Source of the DNA: Bacteroidales bacterium
GTDB taxonomy: Bacteria; Bacteroidota; Bacteroidia; Bacteroidales; UBA932
Length of the DNA stretch: 54,206 bases
Reading direction: 5' to 3'
Assembly (NCBI GenBank): GCA_024401695.1
Contig: JAKSKN010000016.1
Coordinates: forward strand, 1 to 54,206
The notes beneath the pieces are model-generated. The model was not told where the DNA came from, did not search any database, and saw only the letters and a list, made by a program, of their open reading frames with translations. Shown here one piece after another: positions 1 through 54,206 of this stretch (its first letter is position 1; the number at the start of each line of letters is the position of its first letter). The translations under genes and the position numbers were made by a program.

Positions 1-575
1 CCGGCCTTACCCACGGTATCGGCTGGTGCGCTCCTCAGCAGGGTTGCTGCAAGCTCACACTCAACGTTAAAGACGGTATCATCGAGGAAGCTCTCGTCGA
101 GACCCTCGGTTGCTCAGGTATGACCCACTCAGCCGCTATGGCTTCTGAGATCCTCCCTGGCAAGACCCTCCTCGAGGCTCTTAACACCGACCTCGTCTGC
201 GACGCAATCAACACCGCGATGCGCGAGCTCTTCCTTCAGATCGTTTACGGCCGCACACAGTCCGCTTTCTCAGAGGGCGGTCTCCCTATCGGCGGTTCAC
301 TCGAAGACCTTGGCAAGAATCTCCGCAGCCAGGTCGGCACAATGTACGGCACCAAGGCCAAGGGCAGCCGCTACCTCGAGATGACCGAGGGCTACTGCAC
401 CAAGATGGCCCTCGACGCCAACAATGAGGTTATCGGCTACGAGTTCGTGAACCTCGGTAAGCTTATGGACGCTCTCAAGGGAGGCGCTACCGGTCCTGAG
501 GCCATCGAGAAGGCAAAGGGCACATACGGCCGCTTCAATGACGCTGTTAAATATATTGACCCACGCAAAGAGTAA
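1..575 (+). CDS. NifU-like iron-sulfur cluster assembly scaffold protein (5' partial)
   Basis: The reading frame is open from the window edge (first full codon at base 3), so the N-terminus is missing; the methionine at 120 is internal. The visible part begins GLTHGIGWCAPQQGCCKLTL and continues with GCSGMTHSAAMAS, the cysteine-bearing motifs of a NifU/IscU-like scaffold found in anaerobic Firmicutes and Bacteroidota. Such scaffolds assemble Fe-S clusters in the cytoplasm before transfer to apo-proteins. The stop lies 6 bases before the GGGtGRT gene, a pairing that recurs in anaerobes, so the two are probably one operon. Family assignment is by motif recall. The detailed role of this subfamily, as opposed to IscU, is not settled by the sequence. 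Confidence 0.85.
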   Translation, partial: GLTHGIGWCAPQQGCCKLTLNVKDGIIEEALVETLGCSGMTHSAAMASEILPGKTLLEALNTDLVCDAINTAMRELFLQIVYGRTQSAFSEGGLPIGGSLEDLGKNLRSQVGTMYGTKAKGSRYLEMTEGYCTKMALDANNEVIGYEFVNLGKLMDALKGGATGPEAIEKAKGTYGRFNDAVKYIDPRKE

Positions 576-581
576 GAGACT

Positions 582-1577
582 ATGGCACTTTTCGAAAGCT
601 ACGAGCGTCGTATTGATCAGATCAATGCAGCTCTCAACAAATACGGTATCAAGGACATCGACGAGGCCAAGGCTATCTGCGAGGCCAAGGGTATCGACCC
701 TTACAAGATGTGTGAGGACACTCAGAAGATCTGCTTCGAGAATGCAAAGTGGGCTTACGTAGTAGGCGCCGCCATCGCTATCAAGAAGGGTGTGAAGAAC
801 GCAGCAGAGGCTGCAGAAGCCATTGGCGAAGGCCTTCAGGCATTCTGCATCCCTGGTTCTGTGGCAGACGACCGCAAGGTCGGCCTCGGCCACGGCAACC
901 TCGCCGCACGTCTTCTCCGCGAGGAGACCGAATGCTTCGCATTCCTCGCCGGTCACGAGTCATACGCTGCCGCTGAAGGCGCCATCAAGATTGCCGAAAT
1001 GGCAAACAAGGTACGCCAGAAGCCTCTCCGCGTCATCCTCAACGGCCTCGGCAAGGATGCAGCCAAGATTATCAGCCGCATCAACGGTTTCACATATGTA
1101 CAGACCCAGTTCGACTACTATACCGGTGAGGTCAAGGTTCTCTCTGAGACCAAGTACTCAGACGGTGTACGCGGCGGCGTTCGCTGCTACGGTTCTGACG
1201 ACGTACGTGAGGGTGTTGCCATTATGTGGAAGGAGAACGTTGATGTGTCCATCACCGGCAACTCAACCAACCCTACCCGCTTCCAGCATCCTGTTGCAGG
1301 TACCTACAAGAAGGAGCGCGTACTCGCAGGCAAGCCTTACTTCTCAGTGGCTTCCGGCGGCGGCACCGGCCGTACCCTCCATCCGGACAACATGGCTGCA
1401 GGTCCGGCATCCTACGGTATGACCGACACCCTCGGCCGCATGCACTCAGACGCCCAGTTCGCAGGTTCTTCATCAGTTCCGGCACACGTCGAGATGATGG
1501 GCTTTATGGGTATGGGCAACAACCCTATGGTCGGCGCCACCGTTGCAGTCGCCGTTGCAGTTGCTCAGGCTATGTAA
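582..1577 (+). CDS. GGGtGRT protein
   Basis: A 331-residue soluble protein with the signature SGGGTGRTLHPDN (GGGTGRT at residues 259-265) that names the GGGtGRT family. It carries several conserved cysteines (for example in YKMCEDTQKICFENAKW near residues 41-57) and ends in a hydrophobic Ala/Val-rich tail. There is no signal peptide. It starts 6 bases after the NifU-like scaffold gene, and this gene pair is common in anaerobes. The context implies a role in Fe-S cluster biogenesis, but no reaction is established for the family. A terminator hairpin follows at 1600-1630. A 49 bp stretch of its 3' end (1453-1501, coding residues about 291-307) is repeated downstream at 1660-1708. Confidence 0.88.
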   Translation: MALFESYERRIDQINAALNKYGIKDIDEAKAICEAKGIDPYKMCEDTQKICFENAKWAYVVGAAIAIKKGVKNAAEAAEAIGEGLQAFCIPGSVADDRKVGLGHGNLAARLLREETECFAFLAGHESYAAAEGAIKIAEMANKVRQKPLRVILNGLGKDAAKIISRINGFTYVQTQFDYYTGEVKVLSETKYSDGVRGGVRCYGSDDVREGVAIMWKENVDVSITGNSTNPTRFQHPVAGTYKKERVLAGKPYFSVASGGGTGRTLHPDNMAAGPASYGMTDTLGRMHSDAQFAGSSSVPAHVEMMGFMGMGNNPMVGATVAVAVAVAQAM

Positions 1578-1599
1578 TTGATTTACATAATTTTGAATA

Positions 1600-1630
1600 T
1601 CCCTATGGTTTTTGCCGTAGGGATTTTTTT
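1600..1630 (+). terminator. Rho-independent terminator after the GGGtGRT gene
   Basis: The arms CCCTATGG (1601-1608) and CCGTAGGG (1615-1622) pair over 8 bases with one G-T pair around a 6-base loop. An extra T-A pair closes the base, and a run of seven T follows at 1624-1630. It lies 22 bases after the stop codon of the GGGtGRT gene. Confidence 0.85.
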
Positions 1631-1659
1631 GTGTTTATGAAGATACAATCGCTGTCTTT

Positions 1660-1708
1660 CCCAGTTCGCAGGTTCTTCATCAGTTCCGGCACACGTCGAG
1701 ATGATGGG
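1660..1708 (+). repeat. 49 bp perfect direct copy of the GGGtGRT gene 3' region
   Basis: Bases 1660-1708 are identical, over all 49 positions, to bases 1453-1501 inside the GGGtGRT gene (both begin CCCAGTTCGCAGG and end GAGATGATGGG). Flanking bases differ on both sides. The copy lies between the terminator and the stop codon of the converging lipoprotein gene, has no start codon or continuing frame, and is best read as a small gene fragment left by a duplication or recombination event. Confidence 0.9.
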
Positions 1709-1734
1709 CAGCATACCCGTTCCCATTCAGTCCA

Positions 1735-3219
1735 TCAAAATATCCCGTTGGCCTCGCAATAATCGCTGAGCGCTTTCACGTAGTCCCAGGAGGTCAGCCC
1801 CTTGCCGATTGCGACATTAAGATACATCAGATTGTAGTCATAATAGTCAGCCTCGAGAAAACCTTTATACTCAAGAATCTTTTCGAGCGGAGTCAGACCA
1901 TACTTCTCTATGTCCGCCGCCTTCTTGTCGGCATCAAACTCCAACTGGGAATCATACTCGAATATATTGGCAAGCACCTTGAATGACCCGTCGCTCATAG
2001 AAAGCATACCGTTGGACAGATGGTTAAGATGCCCGCTGGTTACGATTGTGTATGCATCGACGCTTTCGTTTGACAGCTTGCAACTCTTCAATTCAAGCCA
2101 GCGGCCATTGTCGGCATCGTAGAAATGATGCCCGATATAGTCTTTGGCATTTCGAGCATTGATAAAGGCGTATTTCCTTTCATCCTTATCGTAGAATCCG
2201 TGTTCCTCGATGACAGTGACCTCCACCTCGTCTTCGAACGTGAGAGTGAAGGCATTCGACGCATTTTCGGTCTTCCAGATAAAGCAGACTGGGGCTGAAG
2301 AGACTTCTCCCGTCTTATGGTCAACGGTACGGATCACATCGCCCATCTCCAATTCCTCAACGACCTTTTGGCTGCCATCCCCCATAGTAATCTTCGTTCC
2401 GGCCGCGACGCAGCCTCCTTCCTCGTCGATTTCTATAGCGGAGAGATCCATCGAATAGATGACGTTCCTCCGGAGGTCCTTGCTGTCCTTTTCCGCCGAA
2501 CCGTGTTCATCTATCGTGTAGCAGGTGACTGCCGCGTCTCCGGTGGTTACGGGAGCTGCAGCGAGATAGAACGTGTTGTCCGAATGGGCGGATGAAAAAA
2601 GTGCGGAGACAGTCTTCCCGTCCAGAGAATCGGTGTCAAGCTTGACGTCGTTACCTTCGAACGTTGCGGTGACTGTGCCTGCGATGGGGTTGGCTGCAGC
2701 AACGTCAACTTTTACCACGTCGGCGGGAGTTGTAATCTTCAACACCGCTGTGGCGTTGCGAAAGATGAGATTGTCCTTGTTGGTCTCATCTTCTTCCGTG
2801 CTCTTTGCGACGCAGATGTTGGCGCTGGCGAAGGTGCCGTCCTGTTCTGTACGGATGGTGAAGGTGATTTCGTCCTCAGGGCAACTTTCCATTGAAGTGG
2901 CAGTCGCGGGATAGACGGCATAGAGGGTACCTTCAAGGGAGGTGGTGAACGTTATCTTGTTATTTGTAATGTCACCGTCCGAAAGGGTCACGTACTGATA
3001 GTTTGTTGCATTGAGGATGAGGATTTCATCACCGCCTTTCCACTCGGGGGTCACGCCGTCAGAATTCAGGGTCGTCTTGGTAGCGTTGTTCTCGAATTCA
3101 GCGGTGATGGTACGGACACCGTTTGCTGATCCGTTGTCCCGAAGGCTCTCCTTCTGGCAGGAAGAGAACGCGAAGAGGGTTGCGATTGCAACTGATGCAA
3201 GTATTATTGTCTTTTTCAT
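1735..3219 (-). CDS. Fimbrillin-like lipoprotein with a Hint (intein/hedgehog-type) domain
   Basis: 494 residues from the start at 3219, chosen because it opens a lipoprotein signal (MKKTIILASV ... FSSC, lipidated Cys21); an upstream in-frame ATG at 3249 only adds polar residues. Residues about 32-255 resemble the fimbrillin-like fold of Bacteroidales surface lipoproteins (ITAEFENNATKTTL, then TPEWKGGDEILI). Residues about 270-410 form a Hint domain: GGCVAAGTKITMGDGS with the nucleophile Cys270, block B ending in VIEEHGFYD (His340), and a closing strand YTIVTSGHLNHLSNGMLS. A further 85-residue tail has no motif I recognise. Hint domains self-cleave through the Cys; a classical HN dipeptide at the C-terminal splice site is not seen, so N-terminal cleavage or ester formation is more likely than splicing. 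Surface location and autoprocessing are inferences. Confidence 0.75.
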   Translation of the reverse strand: MKKTIILASVAIATLFAFSSCQKESLRDNGSANGVRTITAEFENNATKTTLNSDGVTPEWKGGDEILILNATNYQYVTLSDGDITNNKITFTTSLEGTLYAVYPATATSMESCPEDEITFTIRTEQDGTFASANICVAKSTEEDETNKDNLIFRNATAVLKITTPADVVKVDVAAANPIAGTVTATFEGNDVKLDTDSLDGKTVSALFSSAHSDNTFYLAAAPVTTGDAAVTCYTIDEHGSAEKDSKDLRRNVIYSMDLSAIEIDEEGGCVAAGTKITMGDGSQKVVEELEMGDVIRTVDHKTGEVSSAPVCFIWKTENASNAFTLTFEDEVEVTVIEEHGFYDKDERKYAFINARNAKDYIGHHFYDADNGRWLELKSCKLSNESVDAYTIVTSGHLNHLSNGMLSMSDGSFKVLANIFEYDSQLEFDADKKAADIEKYGLTPLEKILEYKGFLEADYYDYNLMYLNVAIGKGLTSWDYVKALSDYCEANGIF

Positions 3220-3245
3220 TGTCTTTCTCTTTTGGGGTTCAACTA

Positions 3246-3371
3246 TCACCAGGTGTCGGTTCCATATTGTTCCGGGCTGTTCGGATTGCTCCCGCAGAGC
3301 ACCCTCTGCACATTGATTTCCACGACCTCCACTTGAGGAGACACGTATGGAGTCTGTTGTTCTTTTACCAT
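3246..3371 (-). CDS. Short 41-residue peptide preceding the Hint lipoprotein
   Basis: A small open frame on the minus strand encodes MVKEQQTPYVSPQVEVVEIN, then VQRVLCGSNPNSPEQYGTDTW, and stops 26 bases before the lipoprotein start. Its pattern (charged start, Y-x-x-P, a V-E-V-V-E-I strand, then an L-C-x-S turn and an acidic or polar end with W) resembles short peptides encoded next to fimbrillin-like genes in Bacteroidales; that resemblance is from memory. It has no signal peptide. A -7 box for the minus strand lies at 3397-3404, so it would be the first gene of the transcript. Function unknown. The main alternative is that it is untranslated leader. Confidence 0.6.
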   Translation of the reverse strand: MVKEQQTPYVSPQVEVVEINVQRVLCGSNPNSPEQYGTDTW

Positions 3372-3396
3372 TTTATGTTTTAGTGTTTTCTTCTAT

Positions 3397-3404
3397 CAAA
3401 GGTA
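3397..3404 (-). promoter_or_regulatory. -7 box (TACCTTTG) for the peptide-Hint lipoprotein operon
   Basis: Read on the minus strand the site is TACCTTTG, a full match to the Bacteroidota -7 consensus TAnnTTTG. It sits 25 bases upstream of the 41-residue peptide start. The -33 element is only an A/T-rich match (TTTT-like near 3424-3427). Confidence 0.5.
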
Positions 3405-3454
3405 GCCATTTTTTTCAGAAGGAAAAAATGTTCATAATAATTCAGCAAATCTTC

Positions 3455-3462
3455 TATCTTTG
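3455..3462 (+). promoter_or_regulatory. -7 box (TATCTTTG) for the beta-barrel/MBL/GH9 cluster
   Basis: TATCTTTG matches the Bacteroidota -7 consensus TAnnTTTG and lies 72 bases upstream of the start at 3535. No clear TTTG is visible at the -33 position, so the match rests on the -7 box. It diverges from the minus-strand -7 box at 3397-3404. Confidence 0.5.
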
Positions 3463-3534
3463 TAATATGTAACTTTTGTCAAAAAACGCCTGTTGATTGC
3501 AGGTTTCGAACTGAAAACAAAGAGTATTTGATAT

Positions 3535-4155
3535 ATGAAGGCAAAATCTTTATTCACTTGCGCACTTGCCCTCCTCATCGGAGCCAGTGCTTTCGGCCAG
3601 GGATTTCACTTTGGCGTAAAGGGTGGTATCTCAGGCAACTGGATGCCCCGGACAAACATCAACATTGATGATACACCCGTGATGAACGTCGGTTTCTATG
3701 GCGGTGTGGCCGGTACCCTGTTCCTTTCGGATATGTACTTCCTCCAGGCAGAGGCCCTCTACACCCGCAAGGGCGTATCCACCAACAGTGAATTGACCGG
3801 AAAATATTCCCGCAACATCTCGTATATCCAGGTACCGGTATTCTTCGGCCTCGCCCTGGGCTCCGACGATGCGCTGCGCTTCATGCTTGGACCGGAGTTC
3901 GGCTTTGCCGTGGGCAACCAGGTGGTAACCAACGCCGCTCTGAATCCTGCCGGAGGAGACAAATACAAGCCGGCCGATTTCAACTTCGGCATCGGCTTCC
4001 AGATATCATACTTCATCACCGACGGCCTTGCAGTGGACCTCAGGTTCGACAAGGGTTTCACAAAGACCCTCAAGCCTGCGGCATCCACGACAAGCGAAGA
4101 CAAGGGTACCAACCTTGGCGTAATGCTCGGCGTCAGTTATATGTTCGGCAACTGA
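3535..4155 (+). CDS. Outer-membrane beta-barrel protein (PorT/OMP_b-brl_2 type)
   Basis: A 206-residue protein with a cleavable signal peptide (MKAKSLFTCALALLIGASAFGQ). Alternating strands with aromatic girdle residues follow (FHFGVKGGISGNW, YFLQAEALYTRKG, YIQVPVFFGLAL) and the end is a typical outer-membrane C-terminal strand (GVMLGVSYMFGN). This matches the small 8-strand porin-family barrel common in Bacteroidota. It has no enzymatic motif. It is the first gene of a run with the double MBL lipoprotein (21 bases downstream) and the GH9 enzyme, preceded by a TATCTTTG -7 box. Its specific function is unknown; a structural or small-solute role in the outer membrane is the default inference. 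Confidence 0.8.
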   Translation: MKAKSLFTCALALLIGASAFGQGFHFGVKGGISGNWMPRTNINIDDTPVMNVGFYGGVAGTLFLSDMYFLQAEALYTRKGVSTNSELTGKYSRNISYIQVPVFFGLALGSDDALRFMLGPEFGFAVGNQVVTNAALNPAGGDKYKPADFNFGIGFQISYFITDGLAVDLRFDKGFTKTLKPAASTTSEDKGTNLGVMLGVSYMFGN

Positions 4156-4176
4156 TAATCCACGACAATAACCGAT

Positions 4177-5913
4177 ATGAAAAGAATCACAGCCTTTGCC
4201 GCCGCAGCTGCGGCACTGTCTTTTGCAGTCGCCTGCAATCAGGTTGACACCTCCGACGTCCAGGTGGGCCCGTACACCGTTTCGGTAATAGAGCCTAACG
4301 TCTACCATATCCAGGACTATAACGACGAAAACCCTGCCGGCGAGACGTTCGACGCCGAGGGCAACAAGACTCACTTCAACAACTGCTCCGATATGTATCT
4401 CGTGGTCGGCCGCAGCAAGGCTCTCCTGATAGATCTGTCAAACAACATCAAGTGGGCCGACAATGCCGCCGAGTCGCTTCGCAGCATCATCTCCGAGCGC
4501 ACAAAGGGCAAGGACCTCATTATAACCTTCACCCACAACCACGGCGACCACACCGGAATGTGGAATGCCTACCGCACCGACGCCGATGTCGCTTTTGCAT
4601 ATCCGATGGCGGATTTCCAGAATCTCGTGACTCAGGACGAGGCCGCGAAATGGCCTCTCTACAACGAAGGCTTTGAATTCGACCTCGGCGGGATGAAGGT
4701 CCAGACCATAGCTGTCCCGGGACACACCGCGGGCTCTATGGTATTCTACCTCAAGGGCCACAATATCATCTTCAGCGGCGATGCCATCGGTTCGGGCCAC
4801 GGAGTATGGATCTTCAACCGCGACGCGTTCTACAGCTATGTGTCCGCAGTATATCATCTGGTTGCTTTTGTGGAGGATCCTGCAAACGGAGTTGACAAGG
4901 ACCAGCTCAAGTTCTATGGCGGACATTACTGGCAGCGCGACTGGCTCGGCTATGCCGAAGGTCAGGAGCAGGGCTGGCAATATCTGTCCGATATGAAGGA
5001 ACTCATCGACCAGATAGAGCGTGGCGAAGCCGCGACTGAGCCGTCGAATCTCGGCAGGCCGAATCTGGATACATATTTCCGCAACGGTGAAGCCATCATT
5101 ACCTGGAATGCCGCCGAAGCCGAGGCCTACAGGCAGGAATACAGCGAGAAAATCGTATATCGCGACGAAGACCTTGTCTTCCGTCAGATTGACGAGCATA
5201 CCTGGGAAGGCAACGGCCATATGGTTTACAACGAGTCCGTCTATCTCATCGAAGGTGAGGAGAAGGCGCTTCTCATTGATGCCGGCACTATGCTCCGCCA
5301 CCTCGACAAAGCAGTGGCGGCACTTACCGACAAGCCTGTGACACTGGTTGCGACCCACGTCCACGGCGACCATACCGGAATGGCCATCAACCTGTTCCCG
5401 GAACTCTACATCAACCCTGCCGACGTAGCCCAGTTCGGAATGAGCCTGAGTGACGCCACGGCGGCCACTGCGATGACAAAGTGCAAGATACGCTTCCTCC
5501 AGGACGGAATGGTGTTCGACCTTGGCGGACGTGAAATCGAAGTCATCTACACTCCGGGCCACACCCCGGGTTCCACCACATTCATCGACAAGGCACACCA
5601 TTATGGCTTCAGCGGTGACTCATTCGGCTCTACCAACCTCCTTCTGACCACAACGTTCTCCACCCTGGTCGGCACTACATCCAGGATGGAAGCCGCGATG
5701 CAGAAATACGGCATAGAAAAGTTGTATCCGGGCCATTACAACAATGGCAACCTTGAGACCCTCCAAAGGGTTCAGGACCTCAGGAAGATGGCCCTCGAGA
5801 TGCTTGACGGCACCCGTACCGGTATCACCGAAGAGGGAATGCTCGGCCTCAATTCTGCAATCAACGACTTCGGTGTCACCGTCAGGTACAACTATCCAAA
5901 CGCGGTAAAGTAA
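4177..5913 (+). CDS. Lipoprotein with two tandem metallo-beta-lactamase-fold domains
   Basis: 578 residues. A lipoprotein signal ends at Cys20 (LSFAVAC). Two MBL-fold units follow, each with the full set of metal ligands. Unit 1 has HNHGDH (120-125), His183 in VPGHTAGS, Asp202 in FSGDAIG and His250 in YGGH. Unit 2 has HVHGDH (394-399), His462 in TPGHTPGS, Asp481 in FSGDSFG and His520 in YPGH. Both therefore look catalytically competent, and the protein is an internal duplication linked by a short helical stretch. MBL hydrolases cleave a wide range of esters, amides and phosphodiesters; the substrate cannot be read from sequence. It is anchored in the envelope. Its stop is followed after one base by the GH9 gene, implying tight co-expression. 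Confidence 0.85.
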   Translation: MKRITAFAAAAAALSFAVACNQVDTSDVQVGPYTVSVIEPNVYHIQDYNDENPAGETFDAEGNKTHFNNCSDMYLVVGRSKALLIDLSNNIKWADNAAESLRSIISERTKGKDLIITFTHNHGDHTGMWNAYRTDADVAFAYPMADFQNLVTQDEAAKWPLYNEGFEFDLGGMKVQTIAVPGHTAGSMVFYLKGHNIIFSGDAIGSGHGVWIFNRDAFYSYVSAVYHLVAFVEDPANGVDKDQLKFYGGHYWQRDWLGYAEGQEQGWQYLSDMKELIDQIERGEAATEPSNLGRPNLDTYFRNGEAIITWNAAEAEAYRQEYSEKIVYRDEDLVFRQIDEHTWEGNGHMVYNESVYLIEGEEKALLIDAGTMLRHLDKAVAALTDKPVTLVATHVHGDHTGMAINLFPELYINPADVAQFGMSLSDATAATAMTKCKIRFLQDGMVFDLGGREIEVIYTPGHTPGSTTFIDKAHHYGFSGDSFGSTNLLLTTTFSTLVGTTSRMEAAMQKYGIEKLYPGHYNNGNLETLQRVQDLRKMALEMLDGTRTGITEEGMLGLNSAINDFGVTVRYNYPNAVK

Positions 5914-5914
5914 G

Positions 5915-8221
5915 ATGAAGGCCATATTCAAGCCCGTCATCCTGGCTCTTGCACTGCTCCTGCCTCTGCAGGCCGGTGCCACCCGTTTCATCGAGCTAAA
6001 GGTGGTCGACAAGGATTACCTGATGCTCCGTTTCCGCGACGGTGAGGTCCACTACAGAGACGACGCCACCGGCCCGAGCGCATACCTCGGACACTCCTTT
6101 GCCGCAGGCGACGACACGATGCTCGTTTTCGGCAAACGTCTTGACACCGTCTGCGCCGCAGATGCCGGCAACTGGACGGTCAGCTCCTCCGACAAGTCTT
6201 TCGGCCGCCTCGCTCCACTGTCGGTCAGCCGCAAGTCGAAGCCGATGAACACCGACAACACCCTGTCCAGCGAACTTGACCACTGGATATTCCTGCAGCT
6301 GCCCAAGCCAATGAAACAGGGCTGCACATATACAGTCAGCATCCCCGATGCGCTCGGCGCAGATGTCTCCGAGGCCAGTGTCCGCTTCGATATCTGGAAT
6401 TCACAGTCAGAAGCCGTCCACGTCAATATCATAGGATACACTCCCCGGGAACAGACTCACGCTGCGGACCTGTACCTCTGGCTTGGTGACGGCGGTCAGC
6501 GTGATTACAAGTCATTCGAGGGCCGCAAGGTCTTTCTTTACAACGTTGCCACCGGCAAGAGCAGACAGGCCGGTTCCGTGAAATTCTGGAAAAGCCGCAG
6601 CGCGAGCGAATTCGAGGCCGGCGGGAAGGACCTCACGGGTTCTGACGTCTGGAACGTCGATTTCAAGGGCGCCGCTCCGGGACGCTACCGTCTGGTCGTC
6701 GACGGCGTGGGCTGCAGTATGGACTTTGACATATCCGAAGAGGTCTATTTCCAGCCATACCGTTTCAGCCTGCGCGGCTATTACTATATGCGTCTCGGCG
6801 AACCTGTTGACCCTAAGGTCAGCCCGGTTCCACGCCAGCCGCAGTTCATCCCCGAAGTTGACCCCAAGGGCTTCACCGTCTACAAGACCGACCTCCAGCC
6901 CTGGCATCCGGACTGGCGCAAGCTGCGCGGCGACGTATGGGACGAGCCTCACTTCAAGCCGGCTCTCAGCTCTGCTTTCTGGCAGCACCGCCTGCCGGGC
7001 AGCCCTGTCAATACGGAGGTCCGCGGCGGCCACTCCGACGCGTTTGACTGGGACCGCCACCTGGCCCACGTCAGCAATATCTACGATCTCCTCCTGCCGT
7101 ATATCCTCACCGGTGGCCGCCTGTCCGAAGACAATCTCGGCATCCGCGAGAGCGGCAACGGCATCCCGGACCTCATAGATGAGGCCCGCAACGAGGTCGA
7201 CTTCTTCCTGAGCATCCGCGACGGCGAGGCATACTCCCAGGGTGTGACCAATCCGTCCGTCGAGTGGACCATAATGTTCCAGGCCGGATGCACCACGATG
7301 GCGGCCTGGGCCAATGCTGCCAACTGCGCCATTACGGCAGAGGCGTTCCGCATCAGCGGCAACGTGGAGCTCTGCGACTATTATACCTCCGAGGCCATCA
7401 AGGCATACCGTTTTGCCGGCAGGCAGGAGAACCTGCAGCTCGATGACCTTCAGGATGTGGGCAGCGCCAGAATGCGCGGACGCGACTTCCGCCAGATGGC
7501 GGCGGCCTTCCTCTATAATGTCACGGGTGAACGCGAATGGGAGGATGCGATGGCCAAAGACTGCGTCGTGAAAGGTCCGGACAGCCATCTCTTCGAGAAA
7601 GGCTGGCAGGGGGCCTGCTACCAGATATGGGGTGCCGCGGCCTATCTGGCCTGTCCTCACGAACGCCACTATCCTGAACTCTACGCCAATCTGAAGGCTT
7701 CCGTCGCAGCACACGCCAGGTCGAACAACGTCGATTTTGCGGTGCAGCGTCCTTCACGCCGCACCGCCAATGACGAGCGCTGGCAGGTGTCTGAGAATCT
7801 GCAGCTCGTGATGATGGCGCACTATTGCGCCGGGGCGGCAGAAAAGGCGGCGCTTGAGCGTGCGATGTACCTCGAAGCCGGCTGGGGTCTTGGACGCAAT
7901 CCTGCCAACACCGTAGAGATGACCGGTCTCGGCGAACGCCATATCACCGACTGCTATTCTACCGGACGCAACGACGGCACCCCCGGAACCCATCCGGGGC
8001 AAACCCCGTTCAATGGCACGGAGACCTGGTCTCCGGGCAATGGTGGCGACGCCAGAATACTTCTTGACCGTTGCTATCCGAGCTGGTACGACGGCGGCTG
8101 GCCCCGCCAGGAGTCATTTTTCAACCAGCGCTACCTCTGGGTGAACGGTGAGTTCACTCCGCGTGAGACAATGCGTGGCAAGATGGCACTGCTTGCATAT
8201 TTGTATGGAATCAGAAAATAA
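5915..8221 (+). CDS. Glycoside hydrolase family 9-type endoglucanase with N-terminal Ig-like domain
   Basis: 768 residues with a signal peptide (MKAIFKPVILALALLLPLQA). The first ~160 residues form a beta-rich region and ~165-275 the Ig-like CelD_N module usual in GH9 (HVNIIGYTP, PGRYRLVVDGVGCSMDFDI). The (alpha/alpha)6 catalytic domain begins near residue 285: GGHSDAFDWDRH (Asp375/Asp378) takes the place of the GH9 DAGD nucleophile-activating pair, LGRNPANTVEMTG (~659-671) is the conserved GRNP-TG block, and Glu733 in RQESFFNQRY is the probable acid. It should hydrolyse beta-1,4-glucans or xyloglucan-like substrates in the periplasm or at the surface. The start lies one base after the MBL lipoprotein stop. 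No SusCD pair is adjacent to this cluster. Confidence 0.82.
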   Translation: MKAIFKPVILALALLLPLQAGATRFIELKVVDKDYLMLRFRDGEVHYRDDATGPSAYLGHSFAAGDDTMLVFGKRLDTVCAADAGNWTVSSSDKSFGRLAPLSVSRKSKPMNTDNTLSSELDHWIFLQLPKPMKQGCTYTVSIPDALGADVSEASVRFDIWNSQSEAVHVNIIGYTPREQTHAADLYLWLGDGGQRDYKSFEGRKVFLYNVATGKSRQAGSVKFWKSRSASEFEAGGKDLTGSDVWNVDFKGAAPGRYRLVVDGVGCSMDFDISEEVYFQPYRFSLRGYYYMRLGEPVDPKVSPVPRQPQFIPEVDPKGFTVYKTDLQPWHPDWRKLRGDVWDEPHFKPALSSAFWQHRLPGSPVNTEVRGGHSDAFDWDRHLAHVSNIYDLLLPYILTGGRLSEDNLGIRESGNGIPDLIDEARNEVDFFLSIRDGEAYSQGVTNPSVEWTIMFQAGCTTMAAWANAANCAITAEAFRISGNVELCDYYTSEAIKAYRFAGRQENLQLDDLQDVGSARMRGRDFRQMAAAFLYNVTGEREWEDAMAKDCVVKGPDSHLFEKGWQGACYQIWGAAAYLACPHERHYPELYANLKASVAAHARSNNVDFAVQRPSRRTANDERWQVSENLQLVMMAHYCAGAAEKAALERAMYLEAGWGLGRNPANTVEMTGLGERHITDCYSTGRNDGTPGTHPGQTPFNGTETWSPGNGGDARILLDRCYPSWYDGGWPRQESFFNQRYLWVNGEFTPRETMRGKMALLAYLYGIRK

Positions 8222-8222
8222 T

Positions 8223-8693
8223 ATGAAGATTGATATTGAAGAAAGGCGCCGTCGTGCGATGCAGCTTTTCCACGAAGGGTACAACTGCTGCCAGTCGGTG
8301 GCGCTTGCGTTCAGCGATGTGTTCAAGGAACGCGAAGGTCTGGATGAGCAGCAGATAATGGCGCTGGCCAGCGGCTTCGGTGGCGGAATCGGGCGCCTGC
8401 GCGAAGTGTGCGGCTGCGTGACGGGAATGACCCTCGTGGCCGGAGCATTGTGCCCGGCTCCTGCCGGAAGTCCTGCAAGGACAGAGAATTACGCTCTGGT
8501 GCAGGAGCTTGCCGAGAAGTACAGGCAGGAGAACGGCAGCATTGTCTGTCGCGACCTGCTGGGCATCAGGGCGGCGCAGAAAGAGTCTCCCGTCCCATCC
8601 GAGCGCACCGCCGAGTATTACAAGGCCCGCCCTTGCGAAGAACTTGTCGGATGCGCCGCCGGAATTATTGCAAGCAAGTTGAGCGAGTCCTGA
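8223..8693 (+). CDS. C_GCAxxG_C_C family redox protein
   Basis: 156 residues from ATG 8223, directly after the GH9 stop (one base gap); an upstream in-frame ATG at 8148 would read through the end of the GH9 gene and is rejected. The conserved layout is GYNCCQSV (N-terminal CC), REVCGCVTGMTLVAGAL (CGC), CRDLLG, and a C-terminal C-x5-C in ARPCEELVGCAAG. This family has many cysteines near a glycine-rich helix and is thought to be redox-active or metal-binding, but no reaction is established. It is soluble, with no signal peptide. It may be co-transcribed with the GH9 gene. Confidence 0.85.
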   Translation: MKIDIEERRRRAMQLFHEGYNCCQSVALAFSDVFKEREGLDEQQIMALASGFGGGIGRLREVCGCVTGMTLVAGALCPAPAGSPARTENYALVQELAEKYRQENGSIVCRDLLGIRAAQKESPVPSERTAEYYKARPCEELVGCAAGIIASKLSES

Positions 8694-8695
8694 AC

Positions 8696-8726
8696 TTGGC
8701 AGCACGGTAAAAAATTCGTAAATTAG
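8696..8726 (+). promoter_or_regulatory. Candidate promoter of the ATP synthase operon
   Basis: TTGG at 8696-8699 and TAAATTAG at 8719-8726 are separated by 19 bases, the Bacteroidota spacing. The -7 box departs from TAnnTTTG at one position (A for the second T of TTTG). It is 24 bases before the atpD start and just after the preceding gene's stop. Confidence 0.42.
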
Positions 8727-8744
8727 CGGAATTAATCAAGCTAA

Positions 8745-10273
<1,529 letters not shown>

Positions 10274-10274
<1 letters not shown>

Positions 10275-10513
10275 TGAAAATCAAGCTGAAGATTCTGACA
10301 CCCGGATGGAGCAGGGAAGTGGAGGCAGACGCAATCTTCCTCCCGGGCACCGTGTCTCCTTTCGAAGTCCTTCCAGGCCACGCGTCTATGGTCTCCGCAC
10401 TTGATGCAGGAGATGTTCGCTGGCGCAACAACGGTGAAGAAGAATGCCTCGCCGTCAAGGGGGGCGTCGTCAGAGTCGGACGGAACGAGATCGTAATCTG
10501 CGCTGAGGCATGA
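10274..10513 (+). CDS. atpC: F1Fo ATP synthase subunit epsilon (short form)
   Basis: 79 residues. The sequence covers only the N-terminal beta-sandwich (KLKILTPGWSREVEADAIFL, then SPFEVLPGHASMVSAL) that links the rotor stalk to the c-ring. The two-helix C-terminal domain, which inhibits ATP hydrolysis in E. coli (about 139 residues in total), is absent. A short epsilon is usual in Bacteroidota. It overlaps atpD by one base and the next gene atpB by four bases, so translation is likely coupled through all three. Confidence 0.93.
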
Positions 10514-11511
10514 AGAAACTGCTTCTCATATTGACCTGTCTCCTGCTCCCGCTCGCCGCGGGCGCCCAGGACGACGAACTCAATGTGGAGGAATATCTTT
10601 TCGGCCATATCGCTGACTCATACGAATGGCACATTTGCACCGTCAACGGGAAGGAGATTGCGATTCCGCTGCCGTGCATCATCATCGAGGACGGAGTTCA
10701 CGTCTTCACGCTCCACAATATGGCAGAGCACGGCTATGCCTTGAATGCAGACGGCAAGCTCGTCAATGCAAGCACGGGGAAGCGCCCGTTCTGGGATATC
10801 TCCATAACCAAGAATGTGCTCGGACTTCTGGTGGACTCCATCCTGCTGGTCGTGCTGATACTTCTGTGCGCCCGCTGGTACAAGAAGCACGATGTGCTCA
10901 AGGAGACCCCGTCGGGGGTGGCAGCTCTGCTGGAGCCTGTCATAGTCATGATCCAGGATGATGTCATTAAGGATGCGGTTGGTCCGGAGTACAAGAAATA
11001 CACTCCGTACCTGCTCACAGCGTTCTTCTTCATACTCATCAACAACCTGATGGGCATCATCCCGATATTCCCGGGCGGCGCCAACATCACCGGCAACATC
11101 GCGGTGACTCTGGTCCTCGCCCTGTTCACCTTCTTTATGGTGAACCTTTTCGGCAACAAACATTACTACAAGGATATTTTCTGGCCTGACGTGCCGCTGT
11201 TCCTGAAAGCGATCCCGATTATGCCGCTGATTGAAATCATCGGTATGTTCACCAAGCCGTTCTCGCTTATGATACGACTCTTTGCCAATATCCTGGCGGG
11301 GCATATCATGATCCTGAGCACCATCGCGGTAATTTTCCTTACTGCGAAGATGGGCGCCGTCCTCAATGGCTCACTGACAGTGATAGCAGTCCTGTTCGGC
11401 ATCTTCCTTGATTGCCTGGAACTGCTCGTGGCATTCATCCAGGCATATGTATTCACGATGCTCTCGTCCGTATTCATCGGCCTTGCGCATCAGAACCCTG
11501 AAAAACATTAA
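10510..11511 (+). CDS. atpB: F1Fo ATP synthase subunit a
   Basis: 333 residues. As in other Bacteroidota it begins with a cleavable signal (MKKLLLILTCLLLPLAAGAQ) and a periplasmic extension to about residue 95 before the membrane part. About six transmembrane helices follow. The key helix GMFTKPFSLMIRLFANILAG carries the essential arginine facing the c-ring, and the end VAFIQAYVFTMLSSVFIGLA is typical. It forms the ion half-channels of Fo. The start overlaps atpC by four bases. There is no atpI-like gene between atpC and atpB. Confidence 0.96.
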   Translation: MKKLLLILTCLLLPLAAGAQDDELNVEEYLFGHIADSYEWHICTVNGKEIAIPLPCIIIEDGVHVFTLHNMAEHGYALNADGKLVNASTGKRPFWDISITKNVLGLLVDSILLVVLILLCARWYKKHDVLKETPSGVAALLEPVIVMIQDDVIKDAVGPEYKKYTPYLLTAFFFILINNLMGIIPIFPGGANITGNIAVTLVLALFTFFMVNLFGNKHYYKDIFWPDVPLFLKAIPIMPLIEIIGMFTKPFSLMIRLFANILAGHIMILSTIAVIFLTAKMGAVLNGSLTVIAVLFGIFLDCLELLVAFIQAYVFTMLSSVFIGLAHQNPEKH

Positions 11512-11532
11512 ACAATTTAAATTCATAAGATT

Positions 11533-11778
11533 ATGATCGGAACAATTCTTCAGTCATTGGTATTCGCCAAAGTTGGTGGCGCAATCGGAGCCGGCATCAT
11601 CGCAATCGGAGCTGCCATCGGTATCGGTAAACTTGCTCAGTCAACGATGGAGGCATCCGCCCGCCAGCCTGAACTTTCCAGCGGCCTCCGTACCACAGCA
11701 ATCATCATCGGTGCGCTTATCGAGGGTGTCTGCCTTTTCGGCGTACTCGTCTGCCTGCTTGCAGTTCTTGCTAAGTAA
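11533..11778 (+). CDS. atpE: F1Fo ATP synthase subunit c
   Basis: 81 residues forming a two-helix hairpin: a glycine-rich first helix (GAIGAGIIAIGAAIGIGKLA), a polar loop ARQPEL and a second helix with the ion-binding glutamate in GALIEGVCLFGVLVCLL. The residue after the Glu is Gly rather than the Ser/Thr of Na+-binding c subunits, which favours proton coupling; this is an inference from the motif only. It lies between atpB and atpF with a 21-base gap on the left and 8 on the right. Confidence 0.96.
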   Translation: MIGTILQSLVFAKVGGAIGAGIIAIGAAIGIGKLAQSTMEASARQPELSSGLRTTAIIIGALIEGVCLFGVLVCLLAVLAK

Positions 11779-11786
11779 TTCACGCG

Positions 11787-12290
11787 ATGTCACTCATTAC
11801 ACCGGAATTCGGTCTCATCTTCTGGATGGTCATCATCTTCGGGGCGGTCTTTTTCGTGCTCGCGAAGTTCGGTTTTCCGGCCATCACCAAGATGGTCGAC
11901 AAGCGCAATGACCATATCTCAAGTTCTCTGCTTGCAGCCGAAGAGGCTCAGAAGAAGCTTGAGAATATGGCTCAGGAGCAGGCCAGAATGATAGAAGAGA
12001 CCAGGCTGGAGCAGAGCCGCATCCTCAGGGAGGCATCGGAGACCCGCGAGCAACTGATCTCGCAGGCCAAGGCTGATGCATCCGCCGAGGCGGCCAAACT
12101 GCTGGAGCACGCAAAGATGGAGATTGCGGCCGAGCGCGAAAGCGCAATCCGCGATATCCGCAAACAGGTGGCGATGATTTCGGTTGAGGTGGCAGAGAAA
12201 ATCGTACGTAAGGACCTCGACAAGTCCGACGGTCAGATATCAATGATTGACCGTATGGTTGACGAGGCCTCGAAGGCTCATTTGAACTAG
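11787..12290 (+). CDS. atpF: F1Fo ATP synthase subunit b
   Basis: 167 residues: one N-terminal membrane helix (GLIFWMVIIFGAVFFVLAKF) and a long charged coiled coil (EEAQKKLENMAQEQARMIEE and on) that forms the peripheral stalk as a dimer. The end VAEKIVRKDLDKSDGQISMI is the region that contacts delta. It starts 8 bases after atpE and ends 4 bases before atpH. Confidence 0.95.
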   Translation: MSLITPEFGLIFWMVIIFGAVFFVLAKFGFPAITKMVDKRNDHISSSLLAAEEAQKKLENMAQEQARMIEETRLEQSRILREASETREQLISQAKADASAEAAKLLEHAKMEIAAERESAIRDIRKQVAMISVEVAEKIVRKDLDKSDGQISMIDRMVDEASKAHLN

Positions 12291-12294
12291 GACA

Positions 12295-12771
12295 ATGAAT
12301 ACGGGCATCATATCATCCAGGTACGCCAGGGCCCTTCTCAGATATGCTGAGGAGACTGGTGGAGCAGAGCGCGTGGCCATACAGGCCAGGCAGCTGCTCG
12401 AGCACCCGGAGGTGAAGTCCGTGAGGCTCGAGCCCGAGATCGAGCGTTTCGTCACCCTTTTGGTTCGTAATGGGCGCATAGAGGACGTACGGCTTATGCT
12501 ACGCACCTACATCGCAATGTACTACGAATCCAAGGGGTTCAAGCTGGCTCATCTTGTGACCGCCGTGCCGGCACCGGGCCTTGAGGCCAGGATGCAGGCT
12601 GTGCTGGAGCAGAAGTTCGGCTGCGGGGTCCTGCTCGATTCCAGTGTCAATCCCGAGCTCATAGGCGGCTTCACCGTCGAGATCGGTGATTATATGCTCG
12701 ATGCGAGCGTCAAGAATCAGATTGACGTAATTCGCCGCGAGTTCATCATTCAGAACAACAGAATAGTATAA
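12295..12771 (+). CDS. atpH: F1Fo ATP synthase subunit delta
   Basis: 158 residues. It starts with the typical [17 protein letters not shown] helix and ends [20 protein letters not shown], matching the OSCP/delta fold ([10 protein letters not shown] region). It joins the peripheral stalk to the top of F1. It is a little shorter than the usual ~175-180 residues. The stop overlaps the atpA start by one base (TAATG). Confidence 0.94.
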
Positions 12772-14357
12772 TGGCGCAGAATAACATAAAGGCAAGCGAG
12801 ATTTCCGACATCCTTCTGGACAACCTCCGCGGGGTGGATAATTCGCTTAAATATGAGGAGATAGGCACTGTACTGACAATTAGCGACGGCGTTGCCCGCA
12901 TCTATGGTCTTGCAAAGGCTGAGGCGGGTGAGCTGATTGAATTCGCATCCGGTGTCAAGGCGGTGGTGATGAATCTCGAGGAAGACAATGTGGGAGCCGT
13001 GCTTCTCGGCCCTACCGACCTTGTCAAGGAAGGTATGAAGGTCCGCCGTCTCGGCCGCATCGCCGGCATCCCTGTGGGAGAAGGGATGGTTGGCCGTGTG
13101 GTTGACCCTATCGGTATGCCTCTTGACGGAATGGGCCCCATCGCGGGGGAAACGGTGGAGATGCCTCTTGAACGCAAAGCTCCGGGAGTCATCTATCGCG
13201 AACCGGTGAACCAGCCTCTTCAGACGGGTCTCAAGGCCATCGATGCAATGATCCCTATCGGCCGAGGACAGCGCGAGCTCATCATCGGTGACCGCCAGAC
13301 AGGCAAGACGGCCCTTGCGATCGATACCATCATCAACCAGAGGGAAGGGTATCTCAAGGGCGATCCCGTTTTCTGTATCTATGTCGCTGTGGGCCAGAAA
13401 GGCTCAACCGTTGCATCCATTGTCCAGACCCTCCGCGCCAAGGGTGCGATGGACTACACGGTCGTGGTTGCGGCCACTGCGGCTGACCCGGCTGCAATGC
13501 AGTATTATGCGCCTTTCGCCGGCGCCGCCATAGGCGAATATTTCCGTGACACCGGCCGCCACGCTCTCGTGGTCTACGATGACCTTTCCAAGCAGGCTGT
13601 TGCCTATCGTGAGGTGTCCCTCATCCTGCGCCGCCCTTCCGGCCGCGAGGCATATCCGGGCGATGTGTTCTATCTGCACAGCCGTCTTCTCGAACGCGCG
13701 GCTAAAATCATCTCCCAGCAGGAGGTCGCCGAGCAGATGAATGACCTTCCTGACTGCCTGAAAGGCAAGGTCAGGGGAGGAGGTTCGCTTACAGCGCTTC
13801 CTATCATTGAAACACAGGCGGGCGACGTGTCCGCATACATCCCGACCAATGTGATTTCCATCACTGACGGTCAGATATATCTTGAGTCCTCGCTTTTCAA
13901 TGCCGGTTTCCGTCCGGCCATCAACGTGGGTATCTCGGTTTCCCGTGTCGGCGGTGCCGCACAGGTCAAGTCCATGAAGAAGATTGCAGGTACGCTCAAG
14001 ATCGATCAGGCTCAGTACAACGAGCTTGAGGCTTTCAGCAAGTTCTCGTCCGATGTCGACAAGGTTACGGCAATGACCCTCGATAAGGGACGCAAGAACA
14101 ACAAGCTTCTCATTCAGCCTCAGTACTCCCCGATGCCGGTAGGTGAGCAGGTAGCCATCCTCTATTGTGGTACACACGCTCTTATGGCAGGCATCCCTAT
14201 CGACAAGGTCCAGGAGTTCCAGAGGATGTTCCTCGACAGGATGCGTGCATCCCATTCTGCCGAGCTTGGCTTGCTCGCGTCGGGCAGGCTTGACGATGCG
14301 GTTGTCAAGGTAATTGAGTCCGAAGCAGAGGACGTATGTCGTCTCTTAGAGAAATAA
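12771..14357 (+). CDS. atpA: F1Fo ATP synthase subunit alpha
   Basis: 528 residues. The non-catalytic nucleotide-binding subunit of F1, with the P-loop [14 protein letters not shown], the conserved block [20 protein letters not shown] and the arginine-finger segment [20 protein letters not shown]. The N-terminus [13 protein letters not shown] is the delta-binding helix. Its 3' end overlaps the atpG start by 22 bases. Confidence 0.98.
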
Positions 14358-15196
14358 AAGACAGGATCGGTTCGGTCCGCGGGACGCTGAAGATCACTTC
14401 GGCGATGAAACTCGTTGCTTCTGCGAAGCTTCGCAAGGCGCAGCGCACCATCGAGTCCCTCCTCCCATACGAGCAGGAGCTTGATTCCATACTGCATTCC
14501 TTGCTGAGTAGCGGGAACTCTCCCCGATATAACCCGTGTCCACTAGAGAGTTGCCCGCGTTCAGCAGGGAATGCAGTGATAGTGATCAGCAGCAACAGCT
14601 CGCTGTGCGGGGGATTCAATGCGAATGTGGTGAAGAAGGCGCTGGAGGTGATCAATGGATCGGAAGGGGCGGTCGAGGTGATTGCGGTCGGCAGGAAGGC
14701 TGCGGATGCGATGAAGAAAGCCGGATATGTTCAGGATGCCGACTATTCCGATATCATCGGACATCCCGAATATGAAAAGTCAGCCGAACTTGCCCACTCT
14801 CTGATGGAAAGGTTCCAGTCCGGAGAATTCGACCGGATCGTGCTTGTCTACAACCACTTCGTGAATGGCGCGACCCAGACTCCCGTGGCGCAGACGTATC
14901 TCCCGTTCAGCTATGAGCCGGATTCGGTTCCAGGTGAAATGCCCGAAGACCTGATCATAGAGCCGGACCGTGAGGAAATCCTGAAGACCCTCCTGCCGCA
15001 GGTCATCACATTGAAGTTCCACACCGCCATCCTGGATTCCGCCGCTGCAGAACACGCAGCGCGCACAATGGCCATGCAGACTGCCACCGACAATGCGGAA
15101 GACCTTCTTTCCGAACTTACATTGGAATACAACAAAGGAAGACAACAAAAAATCACCGCCGAGATTCTCGACCTTTTGGGCGGTACAGCTAAATAA
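14336..15196 (+). CDS. atpG: F1Fo ATP synthase subunit gamma
   Basis: 286 residues. The start at 14336, inside the end of atpA, is chosen because the family N-terminus [20 protein letters not shown] begins there. The rotor shaft has long N- and C-terminal helices; the C-terminal one reads [20 protein letters not shown] and then [20 protein letters not shown], a near-canonical ending. The central Rossmann-like part is [17 protein letters not shown]. It is the last gene of the ATP synthase operon; a peptidase gene starts 10 bases later and may share the transcript. Confidence 0.96.
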
Positions 15197-15206
15197 AAAC
15201 CTACAG

Positions 15207-16703
15207 ATGAAAAAGCTCAGTATTTTATCAGCTATTTTATCAATAGCATTGATCTCCTGCGAAAAAACGACAACCAACACCGACCCAAAGCCGGCTCCCA
15301 AGACTGATCCTGAGGCCTCTCCGGATTATAAGGCCAATAAGTATTTGAGGAAGGAGTATATGGATGTGTATTATTATTGGGTAAATGAGGTGAAAGAGGC
15401 CAACAGCAAGCTTGATTTGAGCAAGTATACGATTTACGATGCTTTCGACGCCATGCTTTACAAGGATGACCGCTGGAGCTGGATGGAATCCGGAGAATCG
15501 TACATCTCGACAGAGTCGGGCGAAGTGAAGGGCTCCTGGGGCGTGTCATTTGTCCAGCGTGATGATTGCAAGGAAGCCGGCGACTATAACGTGTATGTCC
15601 GGTTCGTTTACCCTGAATCCCCTTTGGTGAGACACGGCGTGACCCGCGGAGCAAAACTGACGGGAATCAATGGCTTTGTTATGCCTGAACACGGTTTTGA
15701 GTCGAACGAGCAGGTGGATTATTTCAATGAACATATCCAGGACAGCCCGCAGACGTTCACGTTCACCTTGACCGATGGTGAAAGCGTCACGTTTGAAGAG
15801 ACTCTTCCACGATCGGTCAGCACGAACTTCATCTTTTCCGAGCAGGTATTTGATGCCGATGATTTTGATGGCCTGACCGAGCCGGTAGGATATTTCAATC
15901 TGCTCTCTTTCAAGGCAGGCTTCATCGACGACATTGACAAGGCTTTCGCCAAGTTCAAGAAAGCAGGAGTCAAGAAGATGATCGTCGACCTCCGTTATAA
16001 TGGCGGTGGAGACTCCAATGCAAGCCAGCGGCTTATCAGCTACCTTGCGCCGGCCGGCCTGGAGGGAAAGCCGTATGTAACCAGGTCACACAACAGTCTG
16101 CTGGCACCCTCCCTTGACTTTACGGCGTATATCGGACTTTTTGAGAATAATAAGTATTCCGATATGGCTATCGGACTTGATGAGATATTTTTCATTATGG
16201 ACCACAGTTCAGCTTCGGCTTCCGAGATGGTGTTCAACGGACTTCGCCCTTATTTGAAGGACAAGCTCCATCTTGTCGGCCGTCAGACATACGGAAAGCC
16301 TAACGGTATGTATATTCTCTTCTATCCGGCAGACGACGAGGCATATAAATACTATAATGCCGGCAATTACTCCAAGCTCGAGTGGGTGTTCTATCCTATA
16401 TGCTTCTTCAATGTGAATTCAGAAGGTGAATCTATCCCGTACGGGCAGACGACCGCTTCCGGTTTCGTCCCTGACAATGAGCGTCCGGACGATATCCTTC
16501 ACGACTTCGGTGTAGAAGAAGACAGGGTCAAGGCCTGCCTCACCTACATTGTGACCGGCAGCTATCCTGCCCTCCCTGTCACAAAGAGCACCAATTCCGT
16601 CTCCAACGGCATTGAGAACAAAGCCTTTGCTCCTGAGTGGAAGACGAACCCTCACTACGGAACTGACCTTGTCAACAGGCGCTCCCTGACCGAGACGTTC
16701 TGA
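15207..16703 (+). CDS. S41-family (C-terminal processing) peptidase lipoprotein
   Basis: 498 residues from ATG 15207, which opens a lipoprotein signal (MKKLSILSAILSIALISC, Cys18); the longer upstream frame from 15093 lies inside atpG. An N-terminal helical part (about 40-110) is followed by a PDZ-like region (WGVSFVQRDD, PLVRHGVTRGAKLTGINGF) and the S41 core: MIVDLRYNGGGDSNASQRL, the catalytic serine in DHSSASASEMV and the lysine in GRQTYGKPNGM. It is likely an envelope-anchored serine protease acting on exported proteins. It starts 10 bases after atpG and ends before a strong bidirectional terminator. The substrate is unknown. Confidence 0.87.
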   Translation: MKKLSILSAILSIALISCEKTTTNTDPKPAPKTDPEASPDYKANKYLRKEYMDVYYYWVNEVKEANSKLDLSKYTIYDAFDAMLYKDDRWSWMESGESYISTESGEVKGSWGVSFVQRDDCKEAGDYNVYVRFVYPESPLVRHGVTRGAKLTGINGFVMPEHGFESNEQVDYFNEHIQDSPQTFTFTLTDGESVTFEETLPRSVSTNFIFSEQVFDADDFDGLTEPVGYFNLLSFKAGFIDDIDKAFAKFKKAGVKKMIVDLRYNGGGDSNASQRLISYLAPAGLEGKPYVTRSHNSLLAPSLDFTAYIGLFENNKYSDMAIGLDEIFFIMDHSSASASEMVFNGLRPYLKDKLHLVGRQTYGKPNGMYILFYPADDEAYKYYNAGNYSKLEWVFYPICFFNVNSEGESIPYGQTTASGFVPDNERPDDILHDFGVEEDRVKACLTYIVTGSYPALPVTKSTNSVSNGIENKAFAPEWKTNPHYGTDLVNRRSLTETF

Positions 16704-16728
16704 GCAGGTTGCTGTTGAGCAATGATTT

Positions 16729-16773
16729 ACGCAAAATGACCCTCCTGAATTTCAGGAGGGTCATTTTGCGTTG
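16729..16773. terminator. Bidirectional terminator between the S41 peptidase and the sus operon
   Basis: A 20-base perfect inverted repeat, CGCAAAATGACCCTCCTGAA at 16730-16749 and its complement at 16751-16770, with an A-rich left flank and a T-rich right flank. It lies between converging genes (plus-strand stop at 16703, minus-strand stop at 16808), so it can end transcripts from both sides. Confidence 0.88.
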
Positions 16774-16807
16774 TTACCTTTAAATCAATGGTTTCCTCAG
16801 AACGGGA

Positions 16808-17686
16808 TTACCAGATGCCCTGTTCGGTGAGCCAAGCCTCAAAGCTTTCCTGTGATCTGCCAGGGAGGCAGAATGCGATAGGATAGTTGTTTGTAGGCCA
16901 GCCACCAACGTCATCGATGTAGAAGCAAGGCACGAGGACGATGATGTCATTCTCCCAGAAGCCACTGTATGCTTCTTTCGCTGCATAGCTGGCGCTAAGG
17001 TCACTTGGCCAGTATGCCTTGATGTATGAGCCTGCACCATCGTAGTCGTAACCGGTGTTGTAGGTGTTCCACTTGACGTTGCCGTCTTCGTTGATGACCC
17101 AGATCTCGATATATTCCGGCTTCTTTACGCTTTCTGCTGAAGGACCGTATGGATTGATGAATCTGTATCTTTCAAATCCTTCTGCCTTGAGAACCTCGCA
17201 CTCGCTGAAGAATCCCTCCCAGAATGCTTCGCAGAACTGGCCGGTTCCAAGAGAAACCCAGGTGTACGCCTTTGCAAGGTTGAAATCAAGACTTGCGATG
17301 GCGATATCTTCGTTGTATTCACCGTCGGCGATGCTGATAGTGCCGCTGTAGGCCTCACCGACCTCCATACCTGTGATGTCGAGGGAAACGACAGTGGAAT
17401 ATTCGCCTGCCGCGAATGTTGCGGTGGAAGGACATACGACGCCTGCAGGAATGTCGTCTCCGACAATGTTAACGGTAAGAGCCGAACTTGCATTGCCTCT
17501 TGCGAGGGCGATGTCGTATGTAGAAGCTGAGGCTAAAATTTCAGTATCATCTACAATCCCCTGGACAAAGGATACTCCGGATGCGTTGGTAGGACTGTAG
17601 GTAGGATTGACCTTGTCAACGTTACAAGCTGTGGCAAACAGTGCAGATACAGCTGCAACGATAAATATTTTGACTGTTTTTTTCAT
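16808..17686 (-). CDS. Surface lipoprotein of the sus operon (SusE/F position)
   Basis: 292 residues from ATG 17686, which opens a lipoprotein signal (MKKTVKIFIVAAVSALFATAC, Cys21). Residues about 30-130 look like a Calx-beta-type Ig sandwich (ASTYDIALARGNASSALTVN, TFAAGEYSTVVSLDI). The C-terminal half (YTWVSLGTGQFCEAFWEGFF onward) is rich in aromatics and acidic residues, as in glycan-binding surface lipoproteins, but I do not recognise a named family. It is the third gene after susC and susD with only a 13-base gap, the position of SusE/SusF proteins that help capture the ligand outside the cell. The ligand is not evident. Confidence 0.72.
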   Translation of the reverse strand: MKKTVKIFIVAAVSALFATACNVDKVNPTYSPTNASGVSFVQGIVDDTEILASASTYDIALARGNASSALTVNIVGDDIPAGVVCPSTATFAAGEYSTVVSLDITGMEVGEAYSGTISIADGEYNEDIAIASLDFNLAKAYTWVSLGTGQFCEAFWEGFFSECEVLKAEGFERYRFINPYGPSAESVKKPEYIEIWVINEDGNVKWNTYNTGYDYDGAGSYIKAYWPSDLSASYAAKEAYSGFWENDIIVLVPCFYIDDVGGWPTNNYPIAFCLPGRSQESFEAWLTEQGIW

Positions 17687-17699
17687 AATGCTTGCTTTT

Positions 17700-19283
17700 T
17701 TATGATTGAGCTGCTGGTTTTTCCTGAAGTGCAGGGTCGTCGCCTTCCTTTGCCTTTCCATCAGGGTAGCTTCCTACAGGATTCTGGAGGACATACTTGT
17801 TTGCATCAACTTCCTTTGCAGGAATCGTGAGAACCCAGTCGAATGATTCAGGATCATCGCAGTGGAGCGTGGTGAGGAGTGAGCTTGTAGGGTGGCCCAT
17901 TTCCTTGGTGCGGACGAAGCCCTGACGGAGTCTCTTGATGTCATAGATGCGACCGAACTCGCCCCAGAGCTCGATGCGGCGCTGGATGAGGATTTCCTCG
18001 AGGAGAGAACCGGTGAGGTCGGTTGTAAGTGCGCCAAGAGCTGTGCCTGAAAGTGCTGAGCAATCATAAGAGGCGTCACGCGTTGCCATAAGGGCATTGA
18101 GAGCTTCCTTTGCTTCAGTCTCGTTACCGAGGCGGCAAGCGGTCTCAGCGATGATGAGCTGCATCTCAGGAGCACGCATAAAGATATGGTCTGCGTTTGT
18201 CGTAGGGTCATCGAGGTTTCCGAATAGGAACTTGTACTGCTGATAGCCCATTGTCTTGCCGTCGGCGAGCTTTTCGTATGCCCACCAGCTGGTGCGCTTG
18301 TCGTTTTCACCAATCTTGTCATAGAGCCACTCGGAGCAGCATTTTCTTGCTGTGCTGCCGTAGCCGCCCCATCTCCAGTCCATATGAGCAAGGAACTGAG
18401 GGTTGGTTGTGCCCTGGTCGGTGATGATCTCTGCACCCCAGAGGACGCTCTTGTCTGTCGCGTCGTTGTAATGGAAGCCTTCATCGAATGCAAATGTGCC
18501 GCCCTTGACAGCAATCAAAGCTGCGTCGTGAGCTACCTGGTAGTCACCCATATAAAGGGCGATACGGGCCTTGATGCCGTTGGCAACGTACTTGTCGATG
18601 TGTGAGCAGTGCTGCTGCGGGAGGTCTGCAAGGAGAGTGACCGCCTTATTGATGTCGCTCATAGCCTGGGCGAAGACATCCTTGTTGGTCGCACGTGGCT
18701 GTCCCTGGGTGCCGGCTACGGTAGGTTCGGTATAAAGAGGAACGCTGAGCCTGTCTTCGTGGCCGATATAGCTGCGTGCGAAGATCATTGCGCAGTATGC
18801 CTCTGCGTATGCGCGCAGGGCGTATGCGTTACCCATAATGTAATTTACATCATCAGAAGCGCCTTCCATTGTCTCTTCGGCGGCAAGGATATAGTTTACA
18901 TTTGAAATGAGGGTATAGTAGAAATTCCATGCATCGTAAGATCTCCAGGTCGTGGAGTTCCAGCGGCTCTTGACATTGTAGTTGTAGTCATACCAGAACC
19001 AGCCGCTGCCCTGTGCAGCCATTACCATATCTTCACCCATAAGGTCTGCCATCAGGTTGTATGACTGAGGGCCGAAGCACTGGTGGTAGTTTCCTGTGGT
19101 GGTGGAACCCCACTGCCACAAGAAACGGATAGTACCGTTGAGAGCCATATATCCACCGTCGGTGGTGTTCATCATAGTGTCTCCGGAAACTGCGTCTGAA
19201 GGAGCAGTCTCGAGGAACTCTTTATTGCAGGAAGCGAATGAGAGGGCAACGACTGCCATCAAAACATATAATATCTTTTTCAT
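17700..19283 (-). CDS. SusD/RagB-family nutrient-binding lipoprotein
   Basis: 527 residues from ATG 19283, which opens a lipoprotein signal (MKKILYVLMAVVALSFASC); an ATG five codons upstream is less likely. The family start NKEFLETAPSD follows the lipidated cysteine. Tetratricopeptide-like helices follow (NGIKARIALYMGDYQVAHDA), then RAPEMQLIIAETACRLGNET and LWGEFGRIYDIKRLRQGF, and the end is LQNPVGSYPDG. SusD proteins form the lid over the SusC channel and bind oligosaccharide or peptide at the cell surface. The gene is 18 bases after susC. No glycosidase or peptidase is adjacent, so the substrate cannot be inferred. Confidence 0.95.
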   Translation of the reverse strand: MKKILYVLMAVVALSFASCNKEFLETAPSDAVSGDTMMNTTDGGYMALNGTIRFLWQWGSTTTGNYHQCFGPQSYNLMADLMGEDMVMAAQGSGWFWYDYNYNVKSRWNSTTWRSYDAWNFYYTLISNVNYILAAEETMEGASDDVNYIMGNAYALRAYAEAYCAMIFARSYIGHEDRLSVPLYTEPTVAGTQGQPRATNKDVFAQAMSDINKAVTLLADLPQQHCSHIDKYVANGIKARIALYMGDYQVAHDAALIAVKGGTFAFDEGFHYNDATDKSVLWGAEIITDQGTTNPQFLAHMDWRWGGYGSTARKCCSEWLYDKIGENDKRTSWWAYEKLADGKTMGYQQYKFLFGNLDDPTTNADHIFMRAPEMQLIIAETACRLGNETEAKEALNALMATRDASYDCSALSGTALGALTTDLTGSLLEEILIQRRIELWGEFGRIYDIKRLRQGFVRTKEMGHPTSSLLTTLHCDDPESFDWVLTIPAKEVDANKYVLQNPVGSYPDGKAKEGDDPALQEKPAAQS

Positions 19284-19301
19284 GTTCTTTTCCTCCAAAA
19301 A

Positions 19302-22300
19302 TTAGAAATTGATGTCAACACCGAAGGAAATGGTCCTGGTCGGAGTGTATGACCAGTTGGTACCGCCGGTGATGTTGTACTGAGGGTTGAAACCGTTGAG
19401 CTTGCTGAACATGGCGAGGTTGTCGGCTATACCGAAGATACGGAGTGACTGGATGCCGGCTGCCTTTGTCCATTTCTGAGGGAGAGTGTATCCGAGCTGG
19501 ATGGACTTGATGGCGAAGTAAGAAGCGTCAACGAGCCATCTGTCTGCGCTGATGTTGGTTGAACCGATTTCGATTCTAGGGACATCGGTGATGTCACCCG
19601 GCTTCTGCCAACGACGGAGAGCGTGCTTGCTCCAGGTGTCGCCTGCGTAGGAAACTTCCATTGCGCTTGCGTAAACTGAATCGTAAACCTTGCCGCCTAC
19701 AGAGAATGTGGTGAGGAAGCTGAAGTCAACAGGACCGAGCTGGAAGTCAGAACCGAATGAGCCCTGGATCTTCGGCTCGCGGCTGCCGAGGTAGTACTTG
19801 CTGTTGGTAGCCTGAGAGGTGCTGCTGGTAATGTATTCGGTGCCTTCCTTCATATTGCCGTTGTCGTCCTTCTCGTATGCCCAGTAGAGCATCTGGCCGT
19901 TTGCAGGGTCAACACCGGCTGCCTTTGGTACATAGTATGTGTAGATAGGCATACCGACCTTGATCACATAGCTGCCGGATGTGATGGTGTCGTCGCTTGT
20001 GAGGGCGAGAACCTTGTTGCGGTTGAGATATCCCATAAGGGTTGAGCTTGCGCGGAAGTTGCCCTTGTTGAGCCAGTTGAGCCTGATGGTGGCCTCAAAG
20101 CCCTGGTTCTCCATAGAACCGACGTTTGAGTTGTAGCCTGTGAAGCCGGTAGATGCTGCCATAGGGAATGAGAGGAGCATATCGGTGGTCTTCGCGTTGT
20201 AGTACTCGAGGGTGAGGTTGAGGAAATTGTGGAAGAAGGTTCCTTCGATACCTGCGTTCCAGCTGCCCTTCTTCTCCCAGGAAACTGAAGGATTGGCAAG
20301 TGATGAAACGACTGCACCCGGGTTGCTGGCGTTAGGGTAGGTCAGGTCGTAGAATGACTGCCAGGCATAATATGTTCCGAGCTCATCGTTACCGAGCTGG
20401 CCATAAGAGAGACGGAGGGTCATGTTGTCGATCCAGGAAGCCTTCATCCAAGGCTCTTCAGAGATACGCCAGGATGCACCGGCTGACCAGAACTGGCCCC
20501 AGCGGTAATCCTTGTTGAAGCGGGAAGAACCATCGGTACGCCAGGTGGCTTCGATGTAGTACTTGTCTGCGAAGTCAGCGGCGAGACGGCCGAAGAATGA
20601 CTCCATACGATAGTTGTCGGAGTATGAGTTGTTGCCTGTCACATTGGTTGCAGGAGCGAGCTCGGAGATACCAGGATAGATACCGGTGCGCTCTGCATAC
20701 AGATATTTGTAATTGTATGAGTAAGACTCGTGACCGGCCTGTGCAAGCACGTGGAACTGGTTGAATTTGCGGTCATACTTGAGGATCTGGTTCCAGGTCC
20801 AGGACATTGTGCGGGTTGCATACTTGTCAACTTCGCCGCCTACGGATGCACCGTCACCGTGTACAGGGTTATAATAAGAGGTGATGTAGCGGTTGCTGAT
20901 ATCTGCACCGAAGTTGGTCGTGAGGCTGAGTCCGCGAAGGGCGCCCATAACGTCCTTGTCGCCGCCGAGGGTTGCATATGCGCGGACACCGGTGTTGTCG
21001 CGGAGGGTCTCGTACATATTGTCATAAAGGTCACCGACTGCATTGAACTTGGCTGCCTTCGGACGCTGACCGATCTCATTGCCATAGTCGAAGAGTTTGT
21101 TGCCATTCTCGTCGAGTACAGTAGATCCGGCCATATCCTTGAGATATACAGGATAGATAGGAGCCATGAACTGAGCGGTATACCAGGCGTTGCCGGTCTG
21201 GGTGTCGGAATACTGCGAGCTGTTCTGGTTGGTGTAGGAGTAGTTTGCGCTTGCGCCGAGAGTGAACCAGTCGGTGACGTTGTGGTCAACGTTTGCGCGT
21301 ACTGAGTAGCGCTGGAACTTTGTGGTCACGAGAACGCCCTTGTCGTCGAGATAACCGAATGAGAAGGCGTACTTGGTCCTGTCGTTACCTCCGTTTACGC
21401 CGACCTGATATTCCTGGCGGATTGCGTTCTTGTTGGTGAGAGCATCCATCCAGCTTTCGTTCCATACCGGTTTGGCGCCTGCGACAAGCTTGCCGGTAGC
21501 AGGGTCGATGACCTCTGACCAGTCAAGTCCCTTGTATGGGTTGTAAGCTTCGCCGCCGAGCTGTGCGCCGAGACCTGCAGAAGCTGCCTGGGCGGCACTG
21601 TCCCAAGAATAACCTCCGTTGAAATAATAATTGTTGCGGAGAGCTTCCCAGGTGAGTTCGGTGAATTCGTCCATATTGACCATGTCATAGTCCTTGAGAG
21701 AACGTGACTGGAAGCCGACGGTAGCCTTGAGGTTGACGTTTGCACGACCTTCGGAACCGCGCTTTGTGGTGATCATAACGACACCGTTTGCTGCACGTGA
21801 ACCGTAAAGAGCGGATGCAGATGCGTCCTTGAGAACTGTAAGGCTCTCGATATCGTTAGGGTTGATTGAGCTGAGTGCGCCATCGAACGGGATGCCGTCA
21901 ACTACATAAAGAGGAGATGATGAAGCATTGATTGAACCGGTACCGCGGATCTGGATCGAAGCACCTTCACCAGGCTGACCTGAACCGGAAGTCGTGGTGA
22001 CACCTGATACAAGACCTTCGATAGCCTTGGATACGTTGGAAACGGTACGTTTCTGGAGGCTCTCGCTCTTGACTGTGCCGGCTGAACCGGTGAAGGAAGA
22101 TTTCTTCGCCGTACCGTAAGCAACGACGATGGTTTCCTGAAGCATTTCGGCATCAGGCTCGAGAGCAACATTGATGACAGCGCGTCCATTGACGGCGACC
22201 TCTGCATCTTTGAAGCCGATGGTTGTGAAACCCAATGTGGCGTTTGCAGGGACAACGATGCTGTAAGAACCATCGCTACCTGCAACCACACCCTGAGGTG

Positions 22301-22445
22301 TACCCTTAACGAGGATAGCTGCTCCTGACAGAGGTTCCCCGGTAGAGCTGTCAGTAACCACACCCTTTACGGTGATGTCCTGACCGTAAGCCAGGCCACA
22401 CACGAGAGTGGCTATTGCTACTAAAAGCATTTTGAATTTCTTCAT
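19302..22445 (-). CDS. SusC/RagA-family TonB-linked outer-membrane transporter
   Basis: 1047 residues from ATG 22445, which opens a signal peptide (MKKFKMLLVAIATLVCGLAYGQ); an upstream in-frame ATG at 22553 adds a non-signal stretch. A carboxypeptidase-regulatory-like Ig domain follows (ITVKGVVTDSSTGEPLSGAA, to about residue 100), then the plug with SKAIEGLVSGVTTTSGSGQP, IRGTGSINASSSPLYVVDGI and SASALYGSRAANGVVMITTK, and a 22-strand barrel ending ISFGVDINF. It imports a ligand through the outer membrane using TonB energy together with the SusD lid. No ECF sigma/anti-sigma pair or hybrid two-component regulator is next to the operon. Confidence 0.97.
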   Translation of the reverse strand: MKKFKMLLVAIATLVCGLAYGQDITVKGVVTDSSTGEPLSGAAILVKGTPQGVVAGSDGSYSIVVPANATLGFTTIGFKDAEVAVNGRAVINVALEPDAEMLQETIVVAYGTAKKSSFTGSAGTVKSESLQKRTVSNVSKAIEGLVSGVTTTSGSGQPGEGASIQIRGTGSINASSSPLYVVDGIPFDGALSSINPNDIESLTVLKDASASALYGSRAANGVVMITTKRGSEGRANVNLKATVGFQSRSLKDYDMVNMDEFTELTWEALRNNYYFNGGYSWDSAAQAASAGLGAQLGGEAYNPYKGLDWSEVIDPATGKLVAGAKPVWNESWMDALTNKNAIRQEYQVGVNGGNDRTKYAFSFGYLDDKGVLVTTKFQRYSVRANVDHNVTDWFTLGASANYSYTNQNSSQYSDTQTGNAWYTAQFMAPIYPVYLKDMAGSTVLDENGNKLFDYGNEIGQRPKAAKFNAVGDLYDNMYETLRDNTGVRAYATLGGDKDVMGALRGLSLTTNFGADISNRYITSYYNPVHGDGASVGGEVDKYATRTMSWTWNQILKYDRKFNQFHVLAQAGHESYSYNYKYLYAERTGIYPGISELAPATNVTGNNSYSDNYRMESFFGRLAADFADKYYIEATWRTDGSSRFNKDYRWGQFWSAGASWRISEEPWMKASWIDNMTLRLSYGQLGNDELGTYYAWQSFYDLTYPNASNPGAVVSSLANPSVSWEKKGSWNAGIEGTFFHNFLNLTLEYYNAKTTDMLLSFPMAASTGFTGYNSNVGSMENQGFEATIRLNWLNKGNFRASSTLMGYLNRNKVLALTSDDTITSGSYVIKVGMPIYTYYVPKAAGVDPANGQMLYWAYEKDDNGNMKEGTEYITSSTSQATNSKYYLGSREPKIQGSFGSDFQLGPVDFSFLTTFSVGGKVYDSVYASAMEVSYAGDTWSKHALRRWQKPGDITDVPRIEIGSTNISADRWLVDASYFAIKSIQLGYTLPQKWTKAAGIQSLRIFGIADNLAMFSKLNGFNPQYNITGGTNWSYTPTRTISFGVDINF

Positions 22446-22811
22446 AAGTTGGGAATTAATTAAACAATAAAATAAACCTATTACTACTAATCTTTTCTTT
22501 TTTGCTACTGTTGGTACAAAATAATGAGCCTTAAAATGGGCAATGGCCCGCAAGGTCGCGTTTTTTTATGAAAAAAACAAATTCAGCAAAACCCCATCAG
22601 AATAACATCAGATGCGGTTTTTGCCGAATTTGGTGATTTAATTTATGCAAATCTTTCGATTTTTATTAACAAATTGTTAGGATTTTTCTCAAAATAATTA
22701 TAAATAGTAATAACAAAAATTTTTTAAATTATTTAAAATCGGCTCCAATTGATCTGGTTACGGATAAAAAAAAGCTATTTTGAGTGTCAATTATTCTGCG
22801 TTCTGAATTCC
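22446..22811. other. AT-rich intergenic region upstream of susC
   Basis: This stretch holds no reading frame I can support. It contains the minus-strand hairpin at 22567-22631, a short GC stem GGGCAATGGCCC at 22538-22549 and long A/T runs between 22640 and 22780. Two CAAAATAA sites (22517-22524 and near 22694) read TTATTTTG on the minus strand, one base from the -7 consensus TAnnTTTG, but neither has a -33 partner at the right distance. Confidence 0.5.
22567..22631 (-). terminator. Minus-strand terminator or attenuator hairpin upstream of susC
   Basis: Read on the minus strand, the arms at 22616-22631 (AAATTCGGCAAAAACC) and 22579-22593 (GGTTTTGCTGAATTT) pair with one mismatch and one unpaired base. 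A run of seven T comes directly after. The 22-base loop contains CATCAGA twice. It lies 134 bases upstream of the susC start. It could end minus-strand transcripts from the recombinase remnant, or act as an attenuator in a long susC leader. Confidence 0.55.
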
Positions 22812-22955
22812 TTAAGAATGACTTAATGGGAGACCTGTCGAAAAAAACGCCTCCTGAAGGGCTAAATTTTGACAGGTAGGGGTAAAATCAGGGTACCTGG
22901 CCAAGAAACTCGCATTCTGAACCATATTTTTCGACAGGTAGTAAGTCATTCTTAA
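22812..22955. repeat. Inverted-repeat element 1 (144 bp)
   Basis: The outer arms are the perfect 14-base pair TTAAGAATGACTTA (22812-22825) and TAAGTCATTCTTAA (22942-22955). The inner arms are the perfect 13-base pair ACCTGTCGAAAAA (22833-22845) and TTTTTCGACAGGT (22927-22939). A further partial copy of the inner arm, TTTTGACAGGTAG, lies at 22867-22879. The element contains no gene. Confidence 0.85.
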
Positions 22956-23232
22956 AAAATAACTTGGTAATCTTTATGGTTCTTGTTTTGTCTTTTGAAC
23001 ATGTCATTCAGTCACGTAGCACGGCTACGCTCCTTCATTCCATATCCAAAATACATAAACAATCCCTCATAAATCTTTACCAACTTATTTTTTCATCATT
23101 CCTAAATTAAGTGCAGCGAAAAAAGTTGGTAAAGATTGCCGAGTATTATTGAGGGCATATCTTGCTCTGAAGAGGGAGCGTAGCGGGCTATGTGTCCGAT
23201 GAAGAGCGAAAGTTATTTTTTGAGAATGACTT
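22943..23232. repeat. Inverted-repeat element 2 (290 bp), overlapping element 1 and the invertase remnant
   Basis: The 23-base ends at 22943-22965 (AAGTCATTCTTAAAAAATAA plus CTT) and 23210-23232 are inverted copies with one mismatch. Inside is a perfect 15-base pair, AATCTTTACCAACTT (23072-23086) and AAGTTGGTAAAGATT (23123-23137). An imperfect pair also lies near 23014-23034 and 23176-23195 (CACGTAGCACGGCTACGCTCC against GGAGCGTAGCGGGCTATGTG). The left end is shared with element 1; the right end lies inside the 3' end of the recombinase remnant. It could be a non-autonomous mobile element or the footprint of an invertible segment. Confidence 0.8.
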
Positions 23233-23463
23233 AAGATAATTCGACAAGGTATTCCGGTGAATTCCGTATTGTAGATCGTCGCGTTTCATCTTTCGAAGCA
23301 GCCGTCCGAGACGCCTCTTCTCCACAGGCACGGTTCCCGACACAGACTCCGTCACCCATTTATCAATACTGACACTTCCCGATTTTGCCCATTTTGAAAT
23401 CTCGAATCTCTGGCTTGACCCCGACTGCTCGGCAGTGCTGACCCGAATGTACGCATATACCAT
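23188..23463 (-). pseudogene. Internally deleted serine recombinase (Mpi-type invertase) remnant
   Basis: The frame encodes 91 residues from ATG 23463. It opens with the catalytic N-terminus of a serine invertase, VYAYIRVSTAEQSGSSQRFE (nucleophile Ser in the RVS motif), and continues to SVSGTVPVEKRRLGRLLRKM. After KRDDL, where an intact enzyme continues for over 100 residues, it jumps to YGIHRNTLSNYLKSF. That is the usual end of the C-terminal helix-turn-helix of the same family. An in-frame internal deletion is therefore the simplest reading. The last ~12 residues are encoded by the right end of inverted-repeat element 2. It should be inactive; the missing part includes the rest of the catalytic domain and the long helix. 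Confidence 0.72.
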
Positions 23464-23484
23464 ATTATTAATAATGCGCGCGTA

Positions 23485-23516
23485 TTCGACATAGTTTTCT
23501 ATTTTTTGTACATTTG
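23485..23516 (+). promoter_or_regulatory. Promoter of the S8 peptidase gene (TTCG-N20-TACATTTG)
   Basis: TTCG at 23485-23488 and TACATTTG at 23509-23516 fit the Bacteroidota -33/-7 pattern with a 20-base spacer. The -7 box ends only 8 bases before the ATG at 23525, so a transcript starting about 7 bases downstream would have almost no leader. Confidence 0.65.
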
Positions 23517-23524
23517 CATCTCGT

Positions 23525-25813
23525 ATGAAGATTGTTTCGAAAGCTTTTGTTTTGTCGGTAATGTGCCTCTGTGCCTGCACAAGGGAGTTTGAGCCGGCAG
23601 TGACGGCGCCTCAGCAGAATGAGGAGGCCGCGATTTCAGAGAATATCATCCCCGGCCGCGTCTATGTCGAGTTCTCAGATGAGATGGCTGAAAAGATCGA
23701 ATCCGGTGCCGTTGATTTCATAATCCCCGGAATCGGTATGGGATCGTACCGCAAGCTGTTCCGCGAGGATCCGGGTGATGACCGGTTCAGCAAGCGTCAC
23801 CACGAAGCCGGCCTGGACAGGTGGTATGCCGTTGACTTCGACAAGGCCGTCCCTTCGACCAAGGCGGCGACGGAGTTGAACGACATTGAAGGTGTCGTGG
23901 CTGTCTCGTATCCCCGCAGGATGAAGAGACTTTCCAATGGAATTCCGTTCAATGACCCGGGAAAGGGCAGGCAGTGGAATCTTTTGAGCGACGGCTATCT
24001 CAACAGGGAACTGAATACTACGGATTTCAAGGAAGGATGCGATATCAATGTCATCCCCGTGTGGGAGGAATTCACTGCCGGGAGCGGGGATGTCATAGTC
24101 GCAGTTATTGACGAAGGCGTCAATGCTGAACACGAAGATCTGTCCGACATTGTCATTCCGTTCGGCCCGGGAGGAAGCAAGGATTTCGTGACTGACTCAT
24201 TCGATTCTCATCCCGCTGACCACGGGTCCCACGTCGCCAGCATCATTGCTGCCGTAAACAACAATAGGAAGGGATTCTGTGGGGTAGCGGGCGGCTCTGA
24301 CGGGACAGGCGGTGTAAGGATTATGTCGTGCGATATTTGCGATGATGATGAGTGGACCGATGATGAAGGCACACTTGCCGCTTTCGTATGGGCGGCTGAC
24401 AATGGAGCCGTGATATGCAATAACAGTTGGGGCTATGTTTTTGAATCTGAGGAGGAAGCAAAAAAGTACGCTTATGCTTACACCCACGAGGACAGCCCGA
24501 TCAAGACGGCGATTGATTATTTTGCGAATTATGCCGGATTCGATGCAGAGGGGAATCAGACGGGACCTGTTGCCGGCGGTACGGTGATCTTCTCTGCCGG
24601 CAATGACGGCTATGCCTATGGAGTTCCTGCCTGTATTGACAGGGTCATTGCTGTAGGCGCTTGCGGACCAAGCTATAATTTCACGTCTTATTCCAACTAT
24701 GGAGAATGGGTTGACATTGTAGCGCCGGGCGGGGATTATGGTGGCAGATATTCCTATAATGAAGTCTATCGCTATGTCTTGGGCGCCTCTATTGAAAATG
24801 AAATGTATATTGGGATGGCCGGAACTTCACAGGCCGCTCCTCACGTTGCAGGTGTTGCCGCCCTTCTCGCATCGTATTTCGGTGGCCCGGGCTTTACGAG
24901 TGATATGCTGCAGGAAAGATTGATAGAGGGATCCCGCAAGGGTGTGCTAAGCGGCCGGATGAGCGGCCCTCTGCTTGATGCGTACGGAGCATTCACGTGT
25001 ACGCTCGGCGGGCCTGTCACCATTTCAACCAAATATACCGGCGACTATACCGTAAAGTCTCACGAGGAGTTCTCGATCAGTTATTCTATCGGAGGCAATA
25101 TTACGAAGCATCTTCCGGTTGAAGTAGAAACGGACTGCCCTGCTCTGGAATGGGGGTCGACGACTAGCTCTGCATCAATAACAGTCAATGCTCTTAAAAC
25201 CGATCCGGGCCAGTATAATGTCACGATTTTCGTCGGCAAGGGAACCGGTGAAGAGGTATCGGAGTCATTCGTGCTGACCATCCTGGAGAATCACGCTCCT
25301 ACGGTTGCCGAGGAGATTGATGATATGGTCATCTCGACATCCGGTGCCAGTGTCTCCATAGCCAGCGTATTCACCGATCAGGACGGCGAGATGCTCACGT
25401 GTACCGCATCTTCGTCTAACGAAAGCATTGTCGGTGCTGAGATGAATAATGGTGTGCTGTCGGTTGTACCAATCACGTATGGTATGGCCGAGGTTACCGT
25501 CACGGCACGCGATGCCAGAGGGGCCGGTGCGTCCCAGACCTTCAGGGTGCTTGTCAGAAACACATCCAAGCCATATGATGTATATCCTAATCCTGTGACG
25601 GACTATCTGTATGTGCGTCCGGGCAGGAACTCCGTTTCGCTTGATATCGAGGTGGTCGGAGATTTCGGCCGCAAGGTCATCACCAGAACCGCCACCGGCA
25701 CGCCGTTCGAGCCTGTCAAGCTTGATATGACCACACTTGCACCGGGACAGTATATGCTTATGGTCAAGGAGTCCTCAGGCAATGAATTCACTCAGAATAT
25801 CGTCAAGCTTTAA
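23525..25813 (+). CDS. Subtilisin-like (S8) peptidase with lipobox and T9SS C-terminal sorting domain
   Basis: 762 residues. The signal ends in LCAC (Cys18), a lipobox-like site. A propeptide-like region runs to about 180. The S8 triad is Asp196 (VAVIDEGVN), His233 (HGSHVAS) and Ser435 (GTSQAAPHVAG), with the oxyanion Asn near 299-300 (CNNSWG), all intact. About 490-685 holds two Ig/cadherin-like domains (TVAEEIDDMVISTSG, VTVTARDARGAGASQTF). The last ~75 residues (VYPNPVTDYLYV to APGQYMLMVKESSG and IVKL) match the type A sorting domain of the type IX secretion system. It should be carried across the outer membrane and attached to the surface. Carrying both a lipobox and a T9SS domain is unusual. 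The next gene encodes a PorV/PorQ-family barrel 12 bases downstream. Confidence 0.88.
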   Translation: MKIVSKAFVLSVMCLCACTREFEPAVTAPQQNEEAAISENIIPGRVYVEFSDEMAEKIESGAVDFIIPGIGMGSYRKLFREDPGDDRFSKRHHEAGLDRWYAVDFDKAVPSTKAATELNDIEGVVAVSYPRRMKRLSNGIPFNDPGKGRQWNLLSDGYLNRELNTTDFKEGCDINVIPVWEEFTAGSGDVIVAVIDEGVNAEHEDLSDIVIPFGPGGSKDFVTDSFDSHPADHGSHVASIIAAVNNNRKGFCGVAGGSDGTGGVRIMSCDICDDDEWTDDEGTLAAFVWAADNGAVICNNSWGYVFESEEEAKKYAYAYTHEDSPIKTAIDYFANYAGFDAEGNQTGPVAGGTVIFSAGNDGYAYGVPACIDRVIAVGACGPSYNFTSYSNYGEWVDIVAPGGDYGGRYSYNEVYRYVLGASIENEMYIGMAGTSQAAPHVAGVAALLASYFGGPGFTSDMLQERLIEGSRKGVLSGRMSGPLLDAYGAFTCTLGGPVTISTKYTGDYTVKSHEEFSISYSIGGNITKHLPVEVETDCPALEWGSTTSSASITVNALKTDPGQYNVTIFVGKGTGEEVSESFVLTILENHAPTVAEEIDDMVISTSGASVSIASVFTDQDGEMLTCTASSSNESIVGAEMNNGVLSVVPITYGMAEVTVTARDARGAGASQTFRVLVRNTSKPYDVYPNPVTDYLYVRPGRNSVSLDIEVVGDFGRKVITRTATGTPFEPVKLDMTTLAPGQYMLMVKESSGNEFTQNIVKL

Positions 25814-25825
25814 TCTCCCGCAAAT

Positions 25826-26686
25826 ATGAAAAAGACAGTAATATCGGCATTGGTTACGGCAGTATGCCTGAATGCGGGAGCACAGAGCCTTCCGTTCCTT
25901 CTTTACAATACAGACGCCAGGGATCTGGCTGTCGCATCCGTCGCCCAGGAAGGGAACGCCGCCTCCGCCGCATTGAGCGGCAGGACGCTCGACATATCCG
26001 CTTCATACGGAATGTGGGCTCCGGAGACGACATCGAGCAATATGCTCGGATTCTCAGGCTACGGCAATTTCGGCAAGTTCTCCGCCGGTCTTTCCGCAAA
26101 GTACAAGATAGGTGGCGAATATGATATTTTCGGTTCCGATTCGAGGTTCCTGGGCACATTCAAGACGGGTGGTGAGCTGGCTGTAGGTGCCAGCTTTGCC
26201 TGCAGGATTGCGCCCTCGTTCTCAGCCGGCGTCCGTGTGAACTACATTTCGTCCACTCTGGCAGAGAATGCCAAGGCTTCGGCCGTCGGTGCCGACATCT
26301 CCCTGGCCTACGCCAGGAATGGCTTCCAGGCCGCTCTTGCGGTACGCAACATTGGATCAAAGGTCAATTATGGCGGGAACTCCTACAACCTTCCGGCTCT
26401 GGCCTCCGCAGGTGCGTCGTATGCAATCAAGTCATTTGCCGCCCACGTTGAGGCTGGATATGTATTCTCCGGTTCATTTATGGCAGGCGTCGGTGTCGAA
26501 TATACGTTGATCGACATTTTCACTTTCCGCGCCGGTTTCCACTATGGCGATGCGAAGTCTGTTCCGACTTTCGCTTCCGTGGGCCTGGGAATCAATTTCC
26601 ACGGTGCTATGGTCAACGCGACGTATCTCCCGGCCATCGGCGGGAACGGCAGCGCGCTGCTTGTAGGCGTAGGGTATTCTTTCTAG
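25826..26686 (+). CDS. PorV/PorQ-family outer-membrane protein
   Basis: 286 residues with a signal peptide (MKKTVISALVTAVCLNAGAQ). The start PFLLYNTDARDLAVASV, with the DAR motif, and the long series of barrel strands (NMLGFSGYGNFGKFSAGLSA, FSAGVRVNYISS, LLVGVGYSF) match the FadL-like PorV/PorQ family. PorV shuttles T9SS cargo to the attachment complex. It is shorter than PorV of Porphyromonas gingivalis. It lies 12 bases after a T9SS-tagged peptidase, which suggests a dedicated partner for that cargo; this is inference. Its TAG stop shares the palindrome CTAG with the stop of the convergent gene. Confidence 0.75.
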   Translation: MKKTVISALVTAVCLNAGAQSLPFLLYNTDARDLAVASVAQEGNAASAALSGRTLDISASYGMWAPETTSSNMLGFSGYGNFGKFSAGLSAKYKIGGEYDIFGSDSRFLGTFKTGGELAVGASFACRIAPSFSAGVRVNYISSTLAENAKASAVGADISLAYARNGFQAALAVRNIGSKVNYGGNSYNLPALASAGASYAIKSFAAHVEAGYVFSGSFMAGVGVEYTLIDIFTFRAGFHYGDAKSVPTFASVGLGINFHGAMVNATYLPAIGGNGSALLVGVGYSF

Positions 26687-27321
26687 TCGAGAATTATCAG
26701 CACGGGAGCCGGGTGGCTGAGAGTCAGTGAAACCACGTCTTCCGAAGCAATGTTCAGCGTGGCCTTCCACCAGTTGTCGAAGACTACGTTGTCTGTCGGC
26801 CATTTAAGGCCGGCTGACTTGACGTTCAGCGAAGGGTCGGGGGAGAACAGCGACATCCTTCTTCCCGCCCCTATGTGAAGATCGCAGCTGTCTGCAATTG
26901 CAAAGGCGGTGCAGTAGTCTGAGACGATGTCGGCGTTGATGCCTCTGGCTGACAGGCCGTATCTCTTTTCGTATTCCATCAGCAGTGACAGGTTCCCGAT
27001 GGTATGGGCTTCCGACATTCCTGTGGCGCCGATGATGTGGATTGCATCGATGTCGGTGTAGTGCGACATCACATAGTCGAAAGCCTTGCTCAGATCGTTG
27101 TTCTCCTGGTTGGAATCGTGAATCCTGATACCCTTGAAGCGGCCCAGGGCGTGCTGGCAGATGGAATCCAGGTCACCGATTACGACATCGGGCACTATGC
27201 CGCGCTTCTCGAGCGCGGCAAGCGCGCCGTCGCAGCATACGACGGCGTCGGCGGATGAAATCAGATATCTGGGATATTCCTTGCGGGGGAAGGCCCCCTT
27301 TGCAATGATGGCTATGTTCAT
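26683..27321 (-). CDS. thiN: Thiamine pyrophosphokinase
   Basis: 212 residues, cytoplasmic. It has the family landmarks VVCCDGALAALEKRG, PDVVIGDLDS (metal-binding Asp residues), NQENNDLSKAFDY (the D-x-x-K block) and IIGATGMSEAHTIGNLSLL. The C-terminal beta domain carries LSLFSPDPSLNVKSAGLKWP-like thiamine-binding features. It transfers pyrophosphate from ATP to thiamine to give thiamine diphosphate. Its start overlaps the end of the LptF-Fmt gene by four bases (ATGA), so it is translationally coupled. The end overlaps the convergent PorV-family gene by four bases. Confidence 0.9.
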   Translation of the reverse strand: MNIAIIAKGAFPRKEYPRYLISSADAVVCCDGALAALEKRGIVPDVVIGDLDSICQHALGRFKGIRIHDSNQENNDLSKAFDYVMSHYTDIDAIHIIGATGMSEAHTIGNLSLLMEYEKRYGLSARGINADIVSDYCTAFAIADSCDLHIGAGRRMSLFSPDPSLNVKSAGLKWPTDNVVFDNWWKATLNIASEDVVSLTLSHPAPVLIILD

Positions 27322-29756
27322 ACCCTTGCTTTTGCCAGTTCGGCGAGAGAGCTGCCTGCTGTGGTCTTATATGATCCGGGCTCGCGGAAACCCAGCAGGA
27401 ACGCCTTCACGTCCATACGTTTCTTGCCGCTCAGCTGAAGTTCCTTGATGGAGATGGCCCCGTCCTTCGTGGCGATGGCAAGGTAGCTCTTCCCGTCTGA
27501 AAGAATCTGCCCCGGAGTGCCCTGGAGGTCTGATTTCTCGGCGGAGAATATCTTGAGCTGGAGAGGCTTCGCCCCATCCTGCAGTATCTCGGTAAAGGCA
27601 GTCGGATATGGGCTGAGACCCCTGATGAGGTTGTAGATGCTGTCCGTGGTGTCGTTCCAGTCGATGTGGCAGAGTTCACGGGTGAGCTTCGGTGCCGGTT
27701 TCAGAACCTCGGAACCCTGAATGAACGACCTTTGCACGCGAGTCTCAAGACTGTGTTCGATGATGCCCTCGACGGTGCTGACAACAAGGTCGGAGCCTAT
27801 GCTCATAAGCTTGTCGTGAACATCGCCGGCCGTATCTGTAGGGGAGATCCTGCTCTCCTGGCGGAGGATTATGCCACCCGTATCAATGTCCTTGTCAATC
27901 ATAAAGGTGGTGACGCCGGTGATTTTCTCTCCGTTGATGACCGCCCAGTTGATAGGGGCTGCGCCTCTGTACTGAGGCAACAGGGCGGCGTGGAGGTTGA
28001 ATGTGCCCAGTTTCGGCATACTCCAGACCTCTTCCGGCAGCATACGGAATGCCACGACTACGAACAGGTCCGCCTTGAGTGCGCGGAGCGACTCAAGGAA
28101 CTCGGGGTCTTTCAGCTTGACAGGCTGGAGGACAGGTATCCCGTGCTCGACGGCATATTTCTTGACGGCGCTTTCGTTCACCTGAAGGCCGCGTCCGCTC
28201 GGCTTGTCGGCGACGGTGACCACGCCGGCAATATGGTATTTATGCTTGATGAGGTTGTCCAGCGGCGCGACGGCAAATTCCGGCGTACCCATATAGACAA
28301 TGCGGACAGGGTGGAACAAACCGGCAATCCTGCTCTTGATTTTTCTCCACCAGGACTTGAATGAGTCAACGTTGTCGAACACTTTGGAATCGTTGACCGC
28401 TTTCCACGTAAGATATGCTCCGATTGGCATCAGTACAATTGCTGAAATGAATACTCCGATAGTGGCGGAAACCGCGCCGTCACGCGCAAGCTTTGAGCCT
28501 GAGATGTCGATTACCCAATACAGGACGAAGAATAGGGCCGACACGATGGCGCTCATACCCAGTCCGCCTTTCTTGATGAGGGACCCGAGCGGAGCTCCTA
28601 TGAAGAACAGTATGAAGCAGGCGAGTGCCTGGGCAAACTTCTTCAGCAGGTCGATATCCATACGCCTCAGCCAGAACAGGGTCTCGTAAGAGTCGCGCTG
28701 GAATCCGGTTACATCGCCGTTGAACCATTCCGCCTTGCCTACTGCAGACATATAGGCATCCGATTTCTGGTCTATGGATTCCCAGCTGACACCGAGTTGC
28801 GGATCGTCGAATATGCTGCGGGTCTCGTCAAGGTGCTTGGACGTGTCGAGCTGGCTGATGTAGCTGAAGGCACTGGTCGAAAACGACTGCCCGAACTGTT
28901 TCTTATGGATGCGTGCGAGGTCTTTGGTAAGGGAATCGTGTTCGTGCTTGAGCTGCTTTAGGTTCATCGACTTGCTCTGGTCGCCGTAGCGGCTGGAGTC
29001 CGATTTCTCAAAGGTATAGTTGGCGAGAGGGATTACAAGTTCCTGGCGCTTGAACTCTATGCGTTGCAGCTGCCGTGTCATATCGCCGTTCTTCCTCTGG
29101 TTGTCCTCCTTGTAGTTGGTCCCGTTGAAGAGGGTGAACAGCAGGTAGTCCTTGTTGGAAGAGATGTTGATCGTTGCAGAGTCGGCGAGCGTCAGCGAGG
29201 TGTTCTGCTTGTTGCTTGTGTGGTCATAGACCATAACGCCGCGCAGCATCCCTGTCTCATCGTTCTGGTCGTCAACGCGGAGGATGTATCCCTCAATCCC
29301 GTCATAGAAAGTACCTGAGGGGATCTTGATCTTGTCCTTGGTCTGCCCGATGTCATCGCGAAGCGTGAAGATCTCGTTGTAGGCCTTAGGCACAAGGTCA
29401 TTGCCGGCATAGAAAGCTCCTATGCTGATGATTACAGAAGCAATCGTAAGAGGGATGAGGACGCGTCCGAATGACACGCCGGCTGAGCGGATGGCAAGCA
29501 GCTCGTTGTTTTCGGCCATCTGGCCGATCGTCATCATCGATGACAGAAGCGTAGCGAGAGGAAGAGCCAGAGGCAGTATGGTGCAGGCTCCCCACATCAG
29601 GAATTCCAGGATGACACGCAACCCGAGGCCCTTGCCGACGAGTTCGTCGATGTATATCCACAGGAAATCCATCATCAGAATGAAGACCACGACAAGCAGG
29701 ACCGCGATGAACGGTCCTATGAAAGCTTTCAATATGAACTTGTCGAGTTTCTTCAT
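27318..29756 (-). CDS. fmt: LptF/LptG-family permease fused to methionyl-tRNA formyltransferase
   Basis: 812 residues in one open frame. Residues about 1-478 are an LptF/LptG-type permease: start KKLDKFILKAFIGPF, membrane helices near 10-30, 50-75 and 95-115 (PLALPLATLLSSMMTIGQ), a large periplasmic beta domain, and three C-terminal helices (AQALACFILFFIGAPLGSLI onward). Residues about 483-812 are a full Fmt: RIVYMGTPEFAVAP (Met489), NLHAALLPQYRGAAP with Asn587 and His589, and IDKDIDTGG with Asp625, the catalytic triad. No stop or recognisable separate start lies between them; the joint is KSRIAGLFHPVRIVYMG. The first half would help move lipopolysaccharide from the inner membrane, the second formylates initiator Met-tRNA. 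The start is 3 bases after alaS; the end overlaps thiN. Confidence 0.88.
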   Translation of the reverse strand: MKKLDKFILKAFIGPFIAVLLVVVFILMMDFLWIYIDELVGKGLGLRVILEFLMWGACTILPLALPLATLLSSMMTIGQMAENNELLAIRSAGVSFGRVLIPLTIASVIISIGAFYAGNDLVPKAYNEIFTLRDDIGQTKDKIKIPSGTFYDGIEGYILRVDDQNDETGMLRGVMVYDHTSNKQNTSLTLADSATINISSNKDYLLFTLFNGTNYKEDNQRKNGDMTRQLQRIEFKRQELVIPLANYTFEKSDSSRYGDQSKSMNLKQLKHEHDSLTKDLARIHKKQFGQSFSTSAFSYISQLDTSKHLDETRSIFDDPQLGVSWESIDQKSDAYMSAVGKAEWFNGDVTGFQRDSYETLFWLRRMDIDLLKKFAQALACFILFFIGAPLGSLIKKGGLGMSAIVSALFFVLYWVIDISGSKLARDGAVSATIGVFISAIVLMPIGAYLTWKAVNDSKVFDNVDSFKSWWRKIKSRIAGLFHPVRIVYMGTPEFAVAPLDNLIKHKYHIAGVVTVADKPSGRGLQVNESAVKKYAVEHGIPVLQPVKLKDPEFLESLRALKADLFVVVAFRMLPEEVWSMPKLGTFNLHAALLPQYRGAAPINWAVINGEKITGVTTFMIDKDIDTGGIILRQESRISPTDTAGDVHDKLMSIGSDLVVSTVEGIIEHSLETRVQRSFIQGSEVLKPAPKLTRELCHIDWNDTTDSIYNLIRGLSPYPTAFTEILQDGAKPLQLKIFSAEKSDLQGTPGQILSDGKSYLAIATKDGAISIKELQLSGKKRMDVKAFLLGFREPGSYKTTAGSSLAELAKARV

Positions 29757-29759
29757 CCT

Positions 29760-32378
29760 TTATTTCGTAGCGGCTTCGATCATTGCATCGAGAGCGGCCT
29801 TGAGTCCGGCCGTATCCTTACCGCCAGCGCTTGCGAAGCCCGGCTGTCCGCCGCCACCGCCCTGTATGAACTTGGCGGCATTGCGGATGTCCTGTCCGGC
29901 GTTCTTGCCGGCGGCAACGAGGTCCTTGGTGTACATCAGCACGAGGTTAGGCTTGCCTTCGAACTCGAAAGCTCCGACGACCGCCATATTCTCCTGGTCT
30001 TTCTGAATGAGGGTGATAATCGTGCGCACGAGGACAGGGTTGCGGTGGCTGTCGGTATATTTGACGAGTTTGATTCCGCCGACGACCTCTGCAGTCTTGG
30101 CGAACTCTTCGGCAAGATGACGGGCTCTCTTGGCTTCATCTTCTTCGGCCTGCTTCCTGTAGGCGGCGTTCTGCTCGATGAGGTGCTGGAGTGCGCTGAG
30201 GAAGTTCTGCGGGTTGCCAAGCATACCCTTCGCCTCCTTGAGGGTGTTTTCAAGGCCGGCGACATATTCGGCCGCACCGACACCGGTGACCGCTTCGATG
30301 CGGCGCACTCCGGCGGCGATTGCGCTTTCGCTGAGGATCTTGAACAGGCTTATCGTGCCGGTCGCCTTCGTGTGGCAGCCGCCGCAGAGCTCGACGCTCG
30401 GGCCGAACTTGACGACGCGCACGAATTCGCCGTACTTCTCGCCGAACAGGGCGATGGCGCCCATCTCGCGGGCCTGCTCCATCGTGGCGTTGCGGTTTTC
30501 TTCAAGTGGGATGTCTTCGCGGATAAGCTCGTTGACGCGGGCTTCCACAGCGGCGATCTGCTCTTCGGAAAGCTTTTCGAAGTGGGAGAAGTCGAAGCGG
30601 AGGCTCTTTTCGCAGACGTACGATCCCTTCTGCTCCACGTGGCTTCCGAGGATTTCGCGGAGAGCCTGGTCGAGAAGGTGGGTCGCGCTATGGTTGTTGG
30701 CAATCTGCTGGCGGCGCTCCGCATCGACGACGAGGGTGAACTCGCCGCTGCAGTTCGCAGGCAGACGCTCTGCGATGTGTATCGTAAGGTTGTTCTCCTT
30801 GACGGTGTTGAGGATCTTGATCTGCTCGCCGTCGGCGGAAATGATGTAGCCGGTGTCACCGACTTCGCCGCCCATCTCTCCGTAGAACGGAGTCTTGTTG
30901 AAGACGAGCTGGAGCATCTCCTTGTTCTTCTGGACAACGGTGCGCTGCTTGAGAAGCTTTGCGTTGACGACGGTGGTCTTGTCGTATCCGATGAATTTGC
31001 TCTCGCCCGGGAAGTACTCCTCCCAGTCGCCGAATTCGTTGGCGGTGGCGTTGCGGGCGCGCTCCTTCTGTTTCTGGAGCTCTACGTTGAAGCCGTCCAT
31101 ATCGACCGTGAAGCCGTTCTCGGATGCGATGAGCTGTGTGAGGTCGATAGGGAAGCCGTAGGTGTCGTAGAGAGTGAAGGCGTCGACGCCGCTGACAGCC
31201 TTTTCAGCGTCATCGTTGTGGGCTGACATATATTCGCTGAGGAACTTGATGCCACGGTCGAGAGTGCGCAGGAATGCCATTTCCTCCTCGCGGATGACGG
31301 ATTCGATGAGTTTCTGCTGGCCGGCAAGCTCAGGGTAGGCTTCGCCCATATCGTCGACGAGCTGTGGCACGAGGCGGCAGAGGAACGGCTCGGCGAGGCC
31401 GAGGAAGGTGTACCCGTAGCGGACTGCACGGCGCAGGATGCGGCGGATGACGTAGCCTGCCTTGACATTGCCCGGCAGCTGGCCGTCGGCAATTGAGAAG
31501 CTGATGGCGCGGATGTGGTCGGCAATCACGCGCATTGCGACGTCGGTGTCCTTGCTCTCGCCGTATTTGTGGCCGGAGATCTCGCCGATCTTTGCGAGCA
31601 TTCCTGAGAATACGTCGGTGTCGTAGTTGCTGTTCTTGCCCTGGAGGACGGCGCAGAGGCGCTCGAAGCCCATACCGGTGTCGATGTTCTTGGCCGGAAG
31701 CGGCTCGAGATGTCCGTCTGCGAGACGCTGGAACTGCATGAATACGAGGTTCCAGATTTCGATGACGTGAGGGTCGCTCTGGTTTACGAGGTCGCGGCCG
31801 GGTATGCCGGATGCCTTTTCCTCAGGGGTGCGGATGTCGATGTGGATTTCGGAGCAAGGACCGCAGGGGCCGGTGTCGCCCATCTCCCAGAAGTTGTCGT
31901 GCTTGTTGCCAAGGACGATGTGGTCCTCAGGAAGGTGCTTGAGCCAGGCTTCCTTGGCTTCGGTGTCCATCGGGCACTCGTCGGACCCTTCGAAGATGGT
32001 GGCGTAGAGGAGGGACTTGTCGATTTTGTAGACCTCGGTGAGGAGTTCCCAGGCCCAGTCTATGGCTTCCTTCTTGAAGTAGTCGCCGAAGCTCCAGTTG
32101 CCGAGCATCTCGAACATCGTATGGTGGTAGGTGTCGTGGCCGACCTCTTCAAGGTCATTGTGCTTGCCGCTTACGCGGAGGCATTTCTGGGAGTCTGCCG
32201 CCCTATAGAATTTTGCGCCGGCATTGCCGAGGAAGATGTCCTTGAACTGGTTCATGCCGGCGTTGGTGAACATCAGGGTAGGGTCGTTCTTTACGACCAT
32301 CGGAGCAGAAGGCACGATGGTGTGCTTCTTGGAAGCGAAATAGTCAAGAAATTTCTGACGGATTTCTTTTGAAGTCAT
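29760..32378 (-). CDS. alaS: Alanyl-tRNA synthetase
   Basis: 872 residues, near the usual family length. The class II catalytic core starts TSKEIRQKFLDYFASKKHTI and contains FTNAGMNQFKDIFLG and DTGMGFERL. The editing domain has the zinc ligands HSATHLLDQ and CGGCHTKATG, and the C-terminal DHHA1 domain has the glycine run GGGGGQPGFASAGG. It charges tRNA-Ala and clears mischarged Ser. It is the first gene of the operon alaS-lptF::fmt-thiN, behind a TACTTTTG -7 box at 32421-32428. Confidence 0.98.
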   Translation of the reverse strand: MTSKEIRQKFLDYFASKKHTIVPSAPMVVKNDPTLMFTNAGMNQFKDIFLGNAGAKFYRAADSQKCLRVSGKHNDLEEVGHDTYHHTMFEMLGNWSFGDYFKKEAIDWAWELLTEVYKIDKSLLYATIFEGSDECPMDTEAKEAWLKHLPEDHIVLGNKHDNFWEMGDTGPCGPCSEIHIDIRTPEEKASGIPGRDLVNQSDPHVIEIWNLVFMQFQRLADGHLEPLPAKNIDTGMGFERLCAVLQGKNSNYDTDVFSGMLAKIGEISGHKYGESKDTDVAMRVIADHIRAISFSIADGQLPGNVKAGYVIRRILRRAVRYGYTFLGLAEPFLCRLVPQLVDDMGEAYPELAGQQKLIESVIREEEMAFLRTLDRGIKFLSEYMSAHNDDAEKAVSGVDAFTLYDTYGFPIDLTQLIASENGFTVDMDGFNVELQKQKERARNATANEFGDWEEYFPGESKFIGYDKTTVVNAKLLKQRTVVQKNKEMLQLVFNKTPFYGEMGGEVGDTGYIISADGEQIKILNTVKENNLTIHIAERLPANCSGEFTLVVDAERRQQIANNHSATHLLDQALREILGSHVEQKGSYVCEKSLRFDFSHFEKLSEEQIAAVEARVNELIREDIPLEENRNATMEQAREMGAIALFGEKYGEFVRVVKFGPSVELCGGCHTKATGTISLFKILSESAIAAGVRRIEAVTGVGAAEYVAGLENTLKEAKGMLGNPQNFLSALQHLIEQNAAYRKQAEEDEAKRARHLAEEFAKTAEVVGGIKLVKYTDSHRNPVLVRTIITLIQKDQENMAVVGAFEFEGKPNLVLMYTKDLVAAGKNAGQDIRNAAKFIQGGGGGQPGFASAGGKDTAGLKAALDAMIEAATK

Positions 32379-32420
32379 ATGCTTGAATTTGTTGTTTTTG
32401 TTTCAAATCGATATATCCCA

Positions 32421-32451
32421 CAAAAGTAGTCATTTTTGGTCTAAATATAAA
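32421..32451 (-). promoter_or_regulatory. Promoter of the alaS operon
   Basis: On the minus strand the -7 box is TACTTTTG (32428-32421), a full consensus match, with TTTA at 32451-32448 as a -33 element after a 19-base spacer. The start codon is 42 bases downstream. Confidence 0.6.
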
Positions 32452-32452
32452 A

Positions 32453-32464
32453 TACGCGCGCGTA
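32453..32464. promoter_or_regulatory. Palindrome TACGCGCGCGTA between divergent promoters
   Basis: A perfect 12-base palindrome lies between the divergent alaS and M23 peptidase promoters, directly upstream of the alaS -33 element. The 11-mer AATACGCGCGC at its left half recurs (inverted) at 23476-23486, overlapping the -33 region of the S8 peptidase promoter. It is a candidate operator; the binding protein is unknown. Confidence 0.4.
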
Positions 32465-32477
32465 CTTTAGGTAAGGG

Positions 32478-32507
32478 TTCGTAATTTGCGAAAAATGAGT
32501 ATATTTG
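32478..32507 (+). promoter_or_regulatory. Promoter of the M23 peptidase gene (TTCG-N18-TATATTTG)
   Basis: TATATTTG at 32500-32507 is a perfect -7 box, and TTCG at 32478-32481 is a -33 element with an 18-base spacer. The box ends 7 bases before the start codon at 32515. Confidence 0.58.
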
Positions 32508-32514
32508 CCCTCCA

Positions 32515-33546
32515 ATGCAAAAACGGATAACCAGATATCAGTACAATCCTGACACCCTTCTTTATGAGGAAAAGCTTGAGCCAAAGGGCTTCAAGTACCT
32601 TGAGGCGGGCCTTCAGGTCATTGCGACGATAGGTCTTGTATGCCTGTATTTCTGGCTTTACACATCCGTTTTCGGCTGGGATCTCCCGAAAACCGCCATA
32701 CTGAAGAAAAAGCACGCCGAATGGGAGTCGAAGATGGTGCTCCTTGACCGTCAGCTTGACCTCTATGACCAGACGCTAACCGGCATAGAGGACCGTGACG
32801 ACCACGTGTACAGGTCCATTTTCGGACTGTCCGAAGTCCCCGACGAAATCAAGAAAGCCGGTTTCGGCGGCATAAACAGGTATGAGTACCTCGACCGCTT
32901 CGGGGCAAACAACGACCTCAAGGCCACGATACGCAGGATCGACATACTGACGAAACGCACTTACGTCCAGAGCCGGGCCCTTGATGAAGTTGCCCAGCAT
33001 TCGGTCGGAGCCGGCGATATGTTCGCCTGTGTTCCGAGCGTTCCGCCACTCCTCCCGGAGCCGGGCTCGTTCCACCTTTCCAGCCCGTTCGGAGGCCGGC
33101 GCGACCCCGTCTTTGGCGGGTATGAAAATCATACCGGCCAGGACTTTGCGAGCTCCCGCGGCAACCCTGTCTATGCGACGGGCGACGGTGTGGTTGAGAA
33201 GGCGAAATCGCAGTTCGGCGGCTATGGCAATGAGGTTGTGATCAACCACGGATATGGCTACAGGACCAGGTATGCCCACCTCAGTGTGATATTGGTGAGG
33301 GAGGGCGTGACCGTGCACAGGGGTGACCAGATAGGCGCTGTGGGAAATACCGGCAAGTCAACTGGGCCGCATCTTCACTATGAAGTCGAGTACAGGGGCA
33401 ACAGGGTCAACCCTATGAAATATATGGACATCAATATGCCTGTCGATGAATACAAGGCAATGATTGAAAGGCGCGGTGAACTTGCAAAGGACAAGCAGTC
33501 CAGCACGACGGAGCTCCTGCGGAGAAGGAGGATGAGCGATGAGTGA
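32515..33546 (+). CDS. M23-family metallopeptidase, membrane-anchored (first of pair)
   Basis: 343 residues. A cytoplasmic start (QKRITRYQYNPDTLLYEEKL) leads to one membrane helix at about 33-51 (VIATIGLVCLYFWLYTS), then a coiled-coil stretch (AEWESKMVLLDRQLDLYDQT), and a LytM/M23 domain: SPFGGRRDPVFGGYENHTGQ and DFA supply the H-x3-D zinc ligands, and GPHLHYEVEYRG the H-x-H. It resembles periplasmic endopeptidases that cut peptidoglycan cross-links or activate amidases. It overlaps the next M23 gene by 8 bases. The start is fixed by its match to relatives beginning with a Y-x-Y-N-P-x-T-L block. Confidence 0.9.
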   Translation: MQKRITRYQYNPDTLLYEEKLEPKGFKYLEAGLQVIATIGLVCLYFWLYTSVFGWDLPKTAILKKKHAEWESKMVLLDRQLDLYDQTLTGIEDRDDHVYRSIFGLSEVPDEIKKAGFGGINRYEYLDRFGANNDLKATIRRIDILTKRTYVQSRALDEVAQHSVGAGDMFACVPSVPPLLPEPGSFHLSSPFGGRRDPVFGGYENHTGQDFASSRGNPVYATGDGVVEKAKSQFGGYGNEVVINHGYGYRTRYAHLSVILVREGVTVHRGDQIGAVGNTGKSTGPHLHYEVEYRGNRVNPMKYMDINMPVDEYKAMIERRGELAKDKQSSTTELLRRRRMSDE

Positions 33547-34489
33547 CCATAAACTGGAGTTTGACCCGAGGAACTTCACTTTCAAGAAAGCAGGCGTCAG
33601 GACGTGGCGGCTGATCAAGAAGATGCTGCTGGTCGTTCTGGCTTCGCTTACCGCCACGGTGTTGATCTACGGCATCGTAGCCTTGTTCCACAGCACGAAG
33701 GAAGAAAAGACTCTGTACAGGGAAAACAAGATGTATGAGAAGATGTTCCCGACACTGAATCCCAAGGAAAAACTGCTTGAGGACGTCATCGCCGGGCTTC
33801 AATACAAGGACAACGAGATATATGAGCAGGTGTTCCACTCCAATGCGCCGAACGTCGATCCGATTTCTACCCTGGACTTCCTGTATGCAAGTGACACCAT
33901 CCCTGACTATAAGCTGGAATCATACACGCGGGAGAAATCACAGATGCTTATGGAGCACAGCCGTGATGTTGACGCGGCGTTCGACAGGATATTCGCTTCG
34001 ATATCCGACACGGCTTTTGTCCTGCCCCCTATGACTATGCCTGTCAAGGATATTTCATACCCTCAGATCGGCGCCTCCACCGGACGCAAGATGAGTCCTT
34101 TCCTGAAGGCGTATGTGTACCACAACGGGATGGATATAATCGTCCTTCGCGGCACGGACGTGTACGCGACCGGAGACGGAGTGGTTTCCGACTGCGGGAA
34201 CAGCAGGTCTGACGGCCATTACGTGGTCATCTCGCACGAGGGTGGGTTTACCACCAGATTCAACCATCTCGAACAGGTGGATGTCAAGGATGGCCAGAAA
34301 GTTACGGCCGGGCAGAAGATCGGCACCGTCGGGATGTCGGGCAAGTCGTCGTCCCCTCATCTGCACTATGAGGTGCGCCGCAACGAACAGGTGGAGGACC
34401 CTGTGAATTTCCTGTTCGCCACGGTGGATCCGACAGAATATGCCAACTTCCTCTATATGGCTACAAATACTTTGCAATCAATGGATTAA
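33539..34489 (+). CDS. M23-family metallopeptidase, membrane-anchored (second of pair)
   Basis: 316 residues with the same plan as its neighbour: short cytoplasmic start (SDHKLEFDPRNFTFKKAG), a membrane helix at about 30-50 (LLVVLASLTATVLIYGIVAL), a charged helical region, and a C-terminal M23 domain with HNGMD (H-x3-D) and SPHLHYEVRRN (H-x-H), so all zinc ligands are kept. It starts inside the end of the preceding gene (8-base overlap), suggesting coupled synthesis and perhaps a complex. A role in peptidoglycan remodelling is inferred from the family. Confidence 0.88.
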   Translation: MSDHKLEFDPRNFTFKKAGVRTWRLIKKMLLVVLASLTATVLIYGIVALFHSTKEEKTLYRENKMYEKMFPTLNPKEKLLEDVIAGLQYKDNEIYEQVFHSNAPNVDPISTLDFLYASDTIPDYKLESYTREKSQMLMEHSRDVDAAFDRIFASISDTAFVLPPMTMPVKDISYPQIGASTGRKMSPFLKAYVYHNGMDIIVLRGTDVYATGDGVVSDCGNSRSDGHYVVISHEGGFTTRFNHLEQVDVKDGQKVTAGQKIGTVGMSGKSSSPHLHYEVRRNEQVEDPVNFLFATVDPTEYANFLYMATNTLQSMD

Positions 34490-34495
34490 CTAGAT

Positions 34496-34813
34496 ATGGA
34501 AAAGCTGTTTTACTCTATCGGCGAGGTCGCCGGAATCCTTGAGGAGAACATCTCTCTCGTCAGGTTCTGGACAAACTATTTCTCAAAGTTCATCAAGCCG
34601 CAGCGCACTGCAAAAGGCAACCGCCAGTATACCAGTGATGACATAGAAACGTTGAAACAGATACATTTCCTTGTCAAGGACAAAGGCCTGTCCCTCGAGG
34701 GGGCGGCAAACCATCTTTCGGGAGAAAGGGCTTCCGTCAGCAGCAGCGTCAAGGCCATCGATTCGCTCAAATCCATCAGAGCCCAGCTTGTGGAGATAAA
34801 AAATTCGTTATAA
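34496..34813 (+). CDS. MerR-family transcriptional regulator
   Basis: 105 residues. An N-terminal winged helix-turn-helix with the MerR pattern (FYSIGEVAGILEENISLVRF, W, RQYTSDDIETLKQIHFLVKD) is followed by a short helical tail instead of a ligand-binding domain. It has no cysteines, so metal sensing of the classical MerR type is not expected. It lies 6 bases after the second M23 peptidase. A palindrome overlapping the next promoter (34804-34818) is a possible target. Confidence 0.85.
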   Translation: MEKLFYSIGEVAGILEENISLVRFWTNYFSKFIKPQRTAKGNRQYTSDDIETLKQIHFLVKDKGLSLEGAANHLSGERASVSSSVKAIDSLKSIRAQLVEIKNSL

Positions 34814-34834
34814 ACGAAATAATAATTACATTTG
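34804..34834 (+). promoter_or_regulatory. Promoter of the zinc-ribbon/dnaB/rseC/rnf run (TTCG-N19-TACATTTG)
   Basis: TTCG at 34804-34807 and TACATTTG at 34827-34834 have a 19-base spacer, an excellent Bacteroidota promoter. The -33 box is part of the perfect palindrome TTCGTTATAAACGAA (34804-34818), a possible operator. The leader (about 60 bases) contains a small hairpin, CGCTC-CGCGC-GAGCG, near 34844-34858. Confidence 0.72.
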
Positions 34835-34900
34835 CAGTCTGTTCGCTCCGCGCGAGCGCACGCGCAATTATAGACCCAGATTCAAATTTTTAGTTTAGAT

Positions 34901-35713
34901 ATGGCTACCACCAAGAAAATCACAAAAGTTCAGACTCCTATCGATGAGCGCGAAACCTTCGTCTCTCTGCAGAAGTCATTTGCAGAAACCGAACAGAGCA
35001 CCCAGGAGAAACTCAAGGTCCTTTATGAACTCCAGAAAGCTGACAACGCTATCGAAGAGCTTGTGCAGCTTCGCGGCGAGCTCCCTGCAGAGGTTGCAGT
35101 GCTCGAGGATGAATTAGCAGGCCTCAAGGCCAAGTATACCCACATCGAGCAGGTAATCGATGGCTTCAACCAGAATATCGAAGAGGCCAGGCAGCAGATC
35201 GTCGACCTTGATGCCGACATCGAAAAGTATCGCGGCCAGCTCGAGAACATCACCAACAGCCGTGAGTACGACTCCATCAACAAGGAGCTCGAAAACCAGG
35301 GCCTCCTCCGCGCTATCGCAGAGAAGCACATCGGCGAAGCCCGCGAAGCCATCGAGGAGAAGAAGGCTGAACTCGAACGCCTGAACGACAAGATCGCTAC
35401 CCGCGAGGACGACCTCGCAGCGAAGAAGGAAGAACTCTCGACGATCGTAGAGTCAACATCCAAGGAAGAGGAGCTGCTCCGTGAGAAGAGAGACGCCTGC
35501 GCTGCAAAGATTGACGAGCGTACCCTCAGCGCTTACGACCGCATCCGCGCCAGCGTATGCAACCACCTTGCAGTGGTTCCCGTTTACAACGAAGAAGCCT
35601 GTGGCGGCTGCTTCAGCACCATCACTCCGCAGCGCCTCATCGATATCGCTTCCTGCAAGAAGCTCGTCATCTGCGAGCACTGCGGTCGCATCATCGTTAA
35701 TCCGGAACAGTAA
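34901..35713 (+). CDS. Coiled-coil protein with C-terminal C4 zinc ribbon
   Basis: 270 residues, no signal peptide. Residues about 40-215 form a long antiparallel coiled coil (EDELAGLKAKYTHIEQVIDG, EKKAELERLNDKIATREDDL). The C-terminus has a zinc ribbon with two CxxC knuckles (EEACGGCFSTITPQ and VICEHCGRIIV). This is the layout of the C4-type zinc-ribbon family (HP0958-like), whose members have been linked to RNA or flagellar-factor binding in other phyla; no flagellum is expected here. It lies 6 bases before dnaB behind a strong promoter. Its function is unknown. Confidence 0.82.
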   Translation: MATTKKITKVQTPIDERETFVSLQKSFAETEQSTQEKLKVLYELQKADNAIEELVQLRGELPAEVAVLEDELAGLKAKYTHIEQVIDGFNQNIEEARQQIVDLDADIEKYRGQLENITNSREYDSINKELENQGLLRAIAEKHIGEAREAIEEKKAELERLNDKIATREDDLAAKKEELSTIVESTSKEEELLREKRDACAAKIDERTLSAYDRIRASVCNHLAVVPVYNEEACGGCFSTITPQRLIDIASCKKLVICEHCGRIIVNPEQ

Positions 35714-35719
35714 ATCCCT

Positions 35720-37183
35720 ATGGCGGATCAGCAGAAACAGCGCGCTCCGCGCAAAAAGGACCAGCCGGTCAATCTCGACAATCTCGGCCTTGAGATGGGC
35801 AACAAGCCACCTCAGGCCATTGATGTCGAGGAAGCCGTGCTCGGTGCGATGCTCCTCGAACCGTCCTGCGTCGACGAGGCGATGGAGGAGCTGGGCGCGT
35901 CCTGTTTCTACGATCCGAAGCACAAGATGATCTTCGAGGCAATGTCCTCGCTGGTCAACGAACACGTCTCTGTGGACATAATCACCGTGAGCAACAAGCT
36001 CAAGGAGAAGGGTAACCTCGAGGCCGTCGGCGGTGCCGTCGCCCTTGCGAACCTCTCCGAGAAGGTCGGCTCCGCGGCCCACATCGAGTACTACATCAAA
36101 ATCCTCAAGCAGAAGACCATCCAGCGGGACCTCATAACGGCCTCCTACGATATCCTCCGCGATTCCTACGATGACTCCATCAAGGTTGACGAACTCATAG
36201 ACAAGGCTCAGACCAAGGTGTTCAATGCCATTCAGAGCAATGTCCGCAAGGAAGTCCAGGACATAGGCTCCGTGATCAACAGCGCGATGTCCGACATCGA
36301 GAAGATGCAGGACAATACCGGCTTGAACGGAGTGCCGTCCGGTTTCGTCAGCATTGACAGGATCACGATGGGCTGGCAGAAGTCCGATCTCATCATCCTT
36401 GCCGCCCGTCCTTCCGTAGGTAAGACCGCATTCTCCCTGAATCTAGCCCGCAACGCCGCCGTCGACCACCATATGCCGGTTGCGTTCTTCTCCCTTGAAA
36501 TGTCGGCCATACAGCTTGCCAAGCGACTTATGACCACAGAGTCGGGTCTGAGCCCGGACAAGATCAAGGGTGGCGTGAAGCTCGAACAGTTCGAGTGGGA
36601 GCAGCTTGAGTATAAACTGAAAGCCCTTACAAAGGCACCACTCTATATTGATGACACACCGGGACTCCAGTTGATGGAATTCCGTACGAAAGCCAAGAAT
36701 CTGGTCAAGAACAAGCAGGTGAGGCTGATCATTGTCGATTATCTTCAGCTTATGCAGGGCCCGAGCGAACTGAAGGGTATGCGTGAGCAGGAGGTTGCGG
36801 CAATATCCCGTACCCTCAAGGCAACCGCCAAGGAACTTGAAGTGCCTATCATCGCACTCTCACAGTTGTCCCGTCAGGCTGTCCAGCGCCAGGGTGGCGG
36901 CGGCAAGCCTCAGCTTTCCGACCTTCGTGAATCCGGATCTATCGAGCAGGATGCAGATATGGTACTGTTCATCCACCGGCCGGATTACATCGGTCTGAGC
37001 GACAATCCTGAAGACAAGGAAAAGACCCAGATCATCATCGCGAAGCACCGCAACGGTGAAACCTGCGATATCGATATGCTCTTCAAGAGCGAGCAGGTCA
37101 AGTTCATAGAGTTGGATGACGCTTTGGATGTAAGAGCATCCTCGATGACATTTGATTCTGCAATGAACAATGAGTTCGAATAA
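35720..37183 (+). CDS. dnaB: Replicative DNA helicase DnaB
   Basis: 487 residues. The N-terminal DnaB domain starts PPQAIDVEEAVLGAMLLEPS. The RecA-like C-terminal motor carries the Walker A LAARPSVGKTAFSL (around 228-240), FSLEMSAIQLAKRLM, the Walker B LIIVDYLQLMQG and the DLRESGSIEQDADMVLFI block. No intein interrupts it. It unwinds DNA at the replication fork. It lies inside a co-directional run, 6 bases after the zinc-ribbon gene and overlapping rseC by 14 bases. Confidence 0.97.
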   Translation: MADQQKQRAPRKKDQPVNLDNLGLEMGNKPPQAIDVEEAVLGAMLLEPSCVDEAMEELGASCFYDPKHKMIFEAMSSLVNEHVSVDIITVSNKLKEKGNLEAVGGAVALANLSEKVGSAAHIEYYIKILKQKTIQRDLITASYDILRDSYDDSIKVDELIDKAQTKVFNAIQSNVRKEVQDIGSVINSAMSDIEKMQDNTGLNGVPSGFVSIDRITMGWQKSDLIILAARPSVGKTAFSLNLARNAAVDHHMPVAFFSLEMSAIQLAKRLMTTESGLSPDKIKGGVKLEQFEWEQLEYKLKALTKAPLYIDDTPGLQLMEFRTKAKNLVKNKQVRLIIVDYLQLMQGPSELKGMREQEVAAISRTLKATAKELEVPIIALSQLSRQAVQRQGGGGKPQLSDLRESGSIEQDADMVLFIHRPDYIGLSDNPEDKEKTQIIIAKHRNGETCDIDMLFKSEQVKFIELDDALDVRASSMTFDSAMNNEFE

Positions 37184-37592
37184 CGTAATCTCACATCGCG
37201 GTAAAATCGTTGATATCACACCCGAGTTCACGACGGTCGACATCATATCCGAGTCGGCTTGCAGCGCCTGCCATGCAAAGTCTCTCTGCACTCTTTCGGA
37301 ATCCAAGACAAAGCAGGTTGTGGTCCCCACACGCGGGTGGATCCCGTTCGAACCCGGCGAGGAAGTCAATGTCCAGCTCAAGGCCACAATGGGTCTGAAG
37401 GCTGTATGGCTCGCATACGTGGTGCCGCTGTTCATCCTTCTTTCCGTGCTGCTGGGCCTGCACGCCGCGGGACTGGGCGAACTTGCCTCCGGTCTTTCCG
37501 CCATCGGCGCCGTAGCCCTCTACTACCTGGTCATCTGGCTTTTCAGGAAAAAACTTCAAAACGAATATATCTTTAATATTGAAAAACTATGA
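37170..37592 (+). CDS. rseC: RseC/MucC-family membrane protein
   Basis: 140 residues. It has a cytoplasmic cysteine-bearing N-terminus (SACSACHAKSLCTLSES, four Cys that could bind an Fe-S cluster or zinc) and two membrane helices (AVWLAYVVPLFILLSVLLGL and AIGAVALYYLVIWLF). RseC proteins accompany Rnf/Rsx complexes, where they take part in SoxR reduction in E. coli. In Bacteroidota the gene commonly heads the rnf operon, as here. It starts inside the end of dnaB (14-base overlap) and overlaps rnfB by four bases (ATGA). Confidence 0.88.
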   Translation: MSSNNVISHRGKIVDITPEFTTVDIISESACSACHAKSLCTLSESKTKQVVVPTRGWIPFEPGEEVNVQLKATMGLKAVWLAYVVPLFILLSVLLGLHAAGLGELASGLSAIGAVALYYLVIWLFRKKLQNEYIFNIEKL

Positions 37593-38464
37593 CAGACACT
37601 ATCATTTGGACCATAGTGATATTGACTGCCCTCGGTCTTGTACTTTCTCTCGTCCTTTTCTGGGTTGCGAAGAAATTCAAGGTTGAGGAAGACCCCCGCA
37701 TCGACGAGGTCGAGAAGGTTATGCCGGGAGCCAATTGCGGCGGCTGCGGATTCGCAGGCTGCCGGGCTTTCGCGGATGCCGCGGTCAAGGCACCGAATCT
37801 CGACAACAACTACTGCCCTGTGGGAGGTAATGAGGTAATGAAGAAAGTAGCGGCCATCCTCGGTTACGAGGTCAAGGAAAAGGCACCGCAGGTTGCCGTT
37901 GTACGTTGCAACGGCTCTTGCGCCAACCGTCCCCGCACCAATGCCTATGACGGCGCCGCATCCTGCAGGGTCAAGGCGGCCCTCTACAGCGGTGACACGG
38001 GATGTCCGTTCGGATGTCTCGGCTGCGGCGACTGTGTCGAGGCCTGCCAGTTCGGCGCACTCAGCATGGACCCGGACACCGGGCTGCCGGTAGTCGACGA
38101 GTCGAAGTGCACCGCCTGCGGTTCTTGCGTCAAGGCTTGCCCGAAGCATATCATCGAACTGCGCAACAAGGGTCCGCGCTCGATGCGCGTCTTTGTCTCC
38201 TGCGTCAACAAGGACAAGGGAGGCGTTGCCCGCAAGGCCTGCTCCGCAGCCTGCATCGGCTGCGGCAAGTGCGCCAAGGTCTGCGCCCACGACGCCATCA
38301 CCATAGAGGACAATCTCTGCTATATCGACTTCACGAAGTGCAAGCTTTGCAAGAAGTGTGTTGCCGAATGCCCTACAGGCGCTATACATGCCGTGAATTT
38401 CCCGGTGCTGCCGCCCAAGCCGGCCGCAGCCCCGGAAGTAAAGAAGGAGGCTACAAATGAGTAA
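37589..38464 (+). CDS. rnfB: Rnf complex subunit B (ferredoxin-type electron input)
   Basis: 291 residues. An N-terminal membrane helix (IWTIVILTALGLVLSLVLFW) is followed by the Fe-S domain CGGCGFAGCRAFADA and four ferredoxin-type 4Fe-4S motifs (GCLGCGDCVEACQFGA, CTACGSCVKACPKHI, CIGCGKCAKVCAHDA, CKLCKKCVAECPTGA). It takes electrons from reduced ferredoxin and passes them into the complex. It overlaps rseC by four bases and rnfC by eight. Confidence 0.95.
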   Translation: MTDTIIWTIVILTALGLVLSLVLFWVAKKFKVEEDPRIDEVEKVMPGANCGGCGFAGCRAFADAAVKAPNLDNNYCPVGGNEVMKKVAAILGYEVKEKAPQVAVVRCNGSCANRPRTNAYDGAASCRVKAALYSGDTGCPFGCLGCGDCVEACQFGALSMDPDTGLPVVDESKCTACGSCVKACPKHIIELRNKGPRSMRVFVSCVNKDKGGVARKACSAACIGCGKCAKVCAHDAITIEDNLCYIDFTKCKLCKKCVAECPTGAIHAVNFPVLPPKPAAAPEVKKEATNE

Positions 38465-39845
38465 GATAACATTCTCTATGGGTGGTGTCCACCCTAATGA
38501 CAGCAAGCTGGCGCGTGAGAAGGCCATCGAGGTCCTTCCGCTGCCGGGCACCGTATATGTTTCAATGGCGCAGCACCTCGGAGCCCCGGCCAAGCCGACG
38601 GTTGAGGTGGGTGCAAGCGTGAAGGTAGGTCAGGTCATAGCCGAACCGGGCGGTTTCATATCCGCATTCGTGCATTCTCCGGTTTCCGGAACCGTCAAGA
38701 GCATAGGCCCGCGCAAGGATATCGCCGGCAACAATATGACCCATATCGAGATTGCCGTTGAAGGAGACGAGTGGGACGAGTCGATAGACCTTTCCACCGA
38801 GCTCGTGACCGCCATTCCTGAAGACAAGGCTGCCATCCTTGACAGGATCAAGGCCTGCGGTGTCGTCGGCCTTGGAGGTGCGACATTCCCGACCCACGTG
38901 AAGCTCAATCCTGCTCCCGGCAAGGTTGCCGAGTGCCTGATCATAAATGGCGCCGAGTGTGAGCCTTATCTTACCAGCGATTACCGCATCCTAGTGGAGC
39001 ATCCGAAGGAAATAGTCGTGGGCGCTGCAATAATGCAGAAGGTCCTGGGCGGATGCAAGTGTGTCATAGGAATCGAGGAGAACAAGCCGGAGGCCATCAG
39101 TATCGTGAAGGCGGCCGTTGCCGAACTCGGATATTCCGGCATAACGGTGGCCACTCTCAAGAAGCGTTATCCGCAGGGTGGCGAGAAGCAGCTGATCGAC
39201 GCCGTGATGCACCGTCAGGTGAAGTCAGGCGGACTCCCGATCGACGTCGGCGCTGTCGTGCAGAACGTGGCGACCGCCCTCGCGGTCTATGAAGCCGTCC
39301 AGAAGAACAAGCCTCTTATCACCAATACGCTCACCATTACAGGTGACTGTCTTCCTGTCGACAAGCAGCACAACTACCTTTTCCGTATCGGAATGCCGCT
39401 TTCCTATATTGCAGAGTATGCCGGAGGAGTGCCTGAAGGTGCTGCCAAACTTATCAGTGGCGGTCCTATGATGGGAAAGGCCATTGCCAATCTCGATGCT
39501 GCGACCGTCAAGGGCTCATCTTCCATCCTCTATCTGTCAGAAGCCGCTACGAAGCGTCACGCCGAAGGCGACTGCATCCGTTGCGGACGCTGCGCCGATG
39601 CCTGCCCGATGGGCCTCGAGCCTTTCCTCCTGAACAGGCTCTACAAGGCCGGCGACATCGAGGGTCTTGAGAAGAATGCCGCGCAGGATTGCATCGAGTG
39701 TGGCTGCTGTCTGTACAGCTGCCCTGCATTCATCCCTCTCCTTGACTACATCCGTCAGGGCAAGGGCCAGGTTATGGGTGTCATTCGCGCCAGGGCGGCA
39801 GCAGCCAAGGCTGCAGCCGAAGCTGCCGCGGCACAGAAAAAGTAA
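38457..39845 (+). CDS. rnfC: Rnf complex subunit C (NADH-binding)
   Basis: 462 residues. The N-terminal barrel starts KITFSMGGVHPNDSKLAREK. The flavin/NADH-binding domain has GVVGLGGATFPTHVKLN and INGAECEPYLTSDYRI. Two 4Fe-4S motifs follow (CIRCGRCADACPMGL and CIECGCCLYSCPAFIPL), and the tail is an Ala-rich helix. It is the soluble subunit that reduces NAD+. Its start overlaps rnfB by eight bases. Confidence 0.96.
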   Translation: MSKITFSMGGVHPNDSKLAREKAIEVLPLPGTVYVSMAQHLGAPAKPTVEVGASVKVGQVIAEPGGFISAFVHSPVSGTVKSIGPRKDIAGNNMTHIEIAVEGDEWDESIDLSTELVTAIPEDKAAILDRIKACGVVGLGGATFPTHVKLNPAPGKVAECLIINGAECEPYLTSDYRILVEHPKEIVVGAAIMQKVLGGCKCVIGIEENKPEAISIVKAAVAELGYSGITVATLKKRYPQGGEKQLIDAVMHRQVKSGGLPIDVGAVVQNVATALAVYEAVQKNKPLITNTLTITGDCLPVDKQHNYLFRIGMPLSYIAEYAGGVPEGAAKLISGGPMMGKAIANLDAATVKGSSSILYLSEAATKRHAEGDCIRCGRCADACPMGLEPFLLNRLYKAGDIEGLEKNAAQDCIECGCCLYSCPAFIPLLDYIRQGKGQVMGVIRARAAAAKAAAEAAAAQKK

Positions 39846-39857
39846 AAAAGTCGAACT

Positions 39858-40823
39858 ATGGATAAATATTTAGTATCACCAAATCCGCATATCCATGCGC
39901 CGCGCACCACATCTTCGCTGATGGGTGACGTCTGTCTGGCGCTGCTGCCCGCGACTGTGGTTTCCGTCCTCTTCTACGGATGGTCGGAACTCCTCATCCT
40001 TGCTGTCAGCGTGGTCTCCTGCGTGCTCATCGAGTGGTTTATCACCAAGTATATGCTGAAGCGTGAAGGAATTTTCTGCGGAAGCGCGGCAATGGTCACG
40101 GGACTGCTGCTCGCATTGAACCTTCCGTCAACCACCCCCTGGTGGATCGTGTTCCTCGGAGCGCTTTTCGCCATAGGCGTCGTCAAGATGACTTTCGGCG
40201 GCCTCGGACAGAACCTCTTCAACCCGGCCATTGCAGGCCGAGTGTTCCTGCTGATCTCTTTCCCTCAGCAGATGACCAACTGGACGGCTTCACAGGGCTT
40301 CATCCACGCTACGGATGCCATTTCAGGAGCCACACTCCTTGGAGTGTATGGCGAGGGCGGAATGGAAGCGCTCCAGGCGCTCGGATACCCGGAGGTTCAC
40401 AGGATGTTTATGGATATCGGCGGTTCGGCCGGCGAGATTTCAGTAATCGCGCTTCTTGTCGGTTTCATATATCTCCTTGCGCGCAAGGTCATCAAGCCTT
40501 GGATTCCGCTCAGCATTTTCGGAACCGTCATCGTCATCTCCGGAATATTCTACCTCTGTGACCCTTCAACCTATACCGGACCGGCTTTCAATCTTCTTAC
40601 CGGCGGTATAGTCCTGGGTGCCTGCTTTATGGCGACCGACTATGTCACTTCGCCTATGAGCACGCTCGGAGGTGTAATATATGGTGTGGGCATCGGTATA
40701 ATCGTAATGATGATACGCTACTTCGGTGCATATCCTGAAGGTATGTCCTTCGCGATTCTCATTATGAACTGCGCGGTGCCTCTGCTTAACAGGATCCATC
40801 AGAAAAAATACGGGAGGGCATAG
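39858..40823 (+). CDS. rnfD: Rnf complex subunit D
   Basis: 321 residues, about nine membrane helices. It starts YLVSPNPHIHAPRTTSSLMG, a family signature. The covalent FMN site is the threonine of SGAT in ATDAISGATLLGVYG. The C-terminal part PMSTLGGVIYGVGIGIIVMM is typical. With RnfE and RnfA it forms the ion-pumping membrane part. It lies 12 bases after rnfC and 2 before rnfG. Confidence 0.96.
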   Translation: MDKYLVSPNPHIHAPRTTSSLMGDVCLALLPATVVSVLFYGWSELLILAVSVVSCVLIEWFITKYMLKREGIFCGSAAMVTGLLLALNLPSTTPWWIVFLGALFAIGVVKMTFGGLGQNLFNPAIAGRVFLLISFPQQMTNWTASQGFIHATDAISGATLLGVYGEGGMEALQALGYPEVHRMFMDIGGSAGEISVIALLVGFIYLLARKVIKPWIPLSIFGTVIVISGIFYLCDPSTYTGPAFNLLTGGIVLGACFMATDYVTSPMSTLGGVIYGVGIGIIVMMIRYFGAYPEGMSFAILIMNCAVPLLNRIHQKKYGRA

Positions 40824-40825
40824 AT

Positions 40826-41392
40826 ATGGCAGCTAAATCTACACTTTTGAATATGGTTCTCTGCCTGTCGGCGGTCTGCCTGATCTGTTCGGCTCTCCTG
40901 GCAGGTACCTATGCGATGACCAAGGAACCTATCGATGCGGCTCAGGTTGAGAAGACCAACAAGACCATCGCGATGGTGCTTCCTGCATTCGAAGGAGATG
41001 CTGTCGCTTCTTCAATAGAGGTCGGCGGTGTCAGCTATGATTACTATCAGGCCCCGGGTGCCGGCTATGCGATCGTATCCACAGTCTCCGGTTTCGGCGG
41101 CCCTCTTAGCGTTATGGTCGGTGTCAATTCTGAAGGCATCGTCCACAACACCAAGGTTCTCTCGCACAGCGAGACTCCGGGCCTCGGTGCCAAGTGCCAG
41201 ACCGATGTGAGGTTCCTCGGCCAGTTCCAGAACTGGAATCCTGCTTCGAAGAAACTTGCAGTCAAGAAGGATGGCGGCGATGTCGATGCCATAACCGCTT
41301 CGACCATCACTTCCCGTGCTTATACCCTTGCAATCGCAAATGCGGTTGAGGTTTACAATAAAATAGTGGAAGGAGGACAGACAAATGAGTAA
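40826..41392 (+). CDS. rnfG: Rnf complex subunit G (FMN-binding)
   Basis: 188 residues. One N-terminal membrane helix (MVLCLSAVCLICSALLAGTY) anchors a periplasmic FMN-binding domain: FGGPLSVMVGVNSEGIVHNT, SHSETPGLGAKCQ, and the flavinylation site in DAITASTITSRAY. There the usual S-G-A-T reads T-A-S-T; the acceptor threonine is kept. The start is 2 bases after rnfD and the end overlaps rnfE by eight. Confidence 0.94.
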   Translation: MAAKSTLLNMVLCLSAVCLICSALLAGTYAMTKEPIDAAQVEKTNKTIAMVLPAFEGDAVASSIEVGGVSYDYYQAPGAGYAIVSTVSGFGGPLSVMVGVNSEGIVHNTKVLSHSETPGLGAKCQTDVRFLGQFQNWNPASKKLAVKKDGGDVDAITASTITSRAYTLAIANAVEVYNKIVEGGQTNE

Positions 41393-41969
41393 GTTTTCTC
41401 TGATCACCAAGGGCTTTATCAAGGATAACCCTACGTTCGTGCTCGTGCTCGGTATGTGCCCGACGCTTGCCACCACAACTTCAGCAATGAATGGCCTCGA
41501 GATGGGTCTTGCGACAATGTTCGTGCTCATACTCTCCAATATCTTCATTTCACTCATCGCTCCCGTGGTCCCGGACAAGGTTCGCATCCCTGTTTATATC
41601 GTAGTCATCGCGACCTTCGTCACGGTGCTCCAGCTCGCGATGCAGGCTTTCGTGCCTGATATCTACGAAACCCTCGGCCTCTTCATCCCGCTGATCGTCG
41701 TGAACTGCATCGTCCTCGGGCGCGCGGAGGCTTTCGCCAACAAGAACAGCGTGGGCGATTCCGCTCTTGACGGCATCGGGATAGGCCTCGGCTTTACTCT
41801 CTCGCTTACTGTTATCGGCATAGTCCGCGAGATACTCGGCTCCGGCTCCGTCTTCGGGTGGAAGTTCATCGCCGGCGACGGTATCCTTGCTTTCGTTATG
41901 GCTCCGGGCGCATTCCTTGTGCTGGGCTATCTTATGGTATTGTTCAATAAATTCTTAGCCAAGAAGTAA
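41385..41969 (+). CDS. rnfE: Rnf complex subunit E
   Basis: 194 residues, six membrane helices. The family marks are FIKDNPTFVLVLGMCPTLAT (membrane cysteine for the 2Fe-2S site), IPLIVVNCIVLGRAEAFANK and GIVREILGSGSVFG. It is related to RnfA with opposite topology. It overlaps rnfG by eight bases and ends 2 bases before rnfA. Confidence 0.95.
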   Translation: MSKFSLITKGFIKDNPTFVLVLGMCPTLATTTSAMNGLEMGLATMFVLILSNIFISLIAPVVPDKVRIPVYIVVIATFVTVLQLAMQAFVPDIYETLGLFIPLIVVNCIVLGRAEAFANKNSVGDSALDGIGIGLGFTLSLTVIGIVREILGSGSVFGWKFIAGDGILAFVMAPGAFLVLGYLMVLFNKFLAKK

Positions 41970-41971
41970 TT

Positions 41972-42571
41972 ATGGAATTCCTGCTTATCATCATCTCAGC
42001 GATATTCGTCAACAATATCCTGCTCGCTCAGTTCCTCGGCATCTGCCCGTTCCTTGGCGTTTCCAACAAGCTTTCCACCGCGACGGGAATGTCCGGAGCA
42101 GTATGCTTCGTCATAACCCTTGCCACCGTGGTCACATACCTTATCAACCAGTATCTCCTCGTGCCTTTCAAGCTCGAGTTCCTTCAGACCATCGCCTTCA
42201 TCCTCGTGATCGCAGCGCTTGTCCAGATGGTCGAGATCGTGCTCAAGAAGATCAGCCCGAGCCTCTATCAGGCCCTCGGCATCTTCCTGCCTCTGATCAC
42301 CACGAACTGCGCGGTTCTGGGTGTCGCCCTCACCGTCGTCACCAAGGAGTTCACCTTCGGAGGCGAGGCCCATATGCTCAACCTCGGAGAGGCTACGGTC
42401 TATGCGTTCGCAACCTCGCTCGGTTATGGACTGGCGATGATACTTTTCGCCGGCTTGCGCGAGCATCTTGCATTGAACAATGTCCCTAAGGCTTTCCGTG
42501 GTCTGCCTATCGCCCTGATTACCGTCAGCATCATGGCAATGGCCTTCCTCGGCTTCTCCGGAATTGTATAG
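41972..42571 (+). CDS. rnfA: Rnf complex subunit A
   Basis: 199 residues, six membrane helices. It starts LIIISAIFVNNILLAQFLGI and has ICPFLGVSNKLSTATGMSGA (membrane cysteine) and LPLITTNCAVLGVALTV. It is the last gene of rseC-rnfBCDGEA, followed by a terminator at 42591-42634. Whether the complex pumps Na+ or H+ cannot be read from this sequence. Confidence 0.96.
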   Translation: MEFLLIIISAIFVNNILLAQFLGICPFLGVSNKLSTATGMSGAVCFVITLATVVTYLINQYLLVPFKLEFLQTIAFILVIAALVQMVEIVLKKISPSLYQALGIFLPLITTNCAVLGVALTVVTKEFTFGGEAHMLNLGEATVYAFATSLGYGLAMILFAGLREHLALNNVPKAFRGLPIALITVSIMAMAFLGFSGIV

Positions 42572-42590
42572 TCCGAGATTCTGATTGTAG

Positions 42591-42634
42591 AAAGAAAAGT
42601 CGTGAATCCGTGGGATTTGCGACTTTTCTTTGTA
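42591..42634 (+). terminator. Terminator after the rnf operon
   Basis: AAAGAAAAGTCG (42591-42602) pairs perfectly with CGACTTTTCTTT (42620-42631), and AATCC/GGATT extends the stem inside it. The T-rich right arm provides the U tract. It lies 19 bases after the rnfA stop. Confidence 0.85.
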
Positions 42635-42676
42635 TATTCGTAGTCGGTTAGTCAGTATTCATATAAGAAGATCGGA

Positions 42677-44863
42677 ATGAGCAGGTTAAGATTTGACGTT
42701 GTTCAGGATGCCTTCAAGAAGAAAGCCGTGGCGGTTGATATCCCGGCGGAGAAGGTGTCCGAGTATTTCGGGGAGCTCGTATTCAACAGGGACAAGATGC
42801 AGAAGTATCTCGACGAGAAAACGTTCGGGAGGCTTGTCAATTGCATTGACAACGGCGAGGCACTGGACCGCAAGACGGCGGACCTGGTTGCTGCCGGGAT
42901 GAAGACCTGGGCTCTGGAACATGGGGTGACTCACGTCACACACTGGTTCCAGCCGCTTACCGAAGGCACCGCCGAGAAGCACGACTCCTTTATGGAGTAC
43001 GACGGCAAGGGAGGTATGATAGAATCTTTCGACGGAAAATCCCTCGTGCAGCAGGAGCCCGATGCGTCTTCATTCCCTAACGGAGGCATCCGCGCCACTT
43101 TCGAGGCACGCGGCTATACGGCCTGGGATCCGACATCTCCCGTATTCATCCAGGATGACACCCTCTGCATCCCGACCGTCTTCATCTCATACACCGGCGA
43201 GGCGCTTGACTACAAGACCCCTCTCAAGAAATCAATCAAGGCTGTCACGGAAGCAGCTCTTCCTATATGCAAGCTCTTCAATCCCAAGGTAAAGAAGGTT
43301 TTCTCCTACCTTGGCTGGGAGCAGGAGTATTTCCTCGTGGACGAGGACCTTTTTGCCGCACGTCCTGACCTTATGCTGGCCGGCCGGACCCTGATGGGCC
43401 ACGCCGCCTCAAAGAACCAGCAGCTCGACGACCACTACTTCGGAGCCATCCCGTCCCGCGTCGCCGCCTTTATGCGCGACATCGAGATAGCCGGCTACAA
43501 ACTTGGCATTCCTCTGAAGACCCGCCACAACGAGGCAGCTCCCAACCAGTTCGAACTTGCCCCGATCTACGGCGAAGCCAATCTCGCGAATGACCAGAAC
43601 CAGATGATGATGAACGTGATGAATACGATTGCCCGCAAGCACGGCTTCGTGGTTCTTTTCCACGAGAAGCCGTTTGAGGGAATCAACGGTTCCGGCAAGC
43701 ACAACAACTGGTCGTTGGGCACCGATACGGGCACTCCGCTTCTTGCGCCGGGCAAGGATGCCAACGGGAATCTGCAGTTCATCACCTTCTTCGTGAATGT
43801 CCTGGCGGCCGTGCAGAAACACAATGCGCTTCTCAAGGCAAGCGTGGGCTCAGCAACCAACGAACATCGCCTTGGCGGTGGGGAAGCTCCTCCTGCAATC
43901 GTTTCGGCCTTCCTTGGCAAGACAATGACCGACGTGCTCCGCAAACTCCTGACGGTCCCTTCAGACACTCCGATAGAAATCGTGGGCAAGAAAGGCGCCT
44001 CTGTGGGTCTGGTGGAGATACCTGAGATATTCCTTGACAATACCGACAGGAACCGCACTTCGCCGTTTGCCTTTACGGGCAACCGTTTCGAGTTCCGTGC
44101 GGTCGGAGCCAGCGCAAACTGTGCGGGAGCGATGACGACGCTCAATTCGGCGGTTGCAGAGCAGCTTCTCGACTTCAAGCAGGCCGTTGACAGGGAGATG
44201 GCATCCGGGAAGGCGATGAACATCGCCGTTATGGATTGCCTCAAGCCAATCATCAGGGATGTACTTGATGTGGTCTGCTTCGACGGCAACGGATATTGTG
44301 AAAAATGGAAGATAGAGGCGGAGCGCCGCGGACTCGATACTGAAACCAATGTCCCGAAACTTTTCAAGGCATTCACCGAGAAGAAGTCGGTGGATATGTT
44401 CACCCGCCTTGGCGTTTTTTCTGAAGTGGAGCTTCAGGCGCGCAACGAAGTCAAGTGGGGGACCTACAGCAAGAAGGTGCAGATCGAGGCCCGTGTCGTG
44501 GGACGTATGTCGATAAACCACATCATCCCGGTGGCTCTGGAGTACCAGACAAAGCTGCTGAAGAACATTGACCTGATGCGTGCATCCTTCCCTGAAGAAT
44601 ATAAGGATATGGCTGCAACCCAGATAGGCATAGTGCGTGAGATCTCAGCCCTTGTGACCGACGTCAGGACCAAGGTGGACGCGATGATAGGCGAGAGGAT
44701 AAAGGCCAACGCAATAGCAGACGAATACAACAAAGCTCTTGCCTATTATGAGATAGGCAGATCGCTCCTTGAAATACGAAAGTCTCTCGACCAGCTCGAA
44801 GAGATCGTTGATGATGACAGGTGGCCGCTCCCGAAGTACAGGGAGATACTGTTCATCAATTAA
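42677..44863 (+). CDS. glnN: Glutamine synthetase type III
   Basis: 728 residues, the length of GSIII rather than the ~450 of GSI. The N-terminus LRFDVVQDAFKKK and the motifs VTHWFQPLTEGTAEKHDSFM, NQFELAPIYGEANLANDQNQ, GINGSGKHNNWSLGTDTGTP and NRTSPFAFTGNRFEFRAVGA are diagnostic. It makes glutamine from glutamate and ammonia with ATP and is the usual enzyme of Bacteroidales. It stands alone after the rnf terminator; a weak -7 box TATATTCG is at 42633-42640. Its 3' end overlaps the convergent YitT-family gene by eight bases. Confidence 0.97.
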   Translation: MSRLRFDVVQDAFKKKAVAVDIPAEKVSEYFGELVFNRDKMQKYLDEKTFGRLVNCIDNGEALDRKTADLVAAGMKTWALEHGVTHVTHWFQPLTEGTAEKHDSFMEYDGKGGMIESFDGKSLVQQEPDASSFPNGGIRATFEARGYTAWDPTSPVFIQDDTLCIPTVFISYTGEALDYKTPLKKSIKAVTEAALPICKLFNPKVKKVFSYLGWEQEYFLVDEDLFAARPDLMLAGRTLMGHAASKNQQLDDHYFGAIPSRVAAFMRDIEIAGYKLGIPLKTRHNEAAPNQFELAPIYGEANLANDQNQMMMNVMNTIARKHGFVVLFHEKPFEGINGSGKHNNWSLGTDTGTPLLAPGKDANGNLQFITFFVNVLAAVQKHNALLKASVGSATNEHRLGGGEAPPAIVSAFLGKTMTDVLRKLLTVPSDTPIEIVGKKGASVGLVEIPEIFLDNTDRNRTSPFAFTGNRFEFRAVGASANCAGAMTTLNSAVAEQLLDFKQAVDREMASGKAMNIAVMDCLKPIIRDVLDVVCFDGNGYCEKWKIEAERRGLDTETNVPKLFKAFTEKKSVDMFTRLGVFSEVELQARNEVKWGTYSKKVQIEARVVGRMSINHIIPVALEYQTKLLKNIDLMRASFPEEYKDMAATQIGIVREISALVTDVRTKVDAMIGERIKANAIADEYNKALAYYEIGRSLLEIRKSLDQLEEIVDDDRWPLPKYREILFIN

Positions 44864-45809
44864 TGTGACGGTGGCGGCTGTGCTTGTTCCAAAGGCCGTA
44901 GACTTCGCTCACGTTGCCGGCTGTGATGAACGCCTGGACCTCGTTCTCGCGGAGCCATTTCATAAGGTCGGCGAACTCGTCCTTGGTGAGGAGGCTTTGG
45001 ATCTCCTCATTGACATCACCGCTGAAGCCGCCCTTGACCTGGTAGATTGAGCAGCCGCGCCCGATTTTGTTGATGATGAAGTCACGGATGACCTCCGTGT
45101 CCTTCGAGATGATGCAGACACGCTTTTTGCGGGAGATGCTCATCATGAAGTAATCAACGATGAGGCCGTTGATCCAGGTGCCGATGAGGCCGATGATGAC
45201 CAGGCGGAATGGGTTGACGAAGAATGCCGTGCAGCAGATGATGACGCCCGCGATGGTAACAGACATCCCTATGTCGAAGTGAAAGTATTTGTTTACTATC
45301 TTTGCAAGTATGTCGAGACCTCCGGTTGAGGCGTTGATGCTGAACATTATCGCCTGGGATGCGCTCAGGATGAGCACGAAGCAGATGAGGTCGAACCAGA
45401 GGTCGCCCATCACCGATGGAATGGCGGAACTGGTGTCGATGAGGTTGGCATAAGGGTAGATTTTCTCCCAGATGTCCATCATAGGGCCGAGGATGAGGGC
45501 GGTGTATGCCGTTTTGATGCCGAATTCCGATCCTATGAGGAAATAGGCCATGATCAACAGTATCGCATTGATTATGAGGACAATGGTTGATACTTTGACG
45601 GCTATTCCGGCATTGGTGAACAATGCGCTCAGGACGATGGACAGACCGGAGATGCTGCCGACGACGAGCTTGCTCGGGACAAGGAAATAGTACACGCCCG
45701 CTGCGGCGATGAACATACCGATGGTCATTATGAACAGTTCTTTCCAGAACTTGCCTGTACAGACCGCTTTGCAGGCAGTGGAGAAGGCTGAATTAAGCTT
45801 GGTCATCAT
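44856..45809 (-). CDS. YitT-family membrane protein (DUF161/DUF2179)
   Basis: 317 residues. Five to six membrane helices (ELFIMTIGMFIAAAGVYYFL, GSISGLSIVLSALFTNAGIA, ASTGGLDILAKIVNKYFHFD) are followed by a cytoplasmic DUF2179 domain from about residue 225 (KKRVCIISKDTEVIRDFI, GRGCSIYQVKGGFSGD). The family is widespread and its transport role is not established. Its promoter box TATATTTG (minus strand) lies 15 bases upstream of the start, and the start is only 29 bases from the divergent nfnA gene. The 3' end overlaps glnN. Confidence 0.9.
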   Translation of the reverse strand: MMTKLNSAFSTACKAVCTGKFWKELFIMTIGMFIAAAGVYYFLVPSKLVVGSISGLSIVLSALFTNAGIAVKVSTIVLIINAILLIMAYFLIGSEFGIKTAYTALILGPMMDIWEKIYPYANLIDTSSAIPSVMGDLWFDLICFVLILSASQAIMFSINASTGGLDILAKIVNKYFHFDIGMSVTIAGVIICCTAFFVNPFRLVIIGLIGTWINGLIVDYFMMSISRKKRVCIISKDTEVIRDFIINKIGRGCSIYQVKGGFSGDVNEEIQSLLTKDEFADLMKWLRENEVQAFITAGNVSEVYGLWNKHSRHRHIN

Positions 45810-45824
45810 TAATTAAATGGTAAG

Positions 45825-45832
45825 CAAATATA
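45825..45832 (-). promoter_or_regulatory. -7 box (TATATTTG) for the YitT-family gene
   Basis: On the minus strand the site reads TATATTTG, a perfect -7 match, 15 bases before the start at 45809. It lies inside the 29-base gap between the two divergent genes. No -33 TTTG is evident at the usual distance, where the sequence is already nfnA coding. Confidence 0.45.
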
Positions 45833-45838
45833 CGAAAT

Positions 45839-46699
45839 ATGTATCAGATTTTAACTAAAGAAATGTTGACACCTAACATCTGTAGGATGAAGGTGTCGGC
45901 GCAGAGGTTGGCTGCGGCTGCACAGCCCGGCCAGTTCCTCATTGTCCGCGCGGATGAGAAAGGGGAGAGGATCCCTCTTACCATCAGTGATTATGATGCC
46001 AAGGAAGGTACCGTCACGATCGTTACCCAGAAAATCGGCGCCTCAAGTTCGGATATCATCGCACACGAACCGGGCGAAGCTTTTTCCGACGTGGTCGGCC
46101 CTCTCGGCAACGCTTCTGACTTCTGCTCGATGCCGGCGGAGGAACTCGCGGGCCAGAGGTACGTATTCATCGCCGGTGGCGTGGGCACTGCGCCCGTCTA
46201 TCCGCAGGTGAAGTGGCTGCACGAGCACAATGTGCCGGTCGATGTCATCGTCGGTGCAAGGAACAAGGACCTTCTCATATATGTCGAGGAGTTCCGCAGC
46301 GTGGCGGACAATCTGTACATCTGCACGGATGACGGCTCCGAGGGCTTCCACGGAGTGGGCACGGCAATGCTTGAGAAACTTGTCGCTGAAGGCAGGAAAT
46401 ACACCCAGGCAGTCGCCATCGGCCCTATGATAATGATGAAATTCTCTACGCTTACCTGCAAGAAACTGGGTATTCCTATCATCGTCAGCCTCAATTCACT
46501 TATGGTGGACGGCACGGGTATGTGCGGCGCCTGCCGTGTGACTGTGGGCGGAAAGACACGCTTTGCGTGCGTGGAAGGCCCTGAATTTGATGGTTATGAG
46601 GTCGATTTCGATGAGGCGATGCGCCGTCAGGGCCAGTATAAGTCAGAGGAGGCTGAGGCCAATGAACATCACGTATGTAAAATAGGGAGGGGAAAATAA
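45839..46699 (+). CDS. nfnA: NfnA-type FAD/NAD-binding subunit (sulfide/dihydroorotate dehydrogenase-like)
   Basis: 286 residues. A ferredoxin-reductase fold: FAD-binding barrel (AAAAQPGQFLIVRADEKGER, IPLTISDYD), nucleotide-binding domain (YVFIAGGVGTAPVYPQVKWL) and a C-terminal 2Fe-2S cysteine cluster (GTGMCGACRVTVGGKTRFAC, then VEGPEFDG). This is the small subunit of NADH-dependent reduced ferredoxin:NADP+ oxidoreductase. It overlaps the large subunit gene by one base (TAATG). With NfnB it balances NADH, NADPH and ferredoxin pools by electron bifurcation; the assignment relies on the pair. Confidence 0.9.
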   Translation: MYQILTKEMLTPNICRMKVSAQRLAAAAQPGQFLIVRADEKGERIPLTISDYDAKEGTVTIVTQKIGASSSDIIAHEPGEAFSDVVGPLGNASDFCSMPAEELAGQRYVFIAGGVGTAPVYPQVKWLHEHNVPVDVIVGARNKDLLIYVEEFRSVADNLYICTDDGSEGFHGVGTAMLEKLVAEGRKYTQAVAIGPMIMMKFSTLTCKKLGIPIIVSLNSLMVDGTGMCGACRVTVGGKTRFACVEGPEFDGYEVDFDEAMRRQGQYKSEEAEANEHHVCKIGRGK

Positions 46700-48069
46700 T
46701 GGCAAACAAGATACCAAGAGTGCCTGTACGCGAACAGGATCCAAAGGTCCGTGCGACCAATTTCGATGAAGTGTGCCACGGCTACAACAAAGAGGAAGCC
46801 ATGCTTGAGGCAAGCCGCTGCCTGCATTGCAAGAACCCGCGCTGCGTGGGTGCCTGCCCTGTGAACCTGCAGATTCCGGATTTCATTGCCAAGGTGGTGG
46901 AAGGGGACATCCAGGGTGCGGCTGAAGTCATTGCCCGTGACAGTTCGCTGCCGGCGGTCTGCGGACGCGTGTGCCCGCAGGAGACCCAGTGCGAGGGCAG
47001 CTGCATACTCGGCGTCAAGGGCGAGCCGGTTGCCATCGGCAAGCTGGAGCGTTTTGTCGCCGACAACAGCGAACACGTTGCTTCCGGTGCAAAGGCTACA
47101 AAGGCGAAAGTGGCTGTGATCGGCTCCGGCCCTGCCGGACTTGCCTGTGCCAGCGACCTGGCAAAGTGGGGCTATGATGTCACTATCTTCGAGGCTCTGC
47201 ACAAGGCCGGCGGTGTGCTGGAATACGGTATTCCGGAGTTCCGTCTGCCGAAGGAGAAAGTCCTCAAGAAGGAAATCGATGCTGTCCGCGCCCTTGGCGT
47301 TAAGATCGAGACCAACGTGATCATAGGCAGGACAATCACCATCGACAAGCTTATGGACGAAGAAGGTTTCAAGGCTGTTTTTATCGGCACTGGAGCCGGT
47401 CTGCCGAAATTTATGGGCATCCCGGGCGAAAACCTCTGCGGCGTATTCTCCGCCAACGAGTTCCTTACCCGCAACAACCTGATGAAGGCTTACCGCGAAG
47501 ATTATCTCACACCTATCCACGCCGGCAAGAAGGTCTGCGTGGTCGGAGGCGGCAACGTGGCTATGGATGCCGCACGCACCGCTCTCCGTCTGGGTGCCGA
47601 GGTGCATATCGTATACCGCCGCACCGAGGCTGAGCTTCCTGCCCGCAAGGAGGAGGTCCATCACGCCGAGCAGGAAGGCATCATCTTCGATATGCTCACC
47701 AACCCTGTGGAGATCCTGGGCGATGAAAAGGGATGGGTGCGCGCGCTCAAGTGCGTGAAGATGGAGCTTGGCGAGCCTGACGAAAGCGGCCGCCGAAGCC
47801 CTGTCGCCATCGAGGGCTCCGAGTTCGAGATTCCTACCGAAACTGTGATCATGGCGCTCGGTACTTCACCTAACCCTCTCATTTCCAGAACAACCGCCGG
47901 TCTTGACGTGACCCGTCGCGGCTGCCTTGTCGCAGATGAGAGCGGTGCCACCACCCGTCCTGGCGTGTTCGCCGGAGGTGATGCCGTGACCGGTGCTGCA
48001 ACCGTCATCCTTGCTATGGGTGCCGGCCGTACCGCCGCCCGCGCCATTGACGAGTATCTGAACAAATAA
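46699..48069 (+). CDS. nfnB: NfnB-type subunit (glutamate synthase small-subunit-like oxidoreductase)
   Basis: 456 residues. The N-terminal 4Fe-4S domain has CLHCKNPRCVGACPVNLQIP and CGRVCPQETQCEGSC. The FAD site is VIGSGPAGLACASDLAKWGY, and the NADPH site is VCVVGGGNVAMDAARTALRL followed by YRRTEAELPARKEE. Automatic pipelines often call it gltA, but no glutamate synthase large subunit is adjacent, whereas the NfnA partner directly precedes it. It should couple NADPH formation to oxidation of NADH and reduced ferredoxin, complementing Rnf encoded 4 kb upstream. Confidence 0.9.
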   Translation: MANKIPRVPVREQDPKVRATNFDEVCHGYNKEEAMLEASRCLHCKNPRCVGACPVNLQIPDFIAKVVEGDIQGAAEVIARDSSLPAVCGRVCPQETQCEGSCILGVKGEPVAIGKLERFVADNSEHVASGAKATKAKVAVIGSGPAGLACASDLAKWGYDVTIFEALHKAGGVLEYGIPEFRLPKEKVLKKEIDAVRALGVKIETNVIIGRTITIDKLMDEEGFKAVFIGTGAGLPKFMGIPGENLCGVFSANEFLTRNNLMKAYREDYLTPIHAGKKVCVVGGGNVAMDAARTALRLGAEVHIVYRRTEAELPARKEEVHHAEQEGIIFDMLTNPVEILGDEKGWVRALKCVKMELGEPDESGRRSPVAIEGSEFEIPTETVIMALGTSPNPLISRTTAGLDVTRRGCLVADESGATTRPGVFAGGDAVTGAATVILAMGAGRTAARAIDEYLNK

Positions 48070-48091
48070 GGGCGCTTCGCCCATTGTGATT

Positions 48092-48129
48092 CTGCCCGAT
48101 TCCGCCGGTTCGTCGACGAAATCGGGCAG
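48092..48129. other. Hairpin between nfnB and the beta-barrel receptor
   Basis: CTGCCCGATT (48092-48101) pairs perfectly with AATCGGGCAG (48120-48129); the loop holds the small palindrome CGTCGACG. A second stem, GGGCG-CTT-CGCCC, directly follows the nfnB stop at 48070-48082. Neither is followed by a T run, so termination would not be classical. Confidence 0.55.
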
Positions 48130-48167
48130 TTCGTCTAAATTCGGCACAGAAAGGTACGGTGTGTGTC

Positions 48168-48175
48168 TAGTTTTG
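48168..48175 (+). promoter_or_regulatory. -7 box (TAGTTTTG) for the beta-barrel receptor
   Basis: TAGTTTTG matches TAnnTTTG and lies 33 bases before the start at 48209. The nearest TTCG (48140-48143) is 24 bases upstream, somewhat too far for a standard -33 element. Confidence 0.42.
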
Positions 48176-48208
48176 CACCAGAAACAAAAAAACAAAACAG
48201 ACACACAT

Positions 48209-50692
48209 ATGAAAAAGATTTTCTCAACCCTCATCGCAGCACTTTTCTGCACTTTGGCACTCGCTCAGAATTCTGTAGTCAAGGGTGTCATCATTGACTC
48301 TGAAACCAATGACCCCGAACCGTTCGCAGTCGTACAGTTCATCAATATCGACGACGAAAAGACCGTAATGGCCTTCACTATGACCGAAGAGGACGGTTCT
48401 TTCAGTCAGCAGCTTCCGACCGAAGGCTGCTACATCCTTCTCTTCAACGGCGTCGGCCGCAAGGAGATCCGCTATAAATTCTGCTTCGAGGGTAAGCCTG
48501 AATACGATTTCGGCGATATCCTCATCGAATTCGACGCCGAGACCCTCAATTCGGCTTCAGTCGTCGCACAGGCCAATCTCGTGAAGATGGATGTCGACAA
48601 GATGACATACAAGGTGTCCGACGATGTTGATTCAAAGACCAGCACGGTGCTCGATATGCTCCGCAAGGTGCCTATGGTCTCTGTCGACGGCAGCGACAAC
48701 ATCACTGTCAACGGCAGTTCCAACTTCCAGGTTTTCGTCGACGGCAAGCCTAACCAGATGCTCTCCAGCAACCCTTCGGCGGTGTTCAAGGTTATGCCTG
48801 CAAGCTCCGTAAAGTCAATCGAGGTCGTCACAAACCCCGGTGTGAAGTATGATGCTGAAGGTGTGGGCGGCGTGCTCAACATCACCACGAATATGGAAGC
48901 TACCGGCGGCGCATCAGCGGCAGACGGCCAGTACGGCACCGTACGCCTCCAGGGCAGCAACCGCGGTTTCGGCGGCGGCATCTTCTACAACGTGCAGAAG
49001 GGCAAGTGGAGCTTCGGCGTAAACGCAAACGCATCGATGAACAACAGCCCCGGCACCGTTACCGACGAGACCCGCATCCAGAAACTTGCCAGCGGCCAGA
49101 ACGTGACCACCAACCACACCGAGGGCCTTATGAAGACCCCTATGATAATGGGCAACCTCAATGCGGCATACAACATCGACAACGAGAACACCATCTCCCT
49201 TACCGCAGGCCTTATGCACTTCGGTATGAACAACGACGGCACCACTTCGATGAAGCTCCTTACCGCTGATGGCCTGAACTACGGATACAACGGTTCTACC
49301 AATATGGTCAACAACCGCAACAACATAACCGCTTCACTCGATTACCAGCACAACTGGAAGGACGTCCCGGCACGCACCCTCGTATTCTCATACCAGTTCT
49401 CAGCAATGCCTTCAGTCAGCAACAGCACCACTCTCTACGGAGGCGCACAGATTCCCGGATATGACCTCACCGACAGAAAGACAGAAGGCGGCAGCGACTC
49501 TGTAAACCACGTGGCACAGCTTGACTTCAGCACTCCTCTCGGACAGTACAGCACACTCAACACCGGCGCAAAGTACCAGTTCCGCCACAGTTCATCAGAC
49601 CAGACCAACTTCCTCTGGAACGGCTCAAGCTTCGTCCCTACATCCGTCGGAAGCCTTGACTATCACTTCCGCAACAGCATCGTGGCAGGATATCTCGAGT
49701 ATGAAGGAAACTTCGGCGCAATAGGCGTGAAGGGCGGCATCCGCTACGAGCACACCTTCCAGACTGTGAACTATCTTTCCGGCAACGGCCAGGACTTCAG
49801 CCTGGACTACGGCAATCTTGTCCCAAGCCTCAGTTTCCAGTGGAATATCGCCCAGAACCAGAACCTCGGTCTCTCATACAATATGAGGATAAGCCGCCCG
49901 GGCATCACATACCTCAACCCTTACGTTGACATCACCAACCCTACCTCAATCAGCTACGGCAACACCGACCTTCAGGCAGAGAAGACGAACAACGTCAGCC
50001 TTGTCTACAACCTCTTCACCGCAAAGCTTATGGTCAACGCGACGCTCCGCCACAGCTTCTCACACAACGGCATCTCGTCATACAGCTTCTACGATACCGA
50101 CAACGTGCTCAACACCACCTACGGCAATATCGTCAAGACCTGCAGCACCGGACTCAACCTCTATGCGATGTACACCCCGTGGCCAAAGACCAGGATAATC
50201 GTGAACGGCGGTACGGCATACACCAACATCAACTCTGATTTCCTCCAGCAGGGCAACGCAGGTTGGTCATACAACGTGATGGTTGGCCTCCAGCAGACTC
50301 TCCCTTGGGATCTCAGGCTTAGCGCAAACATCATCAGCGCAGGCAGCAGCGTCACGCTTCAGGGTTCATCCAGCGGCATCAGCCTCGCGATGGTCGGTCT
50401 CACCAAGTCCTTCCTTGACGACAAGCTCAGCATCTCCATCAACGGTGTCGGCAGCCTTAAGGGTATCACGAATATGGAAATGTCAACTCACTCCGAAGGC
50501 CCCGGCTTCGTAAGCGATATGGTCTCAAGAATCCCTATGGGTCAGATATCCGTCAGCCTCAGCTACTCGTTCGGAAAGCAGTCGATGGGCGGTGGGATGA
50601 AGAAGAAATCAGGCCGTCACGCCGATGACGATGAGATCCTCGACACGCAGAGCATCTCTCAGAGTATGGGCAGTATGATGAGTAGTTTTTAA
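48209..50692 (+). CDS. TonB-receptor-like outer-membrane beta-barrel protein
   Basis: 827 residues from ATG 48209, which opens a signal peptide (MKKIFSTLIAALFCTLALAQ); the upstream frame from 48086 lies in the intergenic hairpin. A carboxypeptidase-regulatory-like domain (SVVKGVIIDSETNDPEPFAV) and a plug domain (VDKMTYKVSDDVDSKTSTVL, DMLRKVPMVSVDGSDNITVN) precede a large barrel of the OMP_b-brl_3 type (VGGVLNITTNMEATGG, LGLSYNMRISRPGITYLNPY). It lacks a SusD partner, so it is not a Sus pair. The C-terminal tail after the last strand is rich in Met, Gly and Ser. A LytS-type kinase gene starts 18 bases downstream. The ligand is unknown. Confidence 0.85.
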   Translation: MKKIFSTLIAALFCTLALAQNSVVKGVIIDSETNDPEPFAVVQFINIDDEKTVMAFTMTEEDGSFSQQLPTEGCYILLFNGVGRKEIRYKFCFEGKPEYDFGDILIEFDAETLNSASVVAQANLVKMDVDKMTYKVSDDVDSKTSTVLDMLRKVPMVSVDGSDNITVNGSSNFQVFVDGKPNQMLSSNPSAVFKVMPASSVKSIEVVTNPGVKYDAEGVGGVLNITTNMEATGGASAADGQYGTVRLQGSNRGFGGGIFYNVQKGKWSFGVNANASMNNSPGTVTDETRIQKLASGQNVTTNHTEGLMKTPMIMGNLNAAYNIDNENTISLTAGLMHFGMNNDGTTSMKLLTADGLNYGYNGSTNMVNNRNNITASLDYQHNWKDVPARTLVFSYQFSAMPSVSNSTTLYGGAQIPGYDLTDRKTEGGSDSVNHVAQLDFSTPLGQYSTLNTGAKYQFRHSSSDQTNFLWNGSSFVPTSVGSLDYHFRNSIVAGYLEYEGNFGAIGVKGGIRYEHTFQTVNYLSGNGQDFSLDYGNLVPSLSFQWNIAQNQNLGLSYNMRISRPGITYLNPYVDITNPTSISYGNTDLQAEKTNNVSLVYNLFTAKLMVNATLRHSFSHNGISSYSFYDTDNVLNTTYGNIVKTCSTGLNLYAMYTPWPKTRIIVNGGTAYTNINSDFLQQGNAGWSYNVMVGLQQTLPWDLRLSANIISAGSSVTLQGSSSGISLAMVGLTKSFLDDKLSISINGVGSLKGITNMEMSTHSEGPGFVSDMVSRIPMGQISVSLSYSFGKQSMGGGMKKKSGRHADDDEILDTQSISQSMGSMMSSF

Positions 50693-50697
50693 ATTAC

Positions 50698-50705
50698 TAT
50701 ATTTG
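50698..50705 (+). promoter_or_regulatory. -7 box (TATATTTG) immediately before the sensor kinase gene
   Basis: TATATTTG is a perfect -7 match ending 5 bases before the ATG at 50711. No convincing -33 element is seen (the expected position is inside the previous coding region). If used, the transcript would be nearly leaderless. Confidence 0.45.
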
Positions 50706-50710
50706 TACTG

Positions 50711-51772
50711 ATGAAGACCTCGAATTCGAATATCGTAATAATTATTGCACAGGTAATCGGCTGGGTGGTGATGTTCGCCACACCAGCCATTACCAATATG
50801 TCGATGATGGGCGACTACGCCCGTCTTTCGAGTGCGATACATATGTCGCTGATGACCGTCGGCCCTCTTTGCGCGCTGTATTTCCTCAATTATTTCCTTC
50901 TGGCGCCAAAGTTCCTGTTCGGCTCCGATCCGAAGAACAAGGTGTGGTTCTTCGTCGTCAATGCAGTCATCGTGGCAGCCTGGCATTATTCGAGATACCT
51001 GATCTCACGCAGTCAGATTCCGTCCGGCCCGCAGAGCGCTTTCACGCCTCCGTCATTCCATACCCTGATGTGGGTGCGTCTCGTGACCCGCGTGTCGATA
51101 GACGCTCTTGTGATTGCGATTGCGGCAGGTATAAAGAAGATCGTCAACTCCAACAAGCTGCTCATCAACTATGAGCAGGAGCGCCGCAATGCCGCCGAGG
51201 CCGAGCTGTCCTGGCTGAAGAACCAGCTGAATCCCCACTTCCTGTTCAACACCCTGAACAACATCTCCTCACTGACCCAGATCGATGCCGACAAGGCGCA
51301 GGAGAGCATCTGCCAGCTGAGCGACCTTCTCCGCTATGCACTGTATGACAGCGAGAGGGAGTTCGTGCCGGTTGACGGCGAGATTGACTTTATGGACAAT
51401 TATATCCGTCTAATGCGGCTCCGCTGCAACAACCTGACCACTGTCGAGTGCAATATGCAGAAGCCGGAAAAGCCTGTCGAGATTGCTCCGCTTCTGTTCA
51501 TCTCGCTCATAGAGAACGCTTTCAAGCACGGCGTGAATGCGCGCAAGGAGTCGTTCGTACGCATTGATATGCATATGGACGGCCACGACCTTGTATTCCG
51601 TTCCGAAAATTCCCTGTTCGAGAAACAGACATCGGACCATATCGGTTCGGGCATCGGACTTGAGAATATGAAGAAGCGTCTGGCCCTCATCTACCCGGGC
51701 CGTTATGAGTATCTGGCAGAGGGGATGGGAGACAGGTATGTGTCAACAGTACGTCTTAAGAACATCGCCTGA
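50711..51772 (+). CDS. LytS-type sensor histidine kinase
   Basis: 353 residues. Four membrane helices in the first 140 residues (about 8-28, 48-68, 77-97 and 120-140) with no periplasmic sensor domain, then a short coiled coil and the His_kinase domain with the phosphoacceptor in KNQLNPHFLFNTLNNISS (His176) and an HATPase region (FISLIENAFKHGVNARKESF, GSGIGLENMKKRLALIYPG). It would phosphorylate the LytTR regulator encoded next, with a one-base overlap. The signal is probably read in the membrane. Confidence 0.92.
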   Translation: MKTSNSNIVIIIAQVIGWVVMFATPAITNMSMMGDYARLSSAIHMSLMTVGPLCALYFLNYFLLAPKFLFGSDPKNKVWFFVVNAVIVAAWHYSRYLISRSQIPSGPQSAFTPPSFHTLMWVRLVTRVSIDALVIAIAAGIKKIVNSNKLLINYEQERRNAAEAELSWLKNQLNPHFLFNTLNNISSLTQIDADKAQESICQLSDLLRYALYDSEREFVPVDGEIDFMDNYIRLMRLRCNNLTTVECNMQKPEKPVEIAPLLFISLIENAFKHGVNARKESFVRIDMHMDGHDLVFRSENSLFEKQTSDHIGSGIGLENMKKRLALIYPGRYEYLAEGMGDRYVSTVRLKNIA

Positions 51773-52509
51773 TGAGGGATTTGCGCTGCATAGTAGTTGA
51801 TGACGAGCCTCTGGCAGTGAAGATGCTGGAGAACTTTGTCGCCAAGACGCCGGGCATCGAGCTTATGGCATCTTTCACCGACTCCGTGCAGGCATTCTCC
51901 GAGATTACTTCAAGACATCCCGACATAGTGTTCCTGGATATCCAGATGCCTGATCTGAATGGAATGGAATTGTCAAGGATGATTCCTCAGGACAGCCGTA
52001 TCATCTTCACCACCGCGTTCAAGCAATATGCATTCGAGAGTTATGAGGTCTCGGCGCTGGACTTCCTCCTGAAGCCGATCAACTATCAGAAATTTCTTGA
52101 GGCCGTGCAGAAAGCCCGCCGGTGGTTTGAGATGAAGGAAGCCGCAACTGCCGCGCCCGCCGCGGCCGATGCGCCGGAATCCGGCACCATATATCTGAAG
52201 GCTGACAAAGCCCTTCAGAAAGTATCCCTTTCCGATATTCTATATGTCGAGGGTATGAAGGACTATGTGCTGGTGTATCTGGCCGGCAAGTCCCAGCCGC
52301 TGGTCACCCATACCACTATGAAGGCTATGGAGGACCTCCTGCCGGCATCGATGTTTATGCGTGTGCACCGCTCGTACATCGTCTCCCTCAAGCGTATCGA
52401 CGCCGTCTGCCCGGGAAATGACCTTCAGATCGGCACGGCCCTCATCCACGTCTCCGACGCCTACCGCGAGGCCTTTGAGGCTCATCTTGCGTCAAAATCT
52501 TTGCGGTAG
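51772..52509 (+). CDS. LytTR-family response regulator
   Basis: 245 residues. The receiver domain has the acidic pair in CIVVDDEPLAVKMLE and the phosphoacceptor Asp56 in IVFLDIQMPDLNG, with Lys101 in FLLKPINYQKFLE. An Ala/Pro-rich linker (about 140-155) leads to a LytTR DNA-binding domain (IYLKADKALQKVSLSDILYV, FMRVHRSYIVSLKRIDAVCP). It overlaps the kinase gene by one base. Targets are unknown; the adjacent barrel gene is a candidate. Confidence 0.94.
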   Translation: MRDLRCIVVDDEPLAVKMLENFVAKTPGIELMASFTDSVQAFSEITSRHPDIVFLDIQMPDLNGMELSRMIPQDSRIIFTTAFKQYAFESYEVSALDFLLKPINYQKFLEAVQKARRWFEMKEAATAAPAAADAPESGTIYLKADKALQKVSLSDILYVEGMKDYVLVYLAGKSQPLVTHTTMKAMEDLLPASMFMRVHRSYIVSLKRIDAVCPGNDLQIGTALIHVSDAYREAFEAHLASKSLR

Positions 52510-52530
52510 TGGGGGAAAACCCCTATTTTT
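52507..52530 (+). terminator. Terminator after the two-component genes
   Basis: A short GC stem GGGG-AAAA-CCCC (52512-52523) is followed by TATTTTT (52524-52530). It begins right at the stop codon of the response regulator gene. Confidence 0.65.
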
Positions 52531-52591
52531 CTGCTTGTCAAATAATGGGAATTTTGTATCCGGAAAACGTTAATACAAAATTATACCTGTT

Positions 52592-53095
52592 ATGAAAAAG
52601 ATTATTGTAATCCTCGCCGCTGCAATGAGCATCCTTGCAGTCGCTTCCTGCGGAAGCAAAGAGCACAAGTACACCGAAACCGAACTTCTCCTTGTCGACA
52701 AGAACTGGGCCCCTGACGTTAACGCCAATCTCCAGAGCGGCAACGAGGCTTTCGAGTCTTCAACCGGCATCTCTTCAGACATCCAGCTGGGCGGTGACGT
52801 GAAGACCATCGGTGAGTTCCTTTCAGGTAAGTATTTCTTCGGAAAAGACACTGAGAATCCTTCAATCCTCGTCTATTCAATCACCACAGGAAAGGGCCTC
52901 CTTTCAGCAACCACCGGTGCGGGCCGCTGGGAAATGTCTGCCGACGGCAAGACTCTTTCCCTCACTCCGTACGACTACGAGGCAGGCGCATACGCCGAGA
53001 CCCCTACAAGGTATGAGATTGTCGAGCTCACGGCTGACAAGCTTGTCTGGAAAGAGGAAGGTTCCCGCGTGACCAAGACTTTCGTGGCCGAGTAG
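52592..53095 (+). CDS. Small lipoprotein, lipocalin-like
   Basis: 167 residues. A lipoprotein signal (MKKIIVILAAAMSILAVASC, Cys20) is followed by a beta-rich domain with strands such as LVDKNWAPDVN, AGRWEMSADGKTLSLTPYDY and YEIVELTADKLVWKEEG. The W-x(n)-G-K-T-L-x-L and closing L-V-W-K-E pattern recalls lipocalin-like proteins of Bacteroidota. I cannot name a specific family. It stands alone between the LytTR terminator and a large intergenic hairpin. It is probably an envelope protein of unknown role. Confidence 0.7.
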   Translation: MKKIIVILAAAMSILAVASCGSKEHKYTETELLLVDKNWAPDVNANLQSGNEAFESSTGISSDIQLGGDVKTIGEFLSGKYFFGKDTENPSILVYSITTGKGLLSATTGAGRWEMSADGKTLSLTPYDYEAGAYAETPTRYEIVELTADKLVWKEEGSRVTKTFVAE

Positions 53096-53105
53096 TCCCG
53101 CCGCT

Positions 53106-53164
53106 CATCTCAAACACACAGCGCGCTGCCTCATCCCGGGGCGGCGCGTGATATGTTTGGGATG
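53106..53164. other. Large two-part hairpin after the lipocalin-like gene
   Basis: CATCTCAAACA (53106-53116) pairs with TGTTTGGGATG (53154-53164), with one G-T pair. Inside it GCGCGCTGCC (53121-53130) pairs imperfectly with GGGGCGGCGCG (53138-53148). The structure covers most of the gap after the gene's stop and lacks a T run. It may be an RNA stabiliser or a weak terminator. Confidence 0.5.
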
Positions 53165-53277
53165 GGGGTGGGCTGCACCAGCGGATGGCCTTGGTGTTTG
53201 GCAGGGATGTCAAGCCGATCTTCCAACGTTTTCATCGATTTGATTGAAATACATAGTGGAAATTTTTGATTTAGATT

Positions 53278-53308
53278 CTTGACGATACAAGAAATAGTTG
53301 TACTTTTG
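53278..53308 (+). promoter_or_regulatory. Promoter of the AAA ATPase gene (CTTG-N19-TACTTTTG)
   Basis: CTTG at 53278-53281 and TACTTTTG at 53301-53308 (full -7 consensus) are separated by 19 bases. The start codon at 53359 is 50 bases downstream. Confidence 0.6.
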
Positions 53309-53358
53309 TGCTGTTTATTCTCCGGCGAAGGAGGTTTTTACATAATTCAGCAGAGATT

Positions 53359-54206
53359 ATGGCAAAGATAATAGGAAGAAAACAAGAGGTTGAAGAGCTT
53401 TTAAGGCTTTATAATCGTCCTGAAAACCAACTTGTTACGGTGCGTGGGCGTAGGCGTGTAGGCAAGACATTCCTTATAAGGGAGACATTCAAGAACAAGT
53501 TTGCCTTCTACCATACTGGCTTGAGTCCTCTTGAACTCAAAGGAAAGAGCCTGCTTAAAGAAGAACTCAAGGCGTTTGGTATCTCGTTGAGAGAATACGG
53601 AGATCCGCACAAGAGGCGTCCCGCTGACTGGACCGAAGCTTTTCTATGGCTGAAGGATCTGCTGAAACAAAAGCCGGAAGATGAAAGGCAGGTGGTATTT
53701 ATTGACGAGATGCCGTGGATGGATACTCCCCGCAGCAATTTCGTCACGGCATTCGAACATTTCTGGAATGGATGGGCCAGTGGGCAGGACAATATCATGC
53801 TAATAGCCTGCGGAAGTGCCAGTGGGTGGATACAGGATCATTTTATAGATTCGCCTGGCGGTTTTTACGGCAGATCAAACACCGACATCCACCTTCCTCC
53901 CTTCACCCTTCAGGAGTCTGAACAATTGTTGGAATACCACGATATTCAGCTAAGCCGTTATGACATTGCTGAACTGTATATGGCAGTCGGAGGCATACCG
54001 TATTATCTGAATCTGACAGCTCCGGGAGATAGCGTGGCACAGACCATTGACCGCCTGTTTTTCAAGAAGAAGTCCAAACTGGGTGACGAGTTCAACAGGC
54101 TGTTCAACTCAATCTTTGTCAAAGGAGAAGCATCGAGAGCAGTCATACGTTTACTTTCCACCCGTCGCGGTGGATACAGCAGGGAAGATATCATCAAAAA
54201 GACAGG
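53359..54206 (+). CDS. AAA-type ATPase of the archaeal-ATPase/DUF234 type (3' partial)
   Basis: The frame is open from ATG 53359 to the window edge (282 codons). The Walker A is TVRGRRRVGKTFLIRE (around residues 27-42) and the Walker B is VVFIDEMPWMDTP, followed by the sensor-like IACGSASGWIQDHF and the arm LPPFTLQESEQLL. The PYYLNL segment is typical of the family. Intact members usually run 370-480 residues and end with a DUF234 or PD-(D/E)XK-like nuclease part, which would lie beyond the window. These proteins are common accessory genes of unknown role in Bacteroidota. Codon use looks less GC-biased than that of the neighbours, consistent with recent acquisition (impression, not measured). 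Confidence 0.85.
   Translation, partial: MAKIIGRKQEVEELLRLYNRPENQLVTVRGRRRVGKTFLIRETFKNKFAFYHTGLSPLELKGKSLLKEELKAFGISLREYGDPHKRRPADWTEAFLWLKDLLKQKPEDERQVVFIDEMPWMDTPRSNFVTAFEHFWNGWASGQDNIMLIACGSASGWIQDHFIDSPGGFYGRSNTDIHLPPFTLQESEQLLEYHDIQLSRYDIAELYMAVGGIPYYLNLTAPGDSVAQTIDRLFFKKKSKLGDEFNRLFNSIFVKGEASRAVIRLLSTRRGGYSREDIIKKT

Follow-up and report, generated by a model that had tools for sequence, protein, structure and literature searches.

A conserved Hint-plus-tail module at the C-terminus of a putative Bacteroidales surface lipoprotein: a candidate portable autoprocessing cassette

Several described systems contain Hint domains that can be compared with the one reported here. BIL domains are described as having 130-155 residues and mostly cleaved products (PMC9185962, PMC5874633, PMC7664689), and their B-type as a Hint without the His-Asn motif that occurs in variable proteins (PMC9185962). 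For hedgehog proteins the SRR or ARR (the latter term appears in PMC2362128) is described as a helix-loop-helix bringing the cholesterol (PMC9163320, PMC7242414, PMC2362128). In many polymorphic toxins, according to PMC3482391, a Hint precedes the C-terminal toxin.

The window, by which we mean the whole analysed stretch of 54,206 nucleotides from a Bacteroidales bacterium, codes for a predicted lipoprotein whose C-terminal part consists of a Hint domain and a tail (Table 1). As far as sequence can tell, the nearest known kind is the B-type BIL domain: the window Hint comprises ~140 residues, carries Cys1 and the block-B His, likewise has no His-Asn and sits on variable hosts, the last two being the features ascribed to the B-type. 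Unlike in BIL domains, TxxH here has another residue in place of its Thr, a constant tail of 80-90 residues follows, and the host is a lipoprotein. The tail and the lipoprotein host, together with the occurrence on both Bacteroidales and Clostridia-like contigs, appear to be new with respect to the B-type. Literature searches for Hint domains in combination with Bacteroidetes lipoproteins or gut Clostridia, and for fimbrillin in combination with inteins, returned no description of this layout.

Table 1. Features of the locus in the window, and the six further members of the Hint-plus-tail alignment.
Feature	Position	Strand	Remarks
GGGtGRT protein, downstream neighbour	582-1577	+	runs opposite to lipoprotein gene
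Lipoprotein with C-terminal Hint and tail, 494 aa	1735..3219	-	translation from ATG 3219
Conserved tail, residues 408-494, predicted mostly helical	1738..1998	-	tail-only profile and low-confidence model
Hint domain, residues 270-407, begins with Cys270	1999..2412	-	profile, structure-model and DNA similarity evidence
His340 codon, block-B histidine	2200..2202	-	His in 7/7 rows
Cys270 codon, predicted nucleophile of N-S acyl shift	2410..2412	-	Cys in 6/6 module rows
N-terminal anchor/display domain (putative), residues 22-257	2449..3156	-	common to own-genome paralogues with other C-termini
Signal peptide and lipobox, lipidated Cys21 (predicted)	3157..3219	-	sequence ...LFAFSSC-QKE
Gene conversion-like tract, 3' half of small ORF through signal peptide	3160..3302	-	99% identical, 143 nt
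41-aa peptide ORF, MVKEQQTPYVSPQ... = MVKEQQTPYVSPQVEVVEINVQRVLCGSNPNSPEQYGTDTW	3246..3371	-	read from sequence
Outer-membrane beta-barrel, upstream neighbour	3535-4155	+	runs opposite to lipoprotein gene
L038			horse-faeces MAG contig, also G568, same genus as window; 464-aa lipoprotein
L039			horse-faeces MAG contig, ends within module
L083			other genus, same family; lipoprotein of 478-488 aa
L058	5875-6633		252 aa, same genus; signal peptide not evident
L064			IMG/VR contig with serine-recombinase-like gene; module internal to large protein
L084			contig binned in MAG of same family; module at end of protein of at least 1155 aa

The initial annotation had assigned the interval 1735-3371 to a single fimbrillin-like lipoprotein with a Hint domain. 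The Hint lipoprotein is indeed there, but a second, separate ORF for a 41-aa peptide lies in the same interval. For the lipoprotein a GTG at 3249 is a possible alternative in-frame start. An acidic and glycine-containing linker (residues 258-269) stands between the N-terminal domain and the Hint, which ends at about residue 407, and the tail counts 87 residues.

The small ORF is likely the first gene of a two-gene unit with the lipoprotein; 26 bases separate its stop from the lipoprotein ATG, and the peptide matched no Pfam family at E<=0.05. A small YxxP-type ORF is found directly upstream of the lipoprotein gene in L038 too, and by one strict pattern such an ORF was counted upstream in 14 of the 36 loci L002-L037. 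The loci which have it are L006, L007, L008, L015, L018, L019, L021-L023, L031, L034-L038 and the window. In the genus these peptides have ~40-60 residues, often with a Cys-Ser stretch, and are encoded directly 5' of such surface lipoprotein genes. YxxP is a motif of lasso-peptide leaders, and TACCTTTG (3404-3397, 5' of the small ORF) is a putative Bacteroides-type -7 element.

The proposed lipobox is present in the translated protein (FSSC, with the Cys at position 21), and this Cys is invariant in all 13 aligned N-terminal-domain rows, so that the sequence has the lipobox Cys after a signal peptide expected of a Bacteroidota surface lipoprotein. The QKE following it we assume to be a surface export signal. 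The label fimbrillin-like is not supported for the window's N-terminal domain, for which neither Pfam nor NCBIfam gave a match at E<=0.1. Only two of the 13 aligned domains match the Mfa1 fimbria model, and these weakly (best E 0.0012), one matches the FimD tip adhesin (E 0.041), and the domain profile found no match among solved structures (best E 0.24). That the lipoprotein is a fimbrillin is not proven by these comparisons. Among 27 proteins with such an N-terminus, 14 of which are incomplete because the retrieved stretch ends within them, the other C-termini recognised by Pfam were GLUG (5), beta-helix (4), Fib_succ_major (FISUMP; 2) and Big_2 (1). The N-terminal domain therefore appears to be an anchor with swappable payloads.

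Profile search and structure prediction agree on a Hint fold at approximately 270-407, with Cys270 and His340 as had been proposed. The Pfam model PF01079 matches the whole protein with E 3.2e-5 and 24.1 bits, which is under Pfam's own cut-off of 29.7 bits. The BIL2 structure 6tmm is matched by the single sequence with E 1.1e-4 and by the seven-row family profile with E 2.2e-10. A Foldseek search with the predicted model led to 55 PDB matches at E<=0.001 (best E 1.1e-8), 2lwy and 6tmm being among the fold matches, and in the alignments Cys270 (residue 12 of the model) falls on residue 1 of inteins and on residue 258 of hedgehog 1at0. The predicted fold is the all-beta Hint horseshoe and not another one, and both the N-terminal nucleophile and the block-B His of the superfamily are found in the sequence. 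Taken together, profiles and model place the Hint assignment far beyond chance. Two further Hint models, PF14623 and PF13403, found nothing in the window's own genome at E<=0.001.

To the alignment of the Hint-plus-tail module (A6) belong seven members, the window and the six loci of Table 1. The nucleophile Cys1 is present in all six rows that reach its column (the seventh, L039, ends too early), and is preceded by a small residue (G/S/T) in the same six; the block-B His occurs in all seven. Both residues are retained down to ~30% identity and on different hosts, so that the loss in homologues which would have spoken against a Hint did not occur. The missing His-Asn end was correctly noted: the last Hint strand of the window ends ...NGMLSMSDG, and none of the seven members has a His-Asn at this place. 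The Thr of TxxH is likewise absent from all seven rows, which have I, V or A instead. Between the window and L038 dN/dS amounts to 0.105 in the Hint and 0.065 in the tail, and to 0.088 over the module (dS ~1); the module is under purifying selection.

The initial annotation named no described system of this layout. It is not unique to this protein: two other lipoproteins (L038 and L083) share it, and the module occurs on quite different proteins as well. L038 is 85% identical to the window in the module and 32% in the N-terminal domain, and the first 119 residues of the L083 N-terminal domain match the window's anchor-domain profile (37 bits). The 30-residue N-terminus of L058 by eye resembles a small YxxP peptide and is joined directly to Cys1; judged by its sequence, this would be a Hint that cuts off a short peptide. 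The host protein of L064 by eye seems secreted and of beta-helix type, while Pfam reports the Hint and unrelated weak families, no beta-helix; further protein sequence follows the tail. L084 is probably Clostridia-like contamination, since a neighbouring gene reaches the camelysin/Peptidase_M73 cut-off, if barely (22.6 vs 22.5 bits). The Clostridia-like origin of L064 and L084 is judged by eye and by this one neighbouring gene.

The tail appears to belong to the Hint module and not to be a separate payload. A tail-only profile built from three members (window, L038, L039) recovers the other four at E 6e-10 to 2e-5, with E 1.4 for the best non-member among 2672 frames from 86 loci, which include the tail-less Hint proteins L040, L041, L043, L059, L063 and L085. 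By the dN/dS values, constraint is stronger on the tail than on the Hint part. It matched no Pfam family, and the only PDB match reaching into it with the seven-row profile is at chance level (E 0.62). Its AlphaFold model is helical with low confidence (pLDDT 59.5); a Foldseek search with it gave a single match (E 9), which at this confidence is no basis for claiming a new fold.

The DNA similarity between the window and L038 extends from 2412 to 1735 (82%), i.e. from the Cys270 codon on: identity is 38% in the 45 nt before this codon and 80% in the 45 nt from it. The sharpness of this boundary is partly expected, because the N-terminal domains of the two proteins differ. That of the window is nearest to an own-genome paralogue (58-60% amino acid identity). 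The partner of the gene conversion-like tract in Table 1 is the locus of this same paralogue (G000:C1:34318-34460), the two surface-protein loci being otherwise different; a genome search with the 143-nt tract gave only these two full-length matches and two short partial ones. This points to a recent, gene conversion-like recombination spanning the beginning of the lipoprotein gene. Where the small ORF begins, the sequence resembles L038 again (91% over 65 nt). Tract and L038-like flanks together indicate a mosaic locus: its anchor part was replaced, and its Hint-tail cassette was retained. The occurrence of the Hint-plus-tail unit on quite different proteins suggests that the cassette is portable and cleaves or attaches itself.

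The module is rare in the genome samples, which overlap, so that their counts are not additive. The A1 query found 10 matches in the order sample (393 genomes), with the tail in the window only, and three in the genus sample (400 genomes, the window's own included), all with the tail. In the phylum sample (395 genomes, A2 query) there were four matches, again with the tail in the window only, and in the family sample (398 genomes, A3 query) four genomes matched, three with the tail, one of these a probable contamination. In the genus of G1218 one of three genomes had a match, and a whole-protein scan of genome contigs gave two loci. The rarity in sampled relatives together with the Clostridia-like members suggests lateral transfer. 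The window's own genome additionally showed, in the family sample, two short matches to its own phage-like inteins; its 203-kb contig C33, which may be a large phage, carries an RNA polymerase beta'-type ORF (L043:4209-7604) with two apparent inteins, the first having a LAGLIDADG domain.

Viral contigs were scanned with a few peptide and DNA patterns, and the full module was found only in IMGVR_UViG_3300001598_003165, which is L064 (also listed as L072 and L119). The DNA-pattern scan gave seven contigs, on which, besides L072, the module matched weakly (best E 0.020, L075). L075 was rejected as a chance match: the frame concerned, of 1230 aa, looks coiled-coil-like by eye and shows no Hint, and the tail profile gives it E 1.1. 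One viral scan led to 32 loci, mostly intein-like N-terminal matches. On L087-L119 the tail-only profiles were significant for L119 alone (next best E 0.12), and placements of the full profile on tail positions in some of these frames were unsupported by them. A 52.8-kb viral contig from the same sample as L064 encodes, near an anaerobic ribonucleotide reductase gene, a 431-aa protein (L087:4359-5654) in which a related Hint is followed by no more than the beginning of the tail. Among the plasmid and phage tblastn matches listed, no record had 80% coverage; they fall on the Hint part, largely in genes annotated as a toxin-type Hint or as a RecA/UvsX or helicase with intein. Some lack an annotation, and one of the searches gave no match.

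Other secreted proteins with a C-terminal Hint resemble that of the window, but unlike it end with the Hint, and the tail profile found nothing in them at E<1. The protein at L059:6896-8002 (minus strand), a secreted Bacteroidales protein, has an F5/8-type NADase_transloc domain (E 1.4e-56) before the Hint; L041:6834-8051 and L085:4720-5949 look similar by eye. L040:7163-7687 by eye is a stand-alone secreted Hint of 174 aa with little beyond its signal peptide.

We regard it as somewhat probable that Hint and constant tail together make up an autoprocessing cassette which is portable and in the window forms the end of a surface lipoprotein. This reading draws on the predicted Hint fold, the conservation of Cys, His and tail, the absence of His-Asn, the purifying selection and the shuffling of the module; that the protein is exported and undergoes acyl shift and cleavage, and what becomes of its fragments, we infer. 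The precursor would be exported, lipidated on Cys21 and probably displayed at the cell surface. As in the Hint family, the domain would then carry out an N-S acyl shift at 269/270, in which the bond preceding Cys270 passes to the side chain of this Cys, giving a thioester which, as the His-Asn and C-extein machinery is absent, would be resolved by water or another nucleophile. Residues 21-269, with the lipid anchor and the N-terminal domain, would thereby be separated from residues 270-494, which hold Hint and tail. The tail would be a constant part of the cassette that aids the reaction or the choice of partner, not a variable toxin. Against the cassette speak the Pfam Hint scores below cut-off for the single sequence, the failure of PF14623 and PF13403 to match in the own genome, the low confidence of the tail model and the rarity, with three matches in 400 same-genus genomes. 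The missing TxxH Thr is the main result against a strong activity, as the T326A exchange in Drosophila hedgehog is reported to reduce activity greatly (PMC9163320); its loss could mean a weak activity.

That the Hint is catalytically weak or dead, a stable domain with a structural or binding role at the cell surface, would fit this loss, the lack of His-Asn in all seven members and the low scores with curated profiles; we consider it quite unlikely in view of the retention of Cys1 and block-B His on such different hosts. Unlikely, too, is a coupling of the hedgehog kind, with the tail as an adduct-recognition region which brings a lipid, glycan or amine, and the anchored lipoprotein covalently joined at residue 269. 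The tail stands where hedgehog has its SRR/ARR, in the same order after the Hint, is homologous in all seven members and is the more constrained part. This is an analogy of layout, since no sequence link was found; the tail is co-conserved and helical in its low-confidence model, with no detectable homology to the hedgehog SRR. Unlike the Hog domain the module is bacterial, and of the hedgehog TxxH pair (Thr326, His329) it has the His and lacks the Thr. The column that by eye seems to correspond to hedgehog Asp303, the general base, has Lys in six of seven rows and Asp in one. The tail's lack of Pfam and of better than chance PDB matches adds to these objections, and the thioester might simply be hydrolysed.

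The pretoxin HINT of polymorphic toxins (PF07591) shares with the window protein a C-terminal Hint on an exported protein, and many plasmid tblastn matches listed for the Hint part are annotated as 'polymorphic toxin-type HINT'. A Hint that frees the 87-aa tail as a toxin is nevertheless very improbable and was rejected: unlike in those systems the tail is constant and not variable across members, neither the window nor L038 has an immunity candidate downstream on the same strand, the next genes running the opposite way, and in L064 the protein continues past the tail. There is practically no chance of a true splicing intein. The Hint fold and the internal module of L064 would be compatible with one, but the C-terminal His-Asn is missing throughout, and six of the seven members have no C-extein and hence no C-extein nucleophile, because the protein ends with the tail. 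For the window protein splicing, already called unlikely in the initial annotation, is refuted by the missing C-extein.

If active, the cassette would bring autoprocessing to surface proteins of gut bacteria, with a constant tail that is directly testable for nucleophile choice, a property thought special to hedgehog. Since its first residue is the catalytic Cys and different hosts carry it, it might also serve as a natural means of producing C-terminal thioesters in exported proteins. Rather doubtful, in our estimation, is a bacterial counterpart of hedgehog processing, in which a swappable cassette of Hint and recognition tail cuts itself off exported proteins and joins the new C-terminus of the anchored part to a selected nucleophile at the surface; if this hedgehog-like reading were true, different surface proteins that took up the cassette would all be attached covalently in one and the same way.
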